Part shown: positions 1-64,000 of the stretch, one piece after another
Layout: every line of letters starts with the position of its first letter
Numbering within the stretch: position 1 is the first letter of the stretch
Source: Clostridia bacterium
GTDB lineage: Bacteria; Bacillota; Clostridia; UMGS1883; UMGS1540
Length of the DNA stretch: 64,000 bases
Direction of reading: 5' to 3'
Assembly (NCBI GenBank): GCA_017442155.1
Contig: JAFSAU010000012.1
Span: 1 to 64,000 of the forward strand
Position numbers and translations under genes: made by a program
Notes under the pieces: model-generated
Told to the model about the DNA's origin: nothing
What the model saw: only the letters and a program-made list of their open reading frames with translations
The model's database searches: none

Positions 1-1
1 A

Positions 2-1105
2 AACTTTTCGGGCGGTCTTGCAAGAATATCTGCACAAATAAGAATTGACGGAGAGGCAGCCAAAGAATATGTGCTTTCAAATGACACCAAAGTAAAGGTA
101 AATGGCGAGGAATGGACAGTAAGCGGTGTTCGGGTGGAAGACGGATGTTCTTACGGCCATATACAATCGCCGCAGATAGTTCCTGTTCCCACAGAAGAGG
201 CGCCCACCTTTACCGTGACCTTTGACAGCAAGGGCGGAAGCAAGGTAGAGCCTGTAACAGGCCAATATTATGCTTACGGCATAGCTGAATTTGAAGATCC
301 TGTTCGCAGTGGATATAAATTTGATGGTTGGTATAAAGACGAACAATACAGTGAGAAGTTTATTTTTATAAATAATACAAATGATGTAATGGGTGGATAT
401 GATAGAGTTTATGAAAATATAACCCTTTATGCAAAGTGGGAGAAAAACTCCAAAGAAGAACAGGAATCTCCAAGTCAGACTGAAAAGCCTGTCCAAACCG
501 AGAAACCCCAGGAAACAGAAAAGCCTGCCGAAAAGCCTACACAGACAGAAAAACCGCAGGAAACTCCCATGATGTCATTTGTTGATGTTGAAAAGGGACA
601 GTATTACTATGATGCGGTTATGTGGGCGGTGGAAAACGGGATTACATCGGGAACGGGTGTAAATACTTTTTCTCCTGACAGCATCTGCACAAGAGCGCAG
701 GTTGTAACCTTCCTTCACAGAATGATAGCATCGCCTGAACCTACCGCGATTGATATGCCTTTTGTAGATGTAAAAGAAGGTGCGTTCTATTATAAGCCGG
801 TTAAGTGGGCTTTAGGAAGTAAAATTACCGGTGGAACAAGCGAAAATACATTCTCACCTGATGATAATTGTACCAGAGCACAGGTTGTTACTTTCCTTTG
901 GCGCACCGCAGGTCAACCCAAGTCAACCGTAAAGAACAATCCTTTTACAGATGTAAAAGCGGACATGTATTATTATGATGCGGTGCTTTGGGCAGTTGAA
1001 AACGGAATTACCGGCGGAACAAGTGCTGACACCTTCTCTCCCGATAGTAATTGTACCAGAGCGCAGGTCGTAACCTTCCTGTACAGATTTATTACTAAGA
1101 AATAA
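2..1105 (+). CDS. SLH-domain surface protein with InlB-type repeat (5' partial)
   Basis: The reading frame is open from the first bases of the window, so the true start lies upstream; the GTG at 71 is not a credible start. In order there is an InlB/Listeria-Bacteroides type beta-repeat (about nt 205-445, ending in the typical LYAKWEK), a Thr/Glu/Lys/Pro linker (about 455-565, repeated QTEKP units), then three S-layer homology domains (about 571-725, 755-905, 935-1095), each with the F-x-DV...YYDAV.WA...G and TRAQVVTFL signatures. SLH domains bind secondary cell-wall polymer, so the protein is probably displayed on the cell wall with an adhesin-like or enzymatic N-terminus that cannot be seen here. 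Confident for the domains; function of the whole protein is unknown. Confidence 0.9.
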   Translation, partial: NFSGGLARISAQIRIDGEAAKEYVLSNDTKVKVNGEEWTVSGVRVEDGCSYGHIQSPQIVPVPTEEAPTFTVTFDSKGGSKVEPVTGQYYAYGIAEFEDPVRSGYKFDGWYKDEQYSEKFIFINNTNDVMGGYDRVYENITLYAKWEKNSKEEQESPSQTEKPVQTEKPQETEKPAEKPTQTEKPQETPMMSFVDVEKGQYYYDAVMWAVENGITSGTGVNTFSPDSICTRAQVVTFLHRMIASPEPTAIDMPFVDVKEGAFYYKPVKWALGSKITGGTSENTFSPDDNCTRAQVVTFLWRTAGQPKSTVKNNPFTDVKADMYYYDAVLWAVENGITGGTSADTFSPDSNCTRAQVVTFLYRFITKK

Positions 1106-1125
1106 ATGCACTGTGTTAGTATGAT

Positions 1126-1166
1126 ATGCACCCCAGAAGTCAGATGCTTTTGGGGTGCATGTTTTT
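1126..1166 (+). terminator. Rho-independent terminator after SLH gene
   Basis: Inverted repeat 1126-1139 / 1147-1160 (14-bp arms around a 7-nt loop) is followed by a run of T at 1161-1165. It sits 20 bases after the stop codon of the SLH gene. Confidence 0.9.
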
Positions 1167-1193
1167 AGAGTTGAACATAAAAATTTGTTAGGC

Positions 1194-2189
1194 TCAGATA
1201 ATTTCGGATTCCTTTTTCTTTTCCCGCCGCATCAGCGTCAGAACTTCCTCGCGGGGGGAAGCGTTTTCAAAAAGAACCCGGTATGCCGCTGCAACAATGG
1301 GCATTTCCACATTGTGTTTTTTTGCCAGATTATAGGCGGATTCAGCGGCGTAGACACCTTCAACCACTGTGTGCACTTCATCGAGGGCTTCCCTTACCGA
1401 TTTGCCCTGGCCGATTAAAATGCCTGCCCGGCGGTTGCGGCTGTGCATACTGGTACAGGTTACAATCAAGTCGCCAATGCCGGAAAGACCCGCAAACGTG
1501 GAAGGATTTGCACCCATAGCCACACCGAGACGGGTCATTTCAGCTAAGCCGCGGGTCATAAGTGCCGCCTTTGTGTTGTCGCCAAAGCCGAGACCGTCCA
1601 TAATGCCGGCACAAAGCGCAATTACATTTTTCAGGGCACCGCCCAGCTCTGCACCAACCACATCAGAGGAGGTGTAGATCCGGAAGGTTGGGCACATAAA
1701 CACATTTTGTACCAGCTCTGCCGCTGCCTGATTTTCGGAAGCCGCCACCACTGTGGTGGGAATCTGCCGCCCGACTTCCTCGGCATGGGAGGGACCGGTC
1801 AGCACCACTACCGGATTTGAAGGGAAAGCCCGGGAAATTACTTCGCTGAAGCGTTCATTTGTGTCGGCACAAAGCCCCTTGGTGAGATTAACAATAGGAA
1901 TACCTGCCGGAAGATGGAGGGCAAGCTGTTCTGCTGTTTTTTGTAAAGCCGCAGAAGGTGTGGCCAAAACGACGAGTTCAGCCTTTGCAGCTATGGCTAA
2001 ATCAGAGGTATAGATAATACCGTCCGGCAATACAATGCCCGGCAGAAATTCGAGGTTTTCCCGATGTGTACGAATCGAATCGCTTTCTTCCTTCTTCCAG
2101 GACCAGAGGGTTACGGTATGGCCGATATTGCAGAGAAGCGCACTGATAGCCGTGCCCCAGCCGCCTGAGCCAATTACTGAAATTTTCAT
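1194..2189 (-). CDS. gpsA: Glycerol-3-phosphate dehydrogenase [NAD(P)+]
   Basis: Reduces dihydroxyacetone phosphate to sn-glycerol-3-phosphate, the backbone for phospholipid synthesis, in the cytosol. The 331-aa length is normal. The N-terminal Rossmann motif GSGGWGTA lies at residues 7-14, the LTKGL segment near 104 and the GALKNV segment with the catalytic lysine near 190. The ATG is preceded by AAAGGAG. Its start overlaps the plsY stop by 4 nt, so the two are translationally coupled; the product feeds PlsY directly. It is the last gene of a seven-gene minus-strand run starting at secG. Confidence 0.97.
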   Translation of the reverse strand: MKISVIGSGGWGTAISALLCNIGHTVTLWSWKKEESDSIRTHRENLEFLPGIVLPDGIIYTSDLAIAAKAELVVLATPSAALQKTAEQLALHLPAGIPIVNLTKGLCADTNERFSEVISRAFPSNPVVVLTGPSHAEEVGRQIPTTVVAASENQAAAELVQNVFMCPTFRIYTSSDVVGAELGGALKNVIALCAGIMDGLGFGDNTKAALMTRGLAEMTRLGVAMGANPSTFAGLSGIGDLIVTCTSMHSRNRRAGILIGQGKSVREALDEVHTVVEGVYAAESAYNLAKKHNVEMPIVAAAYRVLFENASPREEVLTLMRREKKKESEII

Positions 2190-2773
2190 TTGCCGAGTCT
2201 CCTTTCTGTGCCTTTCCAGAGCCGTTTAATGTTTCCTGCGTGCCGGACAATGGCCAAAAGTGCCGTTGCGACGGCAAAAATCCGGAACCATAGGTCTGGC
2301 TGACGGATAACGGCAAGTACGGCAAACATAATGCATCCGGTGATGGAGCCAAGGGAGACGAGGCGGGTTACATAAATTACAACAACGGCGATAACCATTG
2401 CAAAAAGAGCTTCTGTAGGTGCTGCGGTAAGCATCACGGCCAGTGACGTGACAATTCCTTTGCCGCCGCGGAACCCGAAATATACCGGGAAATTATGCCC
2501 GATAACAGCGAGAAAGCCTGCTAAATACCCTCCGTATGTACCTGCCAGAAGACGGCCGAGGAGAACGGCAATAACACCTTTTAAAATGTCAATGAGGAAA
2601 ACAAGAGCGGCTGCGCCTTTTCCGAAGGTACGGAGGATATTGGTGGCCCCGGCATTTCCGCTGCCCACTGTGCGGATGTCCTTGCCCTTCAGGCGGGAGA
2701 TGATAACGGCAGAGTTAATACTTCCCAGAAGATAGCCGGCCACAGCACTGACAATGTGCCATAAAACAGTCAT
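2186..2773 (-). CDS. plsY: Acyl-phosphate:glycerol-3-phosphate acyltransferase
   Basis: Membrane enzyme that transfers an acyl group from acyl-phosphate to glycerol-3-phosphate, the first step of phosphatidic acid synthesis. All three family motifs are visible: GSGNAGATN, GHNFPVYFGFRGGKG and HAGNIKRL, separated by hydrophobic segments. About 195 aa, normal length. I choose the ATG at 2773: a GTG three codons upstream (2782) sits only two bases from the AAAGGA site, whereas the ATG has about 11 bases. Downstream of der by 17 bases and overlapping gpsA by 4. Confidence 0.95.
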   Translation of the reverse strand: MTVLWHIVSAVAGYLLGSINSAVIISRLKGKDIRTVGSGNAGATNILRTFGKGAAALVFLIDILKGVIAVLLGRLLAGTYGGYLAGFLAVIGHNFPVYFGFRGGKGIVTSLAVMLTAAPTEALFAMVIAVVVIYVTRLVSLGSITGCIMFAVLAVIRQPDLWFRIFAVATALLAIVRHAGNIKRLWKGTERRLGK

Positions 2774-2790
2774 TTTGTTCACGTTCCTTT

Positions 2791-4119
2791 CTAATTTCGG
2801 TTTTCATTCCGCTCCCGGACAATAAAGCGGAGCGGTGTTCCTGTAAGACCGAAGGTTTCCCGGATACGGTTTTCAAGGTAGCGGATATAGGAGAAGTGCG
2901 CCAGCTCCTTGTCGTTTACAAACAAAATAAATGTGGGAGGATTGGTGGAAGCCTGGGTCATATAGTATATTTTCAGCCGTTTTCCCTTGTCGGAGGGGGG
3001 CTGGACCTTTTCTGTGGCGTCTGTAAGAATGTCGTTCAGAACGCCTGTGGAAATCCGCATGGAGTTTTGCTGGTAAACCGACTGAATGAGCGGAAACAGC
3101 TTATCTACCCGCTGACCGGTTTTGGCGGAAATAAACAGATTCGGCGCATAGGTCATAAAGCTCAGGGTATCATACACACTGTTTTGAAATACCTGCATGG
3201 TTTTTGTTTCTTTTTCAATTAAATCCCACTTATTCACAAGAATAATGGATGCCTTCCCGGCTTCATGCACATATCCGGCAATTTTCGCATCCTGTTCGCT
3301 GATGCCGGCGGAGGCGTCAATCACAATTACCGCGACGTCACACCTTTCCACCGCAGTCAGTGCACGCATCACGCTGTAACGCTCCACGGTGTCATCCACC
3401 CGGCTGTGACGGCGCATTCCGGCCGTGTCAATCAGTGTAAAATGCTGTCCGTCGCGCTCTACCAAGCTGTCAATCGCGTCGCGCGTGGTACCGGGGATGT
3501 TGCTGACAATCATGCGGTTTTCGCCCAGAATATGGTTGACAAGAGAGCTTTTTCCGGCATTGGGTTTGCCTACAATGGCAACCTTGATGGAATCGTTATC
3601 CGCTTCCTCCGCAGCTTCTTCCGGAAACAACGAAATTGCTTTTTCGATTACGTCTCCCAGCCCCATGCCGTGCAGGGATGAGACAGGGTAGGGGTCACCT
3701 ATACCGAGGGAGTAAAATTCATATACGCCCACTGGAACTTCGCCCGGCGCGTCGCATTTGTTGACGACCAGAAGCGTGGGTTTTCCGGATTTCTGCAGCA
3801 TAGTGGCAATTTCCATGTCGTTTGCCGTTACGCCTTCTTTCAGATTGGTAATGAAAAGTATCACATCGGCCGTATCCATGGCGAGCTGGACCTGCAGGCG
3901 CATTTCCTGCAAAATAACATCCTTACCGGCCGGCTCAATGCCGCCCGTGTCCACCACAGAGAAAGCACGGCCGAACCACTCTGCATCCGAATATATCCGG
4001 TCGCGGGTGATGCCGGGTGTGTCCTCTACGATGGAAAGACGCTGGCCGATAATTTTATTGAAAAGCGTGGATTTTCCCACGTTTGGGCGGCCAATAACCG
4101 CCAGAATCGGTTTTGTCAT
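2791..4119 (-). CDS. der: Ribosome biogenesis GTPase Der (EngA)
   Basis: Tandem-GTPase protein that acts in maturation of the 50S ribosomal subunit. Two G domains are present: the first P-loop GRPNVGKST is at residues 10-18 and the second GKPNAGKSS in the middle of the protein, with NKxD motifs (NKCD, NKWD) and a C-terminal KH-like domain. The start is set at the ATG at 4119, 8 bases after AAAGGAG and overlapping the stop of the preceding DUF512 gene by ATGA; the longer frame from 4149 has no support. 442 aa, normal. Confidence 0.97.
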   Translation of the reverse strand: MTKPILAVIGRPNVGKSTLFNKIIGQRLSIVEDTPGITRDRIYSDAEWFGRAFSVVDTGGIEPAGKDVILQEMRLQVQLAMDTADVILFITNLKEGVTANDMEIATMLQKSGKPTLLVVNKCDAPGEVPVGVYEFYSLGIGDPYPVSSLHGMGLGDVIEKAISLFPEEAAEEADNDSIKVAIVGKPNAGKSSLVNHILGENRMIVSNIPGTTRDAIDSLVERDGQHFTLIDTAGMRRHSRVDDTVERYSVMRALTAVERCDVAVIVIDASAGISEQDAKIAGYVHEAGKASIILVNKWDLIEKETKTMQVFQNSVYDTLSFMTYAPNLFISAKTGQRVDKLFPLIQSVYQQNSMRISTGVLNDILTDATEKVQPPSDKGKRLKIYYMTQASTNPPTFILFVNDKELAHFSYIRYLENRIRETFGLTGTPLRFIVRERNENRN

Positions 4120-5426
4120 TTCTCTTGCTCCTTTCGCAGTGCATCCCAAAGTGCAAAGCCGTCACACTTTACCGGGAAAACCGGTATCCCAAGTGCTTTG
4201 GAAAGCTGGGAAACGGTCATGTCATCTAAAAAAACATCCGTGCCATCCCGAAGCATAGCTTCGGAAAAATAAGCTGCCTGCCCTAAATTGCGGGCGGCAA
4301 GCTGGGCGGCAATGTCCTGTCCTGTTAAAAGACCGGCTACGGTAATGCTTTCGCCGAAGAACCGGTTTTTGACGGCGAAAACGTCTATTTTCAGCCGGGG
4401 GAAACGCTTCATGGCAAGCGCGGCCAGCTTTTGCATCAGCGGCTCTGCCGCACATCCTGTGATAATGGAAACATGCCGCGTTTTCGCTTCCGGGTTTTCT
4501 GCCAATGCTTCCACGAATTCCTCCTCCAGACTCCGGAGAAGGCCTACGCCGTTTTCTATCTGGGCATAGCCCTCGTAGTTTTCTTCCGGCGGTACCGGTT
4601 TTTCGGCCAGAAGATAAAATTCATCCGAGGCGTAAATAAATCGGGTGCCGATTGTTTTTAAAAGTGTCTCCTGCCAGGAAGTGACTTGCCGGAGAACTTC
4701 GGCGGCGGTTTCCTTTGTGAAAGCATCCAGATGGGGAAGCCCTTCTCTATGGCGCGTAAGCCCTACGGGCACTACGGAAACGCTTTGCATATACGGGGAA
4801 AATTCCGATAAATCCGAAATGGTCTTATCCAGCTGTGCTCCGTCATTCACACCCGGAACCAGTACAATCTGGCCGTTCATGTGCAGACCACCGTCGTATA
4901 ATCGCCGGATATGACGGAGTGCCCGGCCGGCATGGCGGTTGTTCAGCATTCTGCACCGCAGGTCGGGGTCGGTGGTGTGTACTGAAATATTGATAGGCTC
5001 AAGACGCATCCGGAGCACCTTGTCAATTTCCTCATCCTTCACATTTGTAAGTGTTATGTAATTGCCGGTCAGAAAGGAAAGGCGGGCATCATCATCTTTA
5101 AAATACAGTGTTTCCCGCATTCCGGGCGGTAGCTGGTCAATAAAGCAGAAAATACAGTTGTTGGAACATTTTTTAGCACCGCCAAAGAGGGCACTGGCAA
5201 ACTGAATTCCTAAATCCGGATTTTCCGGCTCTTCAAATTCAATGATTTCCCGGCTGCCGTCCTGCTTCAAAACGGTAAGCGTTACCACCTCATCGCAGGC
5301 GTAAAACCGGAAATCCAATTCATCCTCGGGCACATGACCGTTAATTTTTTCTATTATGTCACCCGGTAAAATACCGGCTTCTGAGGCTTCCGAATCCGGA
5401 AACACAGCATGTACTATCGCACTCAT
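4116..5426 (-). CDS. DUF512 protein (PDZ plus radical-SAM-like domain)
   Basis: 436-aa member of the clostridial family usually found next to der. A PDZ-like domain (about residues 2-55, with SEAGILPGD) is followed by a radical SAM-type cluster motif with Cys87, Cys91 and Cys94 (CxxxCxxC), a TIM-barrel-like region ([20 protein letters not shown]) and a C-terminal DUF512 domain. The biochemical role is not established; a 4Fe-4S-dependent function is likely from the motif. It overlaps smpB and der by 4 nt on either side, which indicates co-translation with ribosome-quality genes. Confidence 0.9.
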
Positions 5427-5875
5427 CGGCCCTGCTCCTTCATTGCCCGGTCCATATTCCGGGCTGCATCTCTTTTTGCCGCAGTGTCCCGCTTATCGTA
5501 AAGCTTTTTACCCTTACAAAGACCAAGCGTCACCTTTACATTGGAGCCGCTCCAGTGTAGGTCCAGCGGAATCAGGGAGTAGCCCTGCTGCATTACGGAA
5601 GCGTGCAGCCGCCGGATTTCGTTCTTATGCAGAAGCAGCTTGCGGTCCCGGAGCGGGTCTTTGTTGAAAATGTTTCCCTGCTCGTAGGGACTGACGTGCA
5701 TTCCGAGGACGAAAATTTCGCCCTCCCGCACAGTGGCATAGGAATCCTTCAGAGAAACACTGCCGCCCCGTATGGATTTCACTTCTGTCCCTGACAGGGA
5801 AATACCGGCTTCATATGTTTCCTCTACAAAATAATCATGTCTTGCCTTTTTGTTTTGTGCTATGATTTTTTCCAC
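5423..5875 (-). CDS. smpB: SsrA-binding protein SmpB
   Basis: Binds tmRNA and delivers it to stalled ribosomes in trans-translation. The 150-aa protein begins with the family signature ([21 protein letters not shown]) and ends in the basic tail ([15 protein letters not shown]). The start is a GTG at 5873-5875 preceded by AAAGGAGG. The 3' end of rnr runs 41 bases into this gene, an unusually long overlap for an operon otherwise joined by 4-nt overlaps. RNase R and SmpB act together in trans-translation, so the pairing is functional. The tmRNA gene itself is not in the window. Confidence 0.97.
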
Positions 5876-7547
5876 GGTCCTCAGCCTCCTTTAGTTCAAA
5901 ATCAATACGGGAAAGTGCGCTGTCCACCCGTGCAAGCCGCACTTCCACAGCATCACCCAGACGATACACCTTGCCGGTGCGCCGTCCGGAAAGCGACAGT
6001 GTTTTTTCATTATAAACAAAATAGTCTTCCCCTAAATCACGTACATGGACAAGTCCCTCAGCGAGATTCGGCAGAGCGACGAAAAAGCCGAAATCCAAAA
6101 CGGACATAATGACGGCGGTATATTCCTCACCTACGTAATCTTCCATATAGCGGCACATCAGATACCGCACTGCTTCCCGTTCTGCTTCCACGGCCGCCTC
6201 CTCCCGTTCGGAGGAGTGAACGGCACTGCGCCGTATTTTTCCGGCAAGCCGTGCCGTGTCTTTCCCGTGAAGTACTGCCTTCACCACACGGTGACACATT
6301 AAATCCGGATACCGGCGGATGGGGGAGGTGAAGTGACAGTAATGTGTCAGGGCAAGGCCGAAGTGACCGGTGTTTTCGTGGCTGTAACGCGCCTTCATCA
6401 TGGCTCGGAGTAAGAGCATCCGCACAATATCCGACCGGCTGTCTCCTTCTATGCTTTCCAGAAGTGCAGATGCTTTCTGGCCCGAAAAACGGCCGGGAAA
6501 GGAAAGAGAGAGCGTGCGGAGCGCGTCGCCGAGACGTTCCAGCTTTTCACCGTCCGGTGCCTCGTGAACCCGGTACACAAAGGGTGCATCCAGATGAAAT
6601 ATATATTCGGCAATTACCTGATTACAAAGCACCATACAGTTTTCAATCATTCTGTCGGCCCGGCCCTCGGTCCGCTTCTCAATGGCGGTTACCCGTCCGG
6701 CTTCGTTCAGCACGATTTCCGGCTCCGGCACGCCAAAGTCGATACTACCTTTTTCGTGACGGTGTGCAGAAAGCGCATCGGAAAGTGCATCCAGAAGTTT
6801 CAGGGAAGGAAATACGGCTTCATAGCCTTTTTCCGGCTTTCCCCGGTCCAGCATGGCGGAAACGTTTCCGTACACCAGCCGGAAGTCGGAGCGGATAACG
6901 GCTTCACAGATTTCAAAGGAAAGCACCCGTCCGTTCCTCGTAAGGTCAATCACCGTGGTAAGTGTAAGACGGTCCACATCCGGGTTTAAGCTACAGATAC
7001 CGTTGGAGAGCGGGGCGGGCAGCATAGGCACCATCCGGCCCGGCAGATAGCAGCTGGTACCGCGGCTGTAAGCTTCCCGGTCGATTACGCCGTTGTTTTT
7101 CACATAGTGGGCCACATCTGCAATGTGCACATACAGCCGGAAGCCGTCCGGCGTTTCTTCAATGGAGATGGCATCGTCGAAGTCGCGGGCATCCGGCCCG
7201 TCTATGGTAAAGGTTAAAAGGGAACGCAAATCCCGCCGCCCGGCCGTACTTCGTACAGAGGCGGGAACCTTGTCGGCCGCGGCCAGAATCTCCGGCGGAA
7301 AGCTTTCGGGGAAACCGTGACTTTCTAAAATAGAGGAAAGCATAGCATCGTCGGAAAGGGATTTTTTTACAAAAAACCGGCCCTTTTGGCACTGGATTTC
7401 TCCCGTGACAGTCAGCTCCTCTAAAATAAGGGCCAGTTCGTTTCTGTCCCGTTTGGGTACGTCCAGCATGGAGGCGATTTCGTCCTCAAAAAGCGGGACC
7501 GTGGCTTGATTTCGTAAAAAAGCGTAAACCTTTTCCTTTCTGTTCAA
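5835..7547 (-). CDS. rnr: Ribonuclease R lacking cold-shock domains
   Basis: 3'-5' exoribonuclease of the RNB family. The 570-aa protein has an N-terminal winged-helix segment (about 1-60), then passes after a short stretch directly into the RNB catalytic domain (about 105-440), and ends with an S1 domain (about 470-555). The catalytic aspartates are visible: Asp116, Asp122, Asp124 and Asp125 in [13 protein letters not shown]. Typical RNase R is 700-800 aa with two cold-shock domains between the helix-turn-helix and RNB; here they are absent. The start is TTG (7545-7547) with AGGAGG 7 bases upstream. No frameshift is apparent, so this looks like a real domain loss. Confidence 0.92.
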
Positions 7548-7640
7548 GTGAAACCTCCTGAAATTACAGAGGCTGCCGCAAAGGTCGCAGAAAACTCTGC
7601 TTTAAATGCGACAGCCCGGCTTTCTTCATCCGTGAAGCAC

Positions 7641-7886
7641 TTATTCGAATACGACTGCAAGCACAACAGAGAGAATGATGAACACTACAGCCAGAATTGC
7701 GGTCCACTTTTCGAGAATACCGTTAAGCGTTCTGCCTCTGTTCTTTCCAAAAAAGCTGTCGGAATTACTGCCGGCAATGGTACCGGAGAGGCCTGCATCC
7801 TTGCCGCTCTGCAGGAGTACTACAGCGATAAGGCAAACCGAAACGACTATATGTACAATCGTACATACCATTTTCCAAGTTCCCAT
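7641..7886 (-). CDS. secG: Preprotein translocase subunit SecG
   Basis: 81-aa inner-membrane protein with two hydrophobic helices (about 5-22 and 60-80) flanking the conserved loop with LLQSGKDAGLSGTIAG; it assists SecYEG-mediated protein export. The ATG follows GGAGGTG. It heads the secG-rnr-smpB gene order common in Bacillota; 93 bases separate it from rnr. Confidence 0.95.
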   Translation of the reverse strand: MGTWKMVCTIVHIVVSVCLIAVVLLQSGKDAGLSGTIAGSNSDSFFGKNRGRTLNGILEKWTAILAVVFIILSVVLAVVFE

Positions 7887-7919
7887 ATTCTACACCTCCA
7901 TTTTTATTTCATATAGGGT

Positions 7920-7948
7920 AGTATACCACATTTTTATATTTTTTACAA
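7920..7948 (-). promoter_or_regulatory. Sigma-A promoter for secG operon
   Basis: On the minus strand TTGTAA (7943-7948) and TATACT (7920-7925) are separated by 17 bases. This sits 34 bases upstream of the secG start. Confidence 0.75.
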
Positions 7949-8050
7949 GTTTTTTTTCTAAAAAAAAGAACAAATTCGGAGAAACACCTTCCTTACATGG
8001 AAAAACAAGGTTTTTTTACGATATGTTTCCTGATTTCCGGCAGGAAAATG

Positions 8051-8079
8051 TTGCAATCAGGGTATAGCTGTGTTATAAT
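8051..8079 (+). promoter_or_regulatory. Sigma-A promoter for CDF transporter
   Basis: TTGCAA (8051-8056), 17-base spacer, perfect TATAAT (8074-8079). The transcript would carry a leader of roughly 130 bases before the transporter start. Confidence 0.8.
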
Positions 8080-8215
8080 TGATACATACGAAAAATCATC
8101 CAGCGGTGCGGGACTCTAAAAGAGCACACAAAATGATTTCCCGGCAGCGGAATTACGCATTGGTTTTGATGCAGAGTATGTGGGATATTGTCGAAATGCG
8201 AAAGGAGAGCAGAGT

Positions 8216-9106
8216 ATGAAACCGGAAAAGAATATTCTGATTGCATTTATATTAAATTTAACGTTTTCAATTTTTGAGTTTGCCGGAGGAACCCTTACGG
8301 GAAGCGTTGCAATCATTTCGGATGCCGTACACGATATCGGAGATGCGCTGGGGATAGGGATTTCTTACTTTTTAGAGCGAAAAAGCAAAAAAGGCCCTGA
8401 TGAAGTATACACATACGGGTACACAAGATTTTCGGTTATGGGAAGCCTGATAACAACCGTTATTCTGCTTTTTGGTTCATTGGCGGTTGTATATAATGCT
8501 GTGATAAGAATATTGAAGCCTGTTGCAATTGATTACAGCGGAATGATTTTATTTGCAATCATCGGAGCGGGCGTTAATTTTTTTGCTGCAATACTTACAA
8601 AAGACGGGCACTCACTGAATCAGAAGGCGATTAACCTTCATATGCTTGAGGATGTACTTGGTTGGGTTGTTGTTTTAGTTGGTGCGATTGTGATGCGCTT
8701 TGCCGATTTTCCGGTTCTGGATCCAATTATGTCCATCGGAGTTTCCGTGTTCATATTTATAAACGCAATAAAAAACTTAAGAAATATAGAACACCTTTTT
8801 CTTGAGAAAATTCCTTCCAATGTACAAATACAAGAAATTAAACAGCAACTTTGCGAAATTGACGGCATTTTAGATGTGCATCATATTCACGTGTGGAGCA
8901 GCGATGGCTATAATCATTATGCAACAATGCATATTGTTACAGAGGATGAAAGCCGAGAAATGAAAGAAAAGATAAGAAAAGAGCTTGAAGAACATAATAT
9001 TGTACATGTCACTTTAGAACTTGAAAAATCAGATGAGCACTGTCATTATGAACATTGTCAGGTTGAACACAGGGAAACCCATACGCACCATCACCATCAT
9101 CATTAA
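8216..9106 (+). CDS. Cation diffusion facilitator (zinc/cobalt efflux) with polyhistidine tail
   Basis: Exports divalent metal (probably Zn2+ or Co2+) in exchange for protons across the cytoplasmic membrane. The protein of about 296 aa has the CDF pattern of six hydrophobic segments, with the metal-site motifs SDAVHDIGDA (TM2) and NLHMLEDVLG (TM5), followed by a cytoplasmic ferredoxin-like domain (about 200-275, DVHHIHVWS). The tail is histidine-rich and ends in six consecutive histidines (THTHHHHHH). The start is the ATG at 8216, 7 bases after AAAGGAG; a GTG at 8180 is in frame but unsupported. It has its own promoter. Metal specificity is inferred from family only. Confidence 0.93.
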   Translation: MKPEKNILIAFILNLTFSIFEFAGGTLTGSVAIISDAVHDIGDALGIGISYFLERKSKKGPDEVYTYGYTRFSVMGSLITTVILLFGSLAVVYNAVIRILKPVAIDYSGMILFAIIGAGVNFFAAILTKDGHSLNQKAINLHMLEDVLGWVVVLVGAIVMRFADFPVLDPIMSIGVSVFIFINAIKNLRNIEHLFLEKIPSNVQIQEIKQQLCEIDGILDVHHIHVWSSDGYNHYATMHIVTEDESREMKEKIRKELEEHNIVHVTLELEKSDEHCHYEHCQVEHRETHTHHHHHH

Positions 9107-9138
9107 GACAGAAATAGAAAGAATCGGAGGGTAAAAAC

Positions 9139-10581
9139 ATGGATAAACTTGGACACATAAGCCCGGCGGATGTATTTGGCTATTTTGAAGCATTGACACG
9201 CATTCCGCACGGGTCGGGGAATATGGAGAAAATCAGTCGTTTTTGCATGGATTTTGCAGAAAAACACGGGCTTGAAGCAGAAAGGGATGCGGCAAATAAT
9301 GTCATTATCCGAAAGCCCGGCGCGGCAGGGTATGAGACTGCAAAGCCTGTTATTTTGCAGGGTCATCTGGATATGGTCTGCCAGAAGGAGGAAAACGCTG
9401 ACATAGAGTTTGAAACGGACGGGCTGGAGATTTATGCGGATGATGAATATATCCGGGCACACGGGACGACATTGGGAGCGGATAATGGTATAGCGGCTGC
9501 GATGATGCTGGCAATCTTAGCGGATGACACACTCTCTCATCCGCCCATAGAAGCAGTGTTTACAACGGATGAGGAAATCGGCATGGTAGGAGCATTGGCA
9601 CTGGATATGTCCCGGCTCAAGGGAAAACGAATGATCAATATGGATTCCGAAAACCCTGCGGTGGTGACGGTTTCCTGCGCCGGGGGCAGTGATTTCGCGG
9701 CACATATTCCCGTGAAACGGAGCTATAAAAACGGCAGATGCGTCCGTCTGCGTATAAAAGGACTTGCCGGCGGCCATTCCGGCGTGGAAATCGACAAAGG
9801 GAGAGTGAACGCGAATCTTTTAATGGGAAGAATACTGAATCACCTCCGCCAAAGCCATGATTTCGGCATAATTCGTCTTGACGGCGGCGATAAAGGGAAT
9901 GCAATTCCCACGAGCTGTACAGCGGAGCTTTTTACAGGGGATGCCGGTACACTTACAGAGGAATTACGACGCTACACGGAAATCGTAGGCACAGAAATTC
10001 GGGCACGCGAAGCAGGCTTTTCGGTAGAGATTACTATTTCAGACGAAGGGGATTTTGCGGTAATAGATACCGCAACAGGTGAAAAACTTCTGTATTATTT
10101 ACTGCTTGCACCAAACGGTGTGCAGGAAATGAGTGCCGAAATTCATAATTTGGTGGAAACGTCACTGAATTTGGGAATTCTGAAAACAGAAGAGGATACG
10201 GTTACCATGGCATTTGCTCTGCGTAGCAATAAAAAGACGGCACTTGCTTTTTTGGAGGAAAAGCTGGCGGCGTTTTTCGGCACGGCAGATTGTCAGATTG
10301 TAACCGGGGGACATTATCCGCCGTGGGAATACAGAAAAGGCTCTGAAATGGAACGTCTTTATATGGAAAAGTATAAAGAAAAGACAGGGGAAGCTCCGCG
10401 GGTGGAGGCAATTCATGCAGGACTGGAGTGCGGTGTTTTCGCGGCAGGTATCCCGGGGCTTGACTGCATTTCCATAGGACCTGAAATGCATGGCATACAC
10501 ACAGTGCATGAAAAACTCAGTATCCGGGGGACAAAAATACTTTATGAAATCGTACTTGAAATGCTCAAAGCAATGCGATGA
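9139..10581 (+). CDS. pepD: Aminoacyl-histidine dipeptidase (PepD, peptidase M20C)
   Basis: Zinc-dependent cytosolic dipeptidase with broad specificity, including Xaa-His dipeptides. 480 aa, normal. Metal-site residues fit the M20 pattern: His76 and Asp78 in GHLDMV, Asp115 in GADNG, and Glu145-Glu146 in TTDEEIG. The lid/dimerisation domain lies in the middle. RBS GGAGGG precedes the ATG. The OPT peptide transporter follows immediately, so imported oligopeptides and this dipeptidase may belong to one peptide-use module, although OPT has its own promoter. Confidence 0.95.
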   Translation: MDKLGHISPADVFGYFEALTRIPHGSGNMEKISRFCMDFAEKHGLEAERDAANNVIIRKPGAAGYETAKPVILQGHLDMVCQKEENADIEFETDGLEIYADDEYIRAHGTTLGADNGIAAAMMLAILADDTLSHPPIEAVFTTDEEIGMVGALALDMSRLKGKRMINMDSENPAVVTVSCAGGSDFAAHIPVKRSYKNGRCVRLRIKGLAGGHSGVEIDKGRVNANLLMGRILNHLRQSHDFGIIRLDGGDKGNAIPTSCTAELFTGDAGTLTEELRRYTEIVGTEIRAREAGFSVEITISDEGDFAVIDTATGEKLLYYLLLAPNGVQEMSAEIHNLVETSLNLGILKTEEDTVTMAFALRSNKKTALAFLEEKLAAFFGTADCQIVTGGHYPPWEYRKGSEMERLYMEKYKEKTGEAPRVEAIHAGLECGVFAAGIPGLDCISIGPEMHGIHTVHEKLSIRGTKILYEIVLEMLKAMR

Positions 10582-10590
10582 CATTTTTTA

Positions 10591-10619
10591 TTGCATTTTG
10601 GTTTACAGTATGATATAAT
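10591..10619 (+). promoter_or_regulatory. Sigma-A promoter for OPT transporter
   Basis: TTGCAT (10591-10596), 17-base spacer, TATAAT (10614-10619), 50 bases before the OPT start. Confidence 0.8.
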
Positions 10620-10669
10620 GTAAAAAATAGAAAAAGAGACTGTCCTTTATGGGCAGCGGAGGGAGTAGT

Positions 10670-12574
10670 ATGAGTAATCAGAATGAATTCAAGCCGTATA
10701 TACCGGCTGAAAAGGTGACACCGGAAATTACGGTGACTTCAATCATCATGGGTATGATTCTGGCTGTAATATTCGGAGCGGCAAATGCATATCTCGGTCT
10801 CCGGGTCGGGATGACAGTTTCCGCATCCATTCCGGCTGCGGTTATTTCCATGGGTGTAATTCGCATTATAATGCGAAAAAACTCCATTTTGGAAAGCAAC
10901 CTTGTGCAAACCATAGGCTCTGCAGGTGAATCTCTTGCGGCAGGAGCTATATTTACGCTTCCGGCCCTGTTTTTATGGGCGGCAGAGGGAAAAATGGACA
11001 AGCCGGATGTGCTTTCCATGACGCTGATTGCTCTTTTGGGCGGTCTTTTAGGTGTGTTTTTCATGGTACCGCTTCGTAATGCACTGATTGTAAAAGAACA
11101 TGGCATTCTTCCGTATCCGGAGGGAACTGCATGTGCAGAAGTGCTTTTGGCAGGCGAAAAGGGCGGTGCAAATGCTTCCACCGTTTTTGCCGGGATGGGC
11201 TTTGCCGCGATATTTAAGTTTATTATCGACGGTTTGAAGCTTGTTGCAGGAGAAGTGTCGGTACATGTAAAGGGCTTTGCAGGCGAAATCGGCACACAGA
11301 TTTATCCGGCCGTTATGAGCGTGGGGTATATCTGCGGTGCAAGAATTTCTTCATACATGTTCGCGGGCGGCGTGTTGAGCTGGCTCGTTCTGATTCCGAT
11401 GATTGTACTGTTCGGCGAAAATGTTATCCTGTATCCGGGAACGGAAACCGTCGGCACGATGTTTGCCGAAGGCGGGGCGAGTGCCATCTGGAGCTCCTAT
11501 ATCCGTTATATCGGCGCAGGGGCACTGGCGGCCGGCGGTATTATAAGCCTTATTAAATCGTTACCGCTTATTGTGAAAACCTTCGGCGGAGCAATGAAGA
11601 GTATGTCGGGTACAAAGATGCATTCGGAGCTTCGGACGGCGCAGGATCTTAGTTTAAAGTTTGTACTTTGTGCGATTGCTGTTTTAACACTTCTTGTCTG
11701 GCTGATTCCTGCCATTCCCGTGTCGCTTATCGGTGCTGTAATTGTTGTTGTATTCGGCTTCTTCTTTGCAACGGTTTCGTCCCGCATGGTGGGCCTTGTC
11801 GGTAGCAGTAACAACCCGGTTTCCGGTATGGCGATTGCAACGCTTCTGATTACAACACTGATTTTAAAGGCGATGGGAACAGAAGGTGCCATAGGGATGC
11901 AGAGTGCCATTTCTATTGGCTCCATCATTTGCATCGTGTCGGCAATTGCAGGTGATACTTCCCAGGATTTAAAGACGGGATATCTGCTCGGTGCCACGCC
12001 TAAAAAACAGCAGATTGGTGAAATGATTGGTGTTGTGTCCGCGGCTATCGCCATAAGCGGCACACTGTATCTGCTGGACAGTGCATGGGGCTTTGGCTCC
12101 GAACAGCTCGGTGCACCGCAGGCAACCCTGATGAAGCTGATTATCGAGGGTGTAATGCAGGGAAATCTGCCATGGGCACTTGTGTTTATCGGTGTGTTTA
12201 TTGCCGTGGTAGCAGAGGTTGTGGGGATTCCCGTGCTCCCGTTTGCAATCGGCGTATACCTTCCCGTGCAACTGAATGCCTGCATTATGGTGGGCGGCCT
12301 CATCCGTCTTGCACTTGATAAGATGAAGCGTGACAAGGAAGAAAAGACGGCTATCATAAATGACGGTATTCTGTTTTGCTCCGGTATGATTGCAGGCGAA
12401 GGACTTGTCGGCATTGCCCTTGCACTTTTAGCTGTATTTGGTCTTGACGCTGCACTTGATCTTTCTGCGAAGCTCGGTATTTCGCCGCTTTTCTTTAATG
12501 TCGGCAGCCTTGTTCTTTTCGGAATTATCATTTTGAGCGTTCTGAAATTTTCACTCTGGAGAAAACGCAGATAG
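10670..12574 (+). CDS. OPT-family oligopeptide transporter
   Basis: 634-aa polytopic membrane protein of the OPT family, which imports small peptides (or metal chelates in other clades) by proton symport. Many hydrophobic segments run along the whole length; the conserved NAYLGLRVGMTVSASIPA motif lies near the N-terminus and the NNPVSGMAIATLL motif in the middle. The start is the ATG at 10670 behind GGAGGG; an earlier in-frame ATG at 10649 lies before that site. It is followed after 3 bases by a PqqD-like gene, so the two are co-transcribed. Next to pepD, a peptide substrate is the best guess. Confidence 0.93.
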   Translation: MSNQNEFKPYIPAEKVTPEITVTSIIMGMILAVIFGAANAYLGLRVGMTVSASIPAAVISMGVIRIIMRKNSILESNLVQTIGSAGESLAAGAIFTLPALFLWAAEGKMDKPDVLSMTLIALLGGLLGVFFMVPLRNALIVKEHGILPYPEGTACAEVLLAGEKGGANASTVFAGMGFAAIFKFIIDGLKLVAGEVSVHVKGFAGEIGTQIYPAVMSVGYICGARISSYMFAGGVLSWLVLIPMIVLFGENVILYPGTETVGTMFAEGGASAIWSSYIRYIGAGALAAGGIISLIKSLPLIVKTFGGAMKSMSGTKMHSELRTAQDLSLKFVLCAIAVLTLLVWLIPAIPVSLIGAVIVVVFGFFFATVSSRMVGLVGSSNNPVSGMAIATLLITTLILKAMGTEGAIGMQSAISIGSIICIVSAIAGDTSQDLKTGYLLGATPKKQQIGEMIGVVSAAIAISGTLYLLDSAWGFGSEQLGAPQATLMKLIIEGVMQGNLPWALVFIGVFIAVVAEVVGIPVLPFAIGVYLPVQLNACIMVGGLIRLALDKMKRDKEEKTAIINDGILFCSGMIAGEGLVGIALALLAVFGLDAALDLSAKLGISPLFFNVGSLVLFGIIILSVLKFSLWRKRR

Positions 12575-12577
12575 CCT

Positions 12578-12916
12578 ATGAAACAGTCAGTAAATTATCT
12601 TGATAAAGTTCCGGCAAGAAATGAAAAATTCAAGTGGTCACAAAACGATGCGGGTATCGTTACCATCGAGGTTCCGAACCGGGGTGTGTTTCATTTTCTG
12701 GCACAGAAGCTTCTGAAAAAACCGCCTGTTACGTATGTGCACCTGGATAAAACAGGAAGCTTTGTCTGGCCGATTCTGGATGGGAAAATGGATGTGCATC
12801 TGCTCGGTCAGAAGGTGGAGGCACAGTTCGGCGAAGCGGCGCATCCGCTTTATGAACGTCTTGTAAAGTTTTTTCAGATTCTGGAAAGCTATGGTTTTAT
12901 TGTGTGGAATAGATGA
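12578..12916 (+). CDS. PqqD-family small protein
   Basis: 112-aa protein with a PqqD-like fold signature: hydrophobic beta segments, then L.....F-x-W.I.DG and a C-terminal helix (FFQILESYGFIVWNR). PqqD proteins act as peptide chaperones (RRE domains) that present ribosomally made precursor peptides to radical SAM enzymes. No radical SAM maturase or precursor peptide is visible nearby. It is coupled to the OPT transporter gene (3-base gap) and ends in a terminator, so its role here is probably linked to peptide transport rather than classical RiPP maturation. That is inference. Confidence 0.8.
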   Translation: MKQSVNYLDKVPARNEKFKWSQNDAGIVTIEVPNRGVFHFLAQKLLKKPPVTYVHLDKTGSFVWPILDGKMDVHLLGQKVEAQFGEAAHPLYERLVKFFQILESYGFIVWNR

Positions 12917-12921
12917 TTTCA

Positions 12922-12955
12922 AAACCCTGCACCCTGCGGTGCGGGGTTTTTGTAC
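12922..12955 (+). terminator. Terminator after OPT-pqqD operon
   Basis: 12-bp arms 12922-12933 / 12938-12949 (one T-G pair) with a 4-base loop, followed by a T-rich run. Confidence 0.9.
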
Positions 12956-13065
12956 AGAGGGTGTCGGCGTATTCATCCTTTAAGTGATTTTTAAATAGCA
13001 TACATAATAGATTTCGTCGGAATGCCATACTTTTAAGTATATGCCAGCTATATTCTATTTTATAC

Positions 13066-13094
13066 TTTACAATATGCAGGTTATGGTGTATACT
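13066..13094 (+). promoter_or_regulatory. Sigma-A promoter for esterase gene
   Basis: TTTACA (13066-13071), 17-base spacer, TATACT (13089-13094). The expected transcription start is around 13101, which favours the TTG at 13117 over the GTG at 13099 as the translation start. Confidence 0.75.
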
Positions 13095-13116
13095 TCAAGT
13101 GAAAGGTGTGATAAAT

Positions 13117-13866
13117 TTGCAGATTTTGAAAAATATTGTGTACAATACAGAAACAGGAATGATACTTGATATTTATCTGCCCGAAGGGGAAACGCGTGCT
13201 TCCTTTTTGTACATGCACGGTGGTGGTCTTGTAGGCGGAAGCCATGAAACGGCGGCACAGGCTTTTGCCCCTTATCTCACATCACATGGAATTGCGGTTT
13301 TTGCCATTCGGTATCGCTTTTTAACGGAAGCACCGTATCCTGCCTGTGTTGAGGATGCCGCAGCTGCCGTTGCTTTTGCGAAAACGGAGGGTGTAAAATA
13401 CACCAAATGCGAAAAGCTTTTTGTGGGAGGGAGTTCTGCAGGCGGATATCTTTCCATGATGCTTTGCTTTGATGGGCGGTTTCTTGCGCGACATGGGCTC
13501 ACCCCTCTTGACATGGAGGGTTTTATCCATGATGCCGGACAGCCAACCTGTCATTTTAACGAACTGAAACATCGCGGTATAGACCCACGCCGCGTAATTG
13601 TTGACGAACGTGCGCCGCTATACCATGTGGGTACAGCAGCAGGCTATCCACCTATGTTTTTTATCGTTTCGGACGATGATATGAAAAATCGGTACGAGCA
13701 AACCAAGCTGATGGTCTCTACCTTGCACCATTTTGAATGTGATGCAAGCAAAATCACTATGCAGGTTATGCATGGCCGTCACTGCCAATATAACGCGCGT
13801 ATAGACGAGGACGGAAACCCCGCTTTCGGTAAGCTTATTCTTTCTTTCGTGGAAACGGTGCTTTGA
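13117..13866 (+). CDS. Alpha/beta-hydrolase, HSL-type esterase
   Basis: 249-aa esterase or lipase of the hormone-sensitive-lipase-like group. The oxyanion-hole motif HGGG is near residue 30, the nucleophile elbow GGSSAGG near 108, and the catalytic Asp and His are probably in the SDDD and HGRHCQY segments. The TTG start at 13117 is chosen because AAAGGTG lies at the right distance and the promoter places the transcript start just upstream; the GTG at 13099 would be at or before the mRNA 5' end. Single-gene unit flanked by terminators. Substrate unknown. Confidence 0.85.
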   Translation: MQILKNIVYNTETGMILDIYLPEGETRASFLYMHGGGLVGGSHETAAQAFAPYLTSHGIAVFAIRYRFLTEAPYPACVEDAAAAVAFAKTEGVKYTKCEKLFVGGSSAGGYLSMMLCFDGRFLARHGLTPLDMEGFIHDAGQPTCHFNELKHRGIDPRRVIVDERAPLYHVGTAAGYPPMFFIVSDDDMKNRYEQTKLMVSTLHHFECDASKITMQVMHGRHCQYNARIDEDGNPAFGKLILSFVETVL

Positions 13867-13935
13867 GTAAGAAGTAGTCTTATAAATGCTTCTCGTGACA
13901 AACAAAAATCATTTTGAAAACTAATTTAAGATTAA

Positions 13936-13990
13936 AAAGCAGGGCTTCTGCTACCATGAATTGTGCATGGTAGCAGAAGCCCTGTTTTTA
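13936..13990 (+). terminator. Long perfect terminator hairpin
   Basis: 19-bp perfect arms 13940-13958 / 13966-13984 with a 7-base loop, A-run before and T-run after, so it can terminate in both directions. Confidence 0.9.
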
Positions 13991-14028
13991 CTTTTACAAA
14001 TCGGATTCGTATCTCTCAAATTTAATTA

Positions 14029-14057
14029 GGTAAACTAAGGTATTACCTTAGTTTACC
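14029..14057. promoter_or_regulatory. 29-bp perfect palindrome upstream of HTH-kinase gene
   Basis: Two 14-bp arms (GGTAAACTAAGGTA and its reverse complement) around a single central base. It lies 23 bases upstream of the -35 box of the promoter at 14080-14108. A symmetric protein-binding site is the most likely reading; the HTH-kinase encoded just downstream is the obvious candidate binder. Confidence 0.7.
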
Positions 14058-14079
14058 GGAGGTATAAAGTACAGTTTTG

Positions 14080-14108
14080 TAGACAGATTGTTTTTGGTCT
14101 GGTATAAT
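14080..14108 (+). promoter_or_regulatory. Sigma-A promoter for HTH-kinase/murQ operon
   Basis: TAGACA (14080-14085), 17-base spacer, TATAAT (14103-14108), 46 bases before the start codon. Confidence 0.8.
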
Positions 14109-14153
14109 GAAATTAAATCGAAGGATGAGTAATTAACGCGGAGGAAACAGGGA

Positions 14154-15311
14154 ATGTTCGACAAAAAGCTTTTAGGAAACAACATAAAGCGGGAACGTGA
14201 AAGGCATGGAATGACACAAAGCCAGCTTGCAGAGAAACTGTATTTAACGTATCAATCCGTTTCCGGTTGGGAACGGGGAACGCACCCGCCGGATCTTGAC
14301 AATATTTGTGAGCTTTCTAAAATATTCGGTATTTCCATAGACACTCTGCTTTTTAAGCGATGCGGTTACGACAGATATATGGTAGCCGTTGACGGCGGTG
14401 GCAGCAAGACAGAATTTGTTTTGTTTACGGAATCCGGTGAGGTTATAAGGCGGGAAAAGCTGTCAAGCTCTAACCCAAACAGCGGTGGGGCAGAAAACTG
14501 CATTAGTGTACTTTTGCAGGGGATAGAACGTCTGCGGTCAGATGCATATAAAATCGATGCCATTTTTGTAGGGATTGCCGGGGGAGCTTCTTCCGTTGCA
14601 ACCGCGCAGATTGTCCGTACACTTCAGGAAAAATACGGTAGCTGTTCTGTTTCGTGTGACAGTGATACGGTAAACGTTCTTGGGTTTGCACCTGACCCGT
14701 TAAATGCAATGGGGATGATTGTCGGTACCAGCTCCAGTGTGTTTTTTAGAAACAATGGATTGATGCAGTATACCGGTGGCTGGGGATACCTGTTTGACAA
14801 AGGCGGAAGCGGCTTTGATATCGGCAGGGATGCCATTCGGGAAGCACTCTCGGCGTCTGACGGAATGAAAGACGGAAATGAGTTTGTAGAGATAATAACA
14901 AGTGAAATCGGTGAGGCGAGAAAAAACCTGGGAGAGCTTTACAGAATGAATGTGCAGGGCGTGGCCGCGCTGGCTCCGGTAGTATTCCGGGCGGCGGAGA
15001 AAGGGAACAAGGATGCACTTTCGATACTCGAACGAAACGCCGGAAGAATGGCAGAACTCATTAAAACGGCACAGAAGAAAAGCGGCTATAAGGGAAAGAT
15101 TATCGGCGGTGGCAGCCTTTTGCGGGATGCAATTTACAAGGATATGATACAGGAAAAATCCGGTGTTGAAATTATGGTTCCGGAGATTCCTCCCATATAC
15201 GGGGCGGCTGTGGAATGTTGTCTCAGAAACGGAATTAAAACAGATGAATCATTTGGTGAAAAATTTGCAATGTCGTATAAAAGGAGGAAGCAGAAAAATG
15301 CTGAAAACTGA
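14154..15311 (+). CDS. Xre-type HTH fused to BadF-family amino-sugar kinase
   Basis: 385-aa two-domain protein. Residues about 8-65 form an Xre/Cro helix-turn-helix (MTQSQLAEKL, SVSGWERG). From about 75 it is a BadF/BadG-type ASKHA kinase with DGGGSKTEF (80-88), IVGTSSS, the GGWGYLFDKGGSGFDIGRDA motif and a final GGSLL/PIYGAA region, as in N-acetylglucosamine kinases and clostridial MurK. Next to a murQ-type gene, MurNAc or GlcNAc phosphorylation is the likely activity. The fusion suggests a kinase that also controls transcription, in the manner of ROK repressors but built on a different kinase family. Start ATG after GGAGG. It overlaps the next gene by 14 nt. Confidence 0.88.
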   Translation: MFDKKLLGNNIKRERERHGMTQSQLAEKLYLTYQSVSGWERGTHPPDLDNICELSKIFGISIDTLLFKRCGYDRYMVAVDGGGSKTEFVLFTESGEVIRREKLSSSNPNSGGAENCISVLLQGIERLRSDAYKIDAIFVGIAGGASSVATAQIVRTLQEKYGSCSVSCDSDTVNVLGFAPDPLNAMGMIVGTSSSVFFRNNGLMQYTGGWGYLFDKGGSGFDIGRDAIREALSASDGMKDGNEFVEIITSEIGEARKNLGELYRMNVQGVAALAPVVFRAAEKGNKDALSILERNAGRMAELIKTAQKKSGYKGKIIGGGSLLRDAIYKDMIQEKSGVEIMVPEIPPIYGAAVECCLRNGIKTDESFGEKFAMSYKRRKQKNAEN

Positions 15312-16284
15312 AATGCGAAATCCACATACCGCACATATTGATAAAATGAGCACTATGGAAATGCTGGAGGCCATAAACCGTGAAAACTACAATGCGGTGC
15401 GGGCAGTGGAGGAAGCAAGTGCGGAAATCGCAAAAGCCATTGATATGATAACAGAGGCGATTCAAAACGGACACAGGCTTTTTTATATCGGTGCCGGTAC
15501 CAGCGGCCGCCTCGGCGTTCTGGATGCAGTAGAATGTCCGCCGACCTACGGCGTTCCGCCGGAATTGGTTGTGGGAATCCTCGCAGGGGGAGAAAAATGT
15601 ATGTTCCGCTCCTCTGAGGGCGCGGAAGATGCGGAGGAAGCCGGGATTCGTGATGTGGCAGAGGTAGAAGAAGGAGACGTCATAGTAGGCATCTCAGTAG
15701 CAGGCGGTGCGGCCTATGTGGCAGGTGCGCTTCGGGAAGCAAAACGGAAGGGTGCAAAAGCCATAGCATTGACCTGCAATGAAAATACGAAAATAGAAAA
15801 AGAAGCCGACCTTACCATTATTACCGATACGGGTGCCGAAGCAACGGTTTTGGGACGATTTTGTAATACAAAGCTTCCGGCGTTTGTGATTAAGGAATGC
15901 GGCGATTTTACATCCGTATTTTGCGGCACAAAGCTTTTGCAGGGCGAGGTCATCAGAAGTATTGCGCATTTTGCAGGCTGCCATGTTTATACGGAGGAAA
16001 ATGACGTACTGTATGCAAACCGGAATTTTATTACGATTCATGCGGCAAGGGCAGGGCGCAAGCATATCAGGCTTCGTGAATGCTGTCATCCGTATGAGCT
16101 CTATGAAGAACGTTTTTATGATCCGGGAGAGGCAATCACACTGGAGATGGCAGAAGGGGAAACAAAAATGTTTGCGCTTTTACAGGAAAAGAAAAAGCCG
16201 GTTTTGCTTGCAGATGTAATGAATATCCCTGCTGCCGGAGAGCAGGAAGGGAAAGTCGCTGTTAGGAGACATCTGATTTTATGA
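15298..16284 (+). CDS. Chimeric MurQ: etherase N-terminal half joined to an unrelated C-terminal module
   Basis: The first about 175 residues match MurNAc-6-phosphate etherase: NPHTAHIDKMST, the SIS-domain GAGTSGRLGVLDA, and both catalytic glutamates, Glu79 (DAVECPPTYG) and Glu110 (EGAEDAEEAG), at the E. coli spacing of 31. After about residue 175 (nt 15820-15840) the expected TGPEVI-GSTR-KAGTA segment and the C-terminal helical domain are missing. Residues about 180-328 instead resemble, from memory, the C-terminal segment of large glycoside-hydrolase-like proteins (LGRF, DFTSVFCG, HVYTEENDVLYANRNF, PYELYEERFY, GETKMFAL). No stop or frameshift marks the joint. Start ATG after AAAGGAGG. An in-frame deletion fusing two neighbours, or a misassembly, would explain it; etherase activity is doubtful. 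Confidence 0.8.
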   Translation: MLKTEMRNPHTAHIDKMSTMEMLEAINRENYNAVRAVEEASAEIAKAIDMITEAIQNGHRLFYIGAGTSGRLGVLDAVECPPTYGVPPELVVGILAGGEKCMFRSSEGAEDAEEAGIRDVAEVEEGDVIVGISVAGGAAYVAGALREAKRKGAKAIALTCNENTKIEKEADLTIITDTGAEATVLGRFCNTKLPAFVIKECGDFTSVFCGTKLLQGEVIRSIAHFAGCHVYTEENDVLYANRNFITIHAARAGRKHIRLRECCHPYELYEERFYDPGEAITLEMAEGETKMFALLQEKKKPVLLADVMNIPAAGEQEGKVAVRRHLIL

Positions 16285-16347
16285 TGTATCAGTGTATTTT
16301 CATATAAAATTTATACCGGCACGCAGCAGGAACAATGAAACGGAAAC

Positions 16348-16385
16348 AGCAGGAATCCTATTATGCATAGGGTTCCTGTTTTTTG
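16348..16385 (+). terminator. Terminator after murQ-like gene
   Basis: Arms 16351-16360 / 16368-16377 (10 bp, one wobble pair) followed by a T-run. Confidence 0.85.
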
Positions 16386-16485
16386 TTTGGGCGTTTCCTT
16401 GTAATGCGCAGCTTATTGTGGACTTGCTGAAAATTCCCTTTTGGCTTGTTAAAAACCTCAAATCTGATTTTGAAAAACAAATGGG

Positions 16486-16514
16486 TTGACAATATTCTGC
16501 AATTTGTATATAAT
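16486..16514 (+). promoter_or_regulatory. Consensus sigma-A promoter for YcdB/SLH gene
   Basis: Perfect TTGACA (16486-16491), 17-base spacer, perfect TATAAT (16509-16514). The transcript would have a leader of about 140 bases. The rest of the 375-base gap between the murQ-like gene and 16660 holds only the terminator above; I see no gene in it. Confidence 0.9.
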
Positions 16515-16659
16515 ATAAAACACAAGATGCGATTGTACGCCCGGACTTCAAAACTGAATCTTCCATTCGGTTTCCGGTTCATCCGGCCTCTAAAAAAATG
16601 GAACAAATTTCTTTTTTGCATCGTCTAAATGGTAAATACTTTGAAAGCGAGGAAACCTT

Positions 16660-18699
16660 ATGAAAAAATTGGCATTGTTGTTGGCAGTTCTGCTATTATG
16701 CACGGTCATACCGGTTATGGCAGACAGTACGGAGGAAATGGCGGCGGCTATCGCGATAGTAAAGTCCCGGGTGGATATTCCTGCAGAGTGCACTGAGTTT
16801 TTAGGACGTCAGGATGTGTATGATGGCAAGAAAAGCTGGAATTTTTCCTGGGAAACCACAGAAGATGCTGAAAAACGGATGTATGTTTCCGTAACGCTTC
16901 GCAGCGGGGACCTGCTTGAAAGTGTAAACGTCTATGTGCAGGAGGATGCGGCGTACAGACCCGGAAAAACGTTGCCGGTTATTTCGCAGGAGCAGGCTTT
17001 GCAGACAGCTACTGCATACGCAGCAAAGATGAATCCGGCCTTTGCGGACCAGTATGCGGCAGAAGCGGTTGCCAACCTTTCCGGGGACAGATACAGTGTG
17101 CGGATTCCCCGGATGGTGGGTGGCATTCCTGTTTACAACAATTCCGCAAATATCTGGGTTTGCAGTCAGACGGGCCGGGTGGAACGGTATGATGTGAATC
17201 ACGATGATACGGCAGTGTTTTCCGGCACAGAAGGGGCTATGAATATAGAGGCGTCCCAAAGTGCCTATATACAGAACGGATACATGCGGCTGGAGTATCG
17301 GATCTTTGAAAAAGAGGCACGTCTTGTATATGTGCCCGGTCAGACGGAGAGCCTTCTGGATGCAGTTACAGGGCAGGCGTTTAATCCTTTTGCGGATGAG
17401 GCATTCGGACGGAATGACAAAAACGCTGCCGCGGAGGAAACACTGATGAGTGGTGATGCGGCCAGCGGGGCTTCCGCTACGCTTACACCGCAGGAACGGA
17501 AGGTTATAGAGGAGATGGCGGGACTGCTTTCCTACGAGCAGGCAGTGGAAAAGCTGAAAAGTGTACCGTATTTCCGGATTCCGGCAGATGCAGTGCTGCA
17601 GGCAGGTAATACATATAAAACAGAGGAAGAACGGTATATCCTCCGGATCAGTCTTTCCGGGAAGGACGAAGATAATTACAGCTACACTTATGGGGAACTG
17701 GATGGACAGACCGGTGAGATTCTGCAGTTTTACACCGGCGGCCGTGAGGAAGAACAAGGAACGGTAAACGAAGAGGCGGCAAAGGAAATCTACGATGCGT
17801 TTGCGACAGACTATCTTGCATCCTATGCCGGTGCCCTTGCCGAAAAAAAGACAGAAGTGGGAGAAAAATCCGTATATATCACTGCGGAGCGGACGGAAAA
17901 CGGGATTCCCGTAAACGGTGACGGTGTTTCTGTAACGGTGAGCCCGGACGGTAAAATTACCAGCTACTATCTGAACTGGAAGCAGAACGTATCTTTTCAG
18001 TCGCCGGGTGGAATTCTTTCAGCAGAGGCTGCGTATGGAATTCTCTTTGCAAATGGTGCACCGCGTCTCAGCTATTATGCAGGAAATGCCCGGTCAGCGG
18101 TGATTTATGCGTTGGCAGATAGGGGATATGCATTTATTGACGCGGTAAAGGGAACACTTCTCAATTACAACGGCACACCGTATGTGAAAAAGATGGCGGC
18201 GGCTTACACTGATGTGGCAGGTCACTATGCCGAGGAAGCAATTCTGGCTCTCGCTTCGATAGATGCCCGATTGGGTGATGCTACTTTTCAGCCTGATAAG
18301 GTCATTACACAGGCAGAGTTTGTGGGCCTTGTTTCAAGCTGCATTATGGACTATTATCCCATAACCGGCGGTGTTTTGGATGAAGCTCGCCTTTATTCCT
18401 ACGCCGTAAACCGCGGTGTTCTGGCGGCCGATGAGGAAGCACCTGATGCGCCGCTGACAAGAGAGCTTGCGGTGTCGTATCTGCTCCGGGCTATGGACTA
18501 TGGTCGTTTTGCAGAAATTGAGGGGATTTTCCGGTGCGATTTTGCGGACGCGGATGCAATAAATTCCGAACTGTATGGTTATGTAGCCATTGCGAAGGGG
18601 CTTGGCCTTGTGAAAGGGGACGGTGACGGCAATTTCGCCCCCGCACGCCAGATGACCCGCGGCGAGGCGGCTGTGCTTATCTACAATTATCTGAAATAG
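16660..18699 (+). CDS. Secreted YcdB/YcdC (PepSY-like) protein with C-terminal SLH region
   Basis: 679-aa exported protein. Residues 1-21 form a signal peptide (KK, hydrophobic core, VMA-D cleavage). Two YcdB/YcdC repeats follow (about 30-265 and 290-510), recognisable by their PepSY-like beta-alpha-beta pattern with TGE/GRVERYDV and DGKITSYYLNW strands. The C-terminus (about 515-679) holds SLH motifs (AAYTDVAGHYAEEAI, a central divergent copy, and YVAIAKGLGLVKGDGDGNFAP...TRGEAA). It is probably anchored in the cell wall through SLH and may modulate a protease or sporulation-related enzyme, as proposed for PepSY proteins; this is inference. The AraC gene follows 10 bases downstream. Confidence 0.87.
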   Translation: MKKLALLLAVLLLCTVIPVMADSTEEMAAAIAIVKSRVDIPAECTEFLGRQDVYDGKKSWNFSWETTEDAEKRMYVSVTLRSGDLLESVNVYVQEDAAYRPGKTLPVISQEQALQTATAYAAKMNPAFADQYAAEAVANLSGDRYSVRIPRMVGGIPVYNNSANIWVCSQTGRVERYDVNHDDTAVFSGTEGAMNIEASQSAYIQNGYMRLEYRIFEKEARLVYVPGQTESLLDAVTGQAFNPFADEAFGRNDKNAAAEETLMSGDAASGASATLTPQERKVIEEMAGLLSYEQAVEKLKSVPYFRIPADAVLQAGNTYKTEEERYILRISLSGKDEDNYSYTYGELDGQTGEILQFYTGGREEEQGTVNEEAAKEIYDAFATDYLASYAGALAEKKTEVGEKSVYITAERTENGIPVNGDGVSVTVSPDGKITSYYLNWKQNVSFQSPGGILSAEAAYGILFANGAPRLSYYAGNARSAVIYALADRGYAFIDAVKGTLLNYNGTPYVKKMAAAYTDVAGHYAEEAILALASIDARLGDATFQPDKVITQAEFVGLVSSCIMDYYPITGGVLDEARLYSYAVNRGVLAADEEAPDAPLTRELAVSYLLRAMDYGRFAEIEGIFRCDFADADAINSELYGYVAIAKGLGLVKGDGDGNFAPARQMTRGEAAVLIYNYLK

Positions 18700-18709
18700 A
18701 GGGAACACA

Positions 18710-19501
18710 ATGCGGAGTTTAAGAATAGAAGCCGGTGCAAGAACGCAGAAAATCGAATCGGGGATGCATAAGCATCATGCCCATAAAAGCTATGAGATTT
18801 ATTACCTGAAGAGCGGGGAAAGAAGCTATTTCATTGAGGATAATGTTTACCCGCTCCTTCCGGGTGACTTTGCACTGATTTCCGGGTATGTTCTGCATAA
18901 AACCAGCGGAAAGAACTTTGAAAGAATTCTGTTGAACTTTGACTATGACGATGTCCCGGAAGAACTTCGTGAAACGATAGACTGCTGTTTTTCCAAGATA
19001 ATTATCCATACTCCCGCCCAAAGCCGGCAGTACATAGAGCTTCTTTTAGAGCGGATGCAGGCCGAATACAAAGAAAACGGGGTACAGCCTTTTCTTGTGG
19101 CGCAGTTTACCTGCCTTGTGATGGAAATTGCCCGTTTTTCCGTGGGACGGACAAAACCGACAGACGCGGCTGCAAGGCAGATTTTGGAAATTGTCCGCTT
19201 CATTAACCAGAATTATGCGGAGGAACTGACGGTAGAGAGTCTTGCAGAACGGGCGTTTTTAAGCCGTTCGCATTTTTGCCGGCAGTTTAAGAAGGTGACG
19301 GGCTTTTCGCCCCTGGAATATATACACAGTATGCGCCTGCGATGTGCGGAAAATCTTCTGGAAAACACTGACCTTTCCATTACGGAAATTGCCATTCAGA
19401 GCGGTTTTTCCGGCAGTAATTATTTCGGTGACCTGTTCCGGAGATACCGGGGTGTATCACCCAGACAGTGGCGGCAGGCGGCGCGGGACGGGAACGTCTG
19501 A
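18710..19501 (+). CDS. AraC-family transcriptional regulator
   Basis: 263-aa regulator with an N-terminal cupin-like sensor domain (KHHAHKSYEIYYLKSGERSY, about 1-130) and a C-terminal double helix-turn-helix (about 165-258; LTVESLAERAFLSRSHFCRQFKKVTGFSP and ITEIAIQSGFSGSNYFGDLFRRYRGVSP). The ligand is probably a sugar or sugar derivative. It follows the YcdB/SLH gene closely and may be co-transcribed. Its last 45 bases overlap the end of the convergent M50 gene. Confidence 0.92.
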   Translation: MRSLRIEAGARTQKIESGMHKHHAHKSYEIYYLKSGERSYFIEDNVYPLLPGDFALISGYVLHKTSGKNFERILLNFDYDDVPEELRETIDCCFSKIIIHTPAQSRQYIELLLERMQAEYKENGVQPFLVAQFTCLVMEIARFSVGRTKPTDAAARQILEIVRFINQNYAEELTVESLAERAFLSRSHFCRQFKKVTGFSPLEYIHSMRLRCAENLLENTDLSITEIAIQSGFSGSNYFGDLFRRYRGVSPRQWRQAARDGNV

Positions 19502-20239
19502 TACCCGTGCGGCAGCATTTTGCCGCAGGATGGCTGTGATTTCGGCCTCCGTCAGAAGAAACCCACGGTCGGTAATGCTGAAGGCCGCACTGTAAAACGG
19601 CGAAAAATAATGACTCAGGGACAGGAGGCTGTCCGTACTTCTTGCGTGGAATATTTTCACACGCCGGGTGCGGATGGCCTTTTTTTGAAGAAGTGGTACC
19701 GGAAGCGAACGTGCGTATGAAAACAGAAGTACCGCAATGCACAAGGCAAAAGGGGACGGAATGAAAAAGCCATAAAGCACCATGAAAATGCAGGACAGCA
19801 CACCCATACGGCGTAGTGTGCGGCTGACAAAATATGTGCCCTGATTCCGTAAAAGTAAAAGACGCACCAGGCGACCGCCGTCTAAAGGAAGGGCGGGGAG
19901 AAGGTTTATAAGAAAAAGAATGAGATTGATTTTGCCGAATGTCTTGCCACGGAACAAAAAGTAAAGAAAAAGACTGCCGGCGGGACCTGCGGCAGCAATT
20001 TTTGCCTCCCGCATAAGGTCAACCGGAGCGAGGCGTAAATGACAGCCGTAGGGCAGAATGGTAAGGCGCAAGACCGGTACGCGAAGACAAAAGGCCATTA
20101 CAGCGTGACATCCCTCGTGCAGGGCGGCCGCAAGAAGCGTAAGGCGAAACCCGGCGGCATCCGGCAAAAGAAAGGACAATCCTATCATAAGCGGGACGCC
20201 GACATGTAGAAAAAAATGATTTGTAAGGCGAAAATACAT
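19457..20239 (-). CDS. Site-2 protease-like M50 membrane peptidase
   Basis: 260-aa membrane metalloprotease related to SpoIVFB-type site-2 proteases. The zinc motif HEGCH (HExxH) lies near residue 41 inside a hydrophobic segment and the second motif, LPLDGGR, near 120. It lacks a clear CBS domain; the C-terminal about 70 residues (after the KKAIRTRRVKIFHA segment) are soluble and include a small domain ending in LTEAEITAILRQ. The role could be regulated intramembrane proteolysis, for example in sporulation; no SpoIVFA partner is adjacent. It converges on the AraC gene with a 45-nt coding overlap. Confidence 0.85.
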   Translation of the reverse strand: MYFRLTNHFFLHVGVPLMIGLSFLLPDAAGFRLTLLAAALHEGCHAVMAFCLRVPVLRLTILPYGCHLRLAPVDLMREAKIAAAGPAGSLFLYFLFRGKTFGKINLILFLINLLPALPLDGGRLVRLLLLRNQGTYFVSRTLRRMGVLSCIFMVLYGFFIPSPFALCIAVLLFSYARSLPVPLLQKKAIRTRRVKIFHARSTDSLLSLSHYFSPFYSAAFSITDRGFLLTEAEITAILRQNAAARVSDVPVPRRLPPLSG

Positions 20240-20371
20240 AAATTTGCTCCTTTACAGAAAAAAATATCGAACCTCGTTAAAAAAAAGAAGGATTTTTTGT
20301 TTCCGCAGCGAATACCTTAATGGAATATATATTAAATAGGAAAAGAGAATATTTTTGAAAGGAGAATTTTT

Positions 20372-22990
20372 ATGGCAAATAAATATGTTTATTTGTTTAG
20401 CGAAGGCGACGCAAGCATGCGTAATCTTCTCGGCGGCAAAGGTGCAAATCTTGCAGAAATGACGAAACTCGGTATGCCGGTTCCCCAGGGCTTTACCGTA
20501 ACAACGGAGGCCTGCACGCGGTATTATGAGGACGGCAAGAGGATTCATGAAGATATCCAGGCTGAAATTATGGAGTATATCGGTAAAATGGAGGACGTTA
20601 CCGGCAAAAAGTTCGGTGACATGGACAACCCCCTTCTGGTATCCGTTCGCTCCGGTGCCCGCGCTTCTATGCCAGGCATGATGGACACAATTTTAAATCT
20701 TGGTCTCAATGAGCAGGTGGTGGAAGCACTGGCGGCAAAGTCCGGCAATCCCCGCTGGGCATGGGACTGCTACCGCCGCTTCATTCAGATGTATTCTGAT
20801 GTTGTTATGGAGGTCGGCAAGAAATATTTTGAACAGCTGATTGACGAAATGAAAGAAAAGAAGGGTATCACGCAGGACGTGGACCTGACAGCAGAGGACC
20901 TGAAGGAGCTCGCCAGCCAGTTCAAGAGCGAATATAAGGCTAAAATCGGCGCAGATTTCCCCACAGACCCGAAGGAACAGCTCATGGGAGCCATCCAGGC
21001 CGTTTTCCGCTCCTGGGACAACCCCCGTGCAAATATCTACCGTCGTGACAACGATATTCCCTACGATGGGGGTACAGCTGTTAACGTGCAGATGATGGCC
21101 TTTGGTAATATGGGCGAAACCTCCGGTACAGGCGTTGCCTTTACCCGTAACCCTGCAACAGGCGAAAAGAAGCTGTTTGGTGAGTTTCTGATGAACGCCC
21201 AGGGTGAAGACGTGGTTGCCGGCGTAAGAACACCCCAGAAGATTGACCAGTTGAAAGAAGTTATGCCGGAAGTTTATGATGAATTTGTAAAAATCTGCGC
21301 AAAACTCGAAGGTCATTACAGAGATATGCAGGATATGGAGTTCACCATAGAAGACAAGAAGCTCTATATGCTCCAGACGAGAAACGGCAAGCGTACAGCC
21401 GCCGCTGCACTGAAAATTGCCTGCGATCTGGTGGACGAAGGAATGATTTCCGAAAAGGAAGCCGTTCTCATGATTGACCCGAGAAACCTTGACACCCTTC
21501 TCCATCCCCAGTTCGACCAGGCAACCTTAAAGAAGGTTGAACCCATCGGTCGCGCACTTGCGGCATCTCCCGGTGCGGCATGCGGTAAAGTTGTCTTTAC
21601 AGCTGACGATGCAAAGACATGGGCAGACAGAGGCGAAAAAGTTGTTCTTGTTCGTCTGGAAACCTCTCCGGAAGATATTGAAGGTATGAAGGCCTCCCAG
21701 GGTATTCTCACTGTCCGTGGAGGTATGACCTCCCACGCTGCTGTTGTTGCCCGCGGTATGGGTACCTGCTGTGTATCCGGTTGCAGTGCCATCAATATGG
21801 ATGAAGAAAATAAGAAGTTTGAGCTGGCCGGAAAGACCTTCCGTGAAGGGGATGAAATTTCCATCGACGGCTCTACCGGCTGCATTTATGACGGTTTGAT
21901 TCCCACAGTGGATGCTTCCATCGGTGGCGAATTTGGAAGAATAATGGCCTGGGCAGATAAGTATAGAGTGCTGAAGGTCCGCACCAATGCTGACACACCG
22001 CAGGATGCTGCCCGCGCCAGAGAATTGGGTGCTGAAGGCATCGGCCTTTGCCGCACCGAGCATATGTTCTTTGAAGGTGACAGAATTGCCGCAATCCGCG
22101 AAATGATTTGCTCCGACACGAAGGAGCAGAGAGAAGCGGCACTGGCAAAGCTGGAGCCGATGCAGCAGGGCGACTTTGAACAGCTGTACGACGTGATGGA
22201 AGGCTATGGCGTAACTATCCGCTTCCTCGATCCGCCGCTTCATGAGTTCGTTCCCACAGACGAAAAAGACATAGAAGCCCTTGCTAAAACGCAGGGCAAG
22301 ACAGTGGAAGAAATTAAAGCAATCATTGCTTCTCTCCACGAGTTTAACCCGATGATGGGCCACCGCGGATGTCGTCTGGCGGTAACGTATCCGGAAATTG
22401 CCGCAATGCAGACCCGTGCCGTTATCAAGGCTGCAATTAATGTTTCAAAGAAAAAGAATGTAAAAATTGTGCCTGAAATCATGATTCCGCTGGTTGGCGA
22501 AATCAAAGAGCTGGCATTTGTTAAGAAGGTTGTTGTGGAAACAGCAGATGCAGTTATCCGCGAAGCCGGTTCTGACCTTACCTACACCGTGGGCACAATG
22601 ATTGAAATTCCCCGTGCCGCTCTCACGGCGGACGAAATTGCCAAGGAAGCAGAGTTCTTCTCCTTCGGTACGAATGACCTTACACAGATGACCTTCGGCT
22701 TCTCTCGTGACGATGCAGGTAAGTTCTTGGATGCATACTATGACACCAAGATTTATGAAAACGACCCCTTCGCGAAGATTGACCAGAAGGGCGTTGGAAA
22801 GCTGGTGAAGATGGCAGCTACGCTCGGACGCGAGGTTCGCCCGGACATTAAACTGGGTATCTGCGGTGAGCATGGCGGTGACCCGTCTACAGTGGAATTC
22901 TGCCATAACGTGGGTCTGACCTATGTGTCCTGCTCTCCCTTCCGTGTACCGATTGCCCGCCTCGCAGCAGCGCAGGCCGCGCTGCGGTAA
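20372..22990 (+). CDS. ppdK: Pyruvate, phosphate dikinase
   Basis: 872-aa enzyme interconverting pyruvate + ATP + Pi with PEP + AMP + PPi; in fermentative clostridia it often works glycolytically with PPi. Key residues fall at the positions of the Clostridium symbiosum enzyme: the phosphorylated His455 in GGMTSHAAVVARG and Cys831 in GICGEHGG, so there are no net insertions. The N-terminal ATP-grasp domain starts with LGGKGANLAEM. RBS GAAAGGAG 8 bases before the ATG; no clear consensus promoter seen in the 132-base upstream gap. Codon use is more C-ending than the neighbours, in keeping with high expression. Followed by a strong terminator. Confidence 0.98.
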   Translation: MANKYVYLFSEGDASMRNLLGGKGANLAEMTKLGMPVPQGFTVTTEACTRYYEDGKRIHEDIQAEIMEYIGKMEDVTGKKFGDMDNPLLVSVRSGARASMPGMMDTILNLGLNEQVVEALAAKSGNPRWAWDCYRRFIQMYSDVVMEVGKKYFEQLIDEMKEKKGITQDVDLTAEDLKELASQFKSEYKAKIGADFPTDPKEQLMGAIQAVFRSWDNPRANIYRRDNDIPYDGGTAVNVQMMAFGNMGETSGTGVAFTRNPATGEKKLFGEFLMNAQGEDVVAGVRTPQKIDQLKEVMPEVYDEFVKICAKLEGHYRDMQDMEFTIEDKKLYMLQTRNGKRTAAAALKIACDLVDEGMISEKEAVLMIDPRNLDTLLHPQFDQATLKKVEPIGRALAASPGAACGKVVFTADDAKTWADRGEKVVLVRLETSPEDIEGMKASQGILTVRGGMTSHAAVVARGMGTCCVSGCSAINMDEENKKFELAGKTFREGDEISIDGSTGCIYDGLIPTVDASIGGEFGRIMAWADKYRVLKVRTNADTPQDAARARELGAEGIGLCRTEHMFFEGDRIAAIREMICSDTKEQREAALAKLEPMQQGDFEQLYDVMEGYGVTIRFLDPPLHEFVPTDEKDIEALAKTQGKTVEEIKAIIASLHEFNPMMGHRGCRLAVTYPEIAAMQTRAVIKAAINVSKKKNVKIVPEIMIPLVGEIKELAFVKKVVVETADAVIREAGSDLTYTVGTMIEIPRAALTADEIAKEAEFFSFGTNDLTQMTFGFSRDDAGKFLDAYYDTKIYENDPFAKIDQKGVGKLVKMAATLGREVRPDIKLGICGEHGGDPSTVEFCHNVGLTYVSCSPFRVPIARLAAAQAALR

Positions 22991-23057
22991 CATCCATTGA
23001 TGATATAAATGTCTTGGGGCAAACCCCATTACAATTTAAAAGGCAAAACAAAATATC

Positions 23058-23098
23058 AAATGGACCTTGTTGGAACACTCCAACAAGGTCCATTTTCT
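23058..23098 (+). terminator. Terminator after ppdK
   Basis: Perfect 17-bp arms 23058-23074 / 23079-23095 with a 4-base loop and a T-rich tail. Confidence 0.93.
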
Positions 23099-23401
23099 TT
23101 GAAAAAAGTTGAAATAGGCTAACCTTGTTTTTAATAAGCCAAAACAGGCATAAAATGGGGATTTGTCGGCATTTATAAAGGGAAAAACACAGCAAAATTA
23201 GAGCAATATCAGATCAATAAAAACGAATATTGTGAAAATTGCAAATTATAAATCAGTTTGCCCCTAAAATGATAAAAGGGGTTGCCATTTAACAAAAAAG
23301 TGTGTGAAAAGGAAAAATTGAATAAAAACATTGCAGGAGAATGAACTGCACAGTTTGTGCAGACAGTACAAAAAGCCCTTATGGTGGTTAAATATTAGTT
23401 T
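23099..23401. other. Gene-free A/T-rich stretch
   Basis: No coding frame, RNA gene or convincing promoter is seen in these 303 bases between the ppdK terminator and the IS3 remnant. It may be degraded mobile DNA, since it abuts a truncated transposase, but nothing in it is recognisable. Confidence 0.5.
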
Positions 23402-23740
23402 TTAAACAACAATACTATTGACGAATAAATCTCTAATAACTGACAGATATAGAATGCCTTGCTTGGTGTGTATAAATGATATATCCGTTACCCCTTTTTG
23501 ATTTGGGTTATCCGCTTTGAAATCTCTATTGAGCAAATCGGGATATTTATGAATTCCAGTGCCATAATTACGATATTTCTTTCTTCTGACAACAGATAAA
23601 AGATTGTATTTTTGCATCACTTCAAGCACAGTCTTATGGTTACGATAAATACCATTTCGCTCCAACACAATATGCACTTTGCGATATCCATGTGTTTTGC
23701 CGCATTTATCCTGACATTCTTTTTTAGTATTTCGATGGTT
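23402..23740 (-). pseudogene. IS3-family (IS150-like) transposase fragment
   Basis: About 110 residues match the middle of an IS3-type OrfB: GYRKVHIVLERNG, NHKTVLEVMQKYNL, VRRKKYRNYGTG, DLLNRDFKADNPNQKGVTDISFI and LYLSVIRDLF. The first catalytic Asp (VTDISF) is present; the rest of the DDE domain is missing, as is everything before the helix-turn-helix-like region. The frame reads without interruption into the reverse-complement context of the AraC gene, showing that the fragment abuts the 3' end of that gene. Non-functional remnant; no inverted repeats were identified. Confidence 0.85.
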
Positions 23741-24620
23741 TGAACCGTTTGCGGTATTCTCCCGGCGTACAGCCTTCGCTCCGGCTGAAAACCCGACGGA
23801 ACAGCTTTTCGTCGCTGTACCCGACACGCTGGCAGATATCCCGGACAGTAAGGTCAGTGGATAAGAGCAGACGGCCAGCCTCTTTGTTCCTGATTTGCTG
23901 AATATATTCCGTAACACTAAGGCCCGTTGTTTCTTTGAAAAGGGTGCAGAAATAATTAGGAGAAAACAGGGCAATGCGGGAAAGCTCATTCAGTGAAATG
24001 CGCTGGCTATAATTTTTTTCGAGGAAGCGGATAGCATTGTGAATCCCCTCGCGTCGTATCCGTATCGTTTCATTTTCATCGAATTCGGAGTGGTACAGAC
24101 GGGAAAGTAAAACCAGAAGCTGGAGCGCAAAGCCGAACAGCATAGTATCACTGTCCGGTTTGAGTGCCGAACATTCACGGGCCATGGAGCTGAGCACCTG
24201 GCGGAGCGCACCGTCCGCATCCCGAAGATAAATATAGGGAGAACGGTTTACGTCCCCGGGAAACAGCACATTGTAAAAAAGGTCTGCCGCCATATCACTG
24301 AACAGACTGTAGTCTACTTGCTCGGCCGCAGCATTCAGGAAGAGAAGGCAGTCGTAATGCCGCAGGGGATCTGCCGGATTATCGGACTGAAAGGTGTGCC
24401 ATGCGCCTATGGAGAGAATAAAAATATCCCCCGGAGCTACACGGAAGCTTTCGTTACCAATCTGGTGTATTCCGGACCCATGGGTGATATATACAATTTC
24501 CAGAAAGCTGTGCTCATGTACCGCTATCGAAGGGTCCTTGTTTTCCTGTACATGGATAAAGCAGTTGTTTCGGTATCTGTCGCTGAGTGCCCGTTTTTTA
24601 TCAAGAAGCAGCCTGTCCAT
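23724..24620 (-). CDS. AraC-family regulator divergent to rhamnosidase
   Basis: 298-aa regulator: cupin-type ligand domain (about 15-150, with VHEHSFLEIVYITHGSG) and C-terminal AraC DNA-binding domain (about 195-292; ISLNELSRIALFSPNYFCTLFKETTGLS and RDICQRVGYSDEKLFRRVFSRSEGCTPGEYR). Start is the ATG at 24618-24620 with AAGGAGGGG; the longer frame to 24764 is not supported. It is transcribed away from the GH78 alpha-rhamnosidase with a shared upstream region, so control of rhamnoside use is the natural prediction. The last few residues may come from the IS3 fragment that abuts the gene. Confidence 0.92.
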   Translation of the reverse strand: MDRLLLDKKRALSDRYRNNCFIHVQENKDPSIAVHEHSFLEIVYITHGSGIHQIGNESFRVAPGDIFILSIGAWHTFQSDNPADPLRHYDCLLFLNAAAEQVDYSLFSDMAADLFYNVLFPGDVNRSPYIYLRDADGALRQVLSSMARECSALKPDSDTMLFGFALQLLVLLSRLYHSEFDENETIRIRREGIHNAIRFLEKNYSQRISLNELSRIALFSPNYFCTLFKETTGLSVTEYIQQIRNKEAGRLLLSTDLTVRDICQRVGYSDEKLFRRVFSRSEGCTPGEYRKRFKPSKY

Positions 24621-24724
24621 TGTAATTCCCCTCCTTCTTTTATATTGTATCATGAATTTTGTTTCTTTGTCAATTTCTTTGTCTTTTTTCCAAAGAAATA
24701 CCCCTGCGTTCAGAAAATTATCCC

Positions 24725-24753
24725 TTGAAGCAGAAATGAAAATTTGGTATACT
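24725..24753 (+). promoter_or_regulatory. Sigma-A promoter for GH78 gene
   Basis: TTGAAG (24725-24730), 17-base spacer, TATACT (24748-24753), 31 bases before the start. It lies in the divergent intergenic region with the AraC regulator gene. Confidence 0.75.
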
Positions 24754-24783
24754 GAAAAAAACATGCGTAGAGGGGTAGAAAAG

Positions 24784-26976
24784 ATGCAATTTAATTTTAT
24801 AACAGCTTCGCCGGAGCTTCGGGAAATTCATTCGGACATAAAAGAAATTCTTTGCGGCCGTCCCATTTATTTTCGCCGTACCTTTTCGGTCGCAGAAGCA
24901 GGGGAGGCCACGCTGTACATAACCGCACTGGGAATTTACGAAATTTATCTGGACGGTGAGAAGCTTGGACAGGAGTTCCTGTCACCCGGCTGGACGGATT
25001 ATAACAGCCGTTTGTATTACGATACATTTTCGCTCACGCTTTCACCGGGGAAGCACTGCCTTGCGGCTGTTGTGGCCGACGGATGGTATTCCGGTAATGT
25101 GGGGGGCGTCGGACCGCGGCATTATGACGAGATTGTGGCACTGGGTGCGCGGCTTCTCCTGGCTGACGGCACGGAAATGGGGACGGATACATCCTGGCGC
25201 GTAGGCGTGGGAGGTTATTTATACGCGGACATCATTCACGGTGAATGCTATGATGCCGGCGCAGAGCCGGCGGGCTGGAAGACATTGTCGTTTGACGACA
25301 GCGGCTGGGAAAATGCCGCGAACACATACAATTATGTCACGGGTACGAAGCTTCTGCCCCGTTTTCATCCCGGTGTGCGGCATATGCATACACTCCGGGC
25401 CGTAGCGGAGACCCGCGATTCGCACGGGAATTACATTTATGACCTGGGACAGAATATGAGCGGTGTAATCCGCATCCGTCTGAAGGCCCGAAAAGGCGAT
25501 AGAGTGACACTTCGTTACGGTGAAATGCTGGACGGGACGGATTTATACACCGCAAATCTTCGTACGGCCCGTCAGACAGACGTGTTTATCGCGGGCACAG
25601 ATGGCGAAGAGGAATATATGCCTCGTTTCACCTTCCATGGCTTCCGCTATGTGGAATCTTCCATGCCGCTTTTGTCGGTAGAAGGCATAGTGCTTTATTC
25701 CGATTGTGCGCAGACGGGATTTATTGAAACTTCTTCCGCTCTCGTGAATCAGATTTTCTCCAATCAACTTTGGGGACAGCGGTGTAATTTTCTCGATGTT
25801 CCTACGGATTGTCCCCAGCGGGATGAGCGCATGGGCTGGACGGGGGATACACAGATTTTCGCCCGGACCGGAATGTATAATATGGATACCTGTGTGTTTT
25901 ATCAGAAATATATGCAGGATATGCAGGATGCTATTTTTGCGGACGGCTCCGTGCCCAATGTTGTGCCCCGTGTGTTTAAAAGCCGCGGACAGCTTATTAC
26001 GGGAACAGGCACGGCGGCCTGGGGGGATGCAATTTTTATTATTCCGTACCATTTATGGAAAATGTATGGGGATGCGGAAACCATGAAGGAGTGCTATGGG
26101 GATATGCTTCGTTATTTTGCGTATCTGGAGGCACGGGCAGAAGGGCATCTCCAGCCGGATATGGGATATGGCGACTGGCTGAACTCCGATGCTGTAACCG
26201 CAAAGGCACTGGTAGCCACAGCGTATTTTGCATATGATGCACAGCTTCTTGCGGAAATTGCCGAAGAGCTTGGGAAAAAGGAAGATACACTGTATTTTCG
26301 CACAGCGTATGCCGCAATCCGAAACGCATTCCTAAAGGAATACGAAGAGGAGGACGGACGGCTTTTGGGAGATACACAGTGTGCGTATGTACTGGCCCTC
26401 CGGTTTGGGCTTTATAGTAATAAAGAAAAAACAGCGAAGCATCTTGCCCGTGCCATACGGGAACGGGAGAACCACCTGTCCACGGGCTTTGTGGGCACAG
26501 CGTATCTCCTGCCTGTGCTGTCGGATGCGGGCATGGATGAGCTTGCCTACACGCTTCTTCTGCAGGAAACCTACCCATCCTGGGGATACTGTATTTCCCT
26601 GGGTGCGACAACGATGTGGGAACGTTGGAATTCCTATTCGGATACCGACGGATTCGGGGATGTGGGCATGAATTCCTTTAACCATTATTCCTTTGGTGCT
26701 GTTGCGGAGTGGATGTATGCTTATATGGGCGGCATCCGGCCGCTTGCTCCCGCCTTTACTCGGTTTGCGGTGGAGCCGCATATGGATAAGCGGGTGCCCC
26801 GTGTCTCGGTCCGCTACAAAAGTGCCAGCGGCGAAATTGCTGTTTCCTACGACACAGAAAAGGGAATATGCACCGTTACAGTACCGGAGGGAACCACAGC
26901 CCGGGTTTCGCTCCGCGGTAGCATAGCAGAGCTTGCCGGCGGTACACACACGCTCACGTTTGCACCGATTCAATAA
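24784..26976 (+). CDS. Alpha-L-rhamnosidase (GH78)
   Basis: 730-aa retaining-free inverting glycosidase of family GH78 that releases terminal L-rhamnose from plant glycans or glycosides. N-terminal beta-sandwich accessory domains (about 40-250; AEPAGWKTLSFDDSGW, YDLGQNMSG) precede the (alpha/alpha)6 barrel. The proposed general acid is the Glu in DCPQRDERMGWTGD and the base the Glu in GATTMWERWNS. No signal peptide, so it acts on imported oligosaccharides or glycosides. Start ATG at 24784 after GAGGGG; an in-frame ATG at 24763 is an alternative. No rhamnose transporter or rhaABD genes are in the window. Confidence 0.93.
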   Translation: MQFNFITASPELREIHSDIKEILCGRPIYFRRTFSVAEAGEATLYITALGIYEIYLDGEKLGQEFLSPGWTDYNSRLYYDTFSLTLSPGKHCLAAVVADGWYSGNVGGVGPRHYDEIVALGARLLLADGTEMGTDTSWRVGVGGYLYADIIHGECYDAGAEPAGWKTLSFDDSGWENAANTYNYVTGTKLLPRFHPGVRHMHTLRAVAETRDSHGNYIYDLGQNMSGVIRIRLKARKGDRVTLRYGEMLDGTDLYTANLRTARQTDVFIAGTDGEEEYMPRFTFHGFRYVESSMPLLSVEGIVLYSDCAQTGFIETSSALVNQIFSNQLWGQRCNFLDVPTDCPQRDERMGWTGDTQIFARTGMYNMDTCVFYQKYMQDMQDAIFADGSVPNVVPRVFKSRGQLITGTGTAAWGDAIFIIPYHLWKMYGDAETMKECYGDMLRYFAYLEARAEGHLQPDMGYGDWLNSDAVTAKALVATAYFAYDAQLLAEIAEELGKKEDTLYFRTAYAAIRNAFLKEYEEEDGRLLGDTQCAYVLALRFGLYSNKEKTAKHLARAIRERENHLSTGFVGTAYLLPVLSDAGMDELAYTLLLQETYPSWGYCISLGATTMWERWNSYSDTDGFGDVGMNSFNHYSFGAVAEWMYAYMGGIRPLAPAFTRFAVEPHMDKRVPRVSVRYKSASGEIAVSYDTEKGICTVTVPEGTTARVSLRGSIAELAGGTHTLTFAPIQ

Positions 26977-27029
26977 AACGCCCCCTCCATTTCAGAAAGT
27001 CTGCTTTTCCTATATAAAGAAAAAAACGA

Positions 27030-27058
27030 TTGACAATCCGCGGCTGAACGTGTATAAT
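27030..27058 (+). promoter_or_regulatory. Consensus sigma-A promoter for icd-rex
   Basis: Perfect TTGACA (27030-27035), 17-base spacer, perfect TATAAT (27053-27058). Confidence 0.88.
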
Positions 27059-27174
27059 AATAAAAGATACAAGAAAAGCTGGATGTCGATAAGGAAGATT
27101 GGGTTTTGGAGTCAGATTTCACCTTATACTGCATCAGAAAGCTCCGAAATAAGATAGAGAAAGGACGAAATGGA

Positions 27175-28332
27175 ATGGACAAAATTCAGGTAGCTGCCGA
27201 TAAATTCAGCGCGCTCATTCGCTCCCAGCTGGAGCGGGTGGAACGGATGAAGGCAGAAAAGGATTTTATTGATTATGGAAAACTGGACACAATTATTATC
27301 GGCGTTGTGGGAGGCGACGGCATCGGCCCGGCGATTACGGCCGAGGCCCAGCGGATTCTGGAATACCTTCTGGCTGACGAAGTGAAGGCCGGGAAGGTAG
27401 AATTCCGGGTTATCGACGGGCTGACAATTGAAAACCGGGTAAAGGTAATGAAGGCGATTCCGGATGACGTGATGGAAGAACTCAAGGCGTGTCATGTCCT
27501 TCTGAAAGGCCCCACCACCACACCCCGCGCCGGAGACCCCTGGCCGAATATTGAAAGTGCAAACGTTGCAATGCGCAAGGCACTGGATCTTTTTGCAAAT
27601 GTCCGTCCGGTAAAGGTGCCGGAACAGGGGATTGACTGGACGTTCTTCAGAGAAAATACGGAAGGCTCCTATGCTCTTGGCTCCAGCGGCGTACATATTG
27701 ACGAGGACCTGGCGTTTGACTTCTGTGTAACAACAACAGAGGGGACGGAGCGTATTGCGCGTGCTGCTTTTGAGTATGCGAAAAAGACAGGAAAAACAAG
27801 GGTTTCTATTGTTACAAAGGCAAATGTTGTAAAGACTACAGACGGAAAATTCCTGAACATCTGTAAGGAAATCGGTAAAGAATATCCGGGGATTGAGGTG
27901 GATGACTGGTATATTGACATTATGACGGCGAAGCTGGTGGACGAAAAACGCCGTCAGCAGTTCCAGGTGCTGATTCTCCCGAATCTTTACGGCGATATTC
28001 TGACGGATGAAGCTGCAGAGTTTCAGGGCGGCGTAGGCACGGCCGGCAGCTCCAATATGGGTAAGCGTTATGCCATGTTTGAAGCGATTCACGGCTCTGC
28101 CCCCCGCATGGTAGAAGAGGGACGCGCGCAGTATGCCGACCCCTGCAGTATCATCCGTGCCGCGGCAATGCTTCTGGAGCATATCGGTTTTGCGGACAAG
28201 GCCGAACGCCTTACCCGTGCACTGGACAAGTGTATGTTTGAAGAAAAGAAATTGGTGATTACCGGTCGGCCAGACGGCGCAACCGGTGCCGAGTTTGCCG
28301 ATTACGTTATGGAAACAATCCAAAATCAGTAG
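27175..28332 (+). CDS. NAD-type isocitrate dehydrogenase (isocitrate/isopropylmalate family)
   Basis: 385-aa beta-decarboxylating dehydrogenase. Visible features: GVVGGDGIGPAIT (about 42-54), the substrate-phosphate Ser/Asn region NIESANVAMRKALDLFANVRPV, FFRENTEGSYA, the metal-binding DILTDEAAEFQGG with upstream IDIMTAKLV, and EAIHGSAPRM. This clostridial subgroup is usually annotated as isocitrate dehydrogenase and would supply 2-oxoglutarate for glutamate synthesis; isopropylmalate or homoisocitrate activity cannot be excluded from sequence alone. Start ATG at 27175 after AAAGGA. Followed by rex after 15 bases, so NAD/NADH sensing and this NAD enzyme may be co-transcribed. Confidence 0.85.
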   Translation: MDKIQVAADKFSALIRSQLERVERMKAEKDFIDYGKLDTIIIGVVGGDGIGPAITAEAQRILEYLLADEVKAGKVEFRVIDGLTIENRVKVMKAIPDDVMEELKACHVLLKGPTTTPRAGDPWPNIESANVAMRKALDLFANVRPVKVPEQGIDWTFFRENTEGSYALGSSGVHIDEDLAFDFCVTTTEGTERIARAAFEYAKKTGKTRVSIVTKANVVKTTDGKFLNICKEIGKEYPGIEVDDWYIDIMTAKLVDEKRRQQFQVLILPNLYGDILTDEAAEFQGGVGTAGSSNMGKRYAMFEAIHGSAPRMVEEGRAQYADPCSIIRAAAMLLEHIGFADKAERLTRALDKCMFEEKKLVITGRPDGATGAEFADYVMETIQNQ

Positions 28333-28347
28333 AATGGCGACGGGAGT

Positions 28348-28977
28348 ATGAAAAAGATATCAAAAATGGTCATCCGGCGTCTGCCCAGGTATTTTCGGTA
28401 TTTAAGCGACCTGAAGGCGGCAGGGGTGGAACGAATTTCTTCTACGGAACTCAGCAAGAAAATGCACGTAACGGCTTCGCAGATTCGGCATGATCTCAAC
28501 TGCTTCGGCGGCTTCGGACAGCAGGGCTACGGCTATAATGTAGAGCAGCTGCATGATGCAATCGCCAATATTCTGGGGCTTTCCCGGCATTATAAGTTAG
28601 TGATTATCGGTGCCGGCAACCTCGGTCACGCGCTTGCTAATTATGCCGGCTTTGTACGGCGTGGCTTCCGTCTTGTGGGGATGTTTGACGTAAATCCCGA
28701 TGTGGTGGGACAAAAGGTACAGAACGTCACCGTCCGGCATATGGAAGAGCTGGAGGAATTTTGTAAGCAGGAAAAGCCGGAGATTGCGGTACTGACCGTT
28801 TCCAAGCCTGCGGCGGTGGAGGTTGCCAACCGGTTGCCGGCATTGGGCATCCGGGGCATATGGAATTTCTCATTTATGGAGCTGACGGCCCCGGAGGGCG
28901 TGTATGTGGAAAATGTGCATCTGAGTGATAGCTTGATGACGCTTTCTCAGCATATTACTGCAAGCACAGGAAAATAA
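28348..28977 (+). CDS. rex: Redox-sensing transcriptional repressor Rex
   Basis: 209-aa repressor whose DNA binding is relieved by NADH. N-terminal winged helix (about 1-80: ISSTELSKKMHVTASQIRHDLNCFGGFGQQGYGY) and Rossmann domain (about 82-200: VIIGAGNLGHALANY, GMFDVNP). In clostridia Rex controls fermentation and hydrogenase genes, so the hydrogenase operon at 38-42 kb is a candidate target. Start ATG 15 bases after the dehydrogenase stop, with a weak GGGAG site. Confidence 0.96.
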   Translation: MKKISKMVIRRLPRYFRYLSDLKAAGVERISSTELSKKMHVTASQIRHDLNCFGGFGQQGYGYNVEQLHDAIANILGLSRHYKLVIIGAGNLGHALANYAGFVRRGFRLVGMFDVNPDVVGQKVQNVTVRHMEELEEFCKQEKPEIAVLTVSKPAAVEVANRLPALGIRGIWNFSFMELTAPEGVYVENVHLSDSLMTLSQHITASTGK

Positions 28978-28987
28978 ATAAAAAATT

Positions 28988-29027
28988 TGCCGTAAAACGG
29001 ATATAACATTCTGTTTTACGGCAGTTT
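28988..29027. terminator. Bidirectional terminator between rex and small gene
   Basis: 11-bp arms 28988-28998 / 29013-29023, flanked by A/T-rich runs. It serves rex (+) and the convergent small gene (-), whose stop is at 29029. Confidence 0.85.
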
Positions 29028-29028
29028 G

Positions 29029-29346
29029 TTATTCTGTGGTATTGCTTTTCGGTGGCTCGGATGGATTTTCATGTAAATGGTGTAGTGCTTTCTCGATAGG
29101 AAAGAAAAATTGATTTGGATTGAGGGAATTGATTTCCTGAATATCCTTTTCCAGCTTTTTAAGCACATCAGGCCTCCGGAAAATGTCGCGGAACAGTAGT
29201 TCCAAAATAAGTTCGTTTTCACTGATAAGACCTACCACGTTGCCGTCATCATCAATAATGTCTACCGTTTCCTCCGCAATATTCCGGGGGGCCCCTTTTT
29301 TCATCAGAATTTGAATGTATTTTTCCCGTAAATCATTCTCTTGCAT
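29029..29346 (-). CDS. Small hypothetical protein divergent to Xre regulator
   Basis: 105-aa acidic, probably cytosolic protein of unknown family (begins MQENDLREKYIQIL; contains ETVDIIDDDGNVVGLIS and RDIFRRPDVLKKLEKDI). No signal peptide or membrane segment. The ATG at 29346 has AGGAGG 7 bases upstream; the earlier ATG (29364) would place that site inside the coding region. It is divergent from an Xre regulator with two matching operator-like repeats between them, so it is probably repressed by that regulator. Confidence 0.75.
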   Translation of the reverse strand: MQENDLREKYIQILMKKGAPRNIAEETVDIIDDDGNVVGLISENELILELLFRDIFRRPDVLKKLEKDIQEINSLNPNQFFFPIEKALHHLHENPSEPPKSNTTE

Positions 29347-29376
29347 TTTTCTCCTCCTAAACATACTTTATTTCAT

Positions 29377-29390
29377 ACCCGAAAATGGGT
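29377..29390. promoter_or_regulatory. Operator copy 1 (ACCCG-N4-YGGGT type)
   Basis: ACCCGAAAATGGGT, an inverted repeat with ACCCR/YGGGT arms, near the start of the small minus-strand gene. A second copy with the same layout starts exactly 50 bases further on. Confidence 0.65.
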
Positions 29391-29426
29391 TAAAATAAAG
29401 TGTATCAAAATTTTTTTCATTTGTCA

Positions 29427-29440
29427 ACCCGTATTCGGGT
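29427..29440. promoter_or_regulatory. Operator copy 2 (ACCCG-N4-CGGGT)
   Basis: ACCCGTATTCGGGT, a perfect 5-bp inverted repeat with a 4-base spacer, upstream of the Xre gene. Spacing to copy 1 is 50 bases start to start, close to five helical turns. Confidence 0.65.
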
Positions 29441-29507
29441 AATATGTGTAATTTTTTGTAGTATGATAATACTAAAGAAAATTTGTACTGTCAAAAAAGG
29501 AATGCAT

Positions 29508-29762
29508 ATGGAATACGGAACTATATTTGTCAATCGAATACGGCAATTATGTGATATGCGTGGTATTTCAATCAATAGGCTTGCCAATATGAGCGATGTA
29601 AAACAATCTACGCTTGATAATATAATGAGGGGAATCACAAAGAATCCCAGAGTCAAAACCTTGCATAAAATAGCGATTGCTTTTAATATGACAGTAGCTG
29701 AATTTTTGGATTTTGAGACATTGAACGAGTATTCTTTTGAAAGCGACGAAGATGATGAATAG
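29508..29762 (+). CDS. Xre-family helix-turn-helix regulator
   Basis: 84-aa single-domain DNA-binding protein (IRQLCDMRGISINRLANMSDVKQSTLDNIMRGITKNPRVKTLHKIAIAFNMTVAEFLDF) with an acidic tail. The ATG at 29508 follows AAAAAGGA; upstream in-frame sequence has no support. It probably binds the paired repeats at 29377 and 29427 and represses itself and the divergent small gene. The A/T-rich composition suggests recent acquisition of this pair. Confidence 0.87.
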   Translation: MEYGTIFVNRIRQLCDMRGISINRLANMSDVKQSTLDNIMRGITKNPRVKTLHKIAIAFNMTVAEFLDFETLNEYSFESDEDDE

Positions 29763-29790
29763 CCCTGACAGTTGTCGGGGCTATTGTTTA
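29761..29790 (+). terminator. Terminator after Xre gene
   Basis: Imperfect hairpin 29761-29782 (AGCCC...GGGCT outer arms) followed by a T-rich stretch. Confidence 0.6.
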
Positions 29791-30227
29791 ATACAGGGAT
29801 GGCTGGTTATGTGGAGTTTGCTTTGATAGATGTACGGTTCCGGAGCACAGCAAACGGAAAGCACAAAGAATGCTAATACTGCCCGCTGGCATCTGACCCG
29901 AAAAAAGGGCGCATCTAACGCCGCGTGCCTTCGGCTTGAAGGAAGACCCGAAGGGGCTTGCCTGAAATAGTCGAGGAAGACTTTTTCGCAGAAAAAGGCT
30001 TGCCGAGCGGGAAGAAGGTAAAAGTCGGAAGACTTTTAGCCAGTGCGCCCGCGGGGGTTGCAGGGGTGTCGCGTAACACCCCTGCAAAGGAATTTAAACA
30101 CGTGAGTTTATAAAGAAAGCAAGAAATAAAAAAGGATGTATCTGGTGCTTCTGCCCGTTTTCTTAAAAAACATTCGTTACTATGAATTCTGATTATTCAA
30201 AAAATATAAAAAAATCTAAAAAAAGAG
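29791..30227. other. Gene-free region with G/C-rich structured island
   Basis: The first about 300 bases (to 30090) are G/C-rich, unlike the surrounding A/T-rich DNA, and contain several short inverted repeats. The strongest is an 11-bp perfect hairpin, 30058-30068 / 30077-30087. No convincing protein frame runs through it. The remainder to 30227 is A/T-rich. It could be a scar of a mobile element or a structured RNA; I do not recognise it. Confidence 0.5.
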
Positions 30228-30256
30228 TTGACAAGGCAGAAAAAATATGGTATCAT
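30228..30256 (+). promoter_or_regulatory. Sigma-A promoter for rplU operon
   Basis: TTGACA (30228-30233), 17-base spacer, TATCAT (30251-30256). Confidence 0.85.
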
Positions 30257-30262
30257 AAGCTA

Positions 30263-30330
30263 TAACCGCATAGAACGGGTTTTAAAAGTGTGTTCACTTA
30301 CCCTGGATAGCGAGTCCGTATTATAGGAGG
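30263..30330 (+). ncRNA. Probable ribosomal protein L21 leader
   Basis: The transcript leader between the promoter and the rplU ribosome binding site contains CCGCATAGAACGGG, then GTGTGTTCACTTACCCTGG and ATAGCGAGTCCG before AGGAGGTG. This layout resembles, from memory, the Firmicutes L21 leader, a cis-regulatory RNA thought to bind L21 for autogenous control. A covariance-model search would settle it. Confidence 0.6.
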
Positions 30331-30340
30331 TGTATTGAGA

Positions 30341-30652
30341 ATGTACGCAATTATCAAGACAGGCGGCAAGCAGTACAGCGTTTCCGAAGGTGACGTTGTT
30401 TACATCGAAAAGCTGGATGCAGAAGAAGGTGCATCCGTACAGTTCGACGAAGTGCTTGCAGTAGGCGGCGAAGCCGGCTTCAAGTGCGGTGCTCCTTTAG
30501 TTGAAGGTGCTTCCGTTACCGCAAAGGTTCTGAAGAACGGCAAAGCCAAGAAGGTTCTGATTTTCAAGTACAAGCCGAAAAAGGGCTATAGAAGAAGACA
30601 GGGCCATCGTCAGCCGTACACAAAGGTCCAGATTGAAAAAATCAACGGCTAA
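30341..30652 (+). CDS. rplU: 50S ribosomal protein L21
   Basis: 103-aa ribosomal protein ([14 protein letters not shown] start; [18 protein letters not shown] end). ATG at 30341 behind AGGAGGTG. First gene of the conserved rplU-prp-rpmA-obgE cluster; its stop overlaps the prp start by one base (TAATG). Confidence 0.98.
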
Positions 30653-30972
30653 TGACAACGGTAGAATTTAAAAGGACGACAAACAAGATAACGGCCTTTA
30701 CGGTGCATGGCCATAGCGGATACGCTGAGGCAGGGGAGGACATCGTCTGTGCCTCGGTTTCCTCGGTGGTGTGGAGCACGGTAAATGGACTAAAACAAAT
30801 CGCAGGTATTCCGGTGGAATATGAAAGCAGAGAAGGGTTTGTGTCCTGCAGCATTCCGCCCCTTTCCGAAACCGGAAGGGAAAAGGCAGATTTGCTTCTG
30901 GAAAGTATGCTTGCTTTTATGCAGGAGCTTTCCGGGCAGTATCAACAGTTTGTGAAAGTAATGGAGGTGTAA
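30652..30972 (+). CDS. prp: Ribosomal-processing cysteine protease Prp
   Basis: 106-aa protease that removes the N-terminal extension of L27 in Bacillota. The catalytic pair is visible in [20 protein letters not shown]: His21 and Cys33, with the expected 12-residue spacing. It lies between rplU and rpmA as usual, and the L27 encoded next door carries the cleavable extension. Confidence 0.95.
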
Positions 30973-30977
30973 TCCGA

Positions 30978-31259
30978 ATGTTTTCGCTCAATATTCAGTT
31001 ATTTGCACATAAAAAGGGTATGGGTAGCACGAAGAACGGCCGTGACAGTGAAAGCAAACGTCTCGGTGTGAAGCGTGCTGACGGTCAGGTTGTTCCGGCC
31101 GGTAACATTCTGGTCAGACAGCGCGGTACCAAAATCCATCCCGGTACAAACGTAGGCCGCGGCGGCGACGATACGCTCTTTGCACTCGTTTCCGGTAAGG
31201 TTAAGTTTGAACGTATGGGTAAGGACAAGAAAAAGGTCAGCGTTTACCCTGTACAGTAA
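30978..31259 (+). CDS. rpmA: 50S ribosomal protein L27 (with cleavable N-terminal extension)
   Basis: 93-aa protein. The N-terminus [10 protein letters not shown] precedes the mature [14 protein letters not shown]; this extension is the Prp substrate in Bacillota and its removal exposes the mature N-terminus that reaches the peptidyl-transferase centre. RBS GGAGGTG just before the ATG. Confidence 0.98.
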
Positions 31260-31265
31260 CGCAGT

Positions 31266-31300
31266 AAAATCGCAGATATAAAACATGTCTGCGATTTTTC
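31266..31300 (+). terminator. Terminator/attenuator between rpmA and obgE
   Basis: 11-bp arms 31266-31276 / 31288-31298 with a T-run at the end of the right arm. It may lower readthrough from the ribosomal genes into obgE. Confidence 0.75.
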
Positions 31301-31320
31301 TATATCCAAAGGAGAGGCAT

Positions 31321-32580
31321 ATGTTTGTAGATACAGCAACAATTACGGTACGGGCTGGCAAGGGCGGTAATGGCCTTGTCTCCTTTCACCGGGAAAAATA
31401 TGTCCCCGCCGGTGGCCCGGATGGGGGAGACGGCGGCCGGGGCGGCAATGTGGTTTTTGTAGCCGATAACAAGCTGACCACACTGATGGACTTCCGTTAC
31501 CGCAAGACGTACAGCGCACAGAACGGGCAGGATGGCCGCGCAGGAAAATGCAGCGGAAAAGCGGGAGAGGACAGTATTGTCCGTGTGCCGGAGGGCACCT
31601 TGATTCGGGATGCAGCCACCGGCAAAGTTCTGGCAGACATGACAGGGGACAATAAAACGTATGTGGCGGCAAAGGGCGGCAACGGCGGCTGGGGCAATGT
31701 GCATTTTGCAACGCCCGTGCGCCAGGCACCCAAAATTGCCAAGCCCGGCCAGCTGGGCCAGGAACGGGAAATCATTCTGGAACTGAAGCTTCTGGCAGAC
31801 GTGGCTCTTGTGGGCTTCCCGAACGTGGGAAAATCCACACTGATTTCCCGCGTCAGCTCTGCCCGTCCGAAAATTGCCAATTATCATTTTACAACGCTTA
31901 CGCCGAATCTCGGCGTTGTTTCCGTGCATGATAAATCTTTCGTAATTGCAGATGTGCCGGGGCTGATTGAAGGTGCTCACACCGGGGCCGGCCTTGGACA
32001 TGAATTCCTGCGGCATATTGAGAGAACACGGATTCTGATTCATGTAGTGGATGCTTCCGGCACGGAGGGACGGGACCCGATGGCCGACTTTGAGGCCATT
32101 TGCCGTGAACTGGAGCTTTACAATCCGGAGCTTCTGCTCCGTCCCACGCTGGTTGCTGGGAATAAAACCGACATTCCGGGAGAACAGATAGAGGAATTTG
32201 AAAAATTCGTGGTGGAATCCGGTTATAAATATTTTCCCATCAGTGCCGCAACGGGCGAGGGCGTAGATGCCCTTATGAATCAGGTGGCAGAAATGCTGGA
32301 TTATCTGCCGCCTATTCCGGTGTATGAGGCTGAGGAAATTGAGGAAGAAGAAATCGACTACGACGCCTATGAGATTACCAAAGAGGACGACGCGTATGTG
32401 GTTTCCGGCCCGTATGTGGACAAGCTTCTTCGTGGCGTTAATTTTGGAGAGGACGAATCGGTACGTTATTTCCAGCGTTCTATTAAAGCCCATGGGATTA
32501 TTGATGCTTTGCGCGAAAGAGGTGTCAAGGAAGGCGATACCGTGGTGTTCGGTGAAATGGAATTTGATTTTGTGGAATAG
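31321..32580 (+). CDS. obgE: GTPase Obg
   Basis: 419-aa essential GTPase linked to 50S assembly and stress control. Glycine-rich Obg fold (1-158: GKGGNG, GGPDGGDGGRGG), G domain with GFPNVGKST at 165-173 and NKTD, and the Firmicutes OCT domain at the C-terminus. An acidic insert (EEEIDYDAYEITKEDD) links G and OCT domains. Start ATG 31321 after AAAGGAGAGG. Confidence 0.97.
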   Translation: MFVDTATITVRAGKGGNGLVSFHREKYVPAGGPDGGDGGRGGNVVFVADNKLTTLMDFRYRKTYSAQNGQDGRAGKCSGKAGEDSIVRVPEGTLIRDAATGKVLADMTGDNKTYVAAKGGNGGWGNVHFATPVRQAPKIAKPGQLGQEREIILELKLLADVALVGFPNVGKSTLISRVSSARPKIANYHFTTLTPNLGVVSVHDKSFVIADVPGLIEGAHTGAGLGHEFLRHIERTRILIHVVDASGTEGRDPMADFEAICRELELYNPELLLRPTLVAGNKTDIPGEQIEEFEKFVVESGYKYFPISAATGEGVDALMNQVAEMLDYLPPIPVYEAEEIEEEEIDYDAYEITKEDDAYVVSGPYVDKLLRGVNFGEDESVRYFQRSIKAHGIIDALRERGVKEGDTVVFGEMEFDFVE

Positions 32581-32589
32581 GAGATTGGC

Positions 32590-33180
32590 ATGAAACGGAT
32601 AGGATTGTTCGGCGGTATGTTTGACCCGGTACACCTTGGGCATTTGCACGCGGCGAGAGAAGCGGCAGAAAAGCTGTCGCTGGATTCTGTGATTTTTATT
32701 CCGGCGAATGTTCCGCCGCATAAGAAAAACGGATGTTTTGCTTCCGGTGCGCATCGCCTTGCCATGTTAAAGCTGGCCGTGGAAGCCGACAGCCGCTTCA
32801 CAGTTTCTGCCTATGAACTGGAAAAAGAGGGAACAAGTTACTCCTATATCACCGTAGAACATTTCAGAGCCAAGTACCCGGAGGATAAACTGTATTTCTT
32901 AATTGGGGACGAGGCATACGCACTGCTTCATACATGGAAGTTGCCGGAGCGTATCCGGGCGGCGGCCGATTTCGTAGTAGTGACAAGAGAAGGTACTTCA
33001 CCGCCCGGGGATGCTTTGTATGTAAAAATTCCAAAGTTTCAGGCATCTTCCACCGAGGTGCGGGCGGCACTGGCAGCAGGCGGGAGTGCGGATGCGCTTT
33101 TGCCTGCCGCGGTGGCGGCGTATATAAAAAACAACGGACTATATCAGGGGGAACAGTATGACGGAACAGACAATGCTTGA
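32590..33180 (+). CDS. nadD: Nicotinate-nucleotide adenylyltransferase
   Basis: 196-aa enzyme that adenylates nicotinate mononucleotide in NAD synthesis. GGMFDPVHLGHLHAA holds the nucleotidyltransferase GxFxPxHxGH motif; the second motif appears as SSTEVRAAL. Overlaps yqeK by 23 bases; the nadD-yqeK order after obgE is typical for Bacillota. Confidence 0.96.
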   Translation: MKRIGLFGGMFDPVHLGHLHAAREAAEKLSLDSVIFIPANVPPHKKNGCFASGAHRLAMLKLAVEADSRFTVSAYELEKEGTSYSYITVEHFRAKYPEDKLYFLIGDEAYALLHTWKLPERIRAAADFVVVTREGTSPPGDALYVKIPKFQASSTEVRAALAAGGSADALLPAAVAAYIKNNGLYQGEQYDGTDNA

Positions 33181-33742
33181 AAAACTGAAAGGAATGGTGG
33201 ACGAGAAGCGGTACGCCCATTCCATTGGCGTGCGGGATACAGCCGCAATGCTGGCCCGCCGTTACGGCGTGAGTGAGGAAAAGGCCCGCATCGCCGGAAT
33301 TCTGCATGACTGTGCGAAAAACATTCCTAAGGATGAAGGAATTGCCCGGTGTGAAGCGGCCGGGATTCGCTTAAAGCCCATTTGCTACATAGAAAAGGGG
33401 CTGGTGCACTCCTATTTGGGTGCCCATATTGCAAAAACAGAGTTTGGCATTACCGACCGGGAAATCTTAGATGCTATTTATTACCATACTACCGGACACG
33501 AAGATATGCCGCTGCTTACGAAAATCATCTATCTGTCCGACCTGATAGAACCGGGAAGAAATGTTCCTAATGTGGAAGAGCTTCGCCGCATTGCCATGGA
33601 TGACATCGACGAAGCCCTGATTCGTTCTATCAATTCTACAATTGCCCATGTGCTCGGCAAAGGGTCCATTCTGGACTGTGATACTGTCTGTGCCCGAAAT
33701 TTTCTGGTCCAGCAGAAACGCCTCTGTGAATCAGCGGTTTAA
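33158..33742 (+). CDS. yqeK: HD-domain Ap4A hydrolase YqeK
   Basis: 194-aa HD phosphohydrolase; family members hydrolyse diadenosine tetraphosphate symmetrically to two ADP. Motifs: RYAHSIGVRDTA, GILHDCAKN (HD pair), HSYLGA and YHTTGHEDM. It overlaps nadD and its last bases overlap the convergent tspO gene by 12. The usual rsfS (ribosome silencing factor) gene is not found behind it here. Confidence 0.93.
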   Translation: MTEQTMLEKLKGMVDEKRYAHSIGVRDTAAMLARRYGVSEEKARIAGILHDCAKNIPKDEGIARCEAAGIRLKPICYIEKGLVHSYLGAHIAKTEFGITDREILDAIYYHTTGHEDMPLLTKIIYLSDLIEPGRNVPNVEELRRIAMDDIDEALIRSINSTIAHVLGKGSILDCDTVCARNFLVQQKRLCESAV

Positions 33743-34198
33743 TAACCAGACGCCGGCGTTCAGGTAGGTGGCGAACAGAAGCCAGAGCAGATAGGGAATC
33801 TGCAGTAAGGCTGCCGGCCGGTCAATCTGGCGGAATTGGACAATCATACGGATTACCAGAATATCCAGCAGAATCAGCCAGACGAGCGCAAGAAGCCGGG
33901 CATCCAGGTTGAAAAACAGAATGGTCCAGAAAAAGTTTACGGCCAGTTGCACTGCGTATGTGCGCAGTGCACTGTTTTTTTTCGGTTCCGATGATAGATA
34001 GATGCGTGCGGAACTGATGCCCATAAGCGTGTAGAGAATCGTCCAGACAATGGGGAAGAGCCAGCCGGGCGGTGATAGGGGCGGCTGCGCGAGCGCGGCA
34101 TAATCCTCCATACTGTTCCGGGTCAGGAGTGCGGAAAGTGCACCGACAGCCAGGGGAATCAGAATTGATACGATGTAAACACGGGTCTTTTTATGCAT
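33731..34198 (-). CDS. tspO: TspO/MBR-family membrane protein
   Basis: 155-aa protein with five hydrophobic segments and the family signatures PPLSPPGWLFPIVWTILYTLMG, NFFWTILFF and a C-terminal YLNAGVW. TspO binds porphyrins and other tetrapyrroles; its role in this anaerobe is unclear. ATG is followed by KK; upstream is GGAGG. Stands alone between yqeK and the tRNA operon. Confidence 0.93.
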   Translation of the reverse strand: MHKKTRVYIVSILIPLAVGALSALLTRNSMEDYAALAQPPLSPPGWLFPIVWTILYTLMGISSARIYLSSEPKKNSALRTYAVQLAVNFFWTILFFNLDARLLALVWLILLDILVIRMIVQFRQIDRPAALLQIPYLLWLLFATYLNAGVWLLNR

Positions 34199-34310
34199 GG
34201 TTTACTGCCTCCTTTCACGAATAGTATAGAAAGGAAGGTGCCAAAATATGCGGAAAAATCGAAAAAAAATCAGCCTGAAAAAATTTTTTGAGGATTTTAT
34301 AAGAAAGTGC

Positions 34311-34339
34311 TTGACATTTCCAGTGGTTTCTGCTATAAT
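34311..34339 (+). promoter_or_regulatory. Consensus promoter of tRNA operon
   Basis: Perfect TTGACA (34311-34316), 17-base spacer, perfect TATAAT (34334-34339), 16 bases before the first tRNA. Confidence 0.92.
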
Positions 34340-34354
34340 ACTTAAGTCGGTTAT

Positions 34355-34428
34355 GCGGGTGTAGTTCAATGGTAGAATCTCAGCCTTCCAAGCTGATCGC
34401 GTGGGTTCGATTCCCATCACCCGCTCCA
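34355..34428 (+). tRNA. tRNA-Gly (TCC)
   Basis: Cloverleaf with acceptor GCGGGTG/CACCCGC, anticodon loop CTTCCAA with TCC, GGTTCGATTCC T-arm and encoded CCA. Confidence 0.97.
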
Positions 34429-34462
34429 TAGGCGAAGGCGCAGGCCGAACTCGCCTACACAT

Positions 34463-34539
34463 GCGCCTGTAGCTCAGCAGGATAGAGCAACTGCCTTCTA
34501 AGCAGTGGGCCAGGAGTTCGAGTCTCTTCAGGCGCGCCA
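34463..34539 (+). tRNA. tRNA-Arg (TCT)
   Basis: Acceptor GCGCCTG/CAGGCGC, anticodon TCT in CTTCTAA, T-arm GAGTTCGAGTCTC, encoded CCA. Confidence 0.97.
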
Positions 34540-34544
34540 ATATG

Positions 34545-34621
34545 GTGGGTATAGCTCAGTTGGTTAGAGCGCTAGATTGTGGCTCTAGAGGCCGTCGGTT
34601 CGAATCCGACTATCCACCCCA
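34545..34621 (+). tRNA. tRNA-His (GTG)
   Basis: Acceptor GTGGGTA/TATCCAC, anticodon GTG in TTGTGGC, encoded CCA; a G at 34544 can provide the G(-1) that pairs with C73, typical of tRNA-His. Confidence 0.97.
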
Positions 34622-34625
34622 CTAT

Positions 34626-34701
34626 TGGGCTGTAGCCAAGTCGGTAAGGCACAGGACTTTGACTCCTGCATTCGTTGGTTCGAGTCCAGCCAGCCCAGCC
34701 A
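34626..34701 (+). tRNA. tRNA-Gln (TTG)
   Basis: Acceptor TGGGCTG/CAGCCCA, anticodon TTG in CTTTGAC, encoded CCA. Confidence 0.97.
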
Positions 34702-34704
34702 TAT

Positions 34705-34780
34705 GACCCATTAGCTCAGTCGGCAGAGCACTTGACTTTTAATCAAGGTGTCCGGAGTTCGAATCTCCGATGGGTCACCA
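34705..34780 (+). tRNA. tRNA-Lys (TTT)
   Basis: Acceptor GACCCAT/ATGGGTC, anticodon TTT in CTTTTAA, encoded CCA. Last tRNA of the cluster. Confidence 0.97.
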
Positions 34781-34782
34781 CG

Positions 34783-34821
34783 AAAAAACGTTGAATTTTC
34801 AAGAGATTCAGCGTTTTTTCT
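34783..34821 (+). terminator. Terminator of tRNA operon
   Basis: 14-bp arms 34783-34796 / 34806-34819 with one mismatch or wobble, the right arm ending in a T-run. Confidence 0.88.
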
Positions 34822-34940
34822 ATTTTCCGGAAAAATCGGATTTTCCATAGGTGGTTTTAAAAGAAGTATTCAAAACATAACAAATGGTTTAGATGACAGA
34901 TCTTTATCATTCGGTTTTTTGAAATTCCTCAATATATATT

Positions 34941-34960
34941 TCTTAAGAAATCTTAAGAAA
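34941..34960 (+). promoter_or_regulatory. Tandem direct repeat upstream of response regulator
   Basis: TCTTAAGAAA occurs twice back to back, 57 bases before the response-regulator start. OmpR-family regulators commonly bind tandem repeats of about 10-11 bases, so autoregulation by the encoded regulator is plausible. Confidence 0.6.
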
Positions 34961-35016
34961 TTTCATTGCCAAATATTAAGAATTGTATTGTATGATGTAA
35001 TCGGAGGTGAAAGAGT

Positions 35017-35697
35017 ATGAACATATTGGTTGTGGACGATGACAGAGAGATAGTCGATAGTATCGGCATATTTCTGTCAGGAGAAGGGTATAAGGTTCTG
35101 AAAGCCTATGACGGAATTGAAGCACTTGATATTCTGTCACAAACGCAGGTTCATCTGATGATTCTTGATATTATGATGCCAAAGCTTGACGGAATCAAAA
35201 CGCTGATGAAACTCAGGGAATCGAGAAATATCCCCGTTATCTTACTGTCTGCAAAATCAGAGGATGCAGATAAAATACTCGGTCTTACTGCCGGAGCGGA
35301 TGATTATGTGACAAAGCCGTTTAATCCTTCAGAGCTTGTTGCAAGGGTAAAATCTCAATTAAGACGATATACCACTCTTGGTTCCATAGGGAAACAAAAT
35401 GGCGAAATTGTAATTGACGGACTTAGCGTTAATACCGAGAGTAAGACAGTAAAGGTTGACGGAGAAGATGTCAGGCTTACACCTATTGAGTATAAAATTC
35501 TTGAACTGCTTGTGAGAAACAGAGGACGGGTGTTCTCGGCAGAAGATATTTACTCTAATGTGTGGAACGAGGAAACGGTTGTCGGTGATAACACTATCGC
35601 CGTACATATCCGGCATATCAGAGAAAAAATTGAAATCAATCCGAAAGAGCCTAAATACCTCAAAGTTGTTTGGGGTATTGGTTACAAGATTGACTAA
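35017..35697 (+). CDS. OmpR-family response regulator
   Basis: 226-aa regulator with a receiver domain (1-115; acidic Asp7-Asp9, phosphoacceptor Asp51 in LMILDIMMPKLDG, Lys near 101 in VTKPF) and a C-terminal winged helix (about 130-225; LTPIEYKILELLVRNRGRVFS). ATG after GGAGGTGA. The sensor kinase follows 14 bases downstream. The gene pair is clearly more A/T-rich than the housekeeping neighbours, suggesting acquisition. The order and size resemble VanRS-like systems of Bacillota, but no resistance or transport target is adjacent. Confidence 0.94.
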   Translation: MNILVVDDDREIVDSIGIFLSGEGYKVLKAYDGIEALDILSQTQVHLMILDIMMPKLDGIKTLMKLRESRNIPVILLSAKSEDADKILGLTAGADDYVTKPFNPSELVARVKSQLRRYTTLGSIGKQNGEIVIDGLSVNTESKTVKVDGEDVRLTPIEYKILELLVRNRGRVFSAEDIYSNVWNEETVVGDNTIAVHIRHIREKIEINPKEPKYLKVVWGIGYKID

Positions 35698-35711
35698 AGG
35701 AGGTTTTGGCA

Positions 35712-37772
35712 ATGAAAAAATTCTTATATTCTAACTATACAAAAACAATAGCCGTGCTGTTGTTTATTGTAAGCATTGTTTTAGGAGCATTAACCGTTAC
35801 TAACGGTATTGCAGAATATTGTAATGAGAGAGAACTGATATATGGCTTTGAAAGTGATTTTAATGAAGCAAGACATTTTGAAACTTTGCTTGTGGCGCCT
35901 GAAGGTGCAGTTTTTAATGCAGTTCATGATTTATACAACCAATTCGACGAAGAAGTTATTCAAGCCTTGGAAAAAGGATTTTCAATTGTAGATCCCGGCA
36001 GTTATGAAGGAGTTATTCGTGAGTGGTTGGATGACATGTATTGTGCAGATAAAATAAATTACTATGTCAAATGGAATAACAAGGTGTTTACCAATTGCGG
36101 AGCTACAAGCGAAAAAGAGCTTATGACTGCACAGTTTTATCGTTTAACAAAACGAGATGAAAACGGTAATATCGACAGAGTATCAAGTCAAAATCGCTAT
36201 TACTCATATTCGTTTTTTGATGAACTTTCATTATATGATATGACACCATCAATAGTGATTTGCACAAGCGTTAAAGAAGCGTATGTTAATGAGTGCAAAG
36301 TGGTTTGGGACAGACAAGCTACTGTTGTGCATGATACATTCAAAATCGCACTTATCTGTGTTATAGCTGCTCTGCTTCTTCTGATTTATTTACTTTGTGT
36401 TTGCGGAAAAAACAAAGACGGTGAACACAAGTCAATGTGGCTTGATAATATATGGACAGAAGTTCATTTGGCTGCCATAGGCGGAACTCTTCTTGGTGCA
36501 GTTGTAATTTGTGTTATTTTGCTTGATGATTACTTTACCGGACACTTCCCGTATAACCTGATGAATATGGTTGTTGGCTTGGTAGCGGCAATAGCAAGTG
36601 CGGTTGTTATTACATCCACGCTCTCTATAATACGAAATATCAAATGCAAAAGATTTGTTGAATCAAGCATTATAGTTCGTGTTATTAGATGGTGTTGGAG
36701 AGTCTTTGTGAAGGTAGTAAAATGGTTTATCAGAAAACTAAAAACATTTAAGAATGCTATATCATATTCGCTGTCACAAAAAACAGGTGCGATTCTCATA
36801 AGTATGCTATTTGCATATACGGCTATTATTTCTGTATGTTGCTTATTTACATTTCTAAATTTCATTTTATTTGCATTTTGGATTATGGTTGGCTTTGCAG
36901 TTTTTGGATTTGCCTGTTTTGTTGTTTCATATCGTGCGAAAGATATTGATGAAATTAGAAAAGGTGTCAGCGAAGTCAGAAACGGAAATGTAGCTTACAA
37001 AATTCCCGAATTAAAGAGCGAAGATATGAAAGCATTAGCAACAAATATCAATGATATAGCAAAAGGACTTGATGAGTCTGTATCTGCTAAAGTAAAAGCA
37101 GAAAGGATGAAAACAGAACTTATAACAAATGTATCTCACGATCTCAAGACACCTCTTACATCCATAATTAGCTATACAGAGCTTTTGGCAAATGTGGAAG
37201 GCTTACCGGAGGAAGCTAAAGACTATGCTCAAATTATTGCAAATAAGAGCGACAGACTTAAAACTCTAACACAAGACTTGTTTGACATATCAAAGGTACA
37301 AAGCGGAAATGAAAGCGTTGTATTAGAAAAGCTTGATGTATCACTTCTTATCAATCAATCTCTTGGAGAGCACGACAATGAAATAAAAGAATCAGAGCTT
37401 CCGTTCTGCGTTAATGCTCCAAAGGAACTCTATATTTCAGCTGATGGTAGAAAGATGTCCCGTGTTGTAAGCAATTTGATTAACAATATGCTTAAATATT
37501 CAATGAAGAACACACGTGTATTCATTACTGCTTCAGACAAAGACGGAGAGGTAGTAATGGAGTTTAAAAACATTGCTTCGTATCCTATGAATTTTAGTGC
37601 AGACGAAATTGTAGGAAGGTTTGTGCGTGGCGATGAATCAAGAACGCAGGAGGGTAATGGTCTCGGTCTTGCAATCGCAAAGAGTTATACCGAAATTTGC
37701 AATGGTAAGTTTGAGATTGTCTTGGATGGAGATATGTTCAAAGCCATCTTAAAGTTCAGAAAATACAGCTAA
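35712..37772 (+). CDS. Multi-pass membrane sensor histidine kinase
   Basis: 686-aa kinase, partner of the regulator upstream. TM1 (about 8-30) is followed by an extracellular sensor region of about 180 residues, then several more hydrophobic segments (about 217-238, 250-275, 285-315, 360-405), many for this family. After a HAMP-like linker (about 415-460) comes the HisKA box with His476 in VSHDLKTPLTS and the HATPase domain (NLINNMLKYS; GNGLGLAIAKS). ATG at 35712 has AAAGGAGG 8 bases upstream; a TTG two codons earlier is less likely. The stimulus is unknown. Confidence 0.92.
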   Translation: MKKFLYSNYTKTIAVLLFIVSIVLGALTVTNGIAEYCNERELIYGFESDFNEARHFETLLVAPEGAVFNAVHDLYNQFDEEVIQALEKGFSIVDPGSYEGVIREWLDDMYCADKINYYVKWNNKVFTNCGATSEKELMTAQFYRLTKRDENGNIDRVSSQNRYYSYSFFDELSLYDMTPSIVICTSVKEAYVNECKVVWDRQATVVHDTFKIALICVIAALLLLIYLLCVCGKNKDGEHKSMWLDNIWTEVHLAAIGGTLLGAVVICVILLDDYFTGHFPYNLMNMVVGLVAAIASAVVITSTLSIIRNIKCKRFVESSIIVRVIRWCWRVFVKVVKWFIRKLKTFKNAISYSLSQKTGAILISMLFAYTAIISVCCLFTFLNFILFAFWIMVGFAVFGFACFVVSYRAKDIDEIRKGVSEVRNGNVAYKIPELKSEDMKALATNINDIAKGLDESVSAKVKAERMKTELITNVSHDLKTPLTSIISYTELLANVEGLPEEAKDYAQIIANKSDRLKTLTQDLFDISKVQSGNESVVLEKLDVSLLINQSLGEHDNEIKESELPFCVNAPKELYISADGRKMSRVVSNLINNMLKYSMKNTRVFITASDKDGEVVMEFKNIASYPMNFSADEIVGRFVRGDESRTQEGNGLGLAIAKSYTEICNGKFEIVLDGDMFKAILKFRKYS

Positions 37773-37825
37773 AAAATCGTTGTTTTCAGCACCGTTAATC
37801 AGTTTATTACACGCTTAATAAAACG

Positions 37826-37870
37826 AAAGAACGTACAGTACTTCAAACGAAGTAATACGTTCTTTTTCTA
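37826..37870 (+). terminator. Terminator after sensor kinase
   Basis: 10-bp outer arms 37826-37835 / 37856-37865 with further pairing inside, then a T-rich run. Confidence 0.85.
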
Positions 37871-37966
37871 TGATATGAAACGACTGCACAAAAATGGTGA
37901 AAATACACAAAAAATGTCATAATTATAGGTAATTTGTTACAAAACGATAATTTTTTAAAAAACCAC

Positions 37967-37995
37967 TTGGATTTTTGCTGAAAATATGATATTAT
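37967..37995 (+). promoter_or_regulatory. Probable promoter of hydrogenase operon
   Basis: TTGGAT (37967-37972), 17-base spacer, TATTAT (37990-37995), 60 bases before the first gene. Confidence 0.65.
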
Positions 37996-38000
37996 TTAAT

Positions 38001-38030
38001 ATGTATGATTTATTAAGTTTAACCATACAT
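38001..38030. promoter_or_regulatory. 30-bp imperfect palindrome in hydrogenase leader
   Basis: Outer arms ATGTATG (38001-38007) and CATACAT (38024-38030) are perfect; the centre contains TTATTAAGTTTAACC, loosely similar to half-sites of Rex operators. It lies right after the -10 box, where a repressor would block transcription. Confidence 0.5.
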
Positions 38031-38055
38031 AAAAAGTTTTTAGGAGGAATCTTGT

Positions 38056-38547
38056 ATGGCGCATATCAGTGATGCAGGCGTAAAGAAAATTTGCGAAATC
38101 TGCGACAGATACGCAAACGAAAAAACCCCACTTATGATGATTTTGAGTGACATCCAGAACGAGTACGGATATATTCCGCTGGATGTGCAGCAAATCGTAT
38201 CCGAAAAAACCGGTATTTCCGTTGCGGAAATTTACGGTGTTGTTACATTTTACTCGTTCTTTTCCTTAAATCCGAAGGGTAAATATGTAATTGGCTGCTG
38301 TATGGGAACGGCTTGCTATGTAAAGGGTGCACAGCTGGTAATGGACAAATTTTCCGAGCTCCTCGGTATTGCACCGGGAGAGACAACGGAGGACGGTATG
38401 TTCACAATTGACGCACTCAGATGCATCGGCGCCTGCGGTATTGCACCGGCAGTTACCATAAACGGTAAGGTGTATCCGAAGCTTACTGTGGATCAGGTTG
38501 CACCGATTGTTGAAGAATATCGTGCATTAGGAGGTGCGAACGCATGA
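38056..38547 (+). CDS. NADH-linked [FeFe] hydrogenase, NuoE-like 2Fe-2S subunit
   Basis: 163-aa thioredoxin-like 2Fe-2S protein (HydC/HndA type). The four cluster cysteines lie in CMGTAC and CIGAC motifs. It forms the small electron-transfer subunit of a trimeric, probably electron-bifurcating hydrogenase with the next two genes. RBS AGGAGG. Overlaps the next gene by 4 nt. Confidence 0.93.
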   Translation: MAHISDAGVKKICEICDRYANEKTPLMMILSDIQNEYGYIPLDVQQIVSEKTGISVAEIYGVVTFYSFFSLNPKGKYVIGCCMGTACYVKGAQLVMDKFSELLGIAPGETTEDGMFTIDALRCIGACGIAPAVTINGKVYPKLTVDQVAPIVEEYRALGGANA

Positions 38548-40424
38548 AAACATTTGCAGAATTAGATGCTAAAATTTGTAGCTGCACCGAAGCTTTGACA
38601 AGCAAAATTGACGGTTCCAACGGGAAACGTGCTATCTTGCTTTGCGGCGGTACAGGCTGTATCTCTTCTGATTCCTTGGTGATTAAAGAAAAATTTGAAG
38701 CTCTTGTTGAAAAACACAATATGGGCGACAAGGTATCCGTTAACATTGTTGGCTGTTTCGGGTTTTGCTCGCAGGGCCCCTTTGTTAAGATTTTCCCCGA
38801 AGATACGCTGTATCGTCTCGTGAAAATCGAGGATGTGGAAGAAATATTCCAGACAGATATTTTGGGTGGCGGCATTGTGGACCGTCTTCTGTATGTTGAA
38901 CCGCTGACAAATGAAAAAGTGGCAAAGCAGGACGATATTAACTTCTATAAGAAACAGAAGCGAATTGCCCTGCATGGCTGTGGTGTTATCAATCCCGAGG
39001 ACATCAATGAAGCGATTGGTGAAGGTGCTTTTGCAGGTCTTAAACGTGCACTTTCCATGGATCCGAAGGAAGTTATTGATGAAGTACTGGCTGCAGGTCT
39101 CAGAGGTCGTGGCGGTGCAGGCTTCCCGACAGGTCGTAAATGGTCGTTTGCATATGCAAACGAAGCAGACCAGAAATACGTGGTATGTAACGGTGATGAA
39201 GGTGACCCGGGTGCATTTATGGACCGTTCTATTCTGGAAGGGAATCCCTTTGCCGTTTTGGAAGGTATGATGATTGCCGGTTACGCAATCGGCGCATCCG
39301 AGGGTTATTTCTATGTCCGCGCGGAGTACCCGATTGCTGTTAACCGTCTCCGTCTTGCAATCAAGCAGATGGAAGAACTGGGTCTTTTGGGCGATAACAT
39401 TCTGGGTACAGGCTTCAGCTTCCGTGCATTTATCCGTCTCGGTGCCGGTGCTTTTGTTTGCGGCGAAGAAACAGCACTGTTAAATTCCATCGAAGGTAAG
39501 CGCGGTATGCCCCGTCCCCGTCCGCCGTTCCCGGCTGTAAAGGGTCTTTGGCAGAAGCCGACCATTGTTAATAATGTTGAAACACTTGCGTGTGTTCCGT
39601 TCATTCTCCGTGAAGGTGCTGCAAAGTTTGCAGAATGTGGTACAGAAAAATCAAAGGGTACAAAGGTATTTGCGCTCGGCGGTAAAGTGAACAACGTTGG
39701 TCTTGTGGAAATCCCCATGGGTACAACGCTTCGTGAACTCATTTACGATATCGGTGGTGGTATTCCGAACGGGAAAGAATTCAAAGCGATTCAGACCGGC
39801 GGTCCTTCCGGCGGCTGTCTGACGGCGGCAAACCTTGACGAACCGATTGACTTTGATAACCTTGTTGCCAAGGGATCTATGATGGGCTCCGGTGGTGCAA
39901 TTGTTATGGACGAGGACAACTGTATGGTTGACGTTGCAAAGTTCTATATGGAATTTATCTGTGACGAATCCTGCGGAAAGTGCTCTCCCTGCCGAATCGG
40001 TACAAAGAGAATGCTGGAAATCCTTACACGTATCACGGAAGGTAATGGTACGATGAAGGATCTTGAGGAGCTGGAAGAACTCGGCAATGCTGTTAAGGCG
40101 AACTCTCTCTGCGCACTCGGACAGACAGCCGCGAACCCGATTATTTCCACGCTTACCCATTTTAAAGACGAGTATCTTGCACATATTGTTGATAAGAAGT
40201 GTCCCGCAAAGGTATGTAAGAAGCTGATTCAGTACACCATCATACAGGACCAGTGCTTCGGCTGTGGTATGTGCGCAAGAGCATGTCCTACAGGGGCTAT
40301 TGAACAGACAGATTACAAAGCACCCGGCAAGAAGCTGAATTCGTATCAGATAGATCCTGCCAAGTGTGTAAAGTGCGGGGCATGTCTCGCCACATGTAAG
40401 TTCAAGGCAATTGTGCAGAAGTAA
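38544..40424 (+). CDS. NADH-linked [FeFe] hydrogenase, NuoF-like flavin subunit
   Basis: 626-aa HydB/HndC-type subunit carrying FMN, the NAD(H) site and Fe-S clusters. In order: an N-terminal 2Fe-2S thioredoxin-like domain (about 20-120), the NuoF core with GRGGAGFPTGRKW (FMN/NADH binding) and GDEGDPGAFMDR, the ESCGKCSPCRIGT 4Fe-4S site, and two C-terminal ferredoxin motifs (CFGCGMCARACP and CVKCGACLATC). This layout is that of bifurcating hydrogenases that couple NADH and reduced ferredoxin to H2. Confidence 0.95.
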   Translation: MKTFAELDAKICSCTEALTSKIDGSNGKRAILLCGGTGCISSDSLVIKEKFEALVEKHNMGDKVSVNIVGCFGFCSQGPFVKIFPEDTLYRLVKIEDVEEIFQTDILGGGIVDRLLYVEPLTNEKVAKQDDINFYKKQKRIALHGCGVINPEDINEAIGEGAFAGLKRALSMDPKEVIDEVLAAGLRGRGGAGFPTGRKWSFAYANEADQKYVVCNGDEGDPGAFMDRSILEGNPFAVLEGMMIAGYAIGASEGYFYVRAEYPIAVNRLRLAIKQMEELGLLGDNILGTGFSFRAFIRLGAGAFVCGEETALLNSIEGKRGMPRPRPPFPAVKGLWQKPTIVNNVETLACVPFILREGAAKFAECGTEKSKGTKVFALGGKVNNVGLVEIPMGTTLRELIYDIGGGIPNGKEFKAIQTGGPSGGCLTAANLDEPIDFDNLVAKGSMMGSGGAIVMDEDNCMVDVAKFYMEFICDESCGKCSPCRIGTKRMLEILTRITEGNGTMKDLEELEELGNAVKANSLCALGQTAANPIISTLTHFKDEYLAHIVDKKCPAKVCKKLIQYTIIQDQCFGCGMCARACPTGAIEQTDYKAPGKKLNSYQIDPAKCVKCGACLATCKFKAIVQK

Positions 40425-40443
40425 GGGATAGGAGGAGAAAGAA

Positions 40444-42210
40444 ATGGCTAAAGTGAATATTAAAATTGAAGGCGTCTCCTACCAGGTAGAAGAGGGCTTA
40501 ACCATTCTTGAAGCTGCAAAAAAATGTGGCTATGAGATTCCTTCTTTGTGTGCATTCAATCACGGTGAATGCTCTAACGGGTCTTGCCGTGTATGTCTGG
40601 TAGAGGTTGTCGGCGCAAGAGGTCTTGTAGCTTCTTGTGTATATCCCGTAAATGAGGGCATGGAAATTCGCATTTCCACACCGAAGGCTTCGGAAGCACG
40701 CCGTGCCTCCGTTGAGCTTTTGCTCTCCAATCATAATCAGAATTGTCAGCAGTGCGACAAGAATGGTCAGTGCGAGCTTCTGCATGTAGCTTATATTACA
40801 GGAGCACGTGAAGGCCGGTATCAGGGGGTAAAAACGCCGGTAACTGTGGATGAACTTACACCGTCCATTGTACGTGATACGTCAAAATGTATCCTTTGTG
40901 GCCGCTGCGTGGCACGTTGTGAAAATGCACACGGAATGGGCATTCTGGGCTTTGAAAACAGAGGCTTTAGGACCATTGTTGCACCTGCAGAAAATCGTTC
41001 CATGGCAAATTCTCCCTGTATTTTGTGTGGACAGTGCGTTAGCGTATGTCCCACCGGTGCACTTATGGAGAAATCCGAAATTTCCAAGGTGGACGAAGCC
41101 ATTAAATCCGGCAAGCATGTGGTCGTACAAACGGCTCCCGCAGTTCGCGCCGCACTCGGCGAAGAATTCGGTATGCCCGTAGGTACGGCAGTTACCGGTA
41201 AAATGGTAGCTGCATTAAAGCGTCTCGGCTTTGATAAGGTATATGATACAAACTTTGCGGCTGACCTTACCATTATGGAAGAAGGTACAGAGCTTCTTTC
41301 CAGAATTCAAAACGGCGGCACATTGCCCATGATTACATCCTGCTCCCCCGGATGGATTAACTATGCAGAGTATAACTATGGCGATCTTCTGGATCACCTG
41401 TCTACCTGCAAGTCTCCCCATCAGATGCAGGGTGCCATTATCAAATCTTACTACGCAGAAAAGAACGGTCTTGACCCGAAGGATATTTTCGTTGTATCCA
41501 TCATGCCGTGTACGGCGAAGAAGGATGAGAAGGAACGCGAGCAGATGCAGAAGGACGGCATAAAGGACGTAGATGCAGTTCTGACAACGCGTGAGCTGGC
41601 ACGTATGATTAAGCGTGCAGGTATCCTCTTTACCAAGCTGCCTGACGAAGAATTTGATCAGGATATCATGGGCGATTACACGGGTGCCGGTGTTATCTTC
41701 GGTGTAACTGGCGGCGTTATGGAAGCGGCACTCCGTACTGTGTACTTTGTGCTGACAGGCAAAGAGCATGAAGCGATAAAGTTTGAGGCTGTCCGTGGCT
41801 TTGACGGTATTCGTGAGGCTTCCATCGACATTAACGGAACCACTGTAAATGTTGCGATTGCCCATGGTATGAAAAATGCCAAGGTTTTACTTGACGAAAT
41901 TCGTGAAGGCAAGTCCAAATACCACTTCATTGAGGTTATGGGATGTCCGGGTGGCTGTATTGCCGGCGGTGGTCAGCCGATTATCCGTTCCTGCTTCCTG
42001 CCGAATGAGGATGATGATATTCTGGACACCTATAAGGAAAAGAGAGCCAATGCAATCTATAGCGAGGATGAAAGACAGGTGCTTCGTCAGTCGCATAAAA
42101 ACCCGCAGATACAGGCACTTTATGATGATTTCCTCGGCAAACCCAACTCGCATAAAGCCCATGAACTTTTGCATACTTCATATGCGGCAAGAGTGGGTTT
42201 TAATGATTAA
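40444..42210 (+). CDS. [FeFe] hydrogenase catalytic subunit (NADH-linked type)
   Basis: 588-aa HydA-type subunit. N-terminal 2Fe-2S domain (CSNGSCRVCLVEV), His-ligated 4Fe-4S region (NHNQNCQQC), two ferredoxin motifs (CILCGRCVARC, CILCGQCVSVCP) and the H-cluster domain: TSCSPGW (Cys300, Ser301), MPCTAKK (Cys356) and MGCPGGC (Cys501, Cys505). By spacing, Ser301 falls where the cluster-ligating Cys300 of the C. pasteurianum enzyme CpI lies. Reduces protons with electrons from NADH and ferredoxin; cytosolic, heterotrimeric. Maturation genes hydEFG are not in the window. RBS GGAGG. Confidence 0.95.
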   Translation: MAKVNIKIEGVSYQVEEGLTILEAAKKCGYEIPSLCAFNHGECSNGSCRVCLVEVVGARGLVASCVYPVNEGMEIRISTPKASEARRASVELLLSNHNQNCQQCDKNGQCELLHVAYITGAREGRYQGVKTPVTVDELTPSIVRDTSKCILCGRCVARCENAHGMGILGFENRGFRTIVAPAENRSMANSPCILCGQCVSVCPTGALMEKSEISKVDEAIKSGKHVVVQTAPAVRAALGEEFGMPVGTAVTGKMVAALKRLGFDKVYDTNFAADLTIMEEGTELLSRIQNGGTLPMITSCSPGWINYAEYNYGDLLDHLSTCKSPHQMQGAIIKSYYAEKNGLDPKDIFVVSIMPCTAKKDEKEREQMQKDGIKDVDAVLTTRELARMIKRAGILFTKLPDEEFDQDIMGDYTGAGVIFGVTGGVMEAALRTVYFVLTGKEHEAIKFEAVRGFDGIREASIDINGTTVNVAIAHGMKNAKVLLDEIREGKSKYHFIEVMGCPGGCIAGGGQPIIRSCFLPNEDDDILDTYKEKRANAIYSEDERQVLRQSHKNPQIQALYDDFLGKPNSHKAHELLHTSYAARVGFND

Positions 42211-42238
42211 TGCTCTTAGGATAAAAGAATAAAAAATG

Positions 42239-42273
42239 AAGCGGTGCAGTTTTAACAGCTGCATCGCTTTTGC
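42239..42273 (+). terminator. Terminator of hydrogenase operon
   Basis: 11-bp arms 42239-42249 / 42259-42269 with one G-T pair, ending in T. Confidence 0.85.
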
Positions 42274-42358
42274 CAAAAACGTAAAAAAGGTTTCGTGAAT
42301 TCGGGACGGAGCTGTTTCTGAATTCAATGTGGGGTTTTTGGAAAGGAGAAAAGAAAAT

Positions 42359-43240
42359 ATGCAGAGCGATAACAGAGCCGCGGTGTTTATTTTGCTCGGG
42401 CAGTCGAATGCGGTCGGTCACGCGCTTCCCATGCGGGAAGAGAATAAGATTATACAGCCGATGAAAAATGTTTTTGGATTAAGTCGTGCATATAATCAAT
42501 CCTTTGACAATACAGAGCTTCGTTGGAGCGGATATACGAGCTATGGTATGAATCTTGGAGAGGAACAAGATAATACATACTCAGTAGCGAACTGTCTTGC
42601 ACAGCTTTGGCAGGATGAGATTGATAGAGGTAATGAAAAACGTTTGCCGGATTTATACATTGTTCATATTGCAATTGGAGCGCAAGGGGTAACAGAAGGT
42701 TATATGTGGAATCCGGAATATGAGAAGAAAATCATTCCGGGCGTGCTTCGTACAGTTGACATAGCCCTGACGCCGCTCACCAACCATATATTGTCTCTTT
42801 TAAAAGAGAGCTTTGATACAATGGAGAAAGACTTTGAGGTTATAGGTCTTCATTGGCGCGGAAGTGAAAACGATGCATCAGCATCCTGGGAAGTGTTGGA
42901 AAACACCGCGCAGAAAATACATGCCGAATTGTTTCGTGGTTTTTGTGAAAATATAGGGCGGGAGGTTCCTGTTATCTTACATAGGCTCGTTTCACATGAG
43001 AGATGCACAGATTTAGACCCGACCGGAGAATCTCTTAAGAAAATGCACTATATCAATTCGGTATTTGATACACTTGAAAAGGAAAACAATAACATTACGG
43101 TATGGGATGTGCGAAACTGTCCGCATTATGTTCCTGATGTGAGGGGAAATGGAATTTTCATCGAGGATGTTGTTCACTTTACAGAGCAGACAAATCGATG
43201 GGTGGCGGAACAAATTTTGAAGAGGTATATAATCTCATGA
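42359..43240 (+). CDS. SGNH-type sialate O-acetylesterase-like hydrolase
   Basis: 293-aa carbohydrate-esterase-like protein. Block I is FILLGQSNAVGH (nucleophile Ser in GQSN), the oxyanion Gly/Asn region includes IAIGAQG, and the last block DVVHFTEQTNRWVA carries the Asp and His. The family deacetylates sugars such as sialic acid or xylan decorations. No signal peptide, so intracellular. ATG at 42359 after GAAAGGAG. It stands between the hydrogenase terminator and an insertion element, and is A/T-rich. Confidence 0.85.
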   Translation: MQSDNRAAVFILLGQSNAVGHALPMREENKIIQPMKNVFGLSRAYNQSFDNTELRWSGYTSYGMNLGEEQDNTYSVANCLAQLWQDEIDRGNEKRLPDLYIVHIAIGAQGVTEGYMWNPEYEKKIIPGVLRTVDIALTPLTNHILSLLKESFDTMEKDFEVIGLHWRGSENDASASWEVLENTAQKIHAELFRGFCENIGREVPVILHRLVSHERCTDLDPTGESLKKMHYINSVFDTLEKENNNITVWDVRNCPHYVPDVRGNGIFIEDVVHFTEQTNRWVAEQILKRYIIS

Positions 43241-43292
43241 CAAAGAAGGGGCTGTCTTACTAAAGTGAGGCAGCCCTAAATTTTTGCACACA

Positions 43293-43327
43293 AAAAGCCG
43301 CAGAAGTATAGAAACTTCGCGGCTTTT
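43293..43327 (+). terminator. Read-in-blocking hairpin at IS left end
   Basis: Arms 43293-43307 / 43314-43327 with A-run before and T-run after, just upstream of the transposase start. Such hairpins guard IS transposases from outside transcription. Confidence 0.7.
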
Positions 43328-43343
43328 GTGGCATAATTTAAGC

Positions 43344-44262
43344 ATGACCAAACACTCAAAAAAACGAGTAGATTATACAACAAAAACAAGATATTTTCAA
43401 CTGTTTTTACTAATTAATTTTGAAATGAATATTCCGGCAGATGATTCGGTGCGCTTGCTAAGCAATGTATTGGAGGAGTTAGATTACACAGAGCTGTATA
43501 GAGCGTATTCTCGAAAAGAGAAAAAATGTGCAGTGTCACCGAAGAATCTTTTCAAAGTCCTTGTGTATGCATATATGTGCAATCTTCGGTCAACAAGGCA
43601 AATCGAAACAGCTTGCAAGAGAGATATTAACTTTATGTATCTTCTGGAAGGAGCAAAGGCACCTGACCACAACACAATTGCCCGTTTCAGAAGCGCAAGA
43701 CTTGAGGGCATTGTGGACAGCTTGTTTAATCAGGTGGTTCTTTTGCTTAAAGATTATGGAGAATTGTCCTGCGAAAATCTTTTTGTAGATGGTACAAAAA
43801 TTGAAGCGAATGCCAATAAATATACATTCGCATGGAAGAAAACTATACTTAAGAATCAGGCGAAGCTACAAGATAAGATGCATGATGTACCAATGCGAAA
43901 GCTGTGAAGGTTGCTCACACAAATCAAAATGCATAAAGCATAATGCAAGATGCAATACACCGCTTAAAAAAACAAAACGATTTGAATTATCTAAAACATT
44001 CAAAAAACAACGGGAAGAAATGCTTAAAAGAATTACAACAAAACAAGGTATACTGCTCAGGACTAATCGCTCAATTCAAGTTGAAGGTGCCTTCGGCGTA
44101 TTAAAAGAGGATATGAGATTCCGAAGATTTCTGACAAGAGGAACCGCTAATGTTCGGACAGAAATTCTTATTCTTTGTTTGGCATACAACATACAAAAAT
44201 TACATAACAAGACGATTGCCAACCGCCAGTGTCAATTCTTGCACGAGTTGAAAACGGCTTAA
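43344..44262 (+). pseudogene. IS1182-type transposase, frameshifted and missing its middle
   Basis: The 5' part (ATG at 43344, to about 43880) encodes the N-terminal region of an IS1182-type transposase (DDSVRLLSNVLEELDY, APDHNTIARFR, ENLFVDGTKIEANANKYTF). The frame then ends at 43907. The C-terminal part resumes in another frame from about 43880 (YQCESCEGCSHKSKCI, IQVEGAFGVLKEDMRFRRFLTRG, LAYNIQKLH). Compared with the usual protein the central segment of the DDE domain is gone and the joint is out of frame. Non-functional. Confidence 0.88.
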
Positions 44263-44555
44263 AAAATTTCAAAAATTTTGCTTCGTAAATTCACGAGCTT
44301 TTCTTTGTGTACCCTAAAACAGGAAAAATCTTAAAAGTCATCCTCTTTTCAAACAGAAAAAGAGGGCGATGCCTAAATTAAGTGAAAAATCGCTTATTGA
44401 GACACGCCCGTTTTTTTGCGGTCTGGACTTTTTTACAGTCCTTTTTATATGACAAAAAATACTAAGTCTTATGCGAACTGGCACAGGCAGACGCAACGGA
44501 GACCAAACTTTTACCACGAAAGACTGCCTTGCTCCGTGTAGATAGAGCGCGCGGA

Positions 44556-45395
44556 CTATACGCTCCGGAATCCCCGGCCTATAATTTCACTGCTGGTGGT
44601 GATGATAATAAACGCATGGGGATCTATTTCCTTGATTTTACTCCGCAGCCGTACAGCCTCAATTCGTTTGCATACTGTATGCAGCATGGTTTTCTCTTCG
44701 TGGGTATATTCGCCGATTACGGTGCTGGCAGAAACGCCATGATGCAGAGTTTCTATGATATATCGAGAGATTTTTTCTCTTTCGGAAGTGATAACGATAA
44801 AATATTTGCACACATTGAAGCTTTCAATTACACCGTCGACAATAAATGCCTTTGCAAAAAGGCCTAAGAGTGAAAAGAGGCCTGCCTGTACATTAAACAC
44901 GAAAAACGCACTTGCCGCAACTATAAAATCCACGTAAAGCAAGGCTTTTCCAATGTCGACACGGGTGAATTTTTTGAGAATCAGCGCAATGATGTCCGTA
45001 CCGCCGGAGGAGGCGTTACTGTTAAAAATCAAAGCAGAGCCTACGGCTGTCAGGAGCATAGCGTAAATCAGCTCCAGGAGCGGCTGGTTTGACATCGGCT
45101 GTGTCATGGGGAAGAGCAGTTCAAGAATATATGTAATACCGGAATAGAAGAGACTGCAGTAAACCGTTTTAATGCCGTTTTGTCTGCCAAGGAATATGAA
45201 CCCCACAATCAGGAGAGAAACGTTTAAAATCCAGATCCAGAGACCGGGAGAAATGGGCGTAATTTGCGCCAGAATCGTGCCGACACCAGTCACACCGCCG
45301 GTGGCAAATCCGTTCGGAATCTTGAAAAAGTACACCCCAAGGGCAAGAAGAACACATCCTAAATTCATAACAAGAAAGCTTTTTAGTTTTTTCAT
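44556..45395 (-). CDS. YitT-family membrane protein
   Basis: 279-aa protein with about five or six hydrophobic segments in the first 200 residues (NLGCVLLALGVYFFKIPNGFATGGVTG; GSALIFNSNASSGGTDIIALIL) and a C-terminal DUF2179 domain (YIIETLHHGVSASTVIGEYT; IKEIDPHAFIIITTSSEIIGRGF). Widespread in Bacillota; function not established. ATG is preceded by GGAGGG. A nucleoside-kinase-like gene ends 10 bases upstream, so the two may be co-transcribed. Confidence 0.9.
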   Translation of the reverse strand: MKKLKSFLVMNLGCVLLALGVYFFKIPNGFATGGVTGVGTILAQITPISPGLWIWILNVSLLIVGFIFLGRQNGIKTVYCSLFYSGITYILELLFPMTQPMSNQPLLELIYAMLLTAVGSALIFNSNASSGGTDIIALILKKFTRVDIGKALLYVDFIVAASAFFVFNVQAGLFSLLGLFAKAFIVDGVIESFNVCKYFIVITSEREKISRYIIETLHHGVSASTVIGEYTHEEKTMLHTVCKRIEAVRLRSKIKEIDPHAFIIITTSSEIIGRGFRSV

Positions 45396-45404
45396 TTTAC
45401 CCTC

Positions 45405-45920
45405 CTATAAGCAAAACTCGGAACACAGTGCGTCAAACTGTTTTTTGTTTTTTATCCAATATAATTTTATGTTATTTGCATCCTGTAAGCGTTGTATAAT
45501 TTGCTTACGTTCGGTACTGCGGAATTTCCAAATATACTGCAGAAAAGAAAAATCAAAGCGTTCGGGACAATTAGGTCCCATGTCCGGTCGGGTTTGTCCG
45601 TGATACGTGATGACCCGTTTAAGAACTCTCCAAATACATAGTAGACGGGGGTAGTCAAAAAAGATGACAGCGTCGGAATATCTAAGCCTCCATGCCATGG
45701 TCCGGCTGAAGTTTCCGTCTATAATCCAGCACTCTCTTTCGAGTTCTTCTGCGAGTTTGGTGTCAAATTCTTCTCTCGACGCCTGCGTCCATCCACTGTG
45801 CCAGAACAGCGAATCCAGGTGAATACAAGGAAGGGCTGTTACAGCAGAAAGCCGTTTGGCAAAGGTGGTTTTTCCACTGCCGGGACAGCCAATAATCAGA
45901 AATCGTTTCATACTTTCCAT
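45405..45920 (-). CDS. P-loop kinase-like protein (FlaR/DNA topology modulation family)
   Basis: 171-aa P-loop protein with GCPGSGKTTFAK near the N-terminus, LDSLFWHSGW and WIIDGNFSRT, the pattern of the adenylate-kinase-like FlaR family. The name comes from an old topology-modulation observation; the real substrate is unknown. Start uncertain: ATG at 45920 has no clear RBS, and the ATG at 45911 has GGAAAG only 1-2 bases away. Confidence 0.82.
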   Translation of the reverse strand: MESMKRFLIIGCPGSGKTTFAKRLSAVTALPCIHLDSLFWHSGWTQASREEFDTKLAEELERECWIIDGNFSRTMAWRLRYSDAVIFFDYPRLLCIWRVLKRVITYHGQTRPDMGPNCPERFDFSFLQYIWKFRSTERKQIIQRLQDANNIKLYWIKNKKQFDALCSEFCL

Positions 45921-45938
45921 TGCTTGAATAAGATAGGC

Positions 45939-46739
45939 TTAATACGCCGAAACATCAATAAAGCCGATAAGCGTACTGCCGAAGGAGGTACCATCTGTAT
46001 TGAGTCCCTCCAGTATTCCGACTTTTGTGGCAGTTTTTACAACGCCGTCAGTACCTTTTTGATAATAGCCGCTGCCGCCCTCGGTATAATAAACGGTATC
46101 TCCATCCACATCCTCAATATAAATAACGTGGCCGTATCGCTTGCCGAGAACACTAGTTCCGTATTTATAGGATGCAATCAGATCCGGCTTTATATTTTCG
46201 ACAAGAGGTGCCAGCTTTGCTTCCTCGCGGGCATTGTACCACATATCGTTGGCATTACCTATGGCACCTGTATCCTTCCGGAATTTTTCTGTCATTCTGC
46301 CGCGGACATACCAGACGCACTGGCCGCGGTCCGCATCATTCGCATAGGTGGCCGTGTCTGCGATCCGTTCGCCAACCACGGGAAACTGTTTGACAGGATA
46401 TGTAAACCAACCCACGGCCTCCCAATTGGGCACATCTCTTGTGGCAACAATCGCTTTTCGTCCGTCGGGGGCATATATGGTTGTGACTGGTACGTTGTGC
46501 CAGCCCACAGCTTCCCATGCGGAAATGTCGCTTGCTGCTACAACGGCACTTCGACCGTCCGGCGCATAAATTGTTTTCACCGGAACAGTGTACCAGCCTA
46601 CGTTTTCCCAAATGGAAACGTCCTCGGCAGAAACCTGTATACTTCTCCCGTTGGGCGCATAAAGAGCTACGCTTTCGCCGGCAAAAGCCGTTAGGTTTAA
46701 ACATGATACACATAGCGCACCTGCAATAAATTTATTCAT
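45939..46739 (-). CDS. Secreted CHAP-domain protein with three 31-residue repeats
   Basis: 266-aa exported protein. Residues 1-20 are a signal peptide (cut after AFA). Three tandem repeats of exactly 31 residues (about 24-54, 55-85, 86-116) share YAP[DN]GR...V...D...WE.VGW...PV. The C-terminal domain (about 128-266) looks like a CHAP amidase/peptidase: Cys141 in RGQCVWYVRGR, His204 in RYGHVIYIED and a following acidic residue. CHAP enzymes cut peptidoglycan peptides; the repeats may bind the cell wall. ATG after AAGGAG. Confidence 0.83.
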   Translation of the reverse strand: MNKFIAGALCVSCLNLTAFAGESVALYAPNGRSIQVSAEDVSIWENVGWYTVPVKTIYAPDGRSAVVAASDISAWEAVGWHNVPVTTIYAPDGRKAIVATRDVPNWEAVGWFTYPVKQFPVVGERIADTATYANDADRGQCVWYVRGRMTEKFRKDTGAIGNANDMWYNAREEAKLAPLVENIKPDLIASYKYGTSVLGKRYGHVIYIEDVDGDTVYYTEGGSGYYQKGTDGVVKTATKVGILEGLNTDGTSFGSTLIGFIDVSAY

Positions 46740-46770
46740 TTGTAATCTCCTTCATTTATGCTATATGCAA

Positions 46771-46803
46771 TAAAAAACAGAGCAAGCTGAATAGCTTGCT
46801 CTG
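46771..46803 (-). terminator. Terminator after tRNA-Val (minus strand)
   Basis: 11-bp arms 46778-46788 / 46793-46803; on the minus strand the hairpin is followed by a T-run. Confidence 0.88.
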
Positions 46804-46806
46804 ACG

Positions 46807-46883
46807 TGGTAGAGACAGTAGGACTTGAACCTACGACCTCTCGCATGTGAAGCGAGCGCTCTAACCAGCTGAGCTATGCCTCC
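46807..46883 (-). tRNA. tRNA-Val (CAC)
   Basis: Minus-strand cloverleaf with acceptor GGAGGCA/TGTCTCT (two G-U pairs), anticodon loop TTCACAT giving CAC, T-arm GTAGGTTCAAGTCCTAC and encoded CCA. Confidence 0.95.
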
Positions 46884-46955
46884 AAAACAGTAACAGTATA
46901 GCACAGTCGGCTGGAAAATGCAAGAGTTTTTTCAAAAAATATTAACTTTTTAATT

Positions 46956-47708
46956 TTACGCGCTGTATTTCTCAATAAATTCAACAATGGGTAAGCAGTC
47001 CGGCAGACCGTGGGGATGATGGTCACCACCGGGTTTAATATGCGTTTCAATGGTGCGGCCGGCTGCCGTATAGGCATCTTGTAAAAGTTTTCCGTTTTCC
47101 TCGAAGGGTACAACACTGTCGCTGTCTCCGGAAACAAGCAGAACAGGAATGTTGTGGCTTGTCAGCGTGGGGAGGTAATCCAGCGGATGGGCGCGGAAGG
47201 AAAGAATGGAGACAGAATCAATGCCGCGTGCTTTTATAAATTCTTCTGCCATAGCGGGCATGGCGGGTTCCGTCTCCCTTCCGAAACGGAAGGGACAAGA
47301 AAGAAAATTAACAACCGGTGCATCGATATACATGCAGGATACCTTTTCGGGGTGCTTTGCGGCAAGATAGATTGCTTGCATACCGCCGCAGCTCATTCCT
47401 ACAGGAATGCATTGCGTTGAAAGCCCGAATTCTTCGGCAACAAAATTCACGAAAGCCGCTTGTGCTTCCGTATCCTCGTCCAGACACCAGCGGGTTTTGT
47501 TTTTTATATGTGCCACATGATAGCCTCGCTTAAGAAGTGCCAGCTCTGTTTCCGGAAATGCGCCGAAATATTCTGTTTTCAAGAGCCATTTTCCGTTGCC
47601 TTTATTCCCGGGACTGACAACAATATACTTTCTCTCCATAAATTCTCCGCATTTTGCCGGATATCCTAACCATTCGTTTATAATTTCGTCGCCATTCCAT
47701 CGTGTCAT
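46956..47708 (-). CDS. Alpha/beta-hydrolase (putative esterase/acyl hydrolase)
   Basis: 250-aa single-domain alpha/beta hydrolase. Nucleophile elbow GMSCGGMQ (Ser near residue 104), Asp candidate in LLVSGDSDSVVP and His in GGDHHPHG. No signal peptide. Substrate unknown; its position back to back with the large glycosidase-like gene at 47890, with divergent promoters 60 bases apart, suggests a role in sugar-ester removal. Confidence 0.83.
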   Translation of the reverse strand: MTRWNGDEIINEWLGYPAKCGEFMERKYIVVSPGNKGNGKWLLKTEYFGAFPETELALLKRGYHVAHIKNKTRWCLDEDTEAQAAFVNFVAEEFGLSTQCIPVGMSCGGMQAIYLAAKHPEKVSCMYIDAPVVNFLSCPFRFGRETEPAMPAMAEEFIKARGIDSVSILSFRAHPLDYLPTLTSHNIPVLLVSGDSDSVVPFEENGKLLQDAYTAAGRTIETHIKPGGDHHPHGLPDCLPIVEFIEKYSA

Positions 47709-47741
47709 TTTCAGATTCCTCCACTTATAATAATAGTAGGT

Positions 47742-47770
47742 ATTATATCAGAAAATATCAGACTTGTCAA
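47742..47770 (-). promoter_or_regulatory. Consensus sigma-A promoter for hydrolase gene
   Basis: On the minus strand TTGACA (47765-47770), 17-base spacer, TATAAT (47742-47747). Confidence 0.88.
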
Positions 47771-47828
47771 TGGTTTCCGGGCTCTTGGATACTTTTCCAT
47801 ATGCAGGGAAAGGTTTTCTAAAAAATAC

Positions 47829-47857
47829 TTGCCAGCGCAGGAATTTTGTGGTATACT
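47829..47857 (+). promoter_or_regulatory. Sigma-A promoter for glycosidase-like gene
   Basis: TTGCCA (47829-47834), 17-base spacer, TATACT (47852-47857), 33 bases before the start codon. Confidence 0.8.
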
Positions 47858-47889
47858 ATATTCAGAATATTTTTGGGAGGAATGTACAT

Positions 47890-49935
47890 ATGAGTGAAAC
47901 AAAAGGAAGAGACATGATTCGGGGGATTTCCGTCTGTAACCCGGTGGACCTGGACCCGGAATACTTTTTGTATACGGTGGATTATGCAATTGAAAACGGC
48001 ATTGACCATATCCAGTTCATCGGTCCGATTCATGACTACATAAAGGGCAATATTGATGGTATGACACCGTACCGTAAATACAGTCAGTTTAATGACAGTA
48101 AGCCCCAGGAATACATGAACCTTTGCCTGGAACACCTGAATATCGGCTGCAAGAAGGCAAGCGAGGCCGGTATTAAAATGTATATGTGGCATCATGAGCT
48201 GGACTTGCCGGACGGCTTTTCCGAGGCGTACCCGGAAATCTTAAACAGCGATAATGATATTGAAGTTACCCATCCGCTGGTAAAGGATTTTCTGGAAAAT
48301 CGTATTGAAGACTTTTTTGCCGCCTATCCCTATATGAATGGTATTATCCTGACACTGCACGAGACAAAGGTCCCGCTTCTCCGCCTGAAGAATCAGAAGC
48401 TGGACAAGGTGGGGCGCGTTAAGTATGTTACGCAGATTCTGTTTGACACCTGTTCGCGTCTTGGAAAAGAGTTGATTGTCCGTCCGTTTGCAAGCCTTGA
48501 GGAAGATTATGAAATGATGATGGCGGCTTATGAAAGCATTTCTACAGAGCTTCTCATTATGGATAAGTGGACGCAGTTTGACTGGAGTCTTTGCTTGCCG
48601 CATAACAAATTCTACAATAAAATCAAAAAGAATCCCATCTTTGTGGAAACAGATATTTTCGGCGAATTTTTCGGCAAAGGCAGACTGCCGCTGATGCTCC
48701 GTCAGCATATTATTGATAAGTTTGAATATTGCGAAAGCTTTAAAGTGGCCGGGTACGTAAATCGTATCGATAGGGCAGGCCGTCATCCCTTTGGTACAGC
48801 GAATGAGGTAAACATTGATATTATGCTGGCGTGTATGCAGGGACGAGATGTGGACGAGGCTATTGATGCATTCTTCGAGAAAAATTATCCCGGGATTGGC
48901 AGTGAGGTGCGCGAACTGATGGAACCCACCGAACAGCTGCTTCGAGAAATCATCTGGCTGAAGGGATATTATTACAGCGAACTCAGCGCATTTCCCAAGC
49001 TAAACCACTCTAAAAACCATTTCTATTTTGAGATGATGAAGGATAATTACGAAATTGCTTCCAACGAGTGGTTTATCCCGATTGGCTGGGAACGCGGCAG
49101 TCTGGAAAGCGTGCTCGAAGAGAAGGCCCACGCTGTTATGATGGCAGAGAAAGCCTACAATAAGCTTTTGCTCCTGAAGGACAAGATGGAGCCGAATGCT
49201 TATGAAAAGTTGTATTTTCAGTTTGCAAACCTGAAGTATGTCGCCCGTCTGTGGGATACGCTCACCAAGGTATTTATGAATTACGTGAAATACTTTGAAA
49301 AGCGGGATGTGGCCTTTGAGAAACAGTTGGAAGAAGCTCTCAGTGCACTGCGGGACATCAACCGTGAGGCGATTGCGGAGTTGGGAGATAATTTCTACTG
49401 TCAGACCGGTACCGTGTATGATAAGACGGAGAACTTTGACTATGTGGAAAATCTGGTACGTGAGATAGAGGAAAGCTTCCGTGCAGAAAAAATGCAGACA
49501 GAGCTTCTGGAAAAGGAAGAAAATCTTGTGGACTATGTGGTCTGCGGCGGCGCAATGGAAGGACACCGACTGCAGAAGGAAGTAAACTTCAGCGATACAT
49601 TTGTAAAAGAAGGCAGCCTGTACAGAATTCCCGGCACCGGCCGCGGTACCAGCTGGAGCACGGTTAACACCCACGGTTGGTTTAGTTATGAAATTGCGGT
49701 TAAGCCGAATGCGGAAAACACAATTAAGCTGACGTTGGGCACGCATCTCTGTGAGGATATTGACATTAAAGTTTGCGTGGACGGAAAGGAATATACCTTC
49801 CGTGAGAAAACCGGCGGCAAAACGAAAGAGGTTTCCGTTCCGTATTCCTCTGAAAAGTCGACGATTCGTATCCGTTTCGACCGCTTTACAGCAAATACCC
49901 CTTGTGTACACAATATCCGCGTTATTGCAAAATAA
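47890..49935 (+). CDS. Unrecognised large glycoside-hydrolase-like protein
   Basis: 681-aa protein I cannot place in a named family. The N-terminal about 330 residues read like a TIM barrel (ISVCNPVDLDPEYFLYTVDYAIENGIDHIQFIG; KMYMWHHELDLP; IILTLHETKVPLLRL; ELIVRPFAS; IFVETDIFGEFFG), loosely like GH67/GH115-type enzymes. A helical region follows, then a C-terminal beta-sandwich (about 560-681; WSTVNTHGWFSYEIAV..., like accessory domains of glycosidases). Glu residues in HHELDLP and LHETKVP are acid/base candidates. Start ATG at 47890 after GGGAGG. No signal peptide, so it works on imported oligosaccharide. It begins a carbohydrate block with isomerase, kinase and a GH106-like gene. Confidence 0.65.
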   Translation: MSETKGRDMIRGISVCNPVDLDPEYFLYTVDYAIENGIDHIQFIGPIHDYIKGNIDGMTPYRKYSQFNDSKPQEYMNLCLEHLNIGCKKASEAGIKMYMWHHELDLPDGFSEAYPEILNSDNDIEVTHPLVKDFLENRIEDFFAAYPYMNGIILTLHETKVPLLRLKNQKLDKVGRVKYVTQILFDTCSRLGKELIVRPFASLEEDYEMMMAAYESISTELLIMDKWTQFDWSLCLPHNKFYNKIKKNPIFVETDIFGEFFGKGRLPLMLRQHIIDKFEYCESFKVAGYVNRIDRAGRHPFGTANEVNIDIMLACMQGRDVDEAIDAFFEKNYPGIGSEVRELMEPTEQLLREIIWLKGYYYSELSAFPKLNHSKNHFYFEMMKDNYEIASNEWFIPIGWERGSLESVLEEKAHAVMMAEKAYNKLLLLKDKMEPNAYEKLYFQFANLKYVARLWDTLTKVFMNYVKYFEKRDVAFEKQLEEALSALRDINREAIAELGDNFYCQTGTVYDKTENFDYVENLVREIEESFRAEKMQTELLEKEENLVDYVVCGGAMEGHRLQKEVNFSDTFVKEGSLYRIPGTGRGTSWSTVNTHGWFSYEIAVKPNAENTIKLTLGTHLCEDIDIKVCVDGKEYTFREKTGGKTKEVSVPYSSEKSTIRIRFDRFTANTPCVHNIRVIAK

Positions 49936-49950
49936 TATAGAATTAAAGAC

Positions 49951-49987
49951 AAAAAACTGTCCTGGGTTTAATCGGGGCAGTTTTTTT
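49951..49987 (+). terminator. Terminator after glycosidase-like gene
   Basis: Arms 49951-49962 / 49974-49985 with an A-run before and a T-run after. Confidence 0.88.
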
Positions 49988-50070
49988 GCATAGAGAACGA
50001 GAAAGGTGTTACAAAAGGATAAAAACGCCGGAAAAAAGAAAAGCACACGCTTTTCCAACGGGAATGACTC

Positions 50071-50099
50071 TTGACAGTGTCAGGGAAATATGGTATAAT
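50071..50099 (+). promoter_or_regulatory. Consensus sigma-A promoter for isomerase-kinase operon
   Basis: Perfect TTGACA (50071-50076), 17-base spacer, perfect TATAAT (50094-50099). Confidence 0.9.
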
Positions 50100-50140
50100 T
50101 AACAAAACTTTACATAAAAGTAAGACAAGAAAGGAAATAA

Positions 50141-50692
<552 letters not shown>

Positions 50693-50703
50693 GGGGTGAC
50701 AGA

Positions 50704-51642
50704 ATGAAACAATTTGATGTAACAGCACTCGGCGAAATTTTGATAGACTTTACGGAAAGTGGTCAAAGTGAAAACGGGATGCGTCTTTTTGAACAGAATC
50801 CCGGTGGTGCCCCTGCAAACGTTCTTTCCGCCGTGGCACACCTTGGCGGCCGGGCGGCCTTTATTGGCAAGGTGGGGCGGGACATGCACGGCAAATTTCT
50901 GCGGGAGACTGTGGAAAAATGCGGTATTGACACCCGCGGCCTTGTGGACACGGATAAAGGTTTCACCACCCTTGCTTTCGTTGCACTCTCCGGTGGAGAA
51001 CGTAGCTTTTCTTTTGCCCGGAAACCGGGTGCTGATACGTTACTTACGCCCGATGAAGTGGATTATGGCCGAATTTCTGAAAGCAGGATTTTCCATATTG
51101 GGTCTCTGTCCCTGACGGATGAGCCGGTGAAAAGTGCCAGCCTGGCGGCACTGGAATTTGCGCAGAAGGAAGGCGTGATCATTTCTTACGATCCGAATTA
51201 CCGCGCTTCCCTTTGGGAAAGCCAGGAAAAAGCGGAGCGTGAGATGCAAAGTATTCTTCCGTATGCTGATGTGGTAAAGATTTCAGAGGAAGAAACTGCA
51301 CTGATTACGGGTCATGCTGACCCTGTGGAAGCGGCTGGCGGTCTCATTTGTAAAGGCGCGGCTGTGGCACTTGTGACAATGGGCGGCGAAGGGGCGATTG
51401 TAGCCACAAAGGAAGGAACAATGCATATCCCTGCTATGGGCGGAAAGCCCGTGGATACCACCGGTGCAGGGGATGCTTTTATGGGTGGCTTTCTGTTCAA
51501 ACTGGCAAAATCAGAAAAAAAGCCGACGGACATTTCTCTTAAAGCGGCAGAAGAATTTGCCAAATTTGCCGCGAAGGTTGCCGGTGTTTGTATTTCCCGT
51601 CGGGGTGCAATCAATGCAATGCCCGGACTGGATGAGCTATAA
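50704..51642 (+). CDS. PfkB-family carbohydrate kinase (fructokinase-like)
   Basis: 312-aa ribokinase-family kinase. Substrate motif NPGGAPANVLSAVAHLGG (about 35-52) and the ATP/anion-hole motif DTTGAGDAFMGGFL with catalytic Asp. It follows the isomerase by 11 bases, so the pair probably converts mannose (or lyxose) to a phosphorylated ketose for glycolysis. Start ATG at 50704 behind GGGGTG. The 204-base gap downstream contains no gene; it leads into the GH106-like gene. Confidence 0.92.
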   Translation: MKQFDVTALGEILIDFTESGQSENGMRLFEQNPGGAPANVLSAVAHLGGRAAFIGKVGRDMHGKFLRETVEKCGIDTRGLVDTDKGFTTLAFVALSGGERSFSFARKPGADTLLTPDEVDYGRISESRIFHIGSLSLTDEPVKSASLAALEFAQKEGVIISYDPNYRASLWESQEKAEREMQSILPYADVVKISEEETALITGHADPVEAAGGLICKGAAVALVTMGGEGAIVATKEGTMHIPAMGGKPVDTTGAGDAFMGGFLFKLAKSEKKPTDISLKAAEEFAKFAAKVAGVCISRRGAINAMPGLDEL

Positions 51643-51846
51643 AGGGTTGAAGTTATTATATGCAGCCTGAAAGGAATTATCCGAACCGGATTATGGTGCG
51701 GAAGACGCAGGAAGGCTGACGCTTTCCGAGGATGAAAATCCAAAAGATGCCGAAAATACTGCTTTTCAGGCAGGTTCGGATGACTCCTGTCAGGCTATGG
51801 ATGTAGTAAACATACCGATATTTTTCATATTAAGAGGTGAAGGAAA

Positions 51847-54800
51847 GTGAAAGTAGAACAGTTCTGGAATCCACCGGCATCGTTTCGTTCTGCCCCTTTC
51901 TGGGCTTGGAACGGGAAGCTGGAAAAGGAGAAGCTGGCAGAGCAGATAGAGGCATTTCATCAGATGGGCTTCGGCGGTTTTTTTATGCATGTGCGATGCG
52001 GCCTTATAACGCCGTACCTTGGCGAAGAATTTATGGAAATGGTGCGTTTTTGCGCGTCAGAAGCTGAAAAGAGAGGTATGTACGCTCATTTGTACGATGA
52101 GGACCGGTACCCCTCCGGCCACTGCGGCGGTCAGGTGACGGCTGAAAGGCGGTTTATGGGACGGGAAATCCAATTACATTACAAACCGATTGAAGGTGCT
52201 ATGGAAGAAAATGCGGCCATAGAATCGGGTGGAGTGTATCTGGTAGGAAGATATGATATTGATTTTACGCCAAAGCACACTATGCGCAATTTCGTCTGTC
52301 TTTCGGAAGGGGAGAAAGCCCGGCATACGGAGGTGTGGATTTACAGTGTCTGCCTGCCCTCCTCCGGCTGGTTTAATGGGGCAAATCATCCGGACGTTTT
52401 AAATCCTGAGGTAACTACCTCCTTTATTGAAAAGACCCACGAGAAATATAAGGCGGCAGTGGGGGATGCGTTTGGAAAAGCAATTCCATCCATCTTCACC
52501 GACGAACCGAATGTAGGCCATATGGGTTGGTTTGAAACGGGATGCCAGAATCCGTATTCCTTATTCTGGACGCCACGGATGCCGGAAATTTTTGAGGAGA
52601 AGTACGGATTTTCTTTGCTTGAAACCCTTCCGGCGGTGTTCTTTAATGCGGAGAACGGGGAAACCGGCTACATACGCTACGCGTTTCTGGATCTGACAGC
52701 AGCCCTCTTTAAGGAAGGTTATTCAGACCAGGTGGGTGCCTGGTGCGAGAAAAACGACCTGGAATTTACGGGACATTTCCATTCCGAGGGCAGTCTTGGT
52801 GGACAATGTTGTACTTCTGTAGACCTTTTGCGACAGTACGCGGCATACCATATTCCCGGCATTGATATGCTGGATGCGTCGGTAGAGCTGACAACAGCAA
52901 AGCAGGCGATGTCTGCCGTACATCAGTACGGCCGGAAGGAAGCCATGACAGAGCTGTACGGTGCCTCGCGCTGGAGCTGTGATTTCCGCCGCTATAAAAT
53001 GCAGACAGACTGGCAAACGGCCATGGGTTTTACAAAACGGGTACCGCATCTGGCCTTTTATTCTATGGAAGGGGAGTCAAAGCGCGATTATCCGGCTTCC
53101 ATTGGCTTACAGTCTCCCTGGTATAAGGAGTTTGCACAGTTGGAGGACCATTTTGCCCGGACAGCATGGGCTATGGCAGAGGGCAGAGCGGTAGTAAAAA
53201 TTGCTGTGGTGCATCCGATTGAATCCTACTGGATGGCTTTTGGAACAGATGATGCCGCATCCGGCGAGCGGAAACGCCTGAACGAACTGCACAAAGATGT
53301 GGCCGAATGGCTTTGCCGGAATCATCTGGACTACGACTATCTTTCTGAAGCCCTTTTACCTCAGCTTTGGGACGGAGAAAAGGTGGGGGAAATGCAATAT
53401 GAAGTTATTGTTGTACCCGGTTGTACCAGCATCCGGAAATCTACGGCAGACATACTTTGGGATTTCAAAAAGCGCGGGGGCCGTGTGATTTTCATGGGCG
53501 ATTGCCCTATATATTCTGGCGGAAGACCCACCGAAACCCTTCGTTCTCTTTATGAAGCTTCCGTCCGGATTCCCTGCGGACAGTACGCGCTGACAGAGGC
53601 GTTGGAGGCGTACAGAACGGTGGAAATCCGAAGAAATAAAAACAACTTTAATCCCGAGGGGGCGCCGGCCGGTGCGTATGTGTACGGTATGAGAGAGACC
53701 GGGAACGGCGGCTGGCTGATGATTGCAGAAGCTGCACCGAAGCCGAATTATGATAGTGTCGGCACGGAAAAATTATTTATTCGCATCCGTGGAGAATATG
53801 CTGTTTGCTTGTACAATACCCTGGAGGGCAGAAAAGAAAAAATAAAGTATCGATGGGAAGATGGATGGACCTGTTTTGAGAAAGAAGTACACCCGATGGA
53901 AAGCCTTCTTGTTCGTCTTGGTGAGGAAGCAGAAGGGGAAGCGGAGACTGCAATAAGAAAAAGCGTGACATTCGGGGAGGAAGCCCGGTACTCACTTTCA
54001 GAAGAAAATGTCCTGGTACTGGATGTGGCTGAATATGCGCTGGACGATGCTCCTTTTGAAGAAAAGGCAGATATTTTTGAACTTACGGATATCCTCTGTA
54101 AACGCGTTGGGATGGAGGTAAACCGCGGCCGGTATACACAGCCTTACTGTAGAAAAAAGAGCGAGGAACATACACTTCGTCTGCGCTACCGTTTCTATAG
54201 TGCGATGGAAACCAATGCCGCACTGGCGCTGGAATTCCCGTATGAGACAGAAATTTACCTTGGCGGTAAAAAAATAGAGAATAACCCGGAGGGATATTAT
54301 ATCGACCGCGCCATTCACAAAATTCCCGGTCTTCCTGTCCAAAAGGGGGAAAACATACTGGAAATTACAATGCCTTTTACGGATAGCATACAGCCGCAGG
54401 TTATGTATCTTCTTGGTGATTTCGGCGTATCGGTAAAGGGTACGCGCGCCGAAATCGTGCCGAAAGAAGAGTCCCTTTTTGTGGGGGACGTGTCGCGGCA
54501 GGGGCTTCCTTTTTATGGAGGCAATATCAGCTACACCTTTGAAGTGGAAACGGAAAAATGCACTGCGGCAGTGGAATGCAGCTTTTTCCGGGCCGCTGCC
54601 CTTCATATTCTGGTAGACGGCGAAGATGGAGGACTTATCTTTGCACCGCCGTACCGGAGCCGGAAACTGGAGCTTTCAAAAGGGAAACATACGGTGACGG
54701 TGACCGCACTTGGCACGAGGGAAAACACACTGGCCCCGCTTCACGCGGTGAAAACGGATGGCTGGTATGCCTACTGGCAGTATCGCCCGGCGGATAACGC

Positions 54801-54867
54801 CCGGTCCGACGGCTACCGACCATCGGAAGTGGGACTTCTGAAACGGCCGCGTCTGGTCATTTTCTAA
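51847..54867 (+). CDS. GH106-like large glycoside hydrolase
   Basis: 1006-aa enzyme resembling family GH106 alpha-L-rhamnosidases and their relatives: opening WNPPASFRSAPFWAWNG, MGFGGFFMHVRCGL, HLYDEDRYPSGHCGG, IFTDEPNVGHMGW and FTGHFHSEGSLGG in a TIM barrel, then LEDHFARTAWAMAEGRAVVKIAVVHPIES and C-terminal beta domains (from about 690). No signal peptide, so cytosolic. GTG start at 51847 after AAGGAA. A second rhamnosidase type beside GH78 in the same window suggests rhamnose-rich plant glycans (for example rhamnogalacturonan) as diet. Family assignment is from pattern memory. Confidence 0.8.
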   Translation: MKVEQFWNPPASFRSAPFWAWNGKLEKEKLAEQIEAFHQMGFGGFFMHVRCGLITPYLGEEFMEMVRFCASEAEKRGMYAHLYDEDRYPSGHCGGQVTAERRFMGREIQLHYKPIEGAMEENAAIESGGVYLVGRYDIDFTPKHTMRNFVCLSEGEKARHTEVWIYSVCLPSSGWFNGANHPDVLNPEVTTSFIEKTHEKYKAAVGDAFGKAIPSIFTDEPNVGHMGWFETGCQNPYSLFWTPRMPEIFEEKYGFSLLETLPAVFFNAENGETGYIRYAFLDLTAALFKEGYSDQVGAWCEKNDLEFTGHFHSEGSLGGQCCTSVDLLRQYAAYHIPGIDMLDASVELTTAKQAMSAVHQYGRKEAMTELYGASRWSCDFRRYKMQTDWQTAMGFTKRVPHLAFYSMEGESKRDYPASIGLQSPWYKEFAQLEDHFARTAWAMAEGRAVVKIAVVHPIESYWMAFGTDDAASGERKRLNELHKDVAEWLCRNHLDYDYLSEALLPQLWDGEKVGEMQYEVIVVPGCTSIRKSTADILWDFKKRGGRVIFMGDCPIYSGGRPTETLRSLYEASVRIPCGQYALTEALEAYRTVEIRRNKNNFNPEGAPAGAYVYGMRETGNGGWLMIAEAAPKPNYDSVGTEKLFIRIRGEYAVCLYNTLEGRKEKIKYRWEDGWTCFEKEVHPMESLLVRLGEEAEGEAETAIRKSVTFGEEARYSLSEENVLVLDVAEYALDDAPFEEKADIFELTDILCKRVGMEVNRGRYTQPYCRKKSEEHTLRLRYRFYSAMETNAALALEFPYETEIYLGGKKIENNPEGYYIDRAIHKIPGLPVQKGENILEITMPFTDSIQPQVMYLLGDFGVSVKGTRAEIVPKEESLFVGDVSRQGLPFYGGNISYTFEVETEKCTAAVECSFFRAAALHILVDGEDGGLIFAPPYRSRKLELSKGKHTVTVTALGTRENTLAPLHAVKTDGWYAYWQYRPADNARSDGYRPSEVGLLKRPRLVIF

Positions 54868-54870
54868 AAA

Positions 54871-54897
54871 ATAAAGAGACAGCGCACTGTCTCTTTC
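54871..54897 (+). terminator. Terminator after GH106-like gene
   Basis: 10-bp perfect arms 54873-54882 / 54887-54896 with a 4-base loop and T-rich end. Confidence 0.85.
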
Positions 54898-54904
54898 ATA
54901 CGTA

Positions 54905-54940
54905 GAGAAAAGCAGGTGTAGTATGGATACTGCACCTGCT
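54905..54940 (-). terminator. Terminator of argGH (minus strand)
   Basis: Hairpin 54911-54940 with about 14-bp arms (one wobble pair), followed on the minus strand by a T-rich tail, 13 bases after the argH stop. Confidence 0.8.
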
Positions 54941-54952
54941 GATTCTATAGAA

Positions 54953-56335
54953 TTATAACGAAAAATTCTTTATGAACTGTTCACACCGGGTGATGGAAGC
55001 GAGAACAGCCTCCTCTGCCGGACCGCCGGGGAGAGAACGCTCGGCCACGCAGGCTTCCAGGCTGATAGCCCTGTAGATATCCTCTTCAAAAACGGGTGAA
55101 AACTGTTTATATTCGTCCAAGGTCAGCGCGTCAAGTGCACATCCTTTTCCGATGCAGTAATACACCAGTTTTCCAAGAATTTCATGGGCTTCCCTGAAGG
55201 GAAGGCCTTTTTTTACAAGATAATCTGCCGCATCCGTAGCATTTGTGAAACCACCGCCGGCACCCTTGTACATTACGTCCTCATGGATTTTCATGGTGGA
55301 CAGCATGTTTGTGAATACGGGCAGACATAAAAGCACAGTGTCTACAGCGTCAAAAATCTGCTCCTTATCCTCCTGCATATCTTTGTTGTACGCAAGAGGA
55401 AGCCCTTTCATCATGGTTAATAATCCCATAAGAGAGCCAAATACACGACCGCTTTTGCCACGGATAAGCTCAGCGACATCCGGGTTTTTCTTCTGTGGCA
55501 TAATACTGCTGCCGGTGGAATATGCGTCATCCATTTCTACAAAGGAAAATTCGTGACTGCTCCATAAAATCAGTTCTTCGCAGAAACGGCTCAGATGTAC
55601 CATCAGAATGGAGAGATCTGCCGCCAGCTCCAGAGCAAAGTCCCGGTCACTGACTCCGTCGAGGGAATTGTCAGTGATTTTAGAAAATCCCAGCTGCTCC
55701 CGGACAAATTCACGGTCTAAGGGATATGTGGTTCCGGCCAGTGCGCCGCTTCCGAGAGGCATCACGGCTGTGCGCTTATGGCAGTCGGCAATTCTATCCG
55801 CGTCCCGCATAAACATCTGGGCATACGCCATCAGATGATGGGCGAAAGTAATCGGCTGTGCCTTCTGTAGATGGGTATACCCCGGCATAATAGTATGCAG
55901 GTGCTTCTTTGCGAGTTCCGTCAGGACACCGAGCAATGCCTTCAACAGTGATGCAATTTCCTTTTCCTGCGCCATCAGATACATACGGATGTCAAGAGCT
56001 ACCTGATCATTCCGGCTCCGGCCTGTATGCAGACGCTTTCCGGCTGCGCCAATGCGGTCTGTAAGCAGTTTTTCCACGTTCATGTGGATATCTTCTGCAT
56101 CCACCAAAAATTCAACGTTTCCGGCTTCGATATCCTCCAGAATTTCGCCCAGAGTCTTTACAATCAACTCTGCCTCGGCAGGGTCGATAATATGCTGTTG
56201 TCCCAGCATTTTTGCATGGGCCATGCTTCCGGTGATATCTTCCCGGTACATGCGTGCGTCAAAGCGGATGGACGAATTGAAATCGTCCACCTGCTTATCG
56301 GTTTCTTTCTGAAATCTGCCGCCCCAAAGTTTCAA
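54953..56335 (-). CDS. argH: Argininosuccinate lyase
   Basis: 460-aa fumarase/aspartase-superfamily enzyme splitting argininosuccinate to arginine and fumarate, the last step of arginine synthesis. Signature [12 protein letters not shown] is present along with [10 protein letters not shown] and [11 protein letters not shown]. It lies 4 bases after argG, in one transcription unit. Confidence 0.98.
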
Positions 56336-56339
56336 AGCC

Positions 56340-57548
56340 TTATTCCCCCAGTTTTTCTTTCATCAGTGCACGGACCTTCAGCGGCAGACCAAACAGATTG
56401 ATAAAGCCTTCCGCGTCCTTATGGCTGTACAGCTCATGGCTGTCGCCGAAGCTGGCAATATCTTCGTTGTAGAGAGAGTAAGGACTCTTGGCTCCTGCCG
56501 CGCTGACACTGCCTTTGTACAGCTTCAGGCGTACTGTACCCGTAACGGTTTCTTCCATGGAGTCCACCATAGCAGAAAGTGCTTCACGAAGCGGTGTGTA
56601 CCATTTTCCGTCATAAACAAGCTCGGAGAACTTGATAGCTGCCTGACGCTTGAAGGCCTGGGTGTCGCGGTCGAGACAGAGATATTCAAGCTCCTGCAGA
56701 GCGGCATACAAAATGGTTCCGCCCGGTGTTTCATATACGCCGCGGGATTTCATACCGACAAGACGGTCTTCACAGATATCGGTAATACCAATGCCGTTTG
56801 CTCCGCCGATGGCGTTCAGTTTTTCAACAAGCTCCACAGCACCCAGCTTTTCACCGTCGAGAGCAACGGGAACACCCTTTTCAAAATCCAGTGTAATATA
56901 GGTGGCTTCATCCGGAGCCTTTACCGGCGGTACAGTAAGCTTCAGAAGGGAATCCAGCTGCGGTTCGTTCCAGGGATCTTCCAGATCCATTCCTTCATGG
57001 CTGATATGCCAAATGTTGCGGTCTCTGGAGTAGAGATCCTTTTTGGTTACCGGAATCGGAATGTTATGTGCTTCTGCATAATCTACAGCATCTTCGCGAG
57101 ATTTAATATCCCATACGCGCCAGGGAGCAATAATTTTCAGGTCAGGAGCCAGGGCCTTTACGGTCAGCTCAAAACGTACCTGGTCATTTCCCTTGCCGGT
57201 AGCACCATGGCAAATGGCTGTTGCGCCTTCTTTTCTGGCGATTTCAACAAGACGCTTTGCAATGATGGGACGGGCGTGGCTTGTGCCCAGAAGATACTTG
57301 CCTTCATAAACGGCACCGGCCTTTACGGTGGGGAAGATGAAGTCCTTTACATATTCCTCCCGGAGGTCCTCCAGATACAGCTTGGAAGCACCGCTTGCCA
57401 ATGCTCTTTCTTCGAGGCCCTCTGTTTCCTTGCCTTGTCCCACGTCACCACATACAGCGATAACCTCGCAGTCATAATGCTCGTGCAGCCATGCAATAAT
57501 AATCGAAGTGTCCAGACCGCCCGAGTACGCAAGTACGATTTTTTCCAT
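56340..57548 (-). CDS. argG: Argininosuccinate synthase
   Basis: 402-aa ATP-dependent ligase that joins citrulline and aspartate. ATP-pyrophosphatase motif AYSGGLDTS is at the N-terminus, with [12 protein letters not shown] and [13 protein letters not shown]. Start ATG at 57548 after AAAGGATG. Promoter and ArgR-like sites lie immediately upstream; the argGH unit is likely arginine-repressed. Confidence 0.98.
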
Positions 57549-57589
57549 AATTTCTACATCCTTTCTTTTTTTTACATTTGATTTTCTAT

Positions 57590-57618
57590 AGTATAGCACA
57601 CTTGAAGGTTTTATGCAA
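57590..57618 (-). promoter_or_regulatory. Sigma-A promoter of argGH
   Basis: Minus strand TTGCAT (57613-57618), 17-base spacer, TATACT (57590-57595). Confidence 0.85.
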
Positions 57619-57623
57619 TAGAT

Positions 57624-57702
57624 TTGCATAAAAATCATAAAAAATTTTTCTTTTTATTCAAAAAAATGAATTATTATGCAAAAATATTATATTTATATTC
57701 AT
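57624..57702. promoter_or_regulatory. Candidate ArgR (ARG box) cluster
   Basis: Three A/T-rich sites resemble the ARG-box pattern TGAAT-N4-ATGCA/ATTCA: TTTGCATAAAAATCAT (57624-57639), ATGAATTATTATGCA (57666-57680) and TATTTATATTCAT (57690-57702). They lie just upstream of the -35 box of argG. Match is by eye. Confidence 0.55.
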
Positions 57703-57742
57703 AAAAACAGAGCTGTAATGTAAAAACAATACAGCTCTGTCA
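57703..57742 (-). terminator. Terminator of amino-sugar operon (minus strand)
   Basis: 11-bp perfect arms 57707-57717 / 57730-57740; on the minus strand followed by T-rich sequence. Ends the ceramidase-like/nagA/nagB-like unit. Confidence 0.88.
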
Positions 57743-57785
57743 ATCATCAGTTTAATCGAACAAGAGATTAAAGGTAAAGCTGTAA

Positions 57786-58760
57786 TTAATAGCCAACCTT
57801 TTCCCAGCATTCGAACGGAGCAGCTAACTCTTCGCTGATATAAACTTGTGTCTTTTTCGTCTGGAGCATAGAGCTCGGGAGATATGGTGTAATCGGGCCA
57901 TGTGTGCAAAGACGGCTTGTCATTCTCTGCCAGGAAGAGAATGTACCGCAAGTTGCAAGTGCATGAACCTCAATTCTTTCCTTTGCGCGCATTACATCGA
58001 GAGGTCCGATTGTTGCAGCGCAAGGCGGAACGTTTGCAATGTCACCAGACTGACCGAAAGTACCGTTTAAGGAGTTCTGCATGATGGTCATGGGGTGAAG
58101 TTTTACGATTTGTGCCGGCTGATTCAGCCATTCTTCGATATCACCGGAGCCAATAAATTCAGGAATGGGATCTACGAATGCCATGTGACCAGCCCAGCCG
58201 GGAGAAGTAGATGCAATGTCAGCACCTGTACCTTCTGTAATGTCATCAATAATCTTAGAATAATCCTTGATGTTTGCATTTGTGGGGAAGTGAACATTTT
58301 CCATCGGCATGCGGAGCTTTTCATCGATCTGGTAGTAGAGATACTTGATCATGGAATGTGCAAAACCTGCTTCGTATGTGATGGGGGCGATGTTACCGGA
58401 TTCGTCTGCCCACTCATCTTCTGCAACAAGGTGAACCTTGCTGCAATCAACGCCGAAGTAGTTAATGAGCTGTGCAAGGGGAATGTAAGTGTCGGGTTCA
58501 GGGTTGCCGAGAATCATGGTGAAGCTCTTGCCGGCTTCGGATGCCGCTTTGAGACGCTCGAAAAGCGTTGCAATCAAAACGGGATGGGGGTTCATCATAA
58601 CTTTTACGTTGAACTCCGGATGCCACCAATCTTCTCTCTTTTCGAGATCCTTGCCACTGAGCGAGCGAACATATTCGCAAACTTTCTTGTCCTTAAAGGG
58701 AACAAACTCATGAGGCTGGAAATCAAATTTTGTTGCGGGATCAGTAATGAAATTAGTCAT
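57786..58760 (-). CDS. Divergent NagB-like sugar-phosphate isomerase/deaminase
   Basis: 324-aa member of the NagB/RpiA superfamily, longer than the usual 240-270 aa. Matches: GNPEPDTYIPL (phosphate loop region), AEDEW with Asp115 at the position of E. coli NagB Asp72, and STSPGWAGHMAFVDP with His192 at the catalytic His143 site. But Asp141 of NagB corresponds to Ala190 and Glu148 to Asp197. So the fold is clear while the classical glucosamine-6-phosphate deaminase active site is altered. Coupled to the NagA-like gene by a 4-nt overlap; a related amino-sugar phosphate is the likely substrate. Confidence 0.8.
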   Translation of the reverse strand: MTNFITDPATKFDFQPHEFVPFKDKKVCEYVRSLSGKDLEKREDWWHPEFNVKVMMNPHPVLIATLFERLKAASEAGKSFTMILGNPEPDTYIPLAQLINYFGVDCSKVHLVAEDEWADESGNIAPITYEAGFAHSMIKYLYYQIDEKLRMPMENVHFPTNANIKDYSKIIDDITEGTGADIASTSPGWAGHMAFVDPIPEFIGSGDIEEWLNQPAQIVKLHPMTIMQNSLNGTFGQSGDIANVPPCAATIGPLDVMRAKERIEVHALATCGTFSSWQRMTSRLCTHGPITPYLPSSMLQTKKTQVYISEELAAPFECWEKVGY

Positions 58761-59893
58761 TTTACGATTTCTCCTTTTAATATAGTATTTTTAACATTGA
58801 ACCATTGATCAACAATGATTACGTTCGCAAGATTGCCTTTTTTGATTTGTCCGATTTCGGGCATATTCAAAAGGCGTGAGGGGTTTAAGGATGCATATTT
58901 AAATACATCACATACGGAGCCGCCTGTGTGAACCATCATGTTGTGACAGGCAACGTCTAAAGTCAGTTTGGACCCGGCGATATCGCCGCCCCAGTCAAAA
59001 TTAATGTCAAAAGCTTCTTCAAGACCGGGCAGTGGTGGACCATCAGCAACAAAAGAATCTGCAATCAGAATAATTTTGTCCTGCCCTTTAATTTTCTTTA
59101 CAAGACGAATCATGTACGGATGAACGTGCACACCAAAAGAGTCACAAATCAGCTCCGCATAAATTCCGTCATTATAATTTACGGTTTCGTCAACGCAAAC
59201 GCCGCGTACTTCAGGATAGTTTTCCAATGTACCTGTGGCATTGGTGTGATGTGTGCCTAACTTTAAGCCATAGGGCATTAGCGCTTCAATTTGTTCGGGG
59301 GTTGCTTCCGAGTGTGCAACAGAGAACACGATTTCCGGAATTTCGCGCTTTACGTACTTTACAAAATCCAAAATGCCTTCGCGTTCGGGTGCAACGCACC
59401 AGACTTTTGCAAAATCCTTTGCTGCTTCTACAACTTCTGCATAGTCTTTTTCTACAATTGCGTCTTTCCAAACGTTCTTTTCTTTATCACAACCAAAATC
59501 AGGATTTAAATACGGACCTTCCATATAAACTCCGATGATATTTTTGCATTCGCCATTTTGAATTGCATCTTTAAACTTTTTGATGGCCGTGAGGTGCTCT
59601 TCTTTGTTCATGCTATAGAAAAGTGCCGGTAAAACCGAGGTTACACCGTGATTGAGAAGGGTTTTCGAGCATTTTACGGGGTCATCGTGAAAATATGTAT
59701 CGCCATCAGCATGCGTGTGAATATCGATAAGTCCGGGGCCTACAAAGTTCCTATTCGCATCGATTACCTCCGAACCTTCAGGCACGGGCATTTTTCGACC
59801 GAAATCTACAATCTTATCACCCTCAATCAAGAGCGTTGCATCGGGAATATAGTGGTCTGGCATTACAAGCGTTGCGTTTTTTATGGCAATCAT
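58757..59893 (-). CDS. NagA-like N-acyl-amino-sugar-6-phosphate deacetylase
   Basis: 378-aa amidohydrolase of the N-acetylglucosamine-6-phosphate deacetylase family. Metal and catalytic residues visible: His59 and His61 (DIHTHAD), Glu125 (YMEGPYLNP), His194 (SVAHSEA), His215/216 (GTHHTNATG) and Asp279 (LIADS). The usual KGAH segment after the ..GP.LNP motif is replaced by DFGCDK, so it is somewhat divergent. Overlaps both neighbours by 4 nt in a tight three-gene operon. Confidence 0.87.
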   Translation of the reverse strand: MIAIKNATLVMPDHYIPDATLLIEGDKIVDFGRKMPVPEGSEVIDANRNFVGPGLIDIHTHADGDTYFHDDPVKCSKTLLNHGVTSVLPALFYSMNKEEHLTAIKKFKDAIQNGECKNIIGVYMEGPYLNPDFGCDKEKNVWKDAIVEKDYAEVVEAAKDFAKVWCVAPEREGILDFVKYVKREIPEIVFSVAHSEATPEQIEALMPYGLKLGTHHTNATGTLENYPEVRGVCVDETVNYNDGIYAELICDSFGVHVHPYMIRLVKKIKGQDKIILIADSFVADGPPLPGLEEAFDINFDWGGDIAGSKLTLDVACHNMMVHTGGSVCDVFKYASLNPSRLLNMPEIGQIKKGNLANVIIVDQWFNVKNTILKGEIVK

Positions 59894-61251
59894 GCGTTGC
59901 CTCCTAACTTCGTGAGAAGCTCGCGACCTTCGCGAATGATCTGCTCGGCAGTACCAGCCTTGAAACGGGAGGTACCTGCTTCGTATCCACCTTCATCATA
60001 AGAATCCTGCATCGGATAGTAACCTTCATAACCATTTGTGCAGCAAACAGGCAGAACCATATCAAATTCTTCAGCTTCCTTAAGACCACGGCCAATGCCG
60101 GTAAAGGGTTCACCAGGAATACCAACAAAGGCAACGGGGCCAAGCTGAATGCCTGTTAAAGGAATTTCAAAATAGTCCGGTCCATTTTCAAGACGAACCA
60201 CGCGGCCTGCAGCAGCGACAACGGTTGTAAGCATCATGCCTTTATACGGGAGTTCATCATCACGGCCCTCCGTGTGAAGTGCATGAATGCGTTTTGCCTC
60301 TACAAGCTCTTCGGGTGTTCCTTTGTTTGCAGCAACCTTCATGTTCTGTTCAATTGCCTGCATGGAATCTACATCAACATATTTGACTTTATCATAAACC
60401 TGTAACACACTGCCGGCGATAACTCTGCCGATATAACGGGCATGGGCATACCCACGGGCAACATCGTCAAAGTCAATGAACATGTCGTTCATTTCGCCGC
60501 CAACTGGATTTACGTTAACGTGGTTTACATCGCCTTGTGCGCCATTAAAGAAAATACATTTTGTTCCGTCAATGGCTTTTTCAACTGTTCTGCGAACAAA
60601 TCCGGGCCAGTCAGAAGAAATTTTGCAACCGCCCACAACGTCGGGGTGGTTACCAAAGTTTACGAGAACAAGACTGTCTGCACCTTCTCTGTCAAAACGA
60701 AGAACGTTTACTCTTTCATCTACATCACCGATAGGTCCTTCAATTTCAGGATTGTTAACACCGGGATTTGTTTTTACACTGCCATCCTTCATGCGGAAAC
60801 GACGGACAAAAGCCACACGGTGTGCCTGACCCAAGCCATAACCCATTTTTGCCGGTTTCAAATCATCTAAGGCAAACTGAACCGCATCTACAATACGCTT
60901 CTTCAAAAATGTTAAGTATTCTATTTGTAAGTCTGTCAGTTCTTCGCCGGCACGAAGACTTGCGGCGGGACCGGTATGCGTATGGGTTGCAGAAATAAAA
61001 ATGGATTCTTTTGTCAAGCCCAATTTTTCGGAAATCAGAGAACGAAAATCATCCATCAGGGCTTTGCTGAAGCCAAGAGCATCAACGCAAACCAAAACGA
61101 TTTTTTTATCGTCCATGGAGAAAGCGATTGCATTCGCTTCCAGATCATCTAAAATTCCATCTGCTTTTCTGACCTGATAATAACCGGAAATATCAATGCC
61201 CATCATGGGATTCACATTTACACGTCCAAAACCAGCTTTAAAATTAGCCAT
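59890..61251 (-). CDS. Neutral/alkaline ceramidase-like hydrolase
   Basis: 453-aa protein of the neutral/alkaline non-lysosomal ceramidase N-terminal-domain family: FKAGFGRVNVNPMMGIDISGYY start, FISATHTHTGPAA with the zinc-binding histidines near residue 97, NFGNHPDVVGG and FFNGAQGDVNHVN. No signal peptide. In an operon with NagA- and NagB-like enzymes it is unlikely to act on ceramide; cleavage of an N-acyl or amide bond in an amino sugar or glycolipid is more plausible (inference). Start chosen as the second ATG (61251), 8 bases after AAAGGAG, rather than the one at 61257 only 2-3 bases away. Confidence 0.82.
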   Translation of the reverse strand: MANFKAGFGRVNVNPMMGIDISGYYQVRKADGILDDLEANAIAFSMDDKKIVLVCVDALGFSKALMDDFRSLISEKLGLTKESIFISATHTHTGPAASLRAGEELTDLQIEYLTFLKKRIVDAVQFALDDLKPAKMGYGLGQAHRVAFVRRFRMKDGSVKTNPGVNNPEIEGPIGDVDERVNVLRFDREGADSLVLVNFGNHPDVVGGCKISSDWPGFVRRTVEKAIDGTKCIFFNGAQGDVNHVNVNPVGGEMNDMFIDFDDVARGYAHARYIGRVIAGSVLQVYDKVKYVDVDSMQAIEQNMKVAANKGTPEELVEAKRIHALHTEGRDDELPYKGMMLTTVVAAAGRVVRLENGPDYFEIPLTGIQLGPVAFVGIPGEPFTGIGRGLKEAEEFDMVLPVCCTNGYEGYYPMQDSYDEGGYEAGTSRFKAGTAEQIIREGRELLTKLGGNA

Positions 61252-61319
61252 ATCCATTCTCCTTTTTGTTTCGTTTTACTTTTCAGATTCCCCGGGGCTT
61301 TTCAAGGCAAGAAAACAAT

Positions 61320-61339
61320 GTGTTTTCCCGGGAAAACAC
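61320..61339. promoter_or_regulatory. 20-bp perfect palindrome (operator) in leader of amino-sugar operon
   Basis: GTGTTTTCCC and its exact complement GGGAAAACAC meet at a central CG. It lies about 15-35 bases downstream of the expected transcription start, a repressor position. Symmetry and central CG are typical for LacI-type regulators. Confidence 0.75.
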
Positions 61340-61360
61340 TAATTAATCTATTATAGAGAA

Positions 61361-61389
61361 ATTATATCATTCATAGGAAAAAAAGTCAA
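61361..61389 (-). promoter_or_regulatory. Sigma-A promoter of amino-sugar operon
   Basis: Minus strand TTGACT (61384-61389), 17-base spacer, TATAAT (61361-61366). Confidence 0.88.
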
Positions 61390-61454
61390 TACATTTTCGG
61401 TTTTTTTTTGAATTGCTTTCGTTTCACAAGTAAATTACATGAAATTTCAAAAAA

Positions 61455-61491
61455 TAAAAAGGGCCTTTTCCTAAGTAGAAGGAGAAGCCCT
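61455..61491 (-). terminator. Terminator of ECF S-component gene (minus strand)
   Basis: Imperfect hairpin of about 13 bp (AGGGC...GCCCT) between 61461 and 61491, followed on the minus strand by T-runs. Confidence 0.7.
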
Positions 61492-61521
61492 GGCTTGCGA
61501 TGCGCTCCGGCATATCTGTGG

Positions 61522-62061
61522 TTATTCTTTGTTTTGGGGGAGAAGTCCGGCCTTCTGCACGGCAATAACAATTACGGGAACAAGAATAATATGCAGAATA
61601 ATACCGGGAACAGCATTTGTAACGGCACCGGCCCAGAAAGCAGAAAACGGAAACTTCGTTTCAGATAGTCCGAGCAGGGTAAAACGTGCCGCACCCCAGA
61701 TAAGCCGGCCGCCAATCATAGACACCAGCAGAGAAATATAAATGTTTACTATTTTTTTGGGAAGCTTTTCATACAACAGACCGGCCAGAAAGCCATAGGT
61801 TGCCAGTTCAAAAGCCATGGCGAAGGCGTCAGGAAACATCATAGGCTGTCCGAAAAGGACAGAGCGGAGAAGAGGCGCAACCCCACCGACAAAAAGTCCG
61901 TACGGCCATCCGCATAAGAAGCCGCATAAGAATACGCCGATGTGCATGGGAGAAAGCATTTTTCCGATTTGCGGAATCTGCCCCGTCAGGAAGGGGAGCG
62001 CAAGGCAAAGCGCGAGACAGATAGCCGCATACGTAATTTTGAGTGTGGTTTTGTTTTTCAT
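61522..62061 (-). CDS. ECF transporter S component, substrate unknown
   Basis: 179-aa integral membrane protein with about six hydrophobic segments (KITYAAICLALCLALPF; GVFLCGFLCGWPYGLFVGGVAPLLR; MAFELATYGFLAGLLYEKLP; GIILHIILVPVIVIAVQ). It would bind a vitamin-like substrate and use shared EcfAAT energisers encoded elsewhere. The subfamily with PMHIGVFLCGF..GWPYG is common in clostridia, but I cannot name its ligand. The gene is preceded by a structured leader able to hide its ribosome binding site. Confidence 0.85.
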   Translation of the reverse strand: MKNKTTLKITYAAICLALCLALPFLTGQIPQIGKMLSPMHIGVFLCGFLCGWPYGLFVGGVAPLLRSVLFGQPMMFPDAFAMAFELATYGFLAGLLYEKLPKKIVNIYISLLVSMIGGRLIWGAARFTLLGLSETKFPFSAFWAGAVTNAVPGIILHIILVPVIVIAVQKAGLLPQNKE

Positions 62062-62185
62062 TTTATAGTCCTTTCTTTTTGTTTCTTTCGTTCACAGAAA
62101 GAGCGCATACCTTCATGGTACCGGTTGTATTCTATTATTTATATAGAAAGGACTTCGGCCCTCAATATCGGCTTCCTGCCGATTT
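62062..62185 (-). promoter_or_regulatory. Structured leader with RBS-pairing element (candidate riboswitch)
   Basis: On the minus strand a leader of about 120 bases runs from the promoter to the ECF gene. It has a hairpin near its start (ATCGGC...GCCGAT) and the segment AGTCCTTTCT (62143-62152 region), which is perfectly complementary over 10 bases to AGAAAGGACT (62067-62076 region), the ribosome binding site. Pairing would block translation. No riboswitch class I know matches. Confidence 0.6.
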
Positions 62186-62191
62186 TTTATA

Positions 62192-62220
62192 AGTATATCA
62201 GCGGTATAAAAGAAAGTCAA
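62192..62220 (-). promoter_or_regulatory. Sigma-A promoter of ECF gene
   Basis: Minus strand TTGACT (62215-62220), 17-base spacer, TATACT (62192-62197). Confidence 0.88.
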
Positions 62221-62243
62221 GTATTTTTTGTAAAAAAACATAA

Positions 62244-64000
62244 AAACGTATTGCAAAAAACGAATACGCCAATGACATTAAAGCAGACGATGCAACCTTG
62301 GCGGCTCTTATAAATGAGGGCAAAGAAATCGGAGGGAAGTCGGCAAAAATCGCATCCGAAATCGAGACCGAGCGGAAGAACGGTAAGGAAGTATCGCGTG
62401 AAAAGGTCAAGCAGCTTATTGAGAGCAACGAAATTTATATAAAGGCAGAGGAACAAGTGGCTGCTAAAACAGCACCGGAGCCTGATACATTAGAGCAGGC
62501 GGCACGGGAGGTTGTTGCAAGGAAAAACAAAACAGACGCGGCTAATCTTCTGGAAGCGCGGAGACGCGGCGAAGTGAACGGTGAAGTGCTTGACAGGCTC
62601 ACAGAAAACGGTGTGGAGATAACCGCAGACGAGGTCAGAAAGGTTACGGGTTTTGGAGAAGAAGGGGCGAAGCTTGTAACCAAGCTTGCAAACCAAGAGG
62701 GGAAAACCTTTACGCAGGCGGTGAAGGCGGTTAAGAGTGCGTATGATGCAGGCTTTACGGATTTAAAGGCATCAAAGGTAAGCTTTGTGAATGCTGTGCA
62801 GAAAGCCGCGTTTGATGCTGGAAAGATAGACCGAGGGGTGCAGGACAGAGAAGCTGTTGCGAGGTCTTTGCATGCAACGGCACGACAAGGCGTATTTACC
62901 GAGAATGAATACACAAAGGATTTCACAGAACCCGAACGCAAAATGATTTCTACGTTTGCCAAGAGCCTGAAGATGGACGCAAGCGTGGTTGACAAGGTTA
63001 TCGCAAATGTAGTAAACGGCAATCCTGTTGAAGCGAACGCACGGCATCAGGATGGAGAAATGGCAATATCAAGCACCGCCCAAAAGGTTCTGTTCGAACT
63101 TGTTATGCATGAGGGCGGTCACCGCATGAAACAACTTGCACCTATGGAATTCGGGGAGCTTGCAAACGCCTTGTATGCAAGAGCTGCGCGCAGAAGCGCT
63201 AAGCTTGGTGTGCCGCATTCAACATCTCTTGACAGCATAAAAGCCGAGCATGATAACGCAGGCATTATCATGGACACAAGCGGTTATTTAGAAGAATTTG
63301 CAGTAAGAGAGCTTGAAACTATTTTTTCAAGCGCAGAGGAATTTAACAATTGGTATGCGGAGATAAGCGGAAATCAGAAGGCAAGGACAGGCTTTGAAAA
63401 ATTCATGGATTGGGTGCATAAGGTTATTGAGGATATCAAGAGAACCTTGGACTATACAAAAATGTCAAAGGCCGAAAGAGCCGAAGCCAAAAGAGCAGTT
63501 GCTGAGCTTGAGCGCATTAAGGAACTTTACGCCAACGCATTCAAGGCGGCAGAAAATGCCGCTGCAGAGAGGGCAGAGGCGCAGGCTAAACAGAGTGCAG
63601 AGATACAAAAAAACACCGCTTCCAACGGTGTGGCCTTTGATTTAAAGAAAGCCGATGTGGATGCACTTCACTCTATTGGCAGAAAATCGGTCAACTCTTT
63701 CACCGAAGAGGACATAAATAAAGCAAAAAAATTTGCCAACAGAATGTGGAAAGAGCTCGGGGTAAAATCACCATTCTTCCGTGCGTGGTTTGGAGACTGG
63801 AGGGCAAACGATAGTAAGACGAAAGTAAATATCGTTGAAGTAAATAAAAAAATAGTTCCGGATGATGCTCTTCCTAAAAACATAGGGGTTCTTTTGCGAA
63901 CTAAACTTAAAAATAATGAACTGTTCAGGGGAGAGGTAATTAACACTGATACGGGCTATAAAATTCAAATCGGAGCTTTCGGGTACAACGATACACTTAC
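62244..64000 (+). pseudogene. Start-less frame of phage/ICE large polyvalent protein (continues past window)
   Basis: One reading frame stays open from 62244 (just after TAA at 62241) to the window end, about 585 codons, with no plausible start codon or ribosome binding site at its beginning, so it looks truncated at the 5' end or fused to foreign DNA. Content: Lys/Glu/Ala-rich helical segments, a metalloprotease-like LVMHEGGHRMKQLAP (HExxH pattern) with a downstream EEFAVRELE acidic candidate, a coiled-coil region (about 63450-63600) and an SPFFRAWFGDW module followed by FRGEVINTDTGYKIQIGAFGYNDTL, as in large polyvalent or MuF-associated phage proteins. Left edge of a prophage or conjugative-element remnant is likely. 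Confidence 0.72.

Follow-up and report, generated by a model that had tools for sequence, protein, structure and literature searches.

Among the structurally described proteins, the MurQ enzymes (4s12, 4lzj and 1nri) are the closest to the first part of the gene reported here, and the GH42 beta-galactosidases 3tts and 5e9a and the beta-1,2-glucosyltransferase 7vkz have an overall fold like that of the 739-aa protein to which its second part is related. NagS is a SIS enzyme related to MurQ, and its substrate is bound by residues from a movable C-terminal loop of the adjacent subunit (PMC12680351). In the present study, a window of 64,000 nucleotides from a Clostridia genome was analysed, and the features of the locus are collected in Table 1. 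The encoded protein resembles the MurQ structures in its first 182 residues and has both catalytic glutamates and the SIS fold (head Z 18.6-19.6), but it is without the last SIS part (GSTRxKAGTA) and the C-terminal helices, and its tail is foreign. The part of MurQ that corresponds to the substrate-contacting C-terminal loop of NagS is also missing. We consider it likely that the fusion goes back to a genuine deletion in a gene cluster copy that is redundant and degenerating, and that an intact copy of this cluster on another contig of the same genome (C24) supplies the etherase. The fusion is probably a deletion scar and not a new enzyme.

Table 1. Features of the fusion locus and of its upstream neighbourhood (positions in the window)
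Feature	Position	Strand	Evidence
Terminator-like hairpin, 20-pair stem, T-runs on both sides, upstream of the cassette	13939..13985	.	consensus scan only
Promoter-like TAGACA-17-TATAAT (11/12, extended -10)	14080..14108	+	consensus scan only
HTH_3 + BadF/BadG-type sugar kinase, 385 aa	14154..15311	+	Pfam BcrAD_BadFG 3.1e-23, HTH_3 3.4e-14
Fusion ORF, 328 aa	15298..16284	+	ORF reading with profile and genome matches
MurQ head, residues 1-182: the N-terminal helices followed by the greater part of the SIS domain; Glu79 and Glu110 included	15298..15843	+	
Junction DTGAE/ATVLG	15835..15852	+	alignment with MurQ and GH relatives
Tail, residues ~183-295: terminal beta-sandwich of a GH42-like protein, preceded by the final strands and helix of its alpha/beta (trimerisation-like) domain	15844..16182	+	
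C-terminal extension, past the stop of most GH relatives	16183..16281	+	
Terminator-like hairpin 3' of the fusion	16348..16380	+	consensus scan only

Residues 2-182 of the fusion were identified as MurQ by NCBIfam (PRK05441, E 3.6e-65; TIGR00274, E 2.7e-65), and both alignments stopped at residue 182 of 328. Sequence comparison with the three solved MurQ structures ended at 182-183, and the SIS-type domains of Pfam reached residue 191. The fusion covers positions 6-188 of the 300 in PRK05441 and 1-183 of the 291 in TIGR00274, and no match over the whole length of MurQ was obtained. The bit scores of the fusion and the intact C24 paralogue were 219.9 vs 333 for PRK05441 and 220.3 vs 295.5 for TIGR00274. 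The fusion passes the PRK05441 cutoff (168) and fails that of TIGR00274 (302), and because the intact C24 paralogue fails the latter too, this cutoff alone is uninformative. Both Glu79 and Glu110, which we take to be the counterparts of Glu83 and Glu114 in E. coli MurQ, are kept in the alignment with MurQ relatives, and the head has kept 45 of the 46 MurQ residues that are otherwise invariant. A preliminary description of this DNA had ended the MurQ homology at about residue 175; the homology and the two glutamates stand, and the limit has been moved to 182. Its observation that the end of the SIS domain and the helical C-terminus are gone was borne out, since GSTRMKAGTA and the helices are present in the C24 MurQ and absent from the fusion. 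The part of this segment that was read was present in all 9 relatives compared at the junction site. The fusion is probably not an etherase.

The second half of the protein gave no Pfam domain match (residues 181-328), and NCBIfam had none past residue 182. Residues 181-297 correspond to the C-terminus of a protein of 739 aa encoded on contig C24 (44-46% identity, E 4e-30), and they align solely with its residues ~624-738 of 739, so that the catalytic TIM barrel and the acid residues in it are absent. The parent family is GH42-like, with proteins of 739-775 aa, and is covered by no Pfam or NCBIfam model; the fusion retains the last ~115 residues. Identity of the tail to seven relatives was 44-49%, which establishes homology to the C-terminal segment of the family. 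The 739-aa protein itself matches no Pfam or NCBIfam model and has no meaningful sequence match among solved structures. Its AlphaFold model (mean pLDDT 75.6, pTM 0.85) resembles GH42 beta-galactosidases and related three-domain glycosidases in Foldseek, with E to 4e-23 and TM 0.57-0.63 at an identity of 10-13%. The glycoside-hydrolase-like character first ascribed to the tail thus holds, and the fusion differs from 3tts, 5e9a and 7vkz in being barrel-less. An ordinary MurQ with a C-terminus that has simply diverged would account for the conserved head and for nothing else. This reading is refuted and has practically no chance of being right, because residues 181-297 match the GH42-like C-terminus and no MurQ; an end-to-end alignment of the C-terminal half with ordinary MurQ proteins was sought as well, and there is no such alignment.

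Matches to the GH42-like family were found in 25 of the 391 class genomes sampled, seven or eight of them near full length. The protein on C24 (24651-26867 of that contig in the source genome) is sporadic in the class, and it lies beside murQ and an HTH-BadF kinase both in its own genome and in a genome of another family (G078). It may be regarded as a candidate glycosidase of muropeptides or amino sugars. In a Treponema metagenome bin, one contig (L028, positions 1-132) starts within a GH tail, which is 74% identical to the tail in the window; the latter is closer to this fragment than to the C24 paralogue (44%). In the part common to both, dN is 0.10 and synonymous sites are saturated, and this segment was under strong constraint. 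The Treponema-bin tail may reflect gene transfer or mis-binning. Because of this fragment at a contig end, 200 Treponema genomes were searched; they contained no fusion and no further tail, and MurQ homologues in a few members. The first part of the C-terminal extension of the fusion is like the Treponema-bin tail (KMFALLPEKKAPDLV), and a search for a homologue of its last ~20 residues gave no match.

Contig C24 carries the undeleted arrangement. In the C24 locus (L006), on one strand and in this order, are a kinase (2677-3819), murQ (3834-4637, 267 aa) and the GH42-like gene (4652-6871, 739 aa). In the window, a kinase of this HTH-BadF type is followed by the fusion. The two loci are alike in order and strand, in a homologous kinase (51% identity), in the MurQ head (67% over fusion residues 1-183) and in the GH tail, whose match lies 2.1 kb further along C24; they differ in that murQ and GH are separate on C24. 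The MurQ heads of the window and C24 are sisters in the tree (support 99/97), with branch lengths of 0.34 and 0.49, respectively. In G078, murQ and then the HTH-BadF kinase come after the GH gene, and since the three are neighbours in another family too, we regard the cluster as a real unit. The tetranucleotide correlation of C24 with the window was 0.96, as against 0.70-0.88 for loci of other genomes, and therefore both copies come from one organism; the stated contamination of the source genome is 0.09%. Neither MurQ nor a GH42-like gene was found in the rest of the family sample (5 other genomes), for which reason the clusters were probably acquired.

At the junction site, MurQ relatives read DTG(A/P/E)EV(I/V)TGSTRMKAG, GH relatives read DDPEAEVLGHYC, DEKATVLAKYA or DDDAKVLARFC, and the fusion reads DTGAEATVLGRFC. 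The switch, first put at about nt 15830, is real, and its position has been moved to about nt 15840-15846. As had been stated earlier, the frame is unbroken across it: there is a single ORF of 328 aa with no internal stop, ending at the stop codon 16282-16284. The stretch missing from the window corresponds to about 4380-6526 of the C24 locus, that is 2.15 kb, with one end point at murQ codon 182 and the other in the GH gene at codon ~625. On C24, the 5' part of murQ and the 3' end of the GH gene are the exact counterparts of the two halves, and this strongly supports the earlier proposal that an in-frame deletion joined murQ to a downstream glycosidase gene.

We propose that a three-gene peptidoglycan-sugar cluster, made up of the HTH-BadF kinase, murQ and the GH42-like glycosidase, is present in the window as a second copy that has diverged. 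This copy would have lost the ~2.15 kb between the two codons, leaving the ends in frame. The loss probably occurred through a very short match near GCCGAA at both sites, of at most a few bases (about GAA, perhaps GCCGAA). Such sharing fits a deletion by short-match recombination; because the exact parent sequence is gone, the mechanism is one that we infer. The product would consist of an incomplete SIS domain joined to a GH42-type C-terminus that is likewise incomplete and lacks the catalytic barrel. Etherase and glycosidase activity would both have been lost, and the window copy would be redundant beside the presumably active C24 copy.

An assembly error at the junction, with a true locus that is intact or two strains that were joined, was also considered, as the genome is a draft of 51 contigs with 92% completeness. 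We hold this to be unlikely. The few bases that MurQ and GH share at the junction are below assembler k-mers, and the murQ 3' end and GH body of the window copy were sought in the rest of the genome and were not found. Moreover, codon preference shows no break along the tail, where it is positive in the frame of the fusion and negative in both alternative frames.

The MurQ-GH junction was found in 0 of 2 other genomes of the genus, 5 of the family, 27 of the order and 390 of the class. In the class sample (391 genomes), every other MurQ match ended at query residue 181-193, and the near-full-length GH matches were all in frames of at least 749 aa. When the tail alone was searched in the phylum sample, nothing was found outside the window's own genome, although the class holds GH relatives. 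A literature search for MurQ with glycoside hydrolase gave no description of such a fusion. The sole match to a degenerate junction pattern, in a viral contig (L085), was rejected as chance by its translation. The alternative raised in the preliminary description, a new domain combination, is therefore unsupported, the junction being in no other genus, family, order or class genome sampled.

The neighbouring kinase is a paralogue of the C24 kinase. It shows six departures at near-invariant positions (I79V, T84S, G193S, R206Y, D285N and G321S) in a comparison from which L069 (wrong ORF) and L070 (cut at a contig end) were left out. Unique changes numbered 54 in the window kinase vs 17 in the C24 kinase (chi2 19.3, with one outgroup), and the window kinase has evolved faster than its paralogue. 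These changes and departures are as expected of a degenerating copy. The C-terminus of the kinase overlaps the ribosome site of the fusion gene, where the ATG at 15298 is preceded by AAAAGGAGG, a good ribosome site. The promoter-like site upstream of the kinase is the probable start of a kinase-fusion transcription unit; the scan of the region gave 8 such sites vs 5.1 expected.

These observations bear on another possibility, that of a functional new protein. Here the head would bind MurNAc-6-P or GlcNAc-6-P as a sensor or scaffold, the beta-sandwich would serve as a binding or oligomerisation module, and the partner would be the preceding diverged HTH-kinase in the operon. The frame is open, the head is conserved, and the transcription and translation signals are intact, the promoter-like and terminator-like ones as given by consensus scan; in addition, the divergence of the HTH-bearing kinase could itself be a change of role. 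We nevertheless find this reading unlikely, since the fusion occurs only once among the genomes searched, both breakpoints fall inside domains (on the SIS side and on the GH side), leaving both incomplete, and the MurQ part matching the substrate-binding C-terminal loop of NagS is absent (PMC12680351). In the AlphaFold model of the fusion, pLDDT is 80-96 over most of the head (41 to ~175), near 40 at 178-231 and ~80 in the beta-sandwich (250-300); in the intact GH the same segment (618-668) has 80-93. The low confidence at residues 178-231 speaks against function; as the alignment of the fusion was shallow, this evidence is moderate. Neither head nor tail shows a significant excess of changes vs C24, and this absence of accelerated change leaves room for residual function. 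A recent deletion explains the conserved head and the lack of excess changes without any function. The undecayed look of the gene, with its head, tail, ribosome site and promoter-like and terminator-like signals, fits a recent deletion but also a retained function. Quite unlikely, in our judgement, is a working chimera in which a MurQ head without etherase activity still binds amino-sugar phosphates and, stabilised by the glycosidase beta-sandwich, forms a sensing or regulatory pair with the diverged HTH-kinase.

Taken as a deletion, the locus offers a clear example of neighbouring genes turned into a chimeric ORF in frame, with the undeleted arrangement kept in the same genome. Because it passes the PRK05441 cutoff, the fusion may be labelled as MurQ by annotation pipelines. 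The cluster itself matters somewhat more, because the gene neighbourhood connects MurNAc recycling with a GH42-like family that is uncharacterised.

Some further observations were made in the region. Both MurQ copies of the genome, the one in the window at 15682-15720 and the one on C24, read SVAGGAAY where most relatives have SASGxAxY, and the same change is seen in one relative (L069); the serine lost may be among those that bind phosphate in MurQ. The upstream hairpin sits between an alpha/beta hydrolase gene and the kinase, and is likely a bidirectional terminator. Beside the cluster, an OPT-family oligopeptide transporter gene (10649-12574) adjoins an M20 peptidase gene (9139-10581), making up a peptide-use neighbourhood.

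Follow-up and report, generated by a model that had tools for sequence, protein, structure and literature searches.

Many gut Clostridia carry a three-gene operon that encodes a short ceramidase-fold protein (CERx), a NagA-like amidohydrolase (NagAx) and a NagB-fold protein (NagBx), the last of which, judging from its aligned residues, has lost the site that binds a 6-phosphate while keeping the core catalytic residues. We propose that the operon is the front end of a route of amino-sugar catabolism in which phosphorylation comes last, a reading of the sequences that we hold at somewhat less than an even chance.

Results

A three-gene operon and its upstream region

The three genes lie on the minus strand of the window (the whole stretch of 64,000 nucleotides that was analyzed; Table 1), and both of their junctions are ATGA overlaps of 4 nt, as an earlier sequence-only reading of this DNA had described. 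That reading also placed the start of CERx at ATG 61251, which looks better than the mechanically called 61257 because an AGGAG motif lies ~7 nt ahead of the former and only 1–2 nt ahead of the latter.

Table 1. Features of the operon and of the DNA upstream of it.
Feature	Position	Strand	ORF	Details
CERx, short ceramidase-fold amidase, operon gene 1	59890..61251	minus	61257-59890	453 aa from ATG 61251; ORF opens at 61257
NagAx, NagA-like amidohydrolase	58757..59893	minus	59893-58757	378 aa; Amidohydro_1
NagBx, NagB-fold protein without canonical phosphate site	57786..58760	minus	58760-57786	324 aa; profile, Foldseek, residue table, tree
Putative promoter TTGACT-17-TATAAT, TG ahead of second hexamer	61361..61389	minus		11/12 matches
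Perfect palindrome GTGTTTTCCCGGGAAAACAC, possible operator	61320..61339			20 bp; between promoter and first gene

Promoter-like sites were not commoner than chance across the region (7 found versus 8.2 expected in shuffles). The palindrome was considered as an operator shared by related operons, which we rejected: GTGTTTTCCCGGGAAAACAC occurs at a single site in the genome, even allowing up to 3 mismatches, and palindromes were not enriched upstream of related operons (8/98, versus 107/1960 random stretches).

Conserved gene neighborhood of NagBx

Neighborhoods were compared at the best 80 of 302 relatives together with 19 loci selected from 20 in other genomes (L146, which repeats L024, was omitted); genes were called with a hexamer-scored ORF script, and 98 of the 99 loci gave an anchor. 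The three-gene order is repeated in another species of the same genus (G004; 84% identity to the window for CERx, 58% for NagAx and 73% for NagBx) and at many other loci, so the operon is not a chance arrangement. When loci were grouped into 24 sequence clusters, the genes found within 8 kb of NagBx were NagAx (17 clusters), FGGY (12), CERx (9), DeoR (8), TIM (6), YjbQ (6), SIS (5) and FSA (4). By locus, NagAx was again the commonest neighbor (72/98), and 58 of the 98 loci had none of five core genes within 8 kb, a count to which contig ends contribute. The probability of finding FGGY in 12 of 24 clusters by chance was 6e-12, or 1.6e-8 with its copy number doubled, both being crude values that take loci as independent; in these chance calculations, the copy numbers of TIM (2) and CERx (3) were assumed.

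Individual loci add detail to this picture. At L042 a single strand carries NagAx-NagBx-FGGY-TIM-SIS-YjbQ-FSA, and at L127 and L128 NagBx is adjoined by genes for sugar ABC importers, which would bring in unphosphorylated sugar. Elsewhere NagBx adjoins other families of amide hydrolase, namely Creatininase (L131) and M20 (L134, L141 and L142). The genome of the window has its YjbQ-SIS-TIM and FGGY-fucose isomerase-like-DeoR sets located elsewhere, with the kinase cluster not adjacent to the operon; an FGGY kinase of this genome lies at L159:6836-8242. A sister NagB-like family in related genomes, 26–31% identical to NagBx, has likewise lost the phosphate site and has a deacetylase and a sugar kinase close by, although these belong to other families (as in the examples of PIG-L adjoining at L018 and PfkB at L014).

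NagBx keeps the catalytic residues of NagB without its phosphate site

NagBx matched no Pfam family at E≤1 and was not among the PF01182 hits of its genome, in which two other genes encode PF01182 NagBs and five genes besides that of NagAx are NagA-like. Nevertheless, a profile built from NagBx relatives reached PDB NagBs with a best E of 6.6e-9 and, at E≤0.1, found only glucosamine-6-phosphate deaminases and no lactonase, and the best Foldseek match of NagBx was human NagB (1ne7, 8e-9). In a phylogenetic tree NagBx formed a clade separate from canonical NagB with support of 100/99, and it differs further from NagB in having an N-terminal extension of ~50 residues.

In NagB, His143 opens the sugar ring and Asp72 transfers a proton. 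Both residues of the E. coli enzyme have counterparts in NagBx (His192 and Asp115), and both positions are conserved in 25/25 NagBx and 32/32 canonical clostridial NagBs. The sequence-only reading had instead drawn attention to Asp141 and Glu148, correctly aligning them with Ala190 and Asp197 of NagBx, and had treated these as the decisive changes. We rejected this emphasis, because ordinary clostridial NagBs vary there too: of the 32 canonical proteins, 30 have Asn and 2 have Asp at position 141, and 31 have Glu and 1 has Asp at position 148. NagBx itself has Asp or Glu at 148 and never Asp or Asn at 141. Asp141 and Glu148 are listed among the residues that bind the E. coli allosteric activator (PMC4281351).

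The difference lies in the residues that contact phosphate. The TG(S/G)T phosphate loop (T41/G42) was present in 32/32 canonical NagBs and 0/25 NagBx, in which the loop is 2 residues shorter; Arg172 was present in 29/32 and 0/25, respectively; and Lys208, found in 32/32 canonical proteins, was Gln in 25/25 NagBx. In S. mutans NagB the phosphate is gripped by Ser37, Thr38 and Lys194, the last of which, when changed to Ala (Lys194Ala), abolishes computed binding (PMC8369159); in our own mapping, these three residues are the equivalents of phosphate positions scored here. Because the equivalents of the loop, Arg172 and Lys208 are absent from every NagBx, and because a ketose-type FGGY kinase is a recurrent neighbor, the substrate of NagBx may well lack a 6-phosphate, and the amino sugar phosphate that had been suggested as its substrate is probably wrong. 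The structural model of NagBx is of low confidence (pLDDT 61), which leaves room for an alternative phosphate site.

Properties of CERx and NagAx

CERx matched Pfam Ceramidase_alk at 40.3 bits (cut-off 32.1) and fell far under the cut-off of the neutral ceramidase equivalog NF041649 (34.5 bits versus 1200). Its AF2 model (pLDDT 88) aligned with the neutral ceramidase 2zws over 399 residues (VIA-align Z 40.1, rmsd 3.3), and H92, H94, H204, E383 and Y413 (numbered from the 61257 start) were invariant in 24/24 aligned sequences. CERx shares the catalytic-domain fold and the metal-ligand positions of the solved neutral ceramidases (2zws and 4wgk), and differs from them in its low identity (17–21%), its length (455 residues versus 630–670) and its setting among sugar-metabolism genes. 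Inspection by eye revealed no evident signal peptide, in agreement with the earlier description of a ceramidase-family hydrolase that lacks one, and CERx is therefore probably intracellular.

NagAx matched Pfam Amidohydro_1 (65.2 bits, cut-off 25) and resembles NagA in length, fold family and metal and catalytic residues: H59, H61, E125, H194, H215 and D279, which include the position of the NagA catalytic Asp273, were kept in 79/79 relatives. Unlike NagA, it scored below the cut-off of the equivalog model TIGR00221 (175.7 versus 225.65 bits), has HxH where E. coli NagA has Gln59/Asn61 and Lys137 (Arg or Lys in most relatives) where E. coli NagA has His143, and carries a longer loop after the metal ligand His215. 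The best NCBIfam NagB score of NagBx was likewise far below its cut-off (23.8 versus 326 bits), so the operon does not encode a standard NagA/NagB pair, in line with the earlier suggestion of something other than standard GlcNAc breakdown.

With respect to an anion on its substrate, NagAx gave a mixed picture. The column of E. coli NagA Arg227 was variable among the 79 relatives, with the near-invariant Arg230 (77/79) lying near it; a smaller alignment put Arg230 at the Arg227 column itself, making the outcome alignment-dependent. Asn218 and Ala219 were kept in 77/79 and 79/79 relatives, and we mapped them to residues that contact the phosphate in human AMDHD2 (PMC8970586). An anionic substrate is therefore possible for NagAx, whose residues speak neither for nor against an unphosphorylated one.

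Conservation and spread of NagBx

NagBx of the window was 99.7% identical to that of genome G217, compared with 66% for RecA, and identity at 4-fold sites was 54% for NagBx and 31% for RecA. Five genomes of other families (G021, G022, G027, G243 and G306) gave 95–98% for NagBx and 70–73% for RecA, whereas two of the same family (G002 and G006) gave 71–72% and 81–83%. These values point to horizontal spread together with purifying selection that is strong, although part of the pattern could come from MAG contigs that were misbinned. We do not consider this conservation singular: when gene clusters were ranked at matched synonymous divergence, NagBx came 2nd among 38 and 5th among 35, and at lower divergence it came 16th among 34, so it is highly constrained and not unique.

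Discussion

Four parts of the pathway that we propose are inferred: in what order the reactions run, that NagBx deaminates, that its substrate is unphosphorylated, and what each neighbor does. In this pathway an N-acylated amino sugar would enter unphosphorylated, and CERx and NagAx would remove its N-acyl groups. NagBx would then open the ring by means of His192 and transfer a proton through Asp115, releasing ammonia and forming a ketose that the FGGY kinase would phosphorylate and that TIM-like, SIS-type and FSA-type enzymes would isomerize and cleave. The conserved gene context fits the stepwise de-N-acylation and conversion that had been read from the sequence. Counting against the scheme are the position of the kinase cluster away from the operon in the window's genome, the 58 of 98 loci devoid of core genes within 8 kb, the possible anion contacts of NagAx, and YjbQ, for which the scheme has no part.

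Several other readings draw on the same data. NagBx might deaminate or isomerize an amino sugar that carries a phosphate or another negative charge, such as a hexosaminuronic acid or a sugar phosphate bound in a novel manner, with NagAx acting on the same substrate. The Asn218-Ala219 pair and Arg230 of NagAx would suit such a substrate, as would the conserved basic residue beside Gln278 of NagBx (Arg in 24 of the 25 rows and Lys in the other), and bacterial NagAs are reported to accept GalNAc-6-P and GlcNAc-6-sulphate too (PMC8970586). However, all three canonical phosphate elements are missing from NagBx and the kinase that recurs nearby belongs to the ketose/polyol FGGY type, and we regard this explanation as possible but doubtful. 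Another reading, in which NagBx is no deaminase but uses the NagB/6-phosphogluconolactonase fold for hydrolysis or aldose-ketose isomerization, with the amidohydrolases serving another substrate, seems unlikely: the fold is common to 6-phosphogluconolactonases (VIA-align Z 13.6 to 1vl1, versus 15.6 to B. subtilis NagB, 2bkv) and position 141 has departed from Asp and Asn, but the profile recovered deaminases exclusively, Asp72 and His143 are invariant, and NagAx is the top neighbor.

We give very little credence to a divergent yet ordinary pathway from GlcNAc-6-P to fructose-6-P, which would account for the adjacency of NagA- and NagB-like genes and the intact metal ligands of NagAx but sits poorly with a separate NagBx clade devoid of the phosphate site, the two PF01182 NagB genes that the genome carries outside the operon, and the additional ceramidase-fold gene and FGGY kinase context. 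Equally improbable is that CERx cuts a fatty N-acyl chain and that N-acylated lipids or glycolipids, not just sugars, are what the operon breaks down; the extensive match to the neutral ceramidase fold and the conserved metal-ligand positions favor it, and the probable intracellular location, the short length of CERx and the sugar-metabolism genes that recur as neighbors argue against it.

Returning to a route in which the kinase acts last, we would extend it more hesitantly to a general scheme, widespread in gut Clostridia, for non-phosphorylated N-acyl amino sugars, in which variable amidases (CERx, NagAx, M20 and Creatininase) feed one highly conserved NagBx, the FGGY kinase acts on the resulting ketose, and NagBx proteins would be the first NagB-fold deaminases of a free amino sugar. 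Among titles and abstract openings in the PMC library, which has few subscription papers, we recognized neither the operon nor a phosphate-free NagB, which is weak evidence, and searches by residue numbers found nothing. A route of this kind might handle sugars to which no 6-phosphate can be added, 6-deoxy amino sugars and amino-uronic acids being examples. If the proposal is true, amino-sugar breakdown would have a second logic, in which nitrogen comes off before phosphate goes on; a clade of the NagB superfamily whose best matches are glucosamine-6-phosphate deaminases would have another substrate; and there would be a partial explanation of how Clostridia in the herbivore gut exploit amino sugars closed to the Nag pathway.

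Organization of the operon

The operon described in the sequence-only reading was borne out in contig C8 of a 2.43-Mb genome (51 contigs): all three ORFs are real and in the order given, and both overlaps read ATGA. The nearest records among the matches listed are Clostridia/Oscillospiraceae MAGs, for many of which goat, sheep, deer, yak or buffalo gut is named. Translation of the ceramidase-fold protein CERx most likely begins at 61251, the start already proposed, because of its distance from an AGGAG motif; residues below are numbered from the alternative start at 61257. Elsewhere, the window appears from its gene content to encode use of rhamnose glycans, by rhamnosidase, isomerase and kinase genes.

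Features of the window and of related loci
Feature	Location	Strand	Remarks
CERx	59890..61251	-	ceramidase fold
NagAx	58757..59893	-	NagA-like amidohydrolase
NagBx	57786..58760	-	NagB fold
TTGACT-17-TATAAT	61389-61361	-	putative promoter, sequence match
Perfect 20-bp palindrome	61320-61339		between promoter-like site and operon; genome-unique at <=3 mismatches
Large open frame	62298-64000		at least 567 aa, continues past window end; no Pfam match
Rhamnose-related genes	50144-54867, 24394-26973		D-lyxose isomerase-like, PfkB genes, GH106-like and Bac_rhamnosid alpha-L-rhamnosidases
Second CERx family	L009:2436-3809, L036:9044-10372, L142:9428-10738		among several loci; immediately 3' of NagBx
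L20-type set, window genome (G000:C4)	L157:9934-14805		FGGY kinase, NagA-like, L20-type NagB-like without phosphate site, electron-transfer-flavoprotein-like gene; PfkB kinase and class II aldolase gene just outside
Sister NagB-like with PIG-L deacetylase	L018:1483-3135
Sister NagB-like with PfkB kinase	L014:336-2337

NagBx lacks the phosphate site of canonical NagB

A Pfam search gave no match for NagBx. When a profile of 22 relatives was compared with the PDB, 12 sequences were recovered at E<=0.1, all of them glucosamine-6-phosphate deaminases (best 6.6e-9), and NagB was the top match of a low-confidence predicted structure (pLDDT 61). Using E. coli NagB numbering, we compared 25 NagBx rows with 32 PF01182 proteins, of which two belong to the window genome and 30 were collected by searching 148 clostridial genomes. 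Asp72 and His143 were kept in every NagBx row. Of the two positions described earlier as altered, 148 was occupied in NagBx by Asp (23) or Glu (2), and 141 by Ala, Thr, Pro or Ser versus Asn (30) or Asp (2) in canonical proteins. The T41-G42 loop was found in 0/25 NagBx versus 32/32 canonical proteins and Arg172 in 0/25 versus 29/32, and Lys208, present in all 32 canonical proteins, was Gln in all 25. An account of S. mutans NagB names Ser37, Thr38 and Lys194 as binding the phosphate (PMC8369159).

The Lys208-to-Gln change recurred in two further NagB-like groups, the sister (11/11) and L20-type (3/3) groups. NagBx formed a single clade (support 95/98) and fell with both on the same side of a 100/99 branch, in a tree for which the program flagged long branches joining groups. 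Matches at E<=1e-20 occurred in 40 of 391 class-level genomes, three of which had 4–5 each; 19 of the 40 carried NagBx (identity at least 38%, read from the table) and the remainder the sister type. The sister family, found in related genomes, is 312 aa long, with the motif CHIAFWEP and without the phosphate site.

NagAx and CERx

NagAx residues H59, H61, E125, H194, H215 and D279 were kept in 79/79 relatives; at the positions of E. coli Gln59 and Asn61, NagAx and its relatives instead have His. The 'changed loop' noted earlier in this deacetylase probably corresponds to Lys137, which replaces E. coli His143 (Arg/Lys in 68 of 69 close relatives). An account of human AMDHD2 gives Asn235, Ala236, His242 and Arg243 as phosphate contacts (PMC8970586), of which the Asn-Ala pair is retained in NagAx. 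The E. coli Arg227 column varied among relatives; a smaller alignment, however, matched Arg227 with a near-invariant Arg230 that lies a few residues off. The substrate of NagAx may therefore carry an anion.

CERx scored over the Pfam Ceramidase_alk cut-off, and its AF2 model (pLDDT 88) aligned with neutral ceramidases across 396–399 residues (Z 36.6–40.1); among the structure matches listed, no non-ceramidase chain reached Z 7. In a phmmer alignment, E383 and the NGYEGY motif fell opposite their ceramidase equivalents. Residues H92, H94, H204, E383 and Y413 were invariant in 24/24 aligned proteins, and from the ceramidase literature we take them to be zinc ligands. The second CERx family is distant (26–28% identity to the window's CERx).

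Gene neighbourhood and evolution

Within 8 kb of NagBx at 98 anchored loci of 99 (the best 80 of 302 relatives plus 19 chosen loci), we counted NagAx at 72, CERx at 31, xylulokinase-like FGGY at 29, TIM (PRK04302) and YjbQ at 26 each, KpsF/GutQ-like SIS at 25, AgaR-like DeoR at 24 and FSA at 13. At least one of FGGY, TIM, SIS, YjbQ and FSA was present at 40/98 loci and at least three at 25/98. Counted per 90%-identity cluster (n=24), the numbers were NagAx 17, FGGY 12, CERx 9, DeoR 8, TIM 6, YjbQ 6, SIS 5 and FSA 4. At L042 the neighbour set forms a single same-strand run with gaps of 1–53 nt. Among divergent loci, L127 and L128 carry ribose-type ABC importer genes; amidohydrolases of the M20 and Creatininase families and L-arabinose or fucose isomerase-like genes also occur in this group. 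In the window genome these parts lie away from the operon: contig C33 has YjbQ-SIS-TIM at its edge, and contig C1 carries DeoR, a fucose isomerase-like gene and an FGGY gene (64% to the kinases associated with NagBx). Also close to NagBx are genes for E1, E2 or E3 of a 2-oxoacid dehydrogenase complex (L087, L088, L145, L095, L037) and a lipoate-protein ligase gene (L037, L079-L082, L085).

The operon genes behave as a mosaic. Compared with the window, one congeneric genome (G004) had identities of 84% for CERx, 58% for NagAx and 73% for NagBx, another (G005) 97% for NagBx and 83% for NagAx, and a genome of another family (G022) 99% for NagBx, 93% for NagAx and 64% for CERx. Because NagBx and RecA identities disagree between genomes, NagBx has probably moved across lineages. 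Locus pairs with NagBx at least 93% identical had median identities of 59% for NagAx, 56% for FGGY, 59% for TIM, 70% for SIS and 80% for YjbQ. At 95–99% amino-acid identity, NagBx synonymous sites were strongly diverged (4-fold identity 52%). An unchanging NagBx beside varying amidases would fit a common step supplied by differently acylated or shaped substrates.

A possible pathway

In the pathway that we propose, NagBx would deaminate a free amino sugar, FGGY would then phosphorylate the ketose, and isomerization would precede cleavage by FSA. The fold, catalytic residues, phosphate-site loss and gene context are established. The observation made in the sequence-only reading was confirmed and its interpretation supported in part. 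The operon is a variant on the NagA/NagB theme, most likely with a substrate that is unphosphorylated or of different charge.
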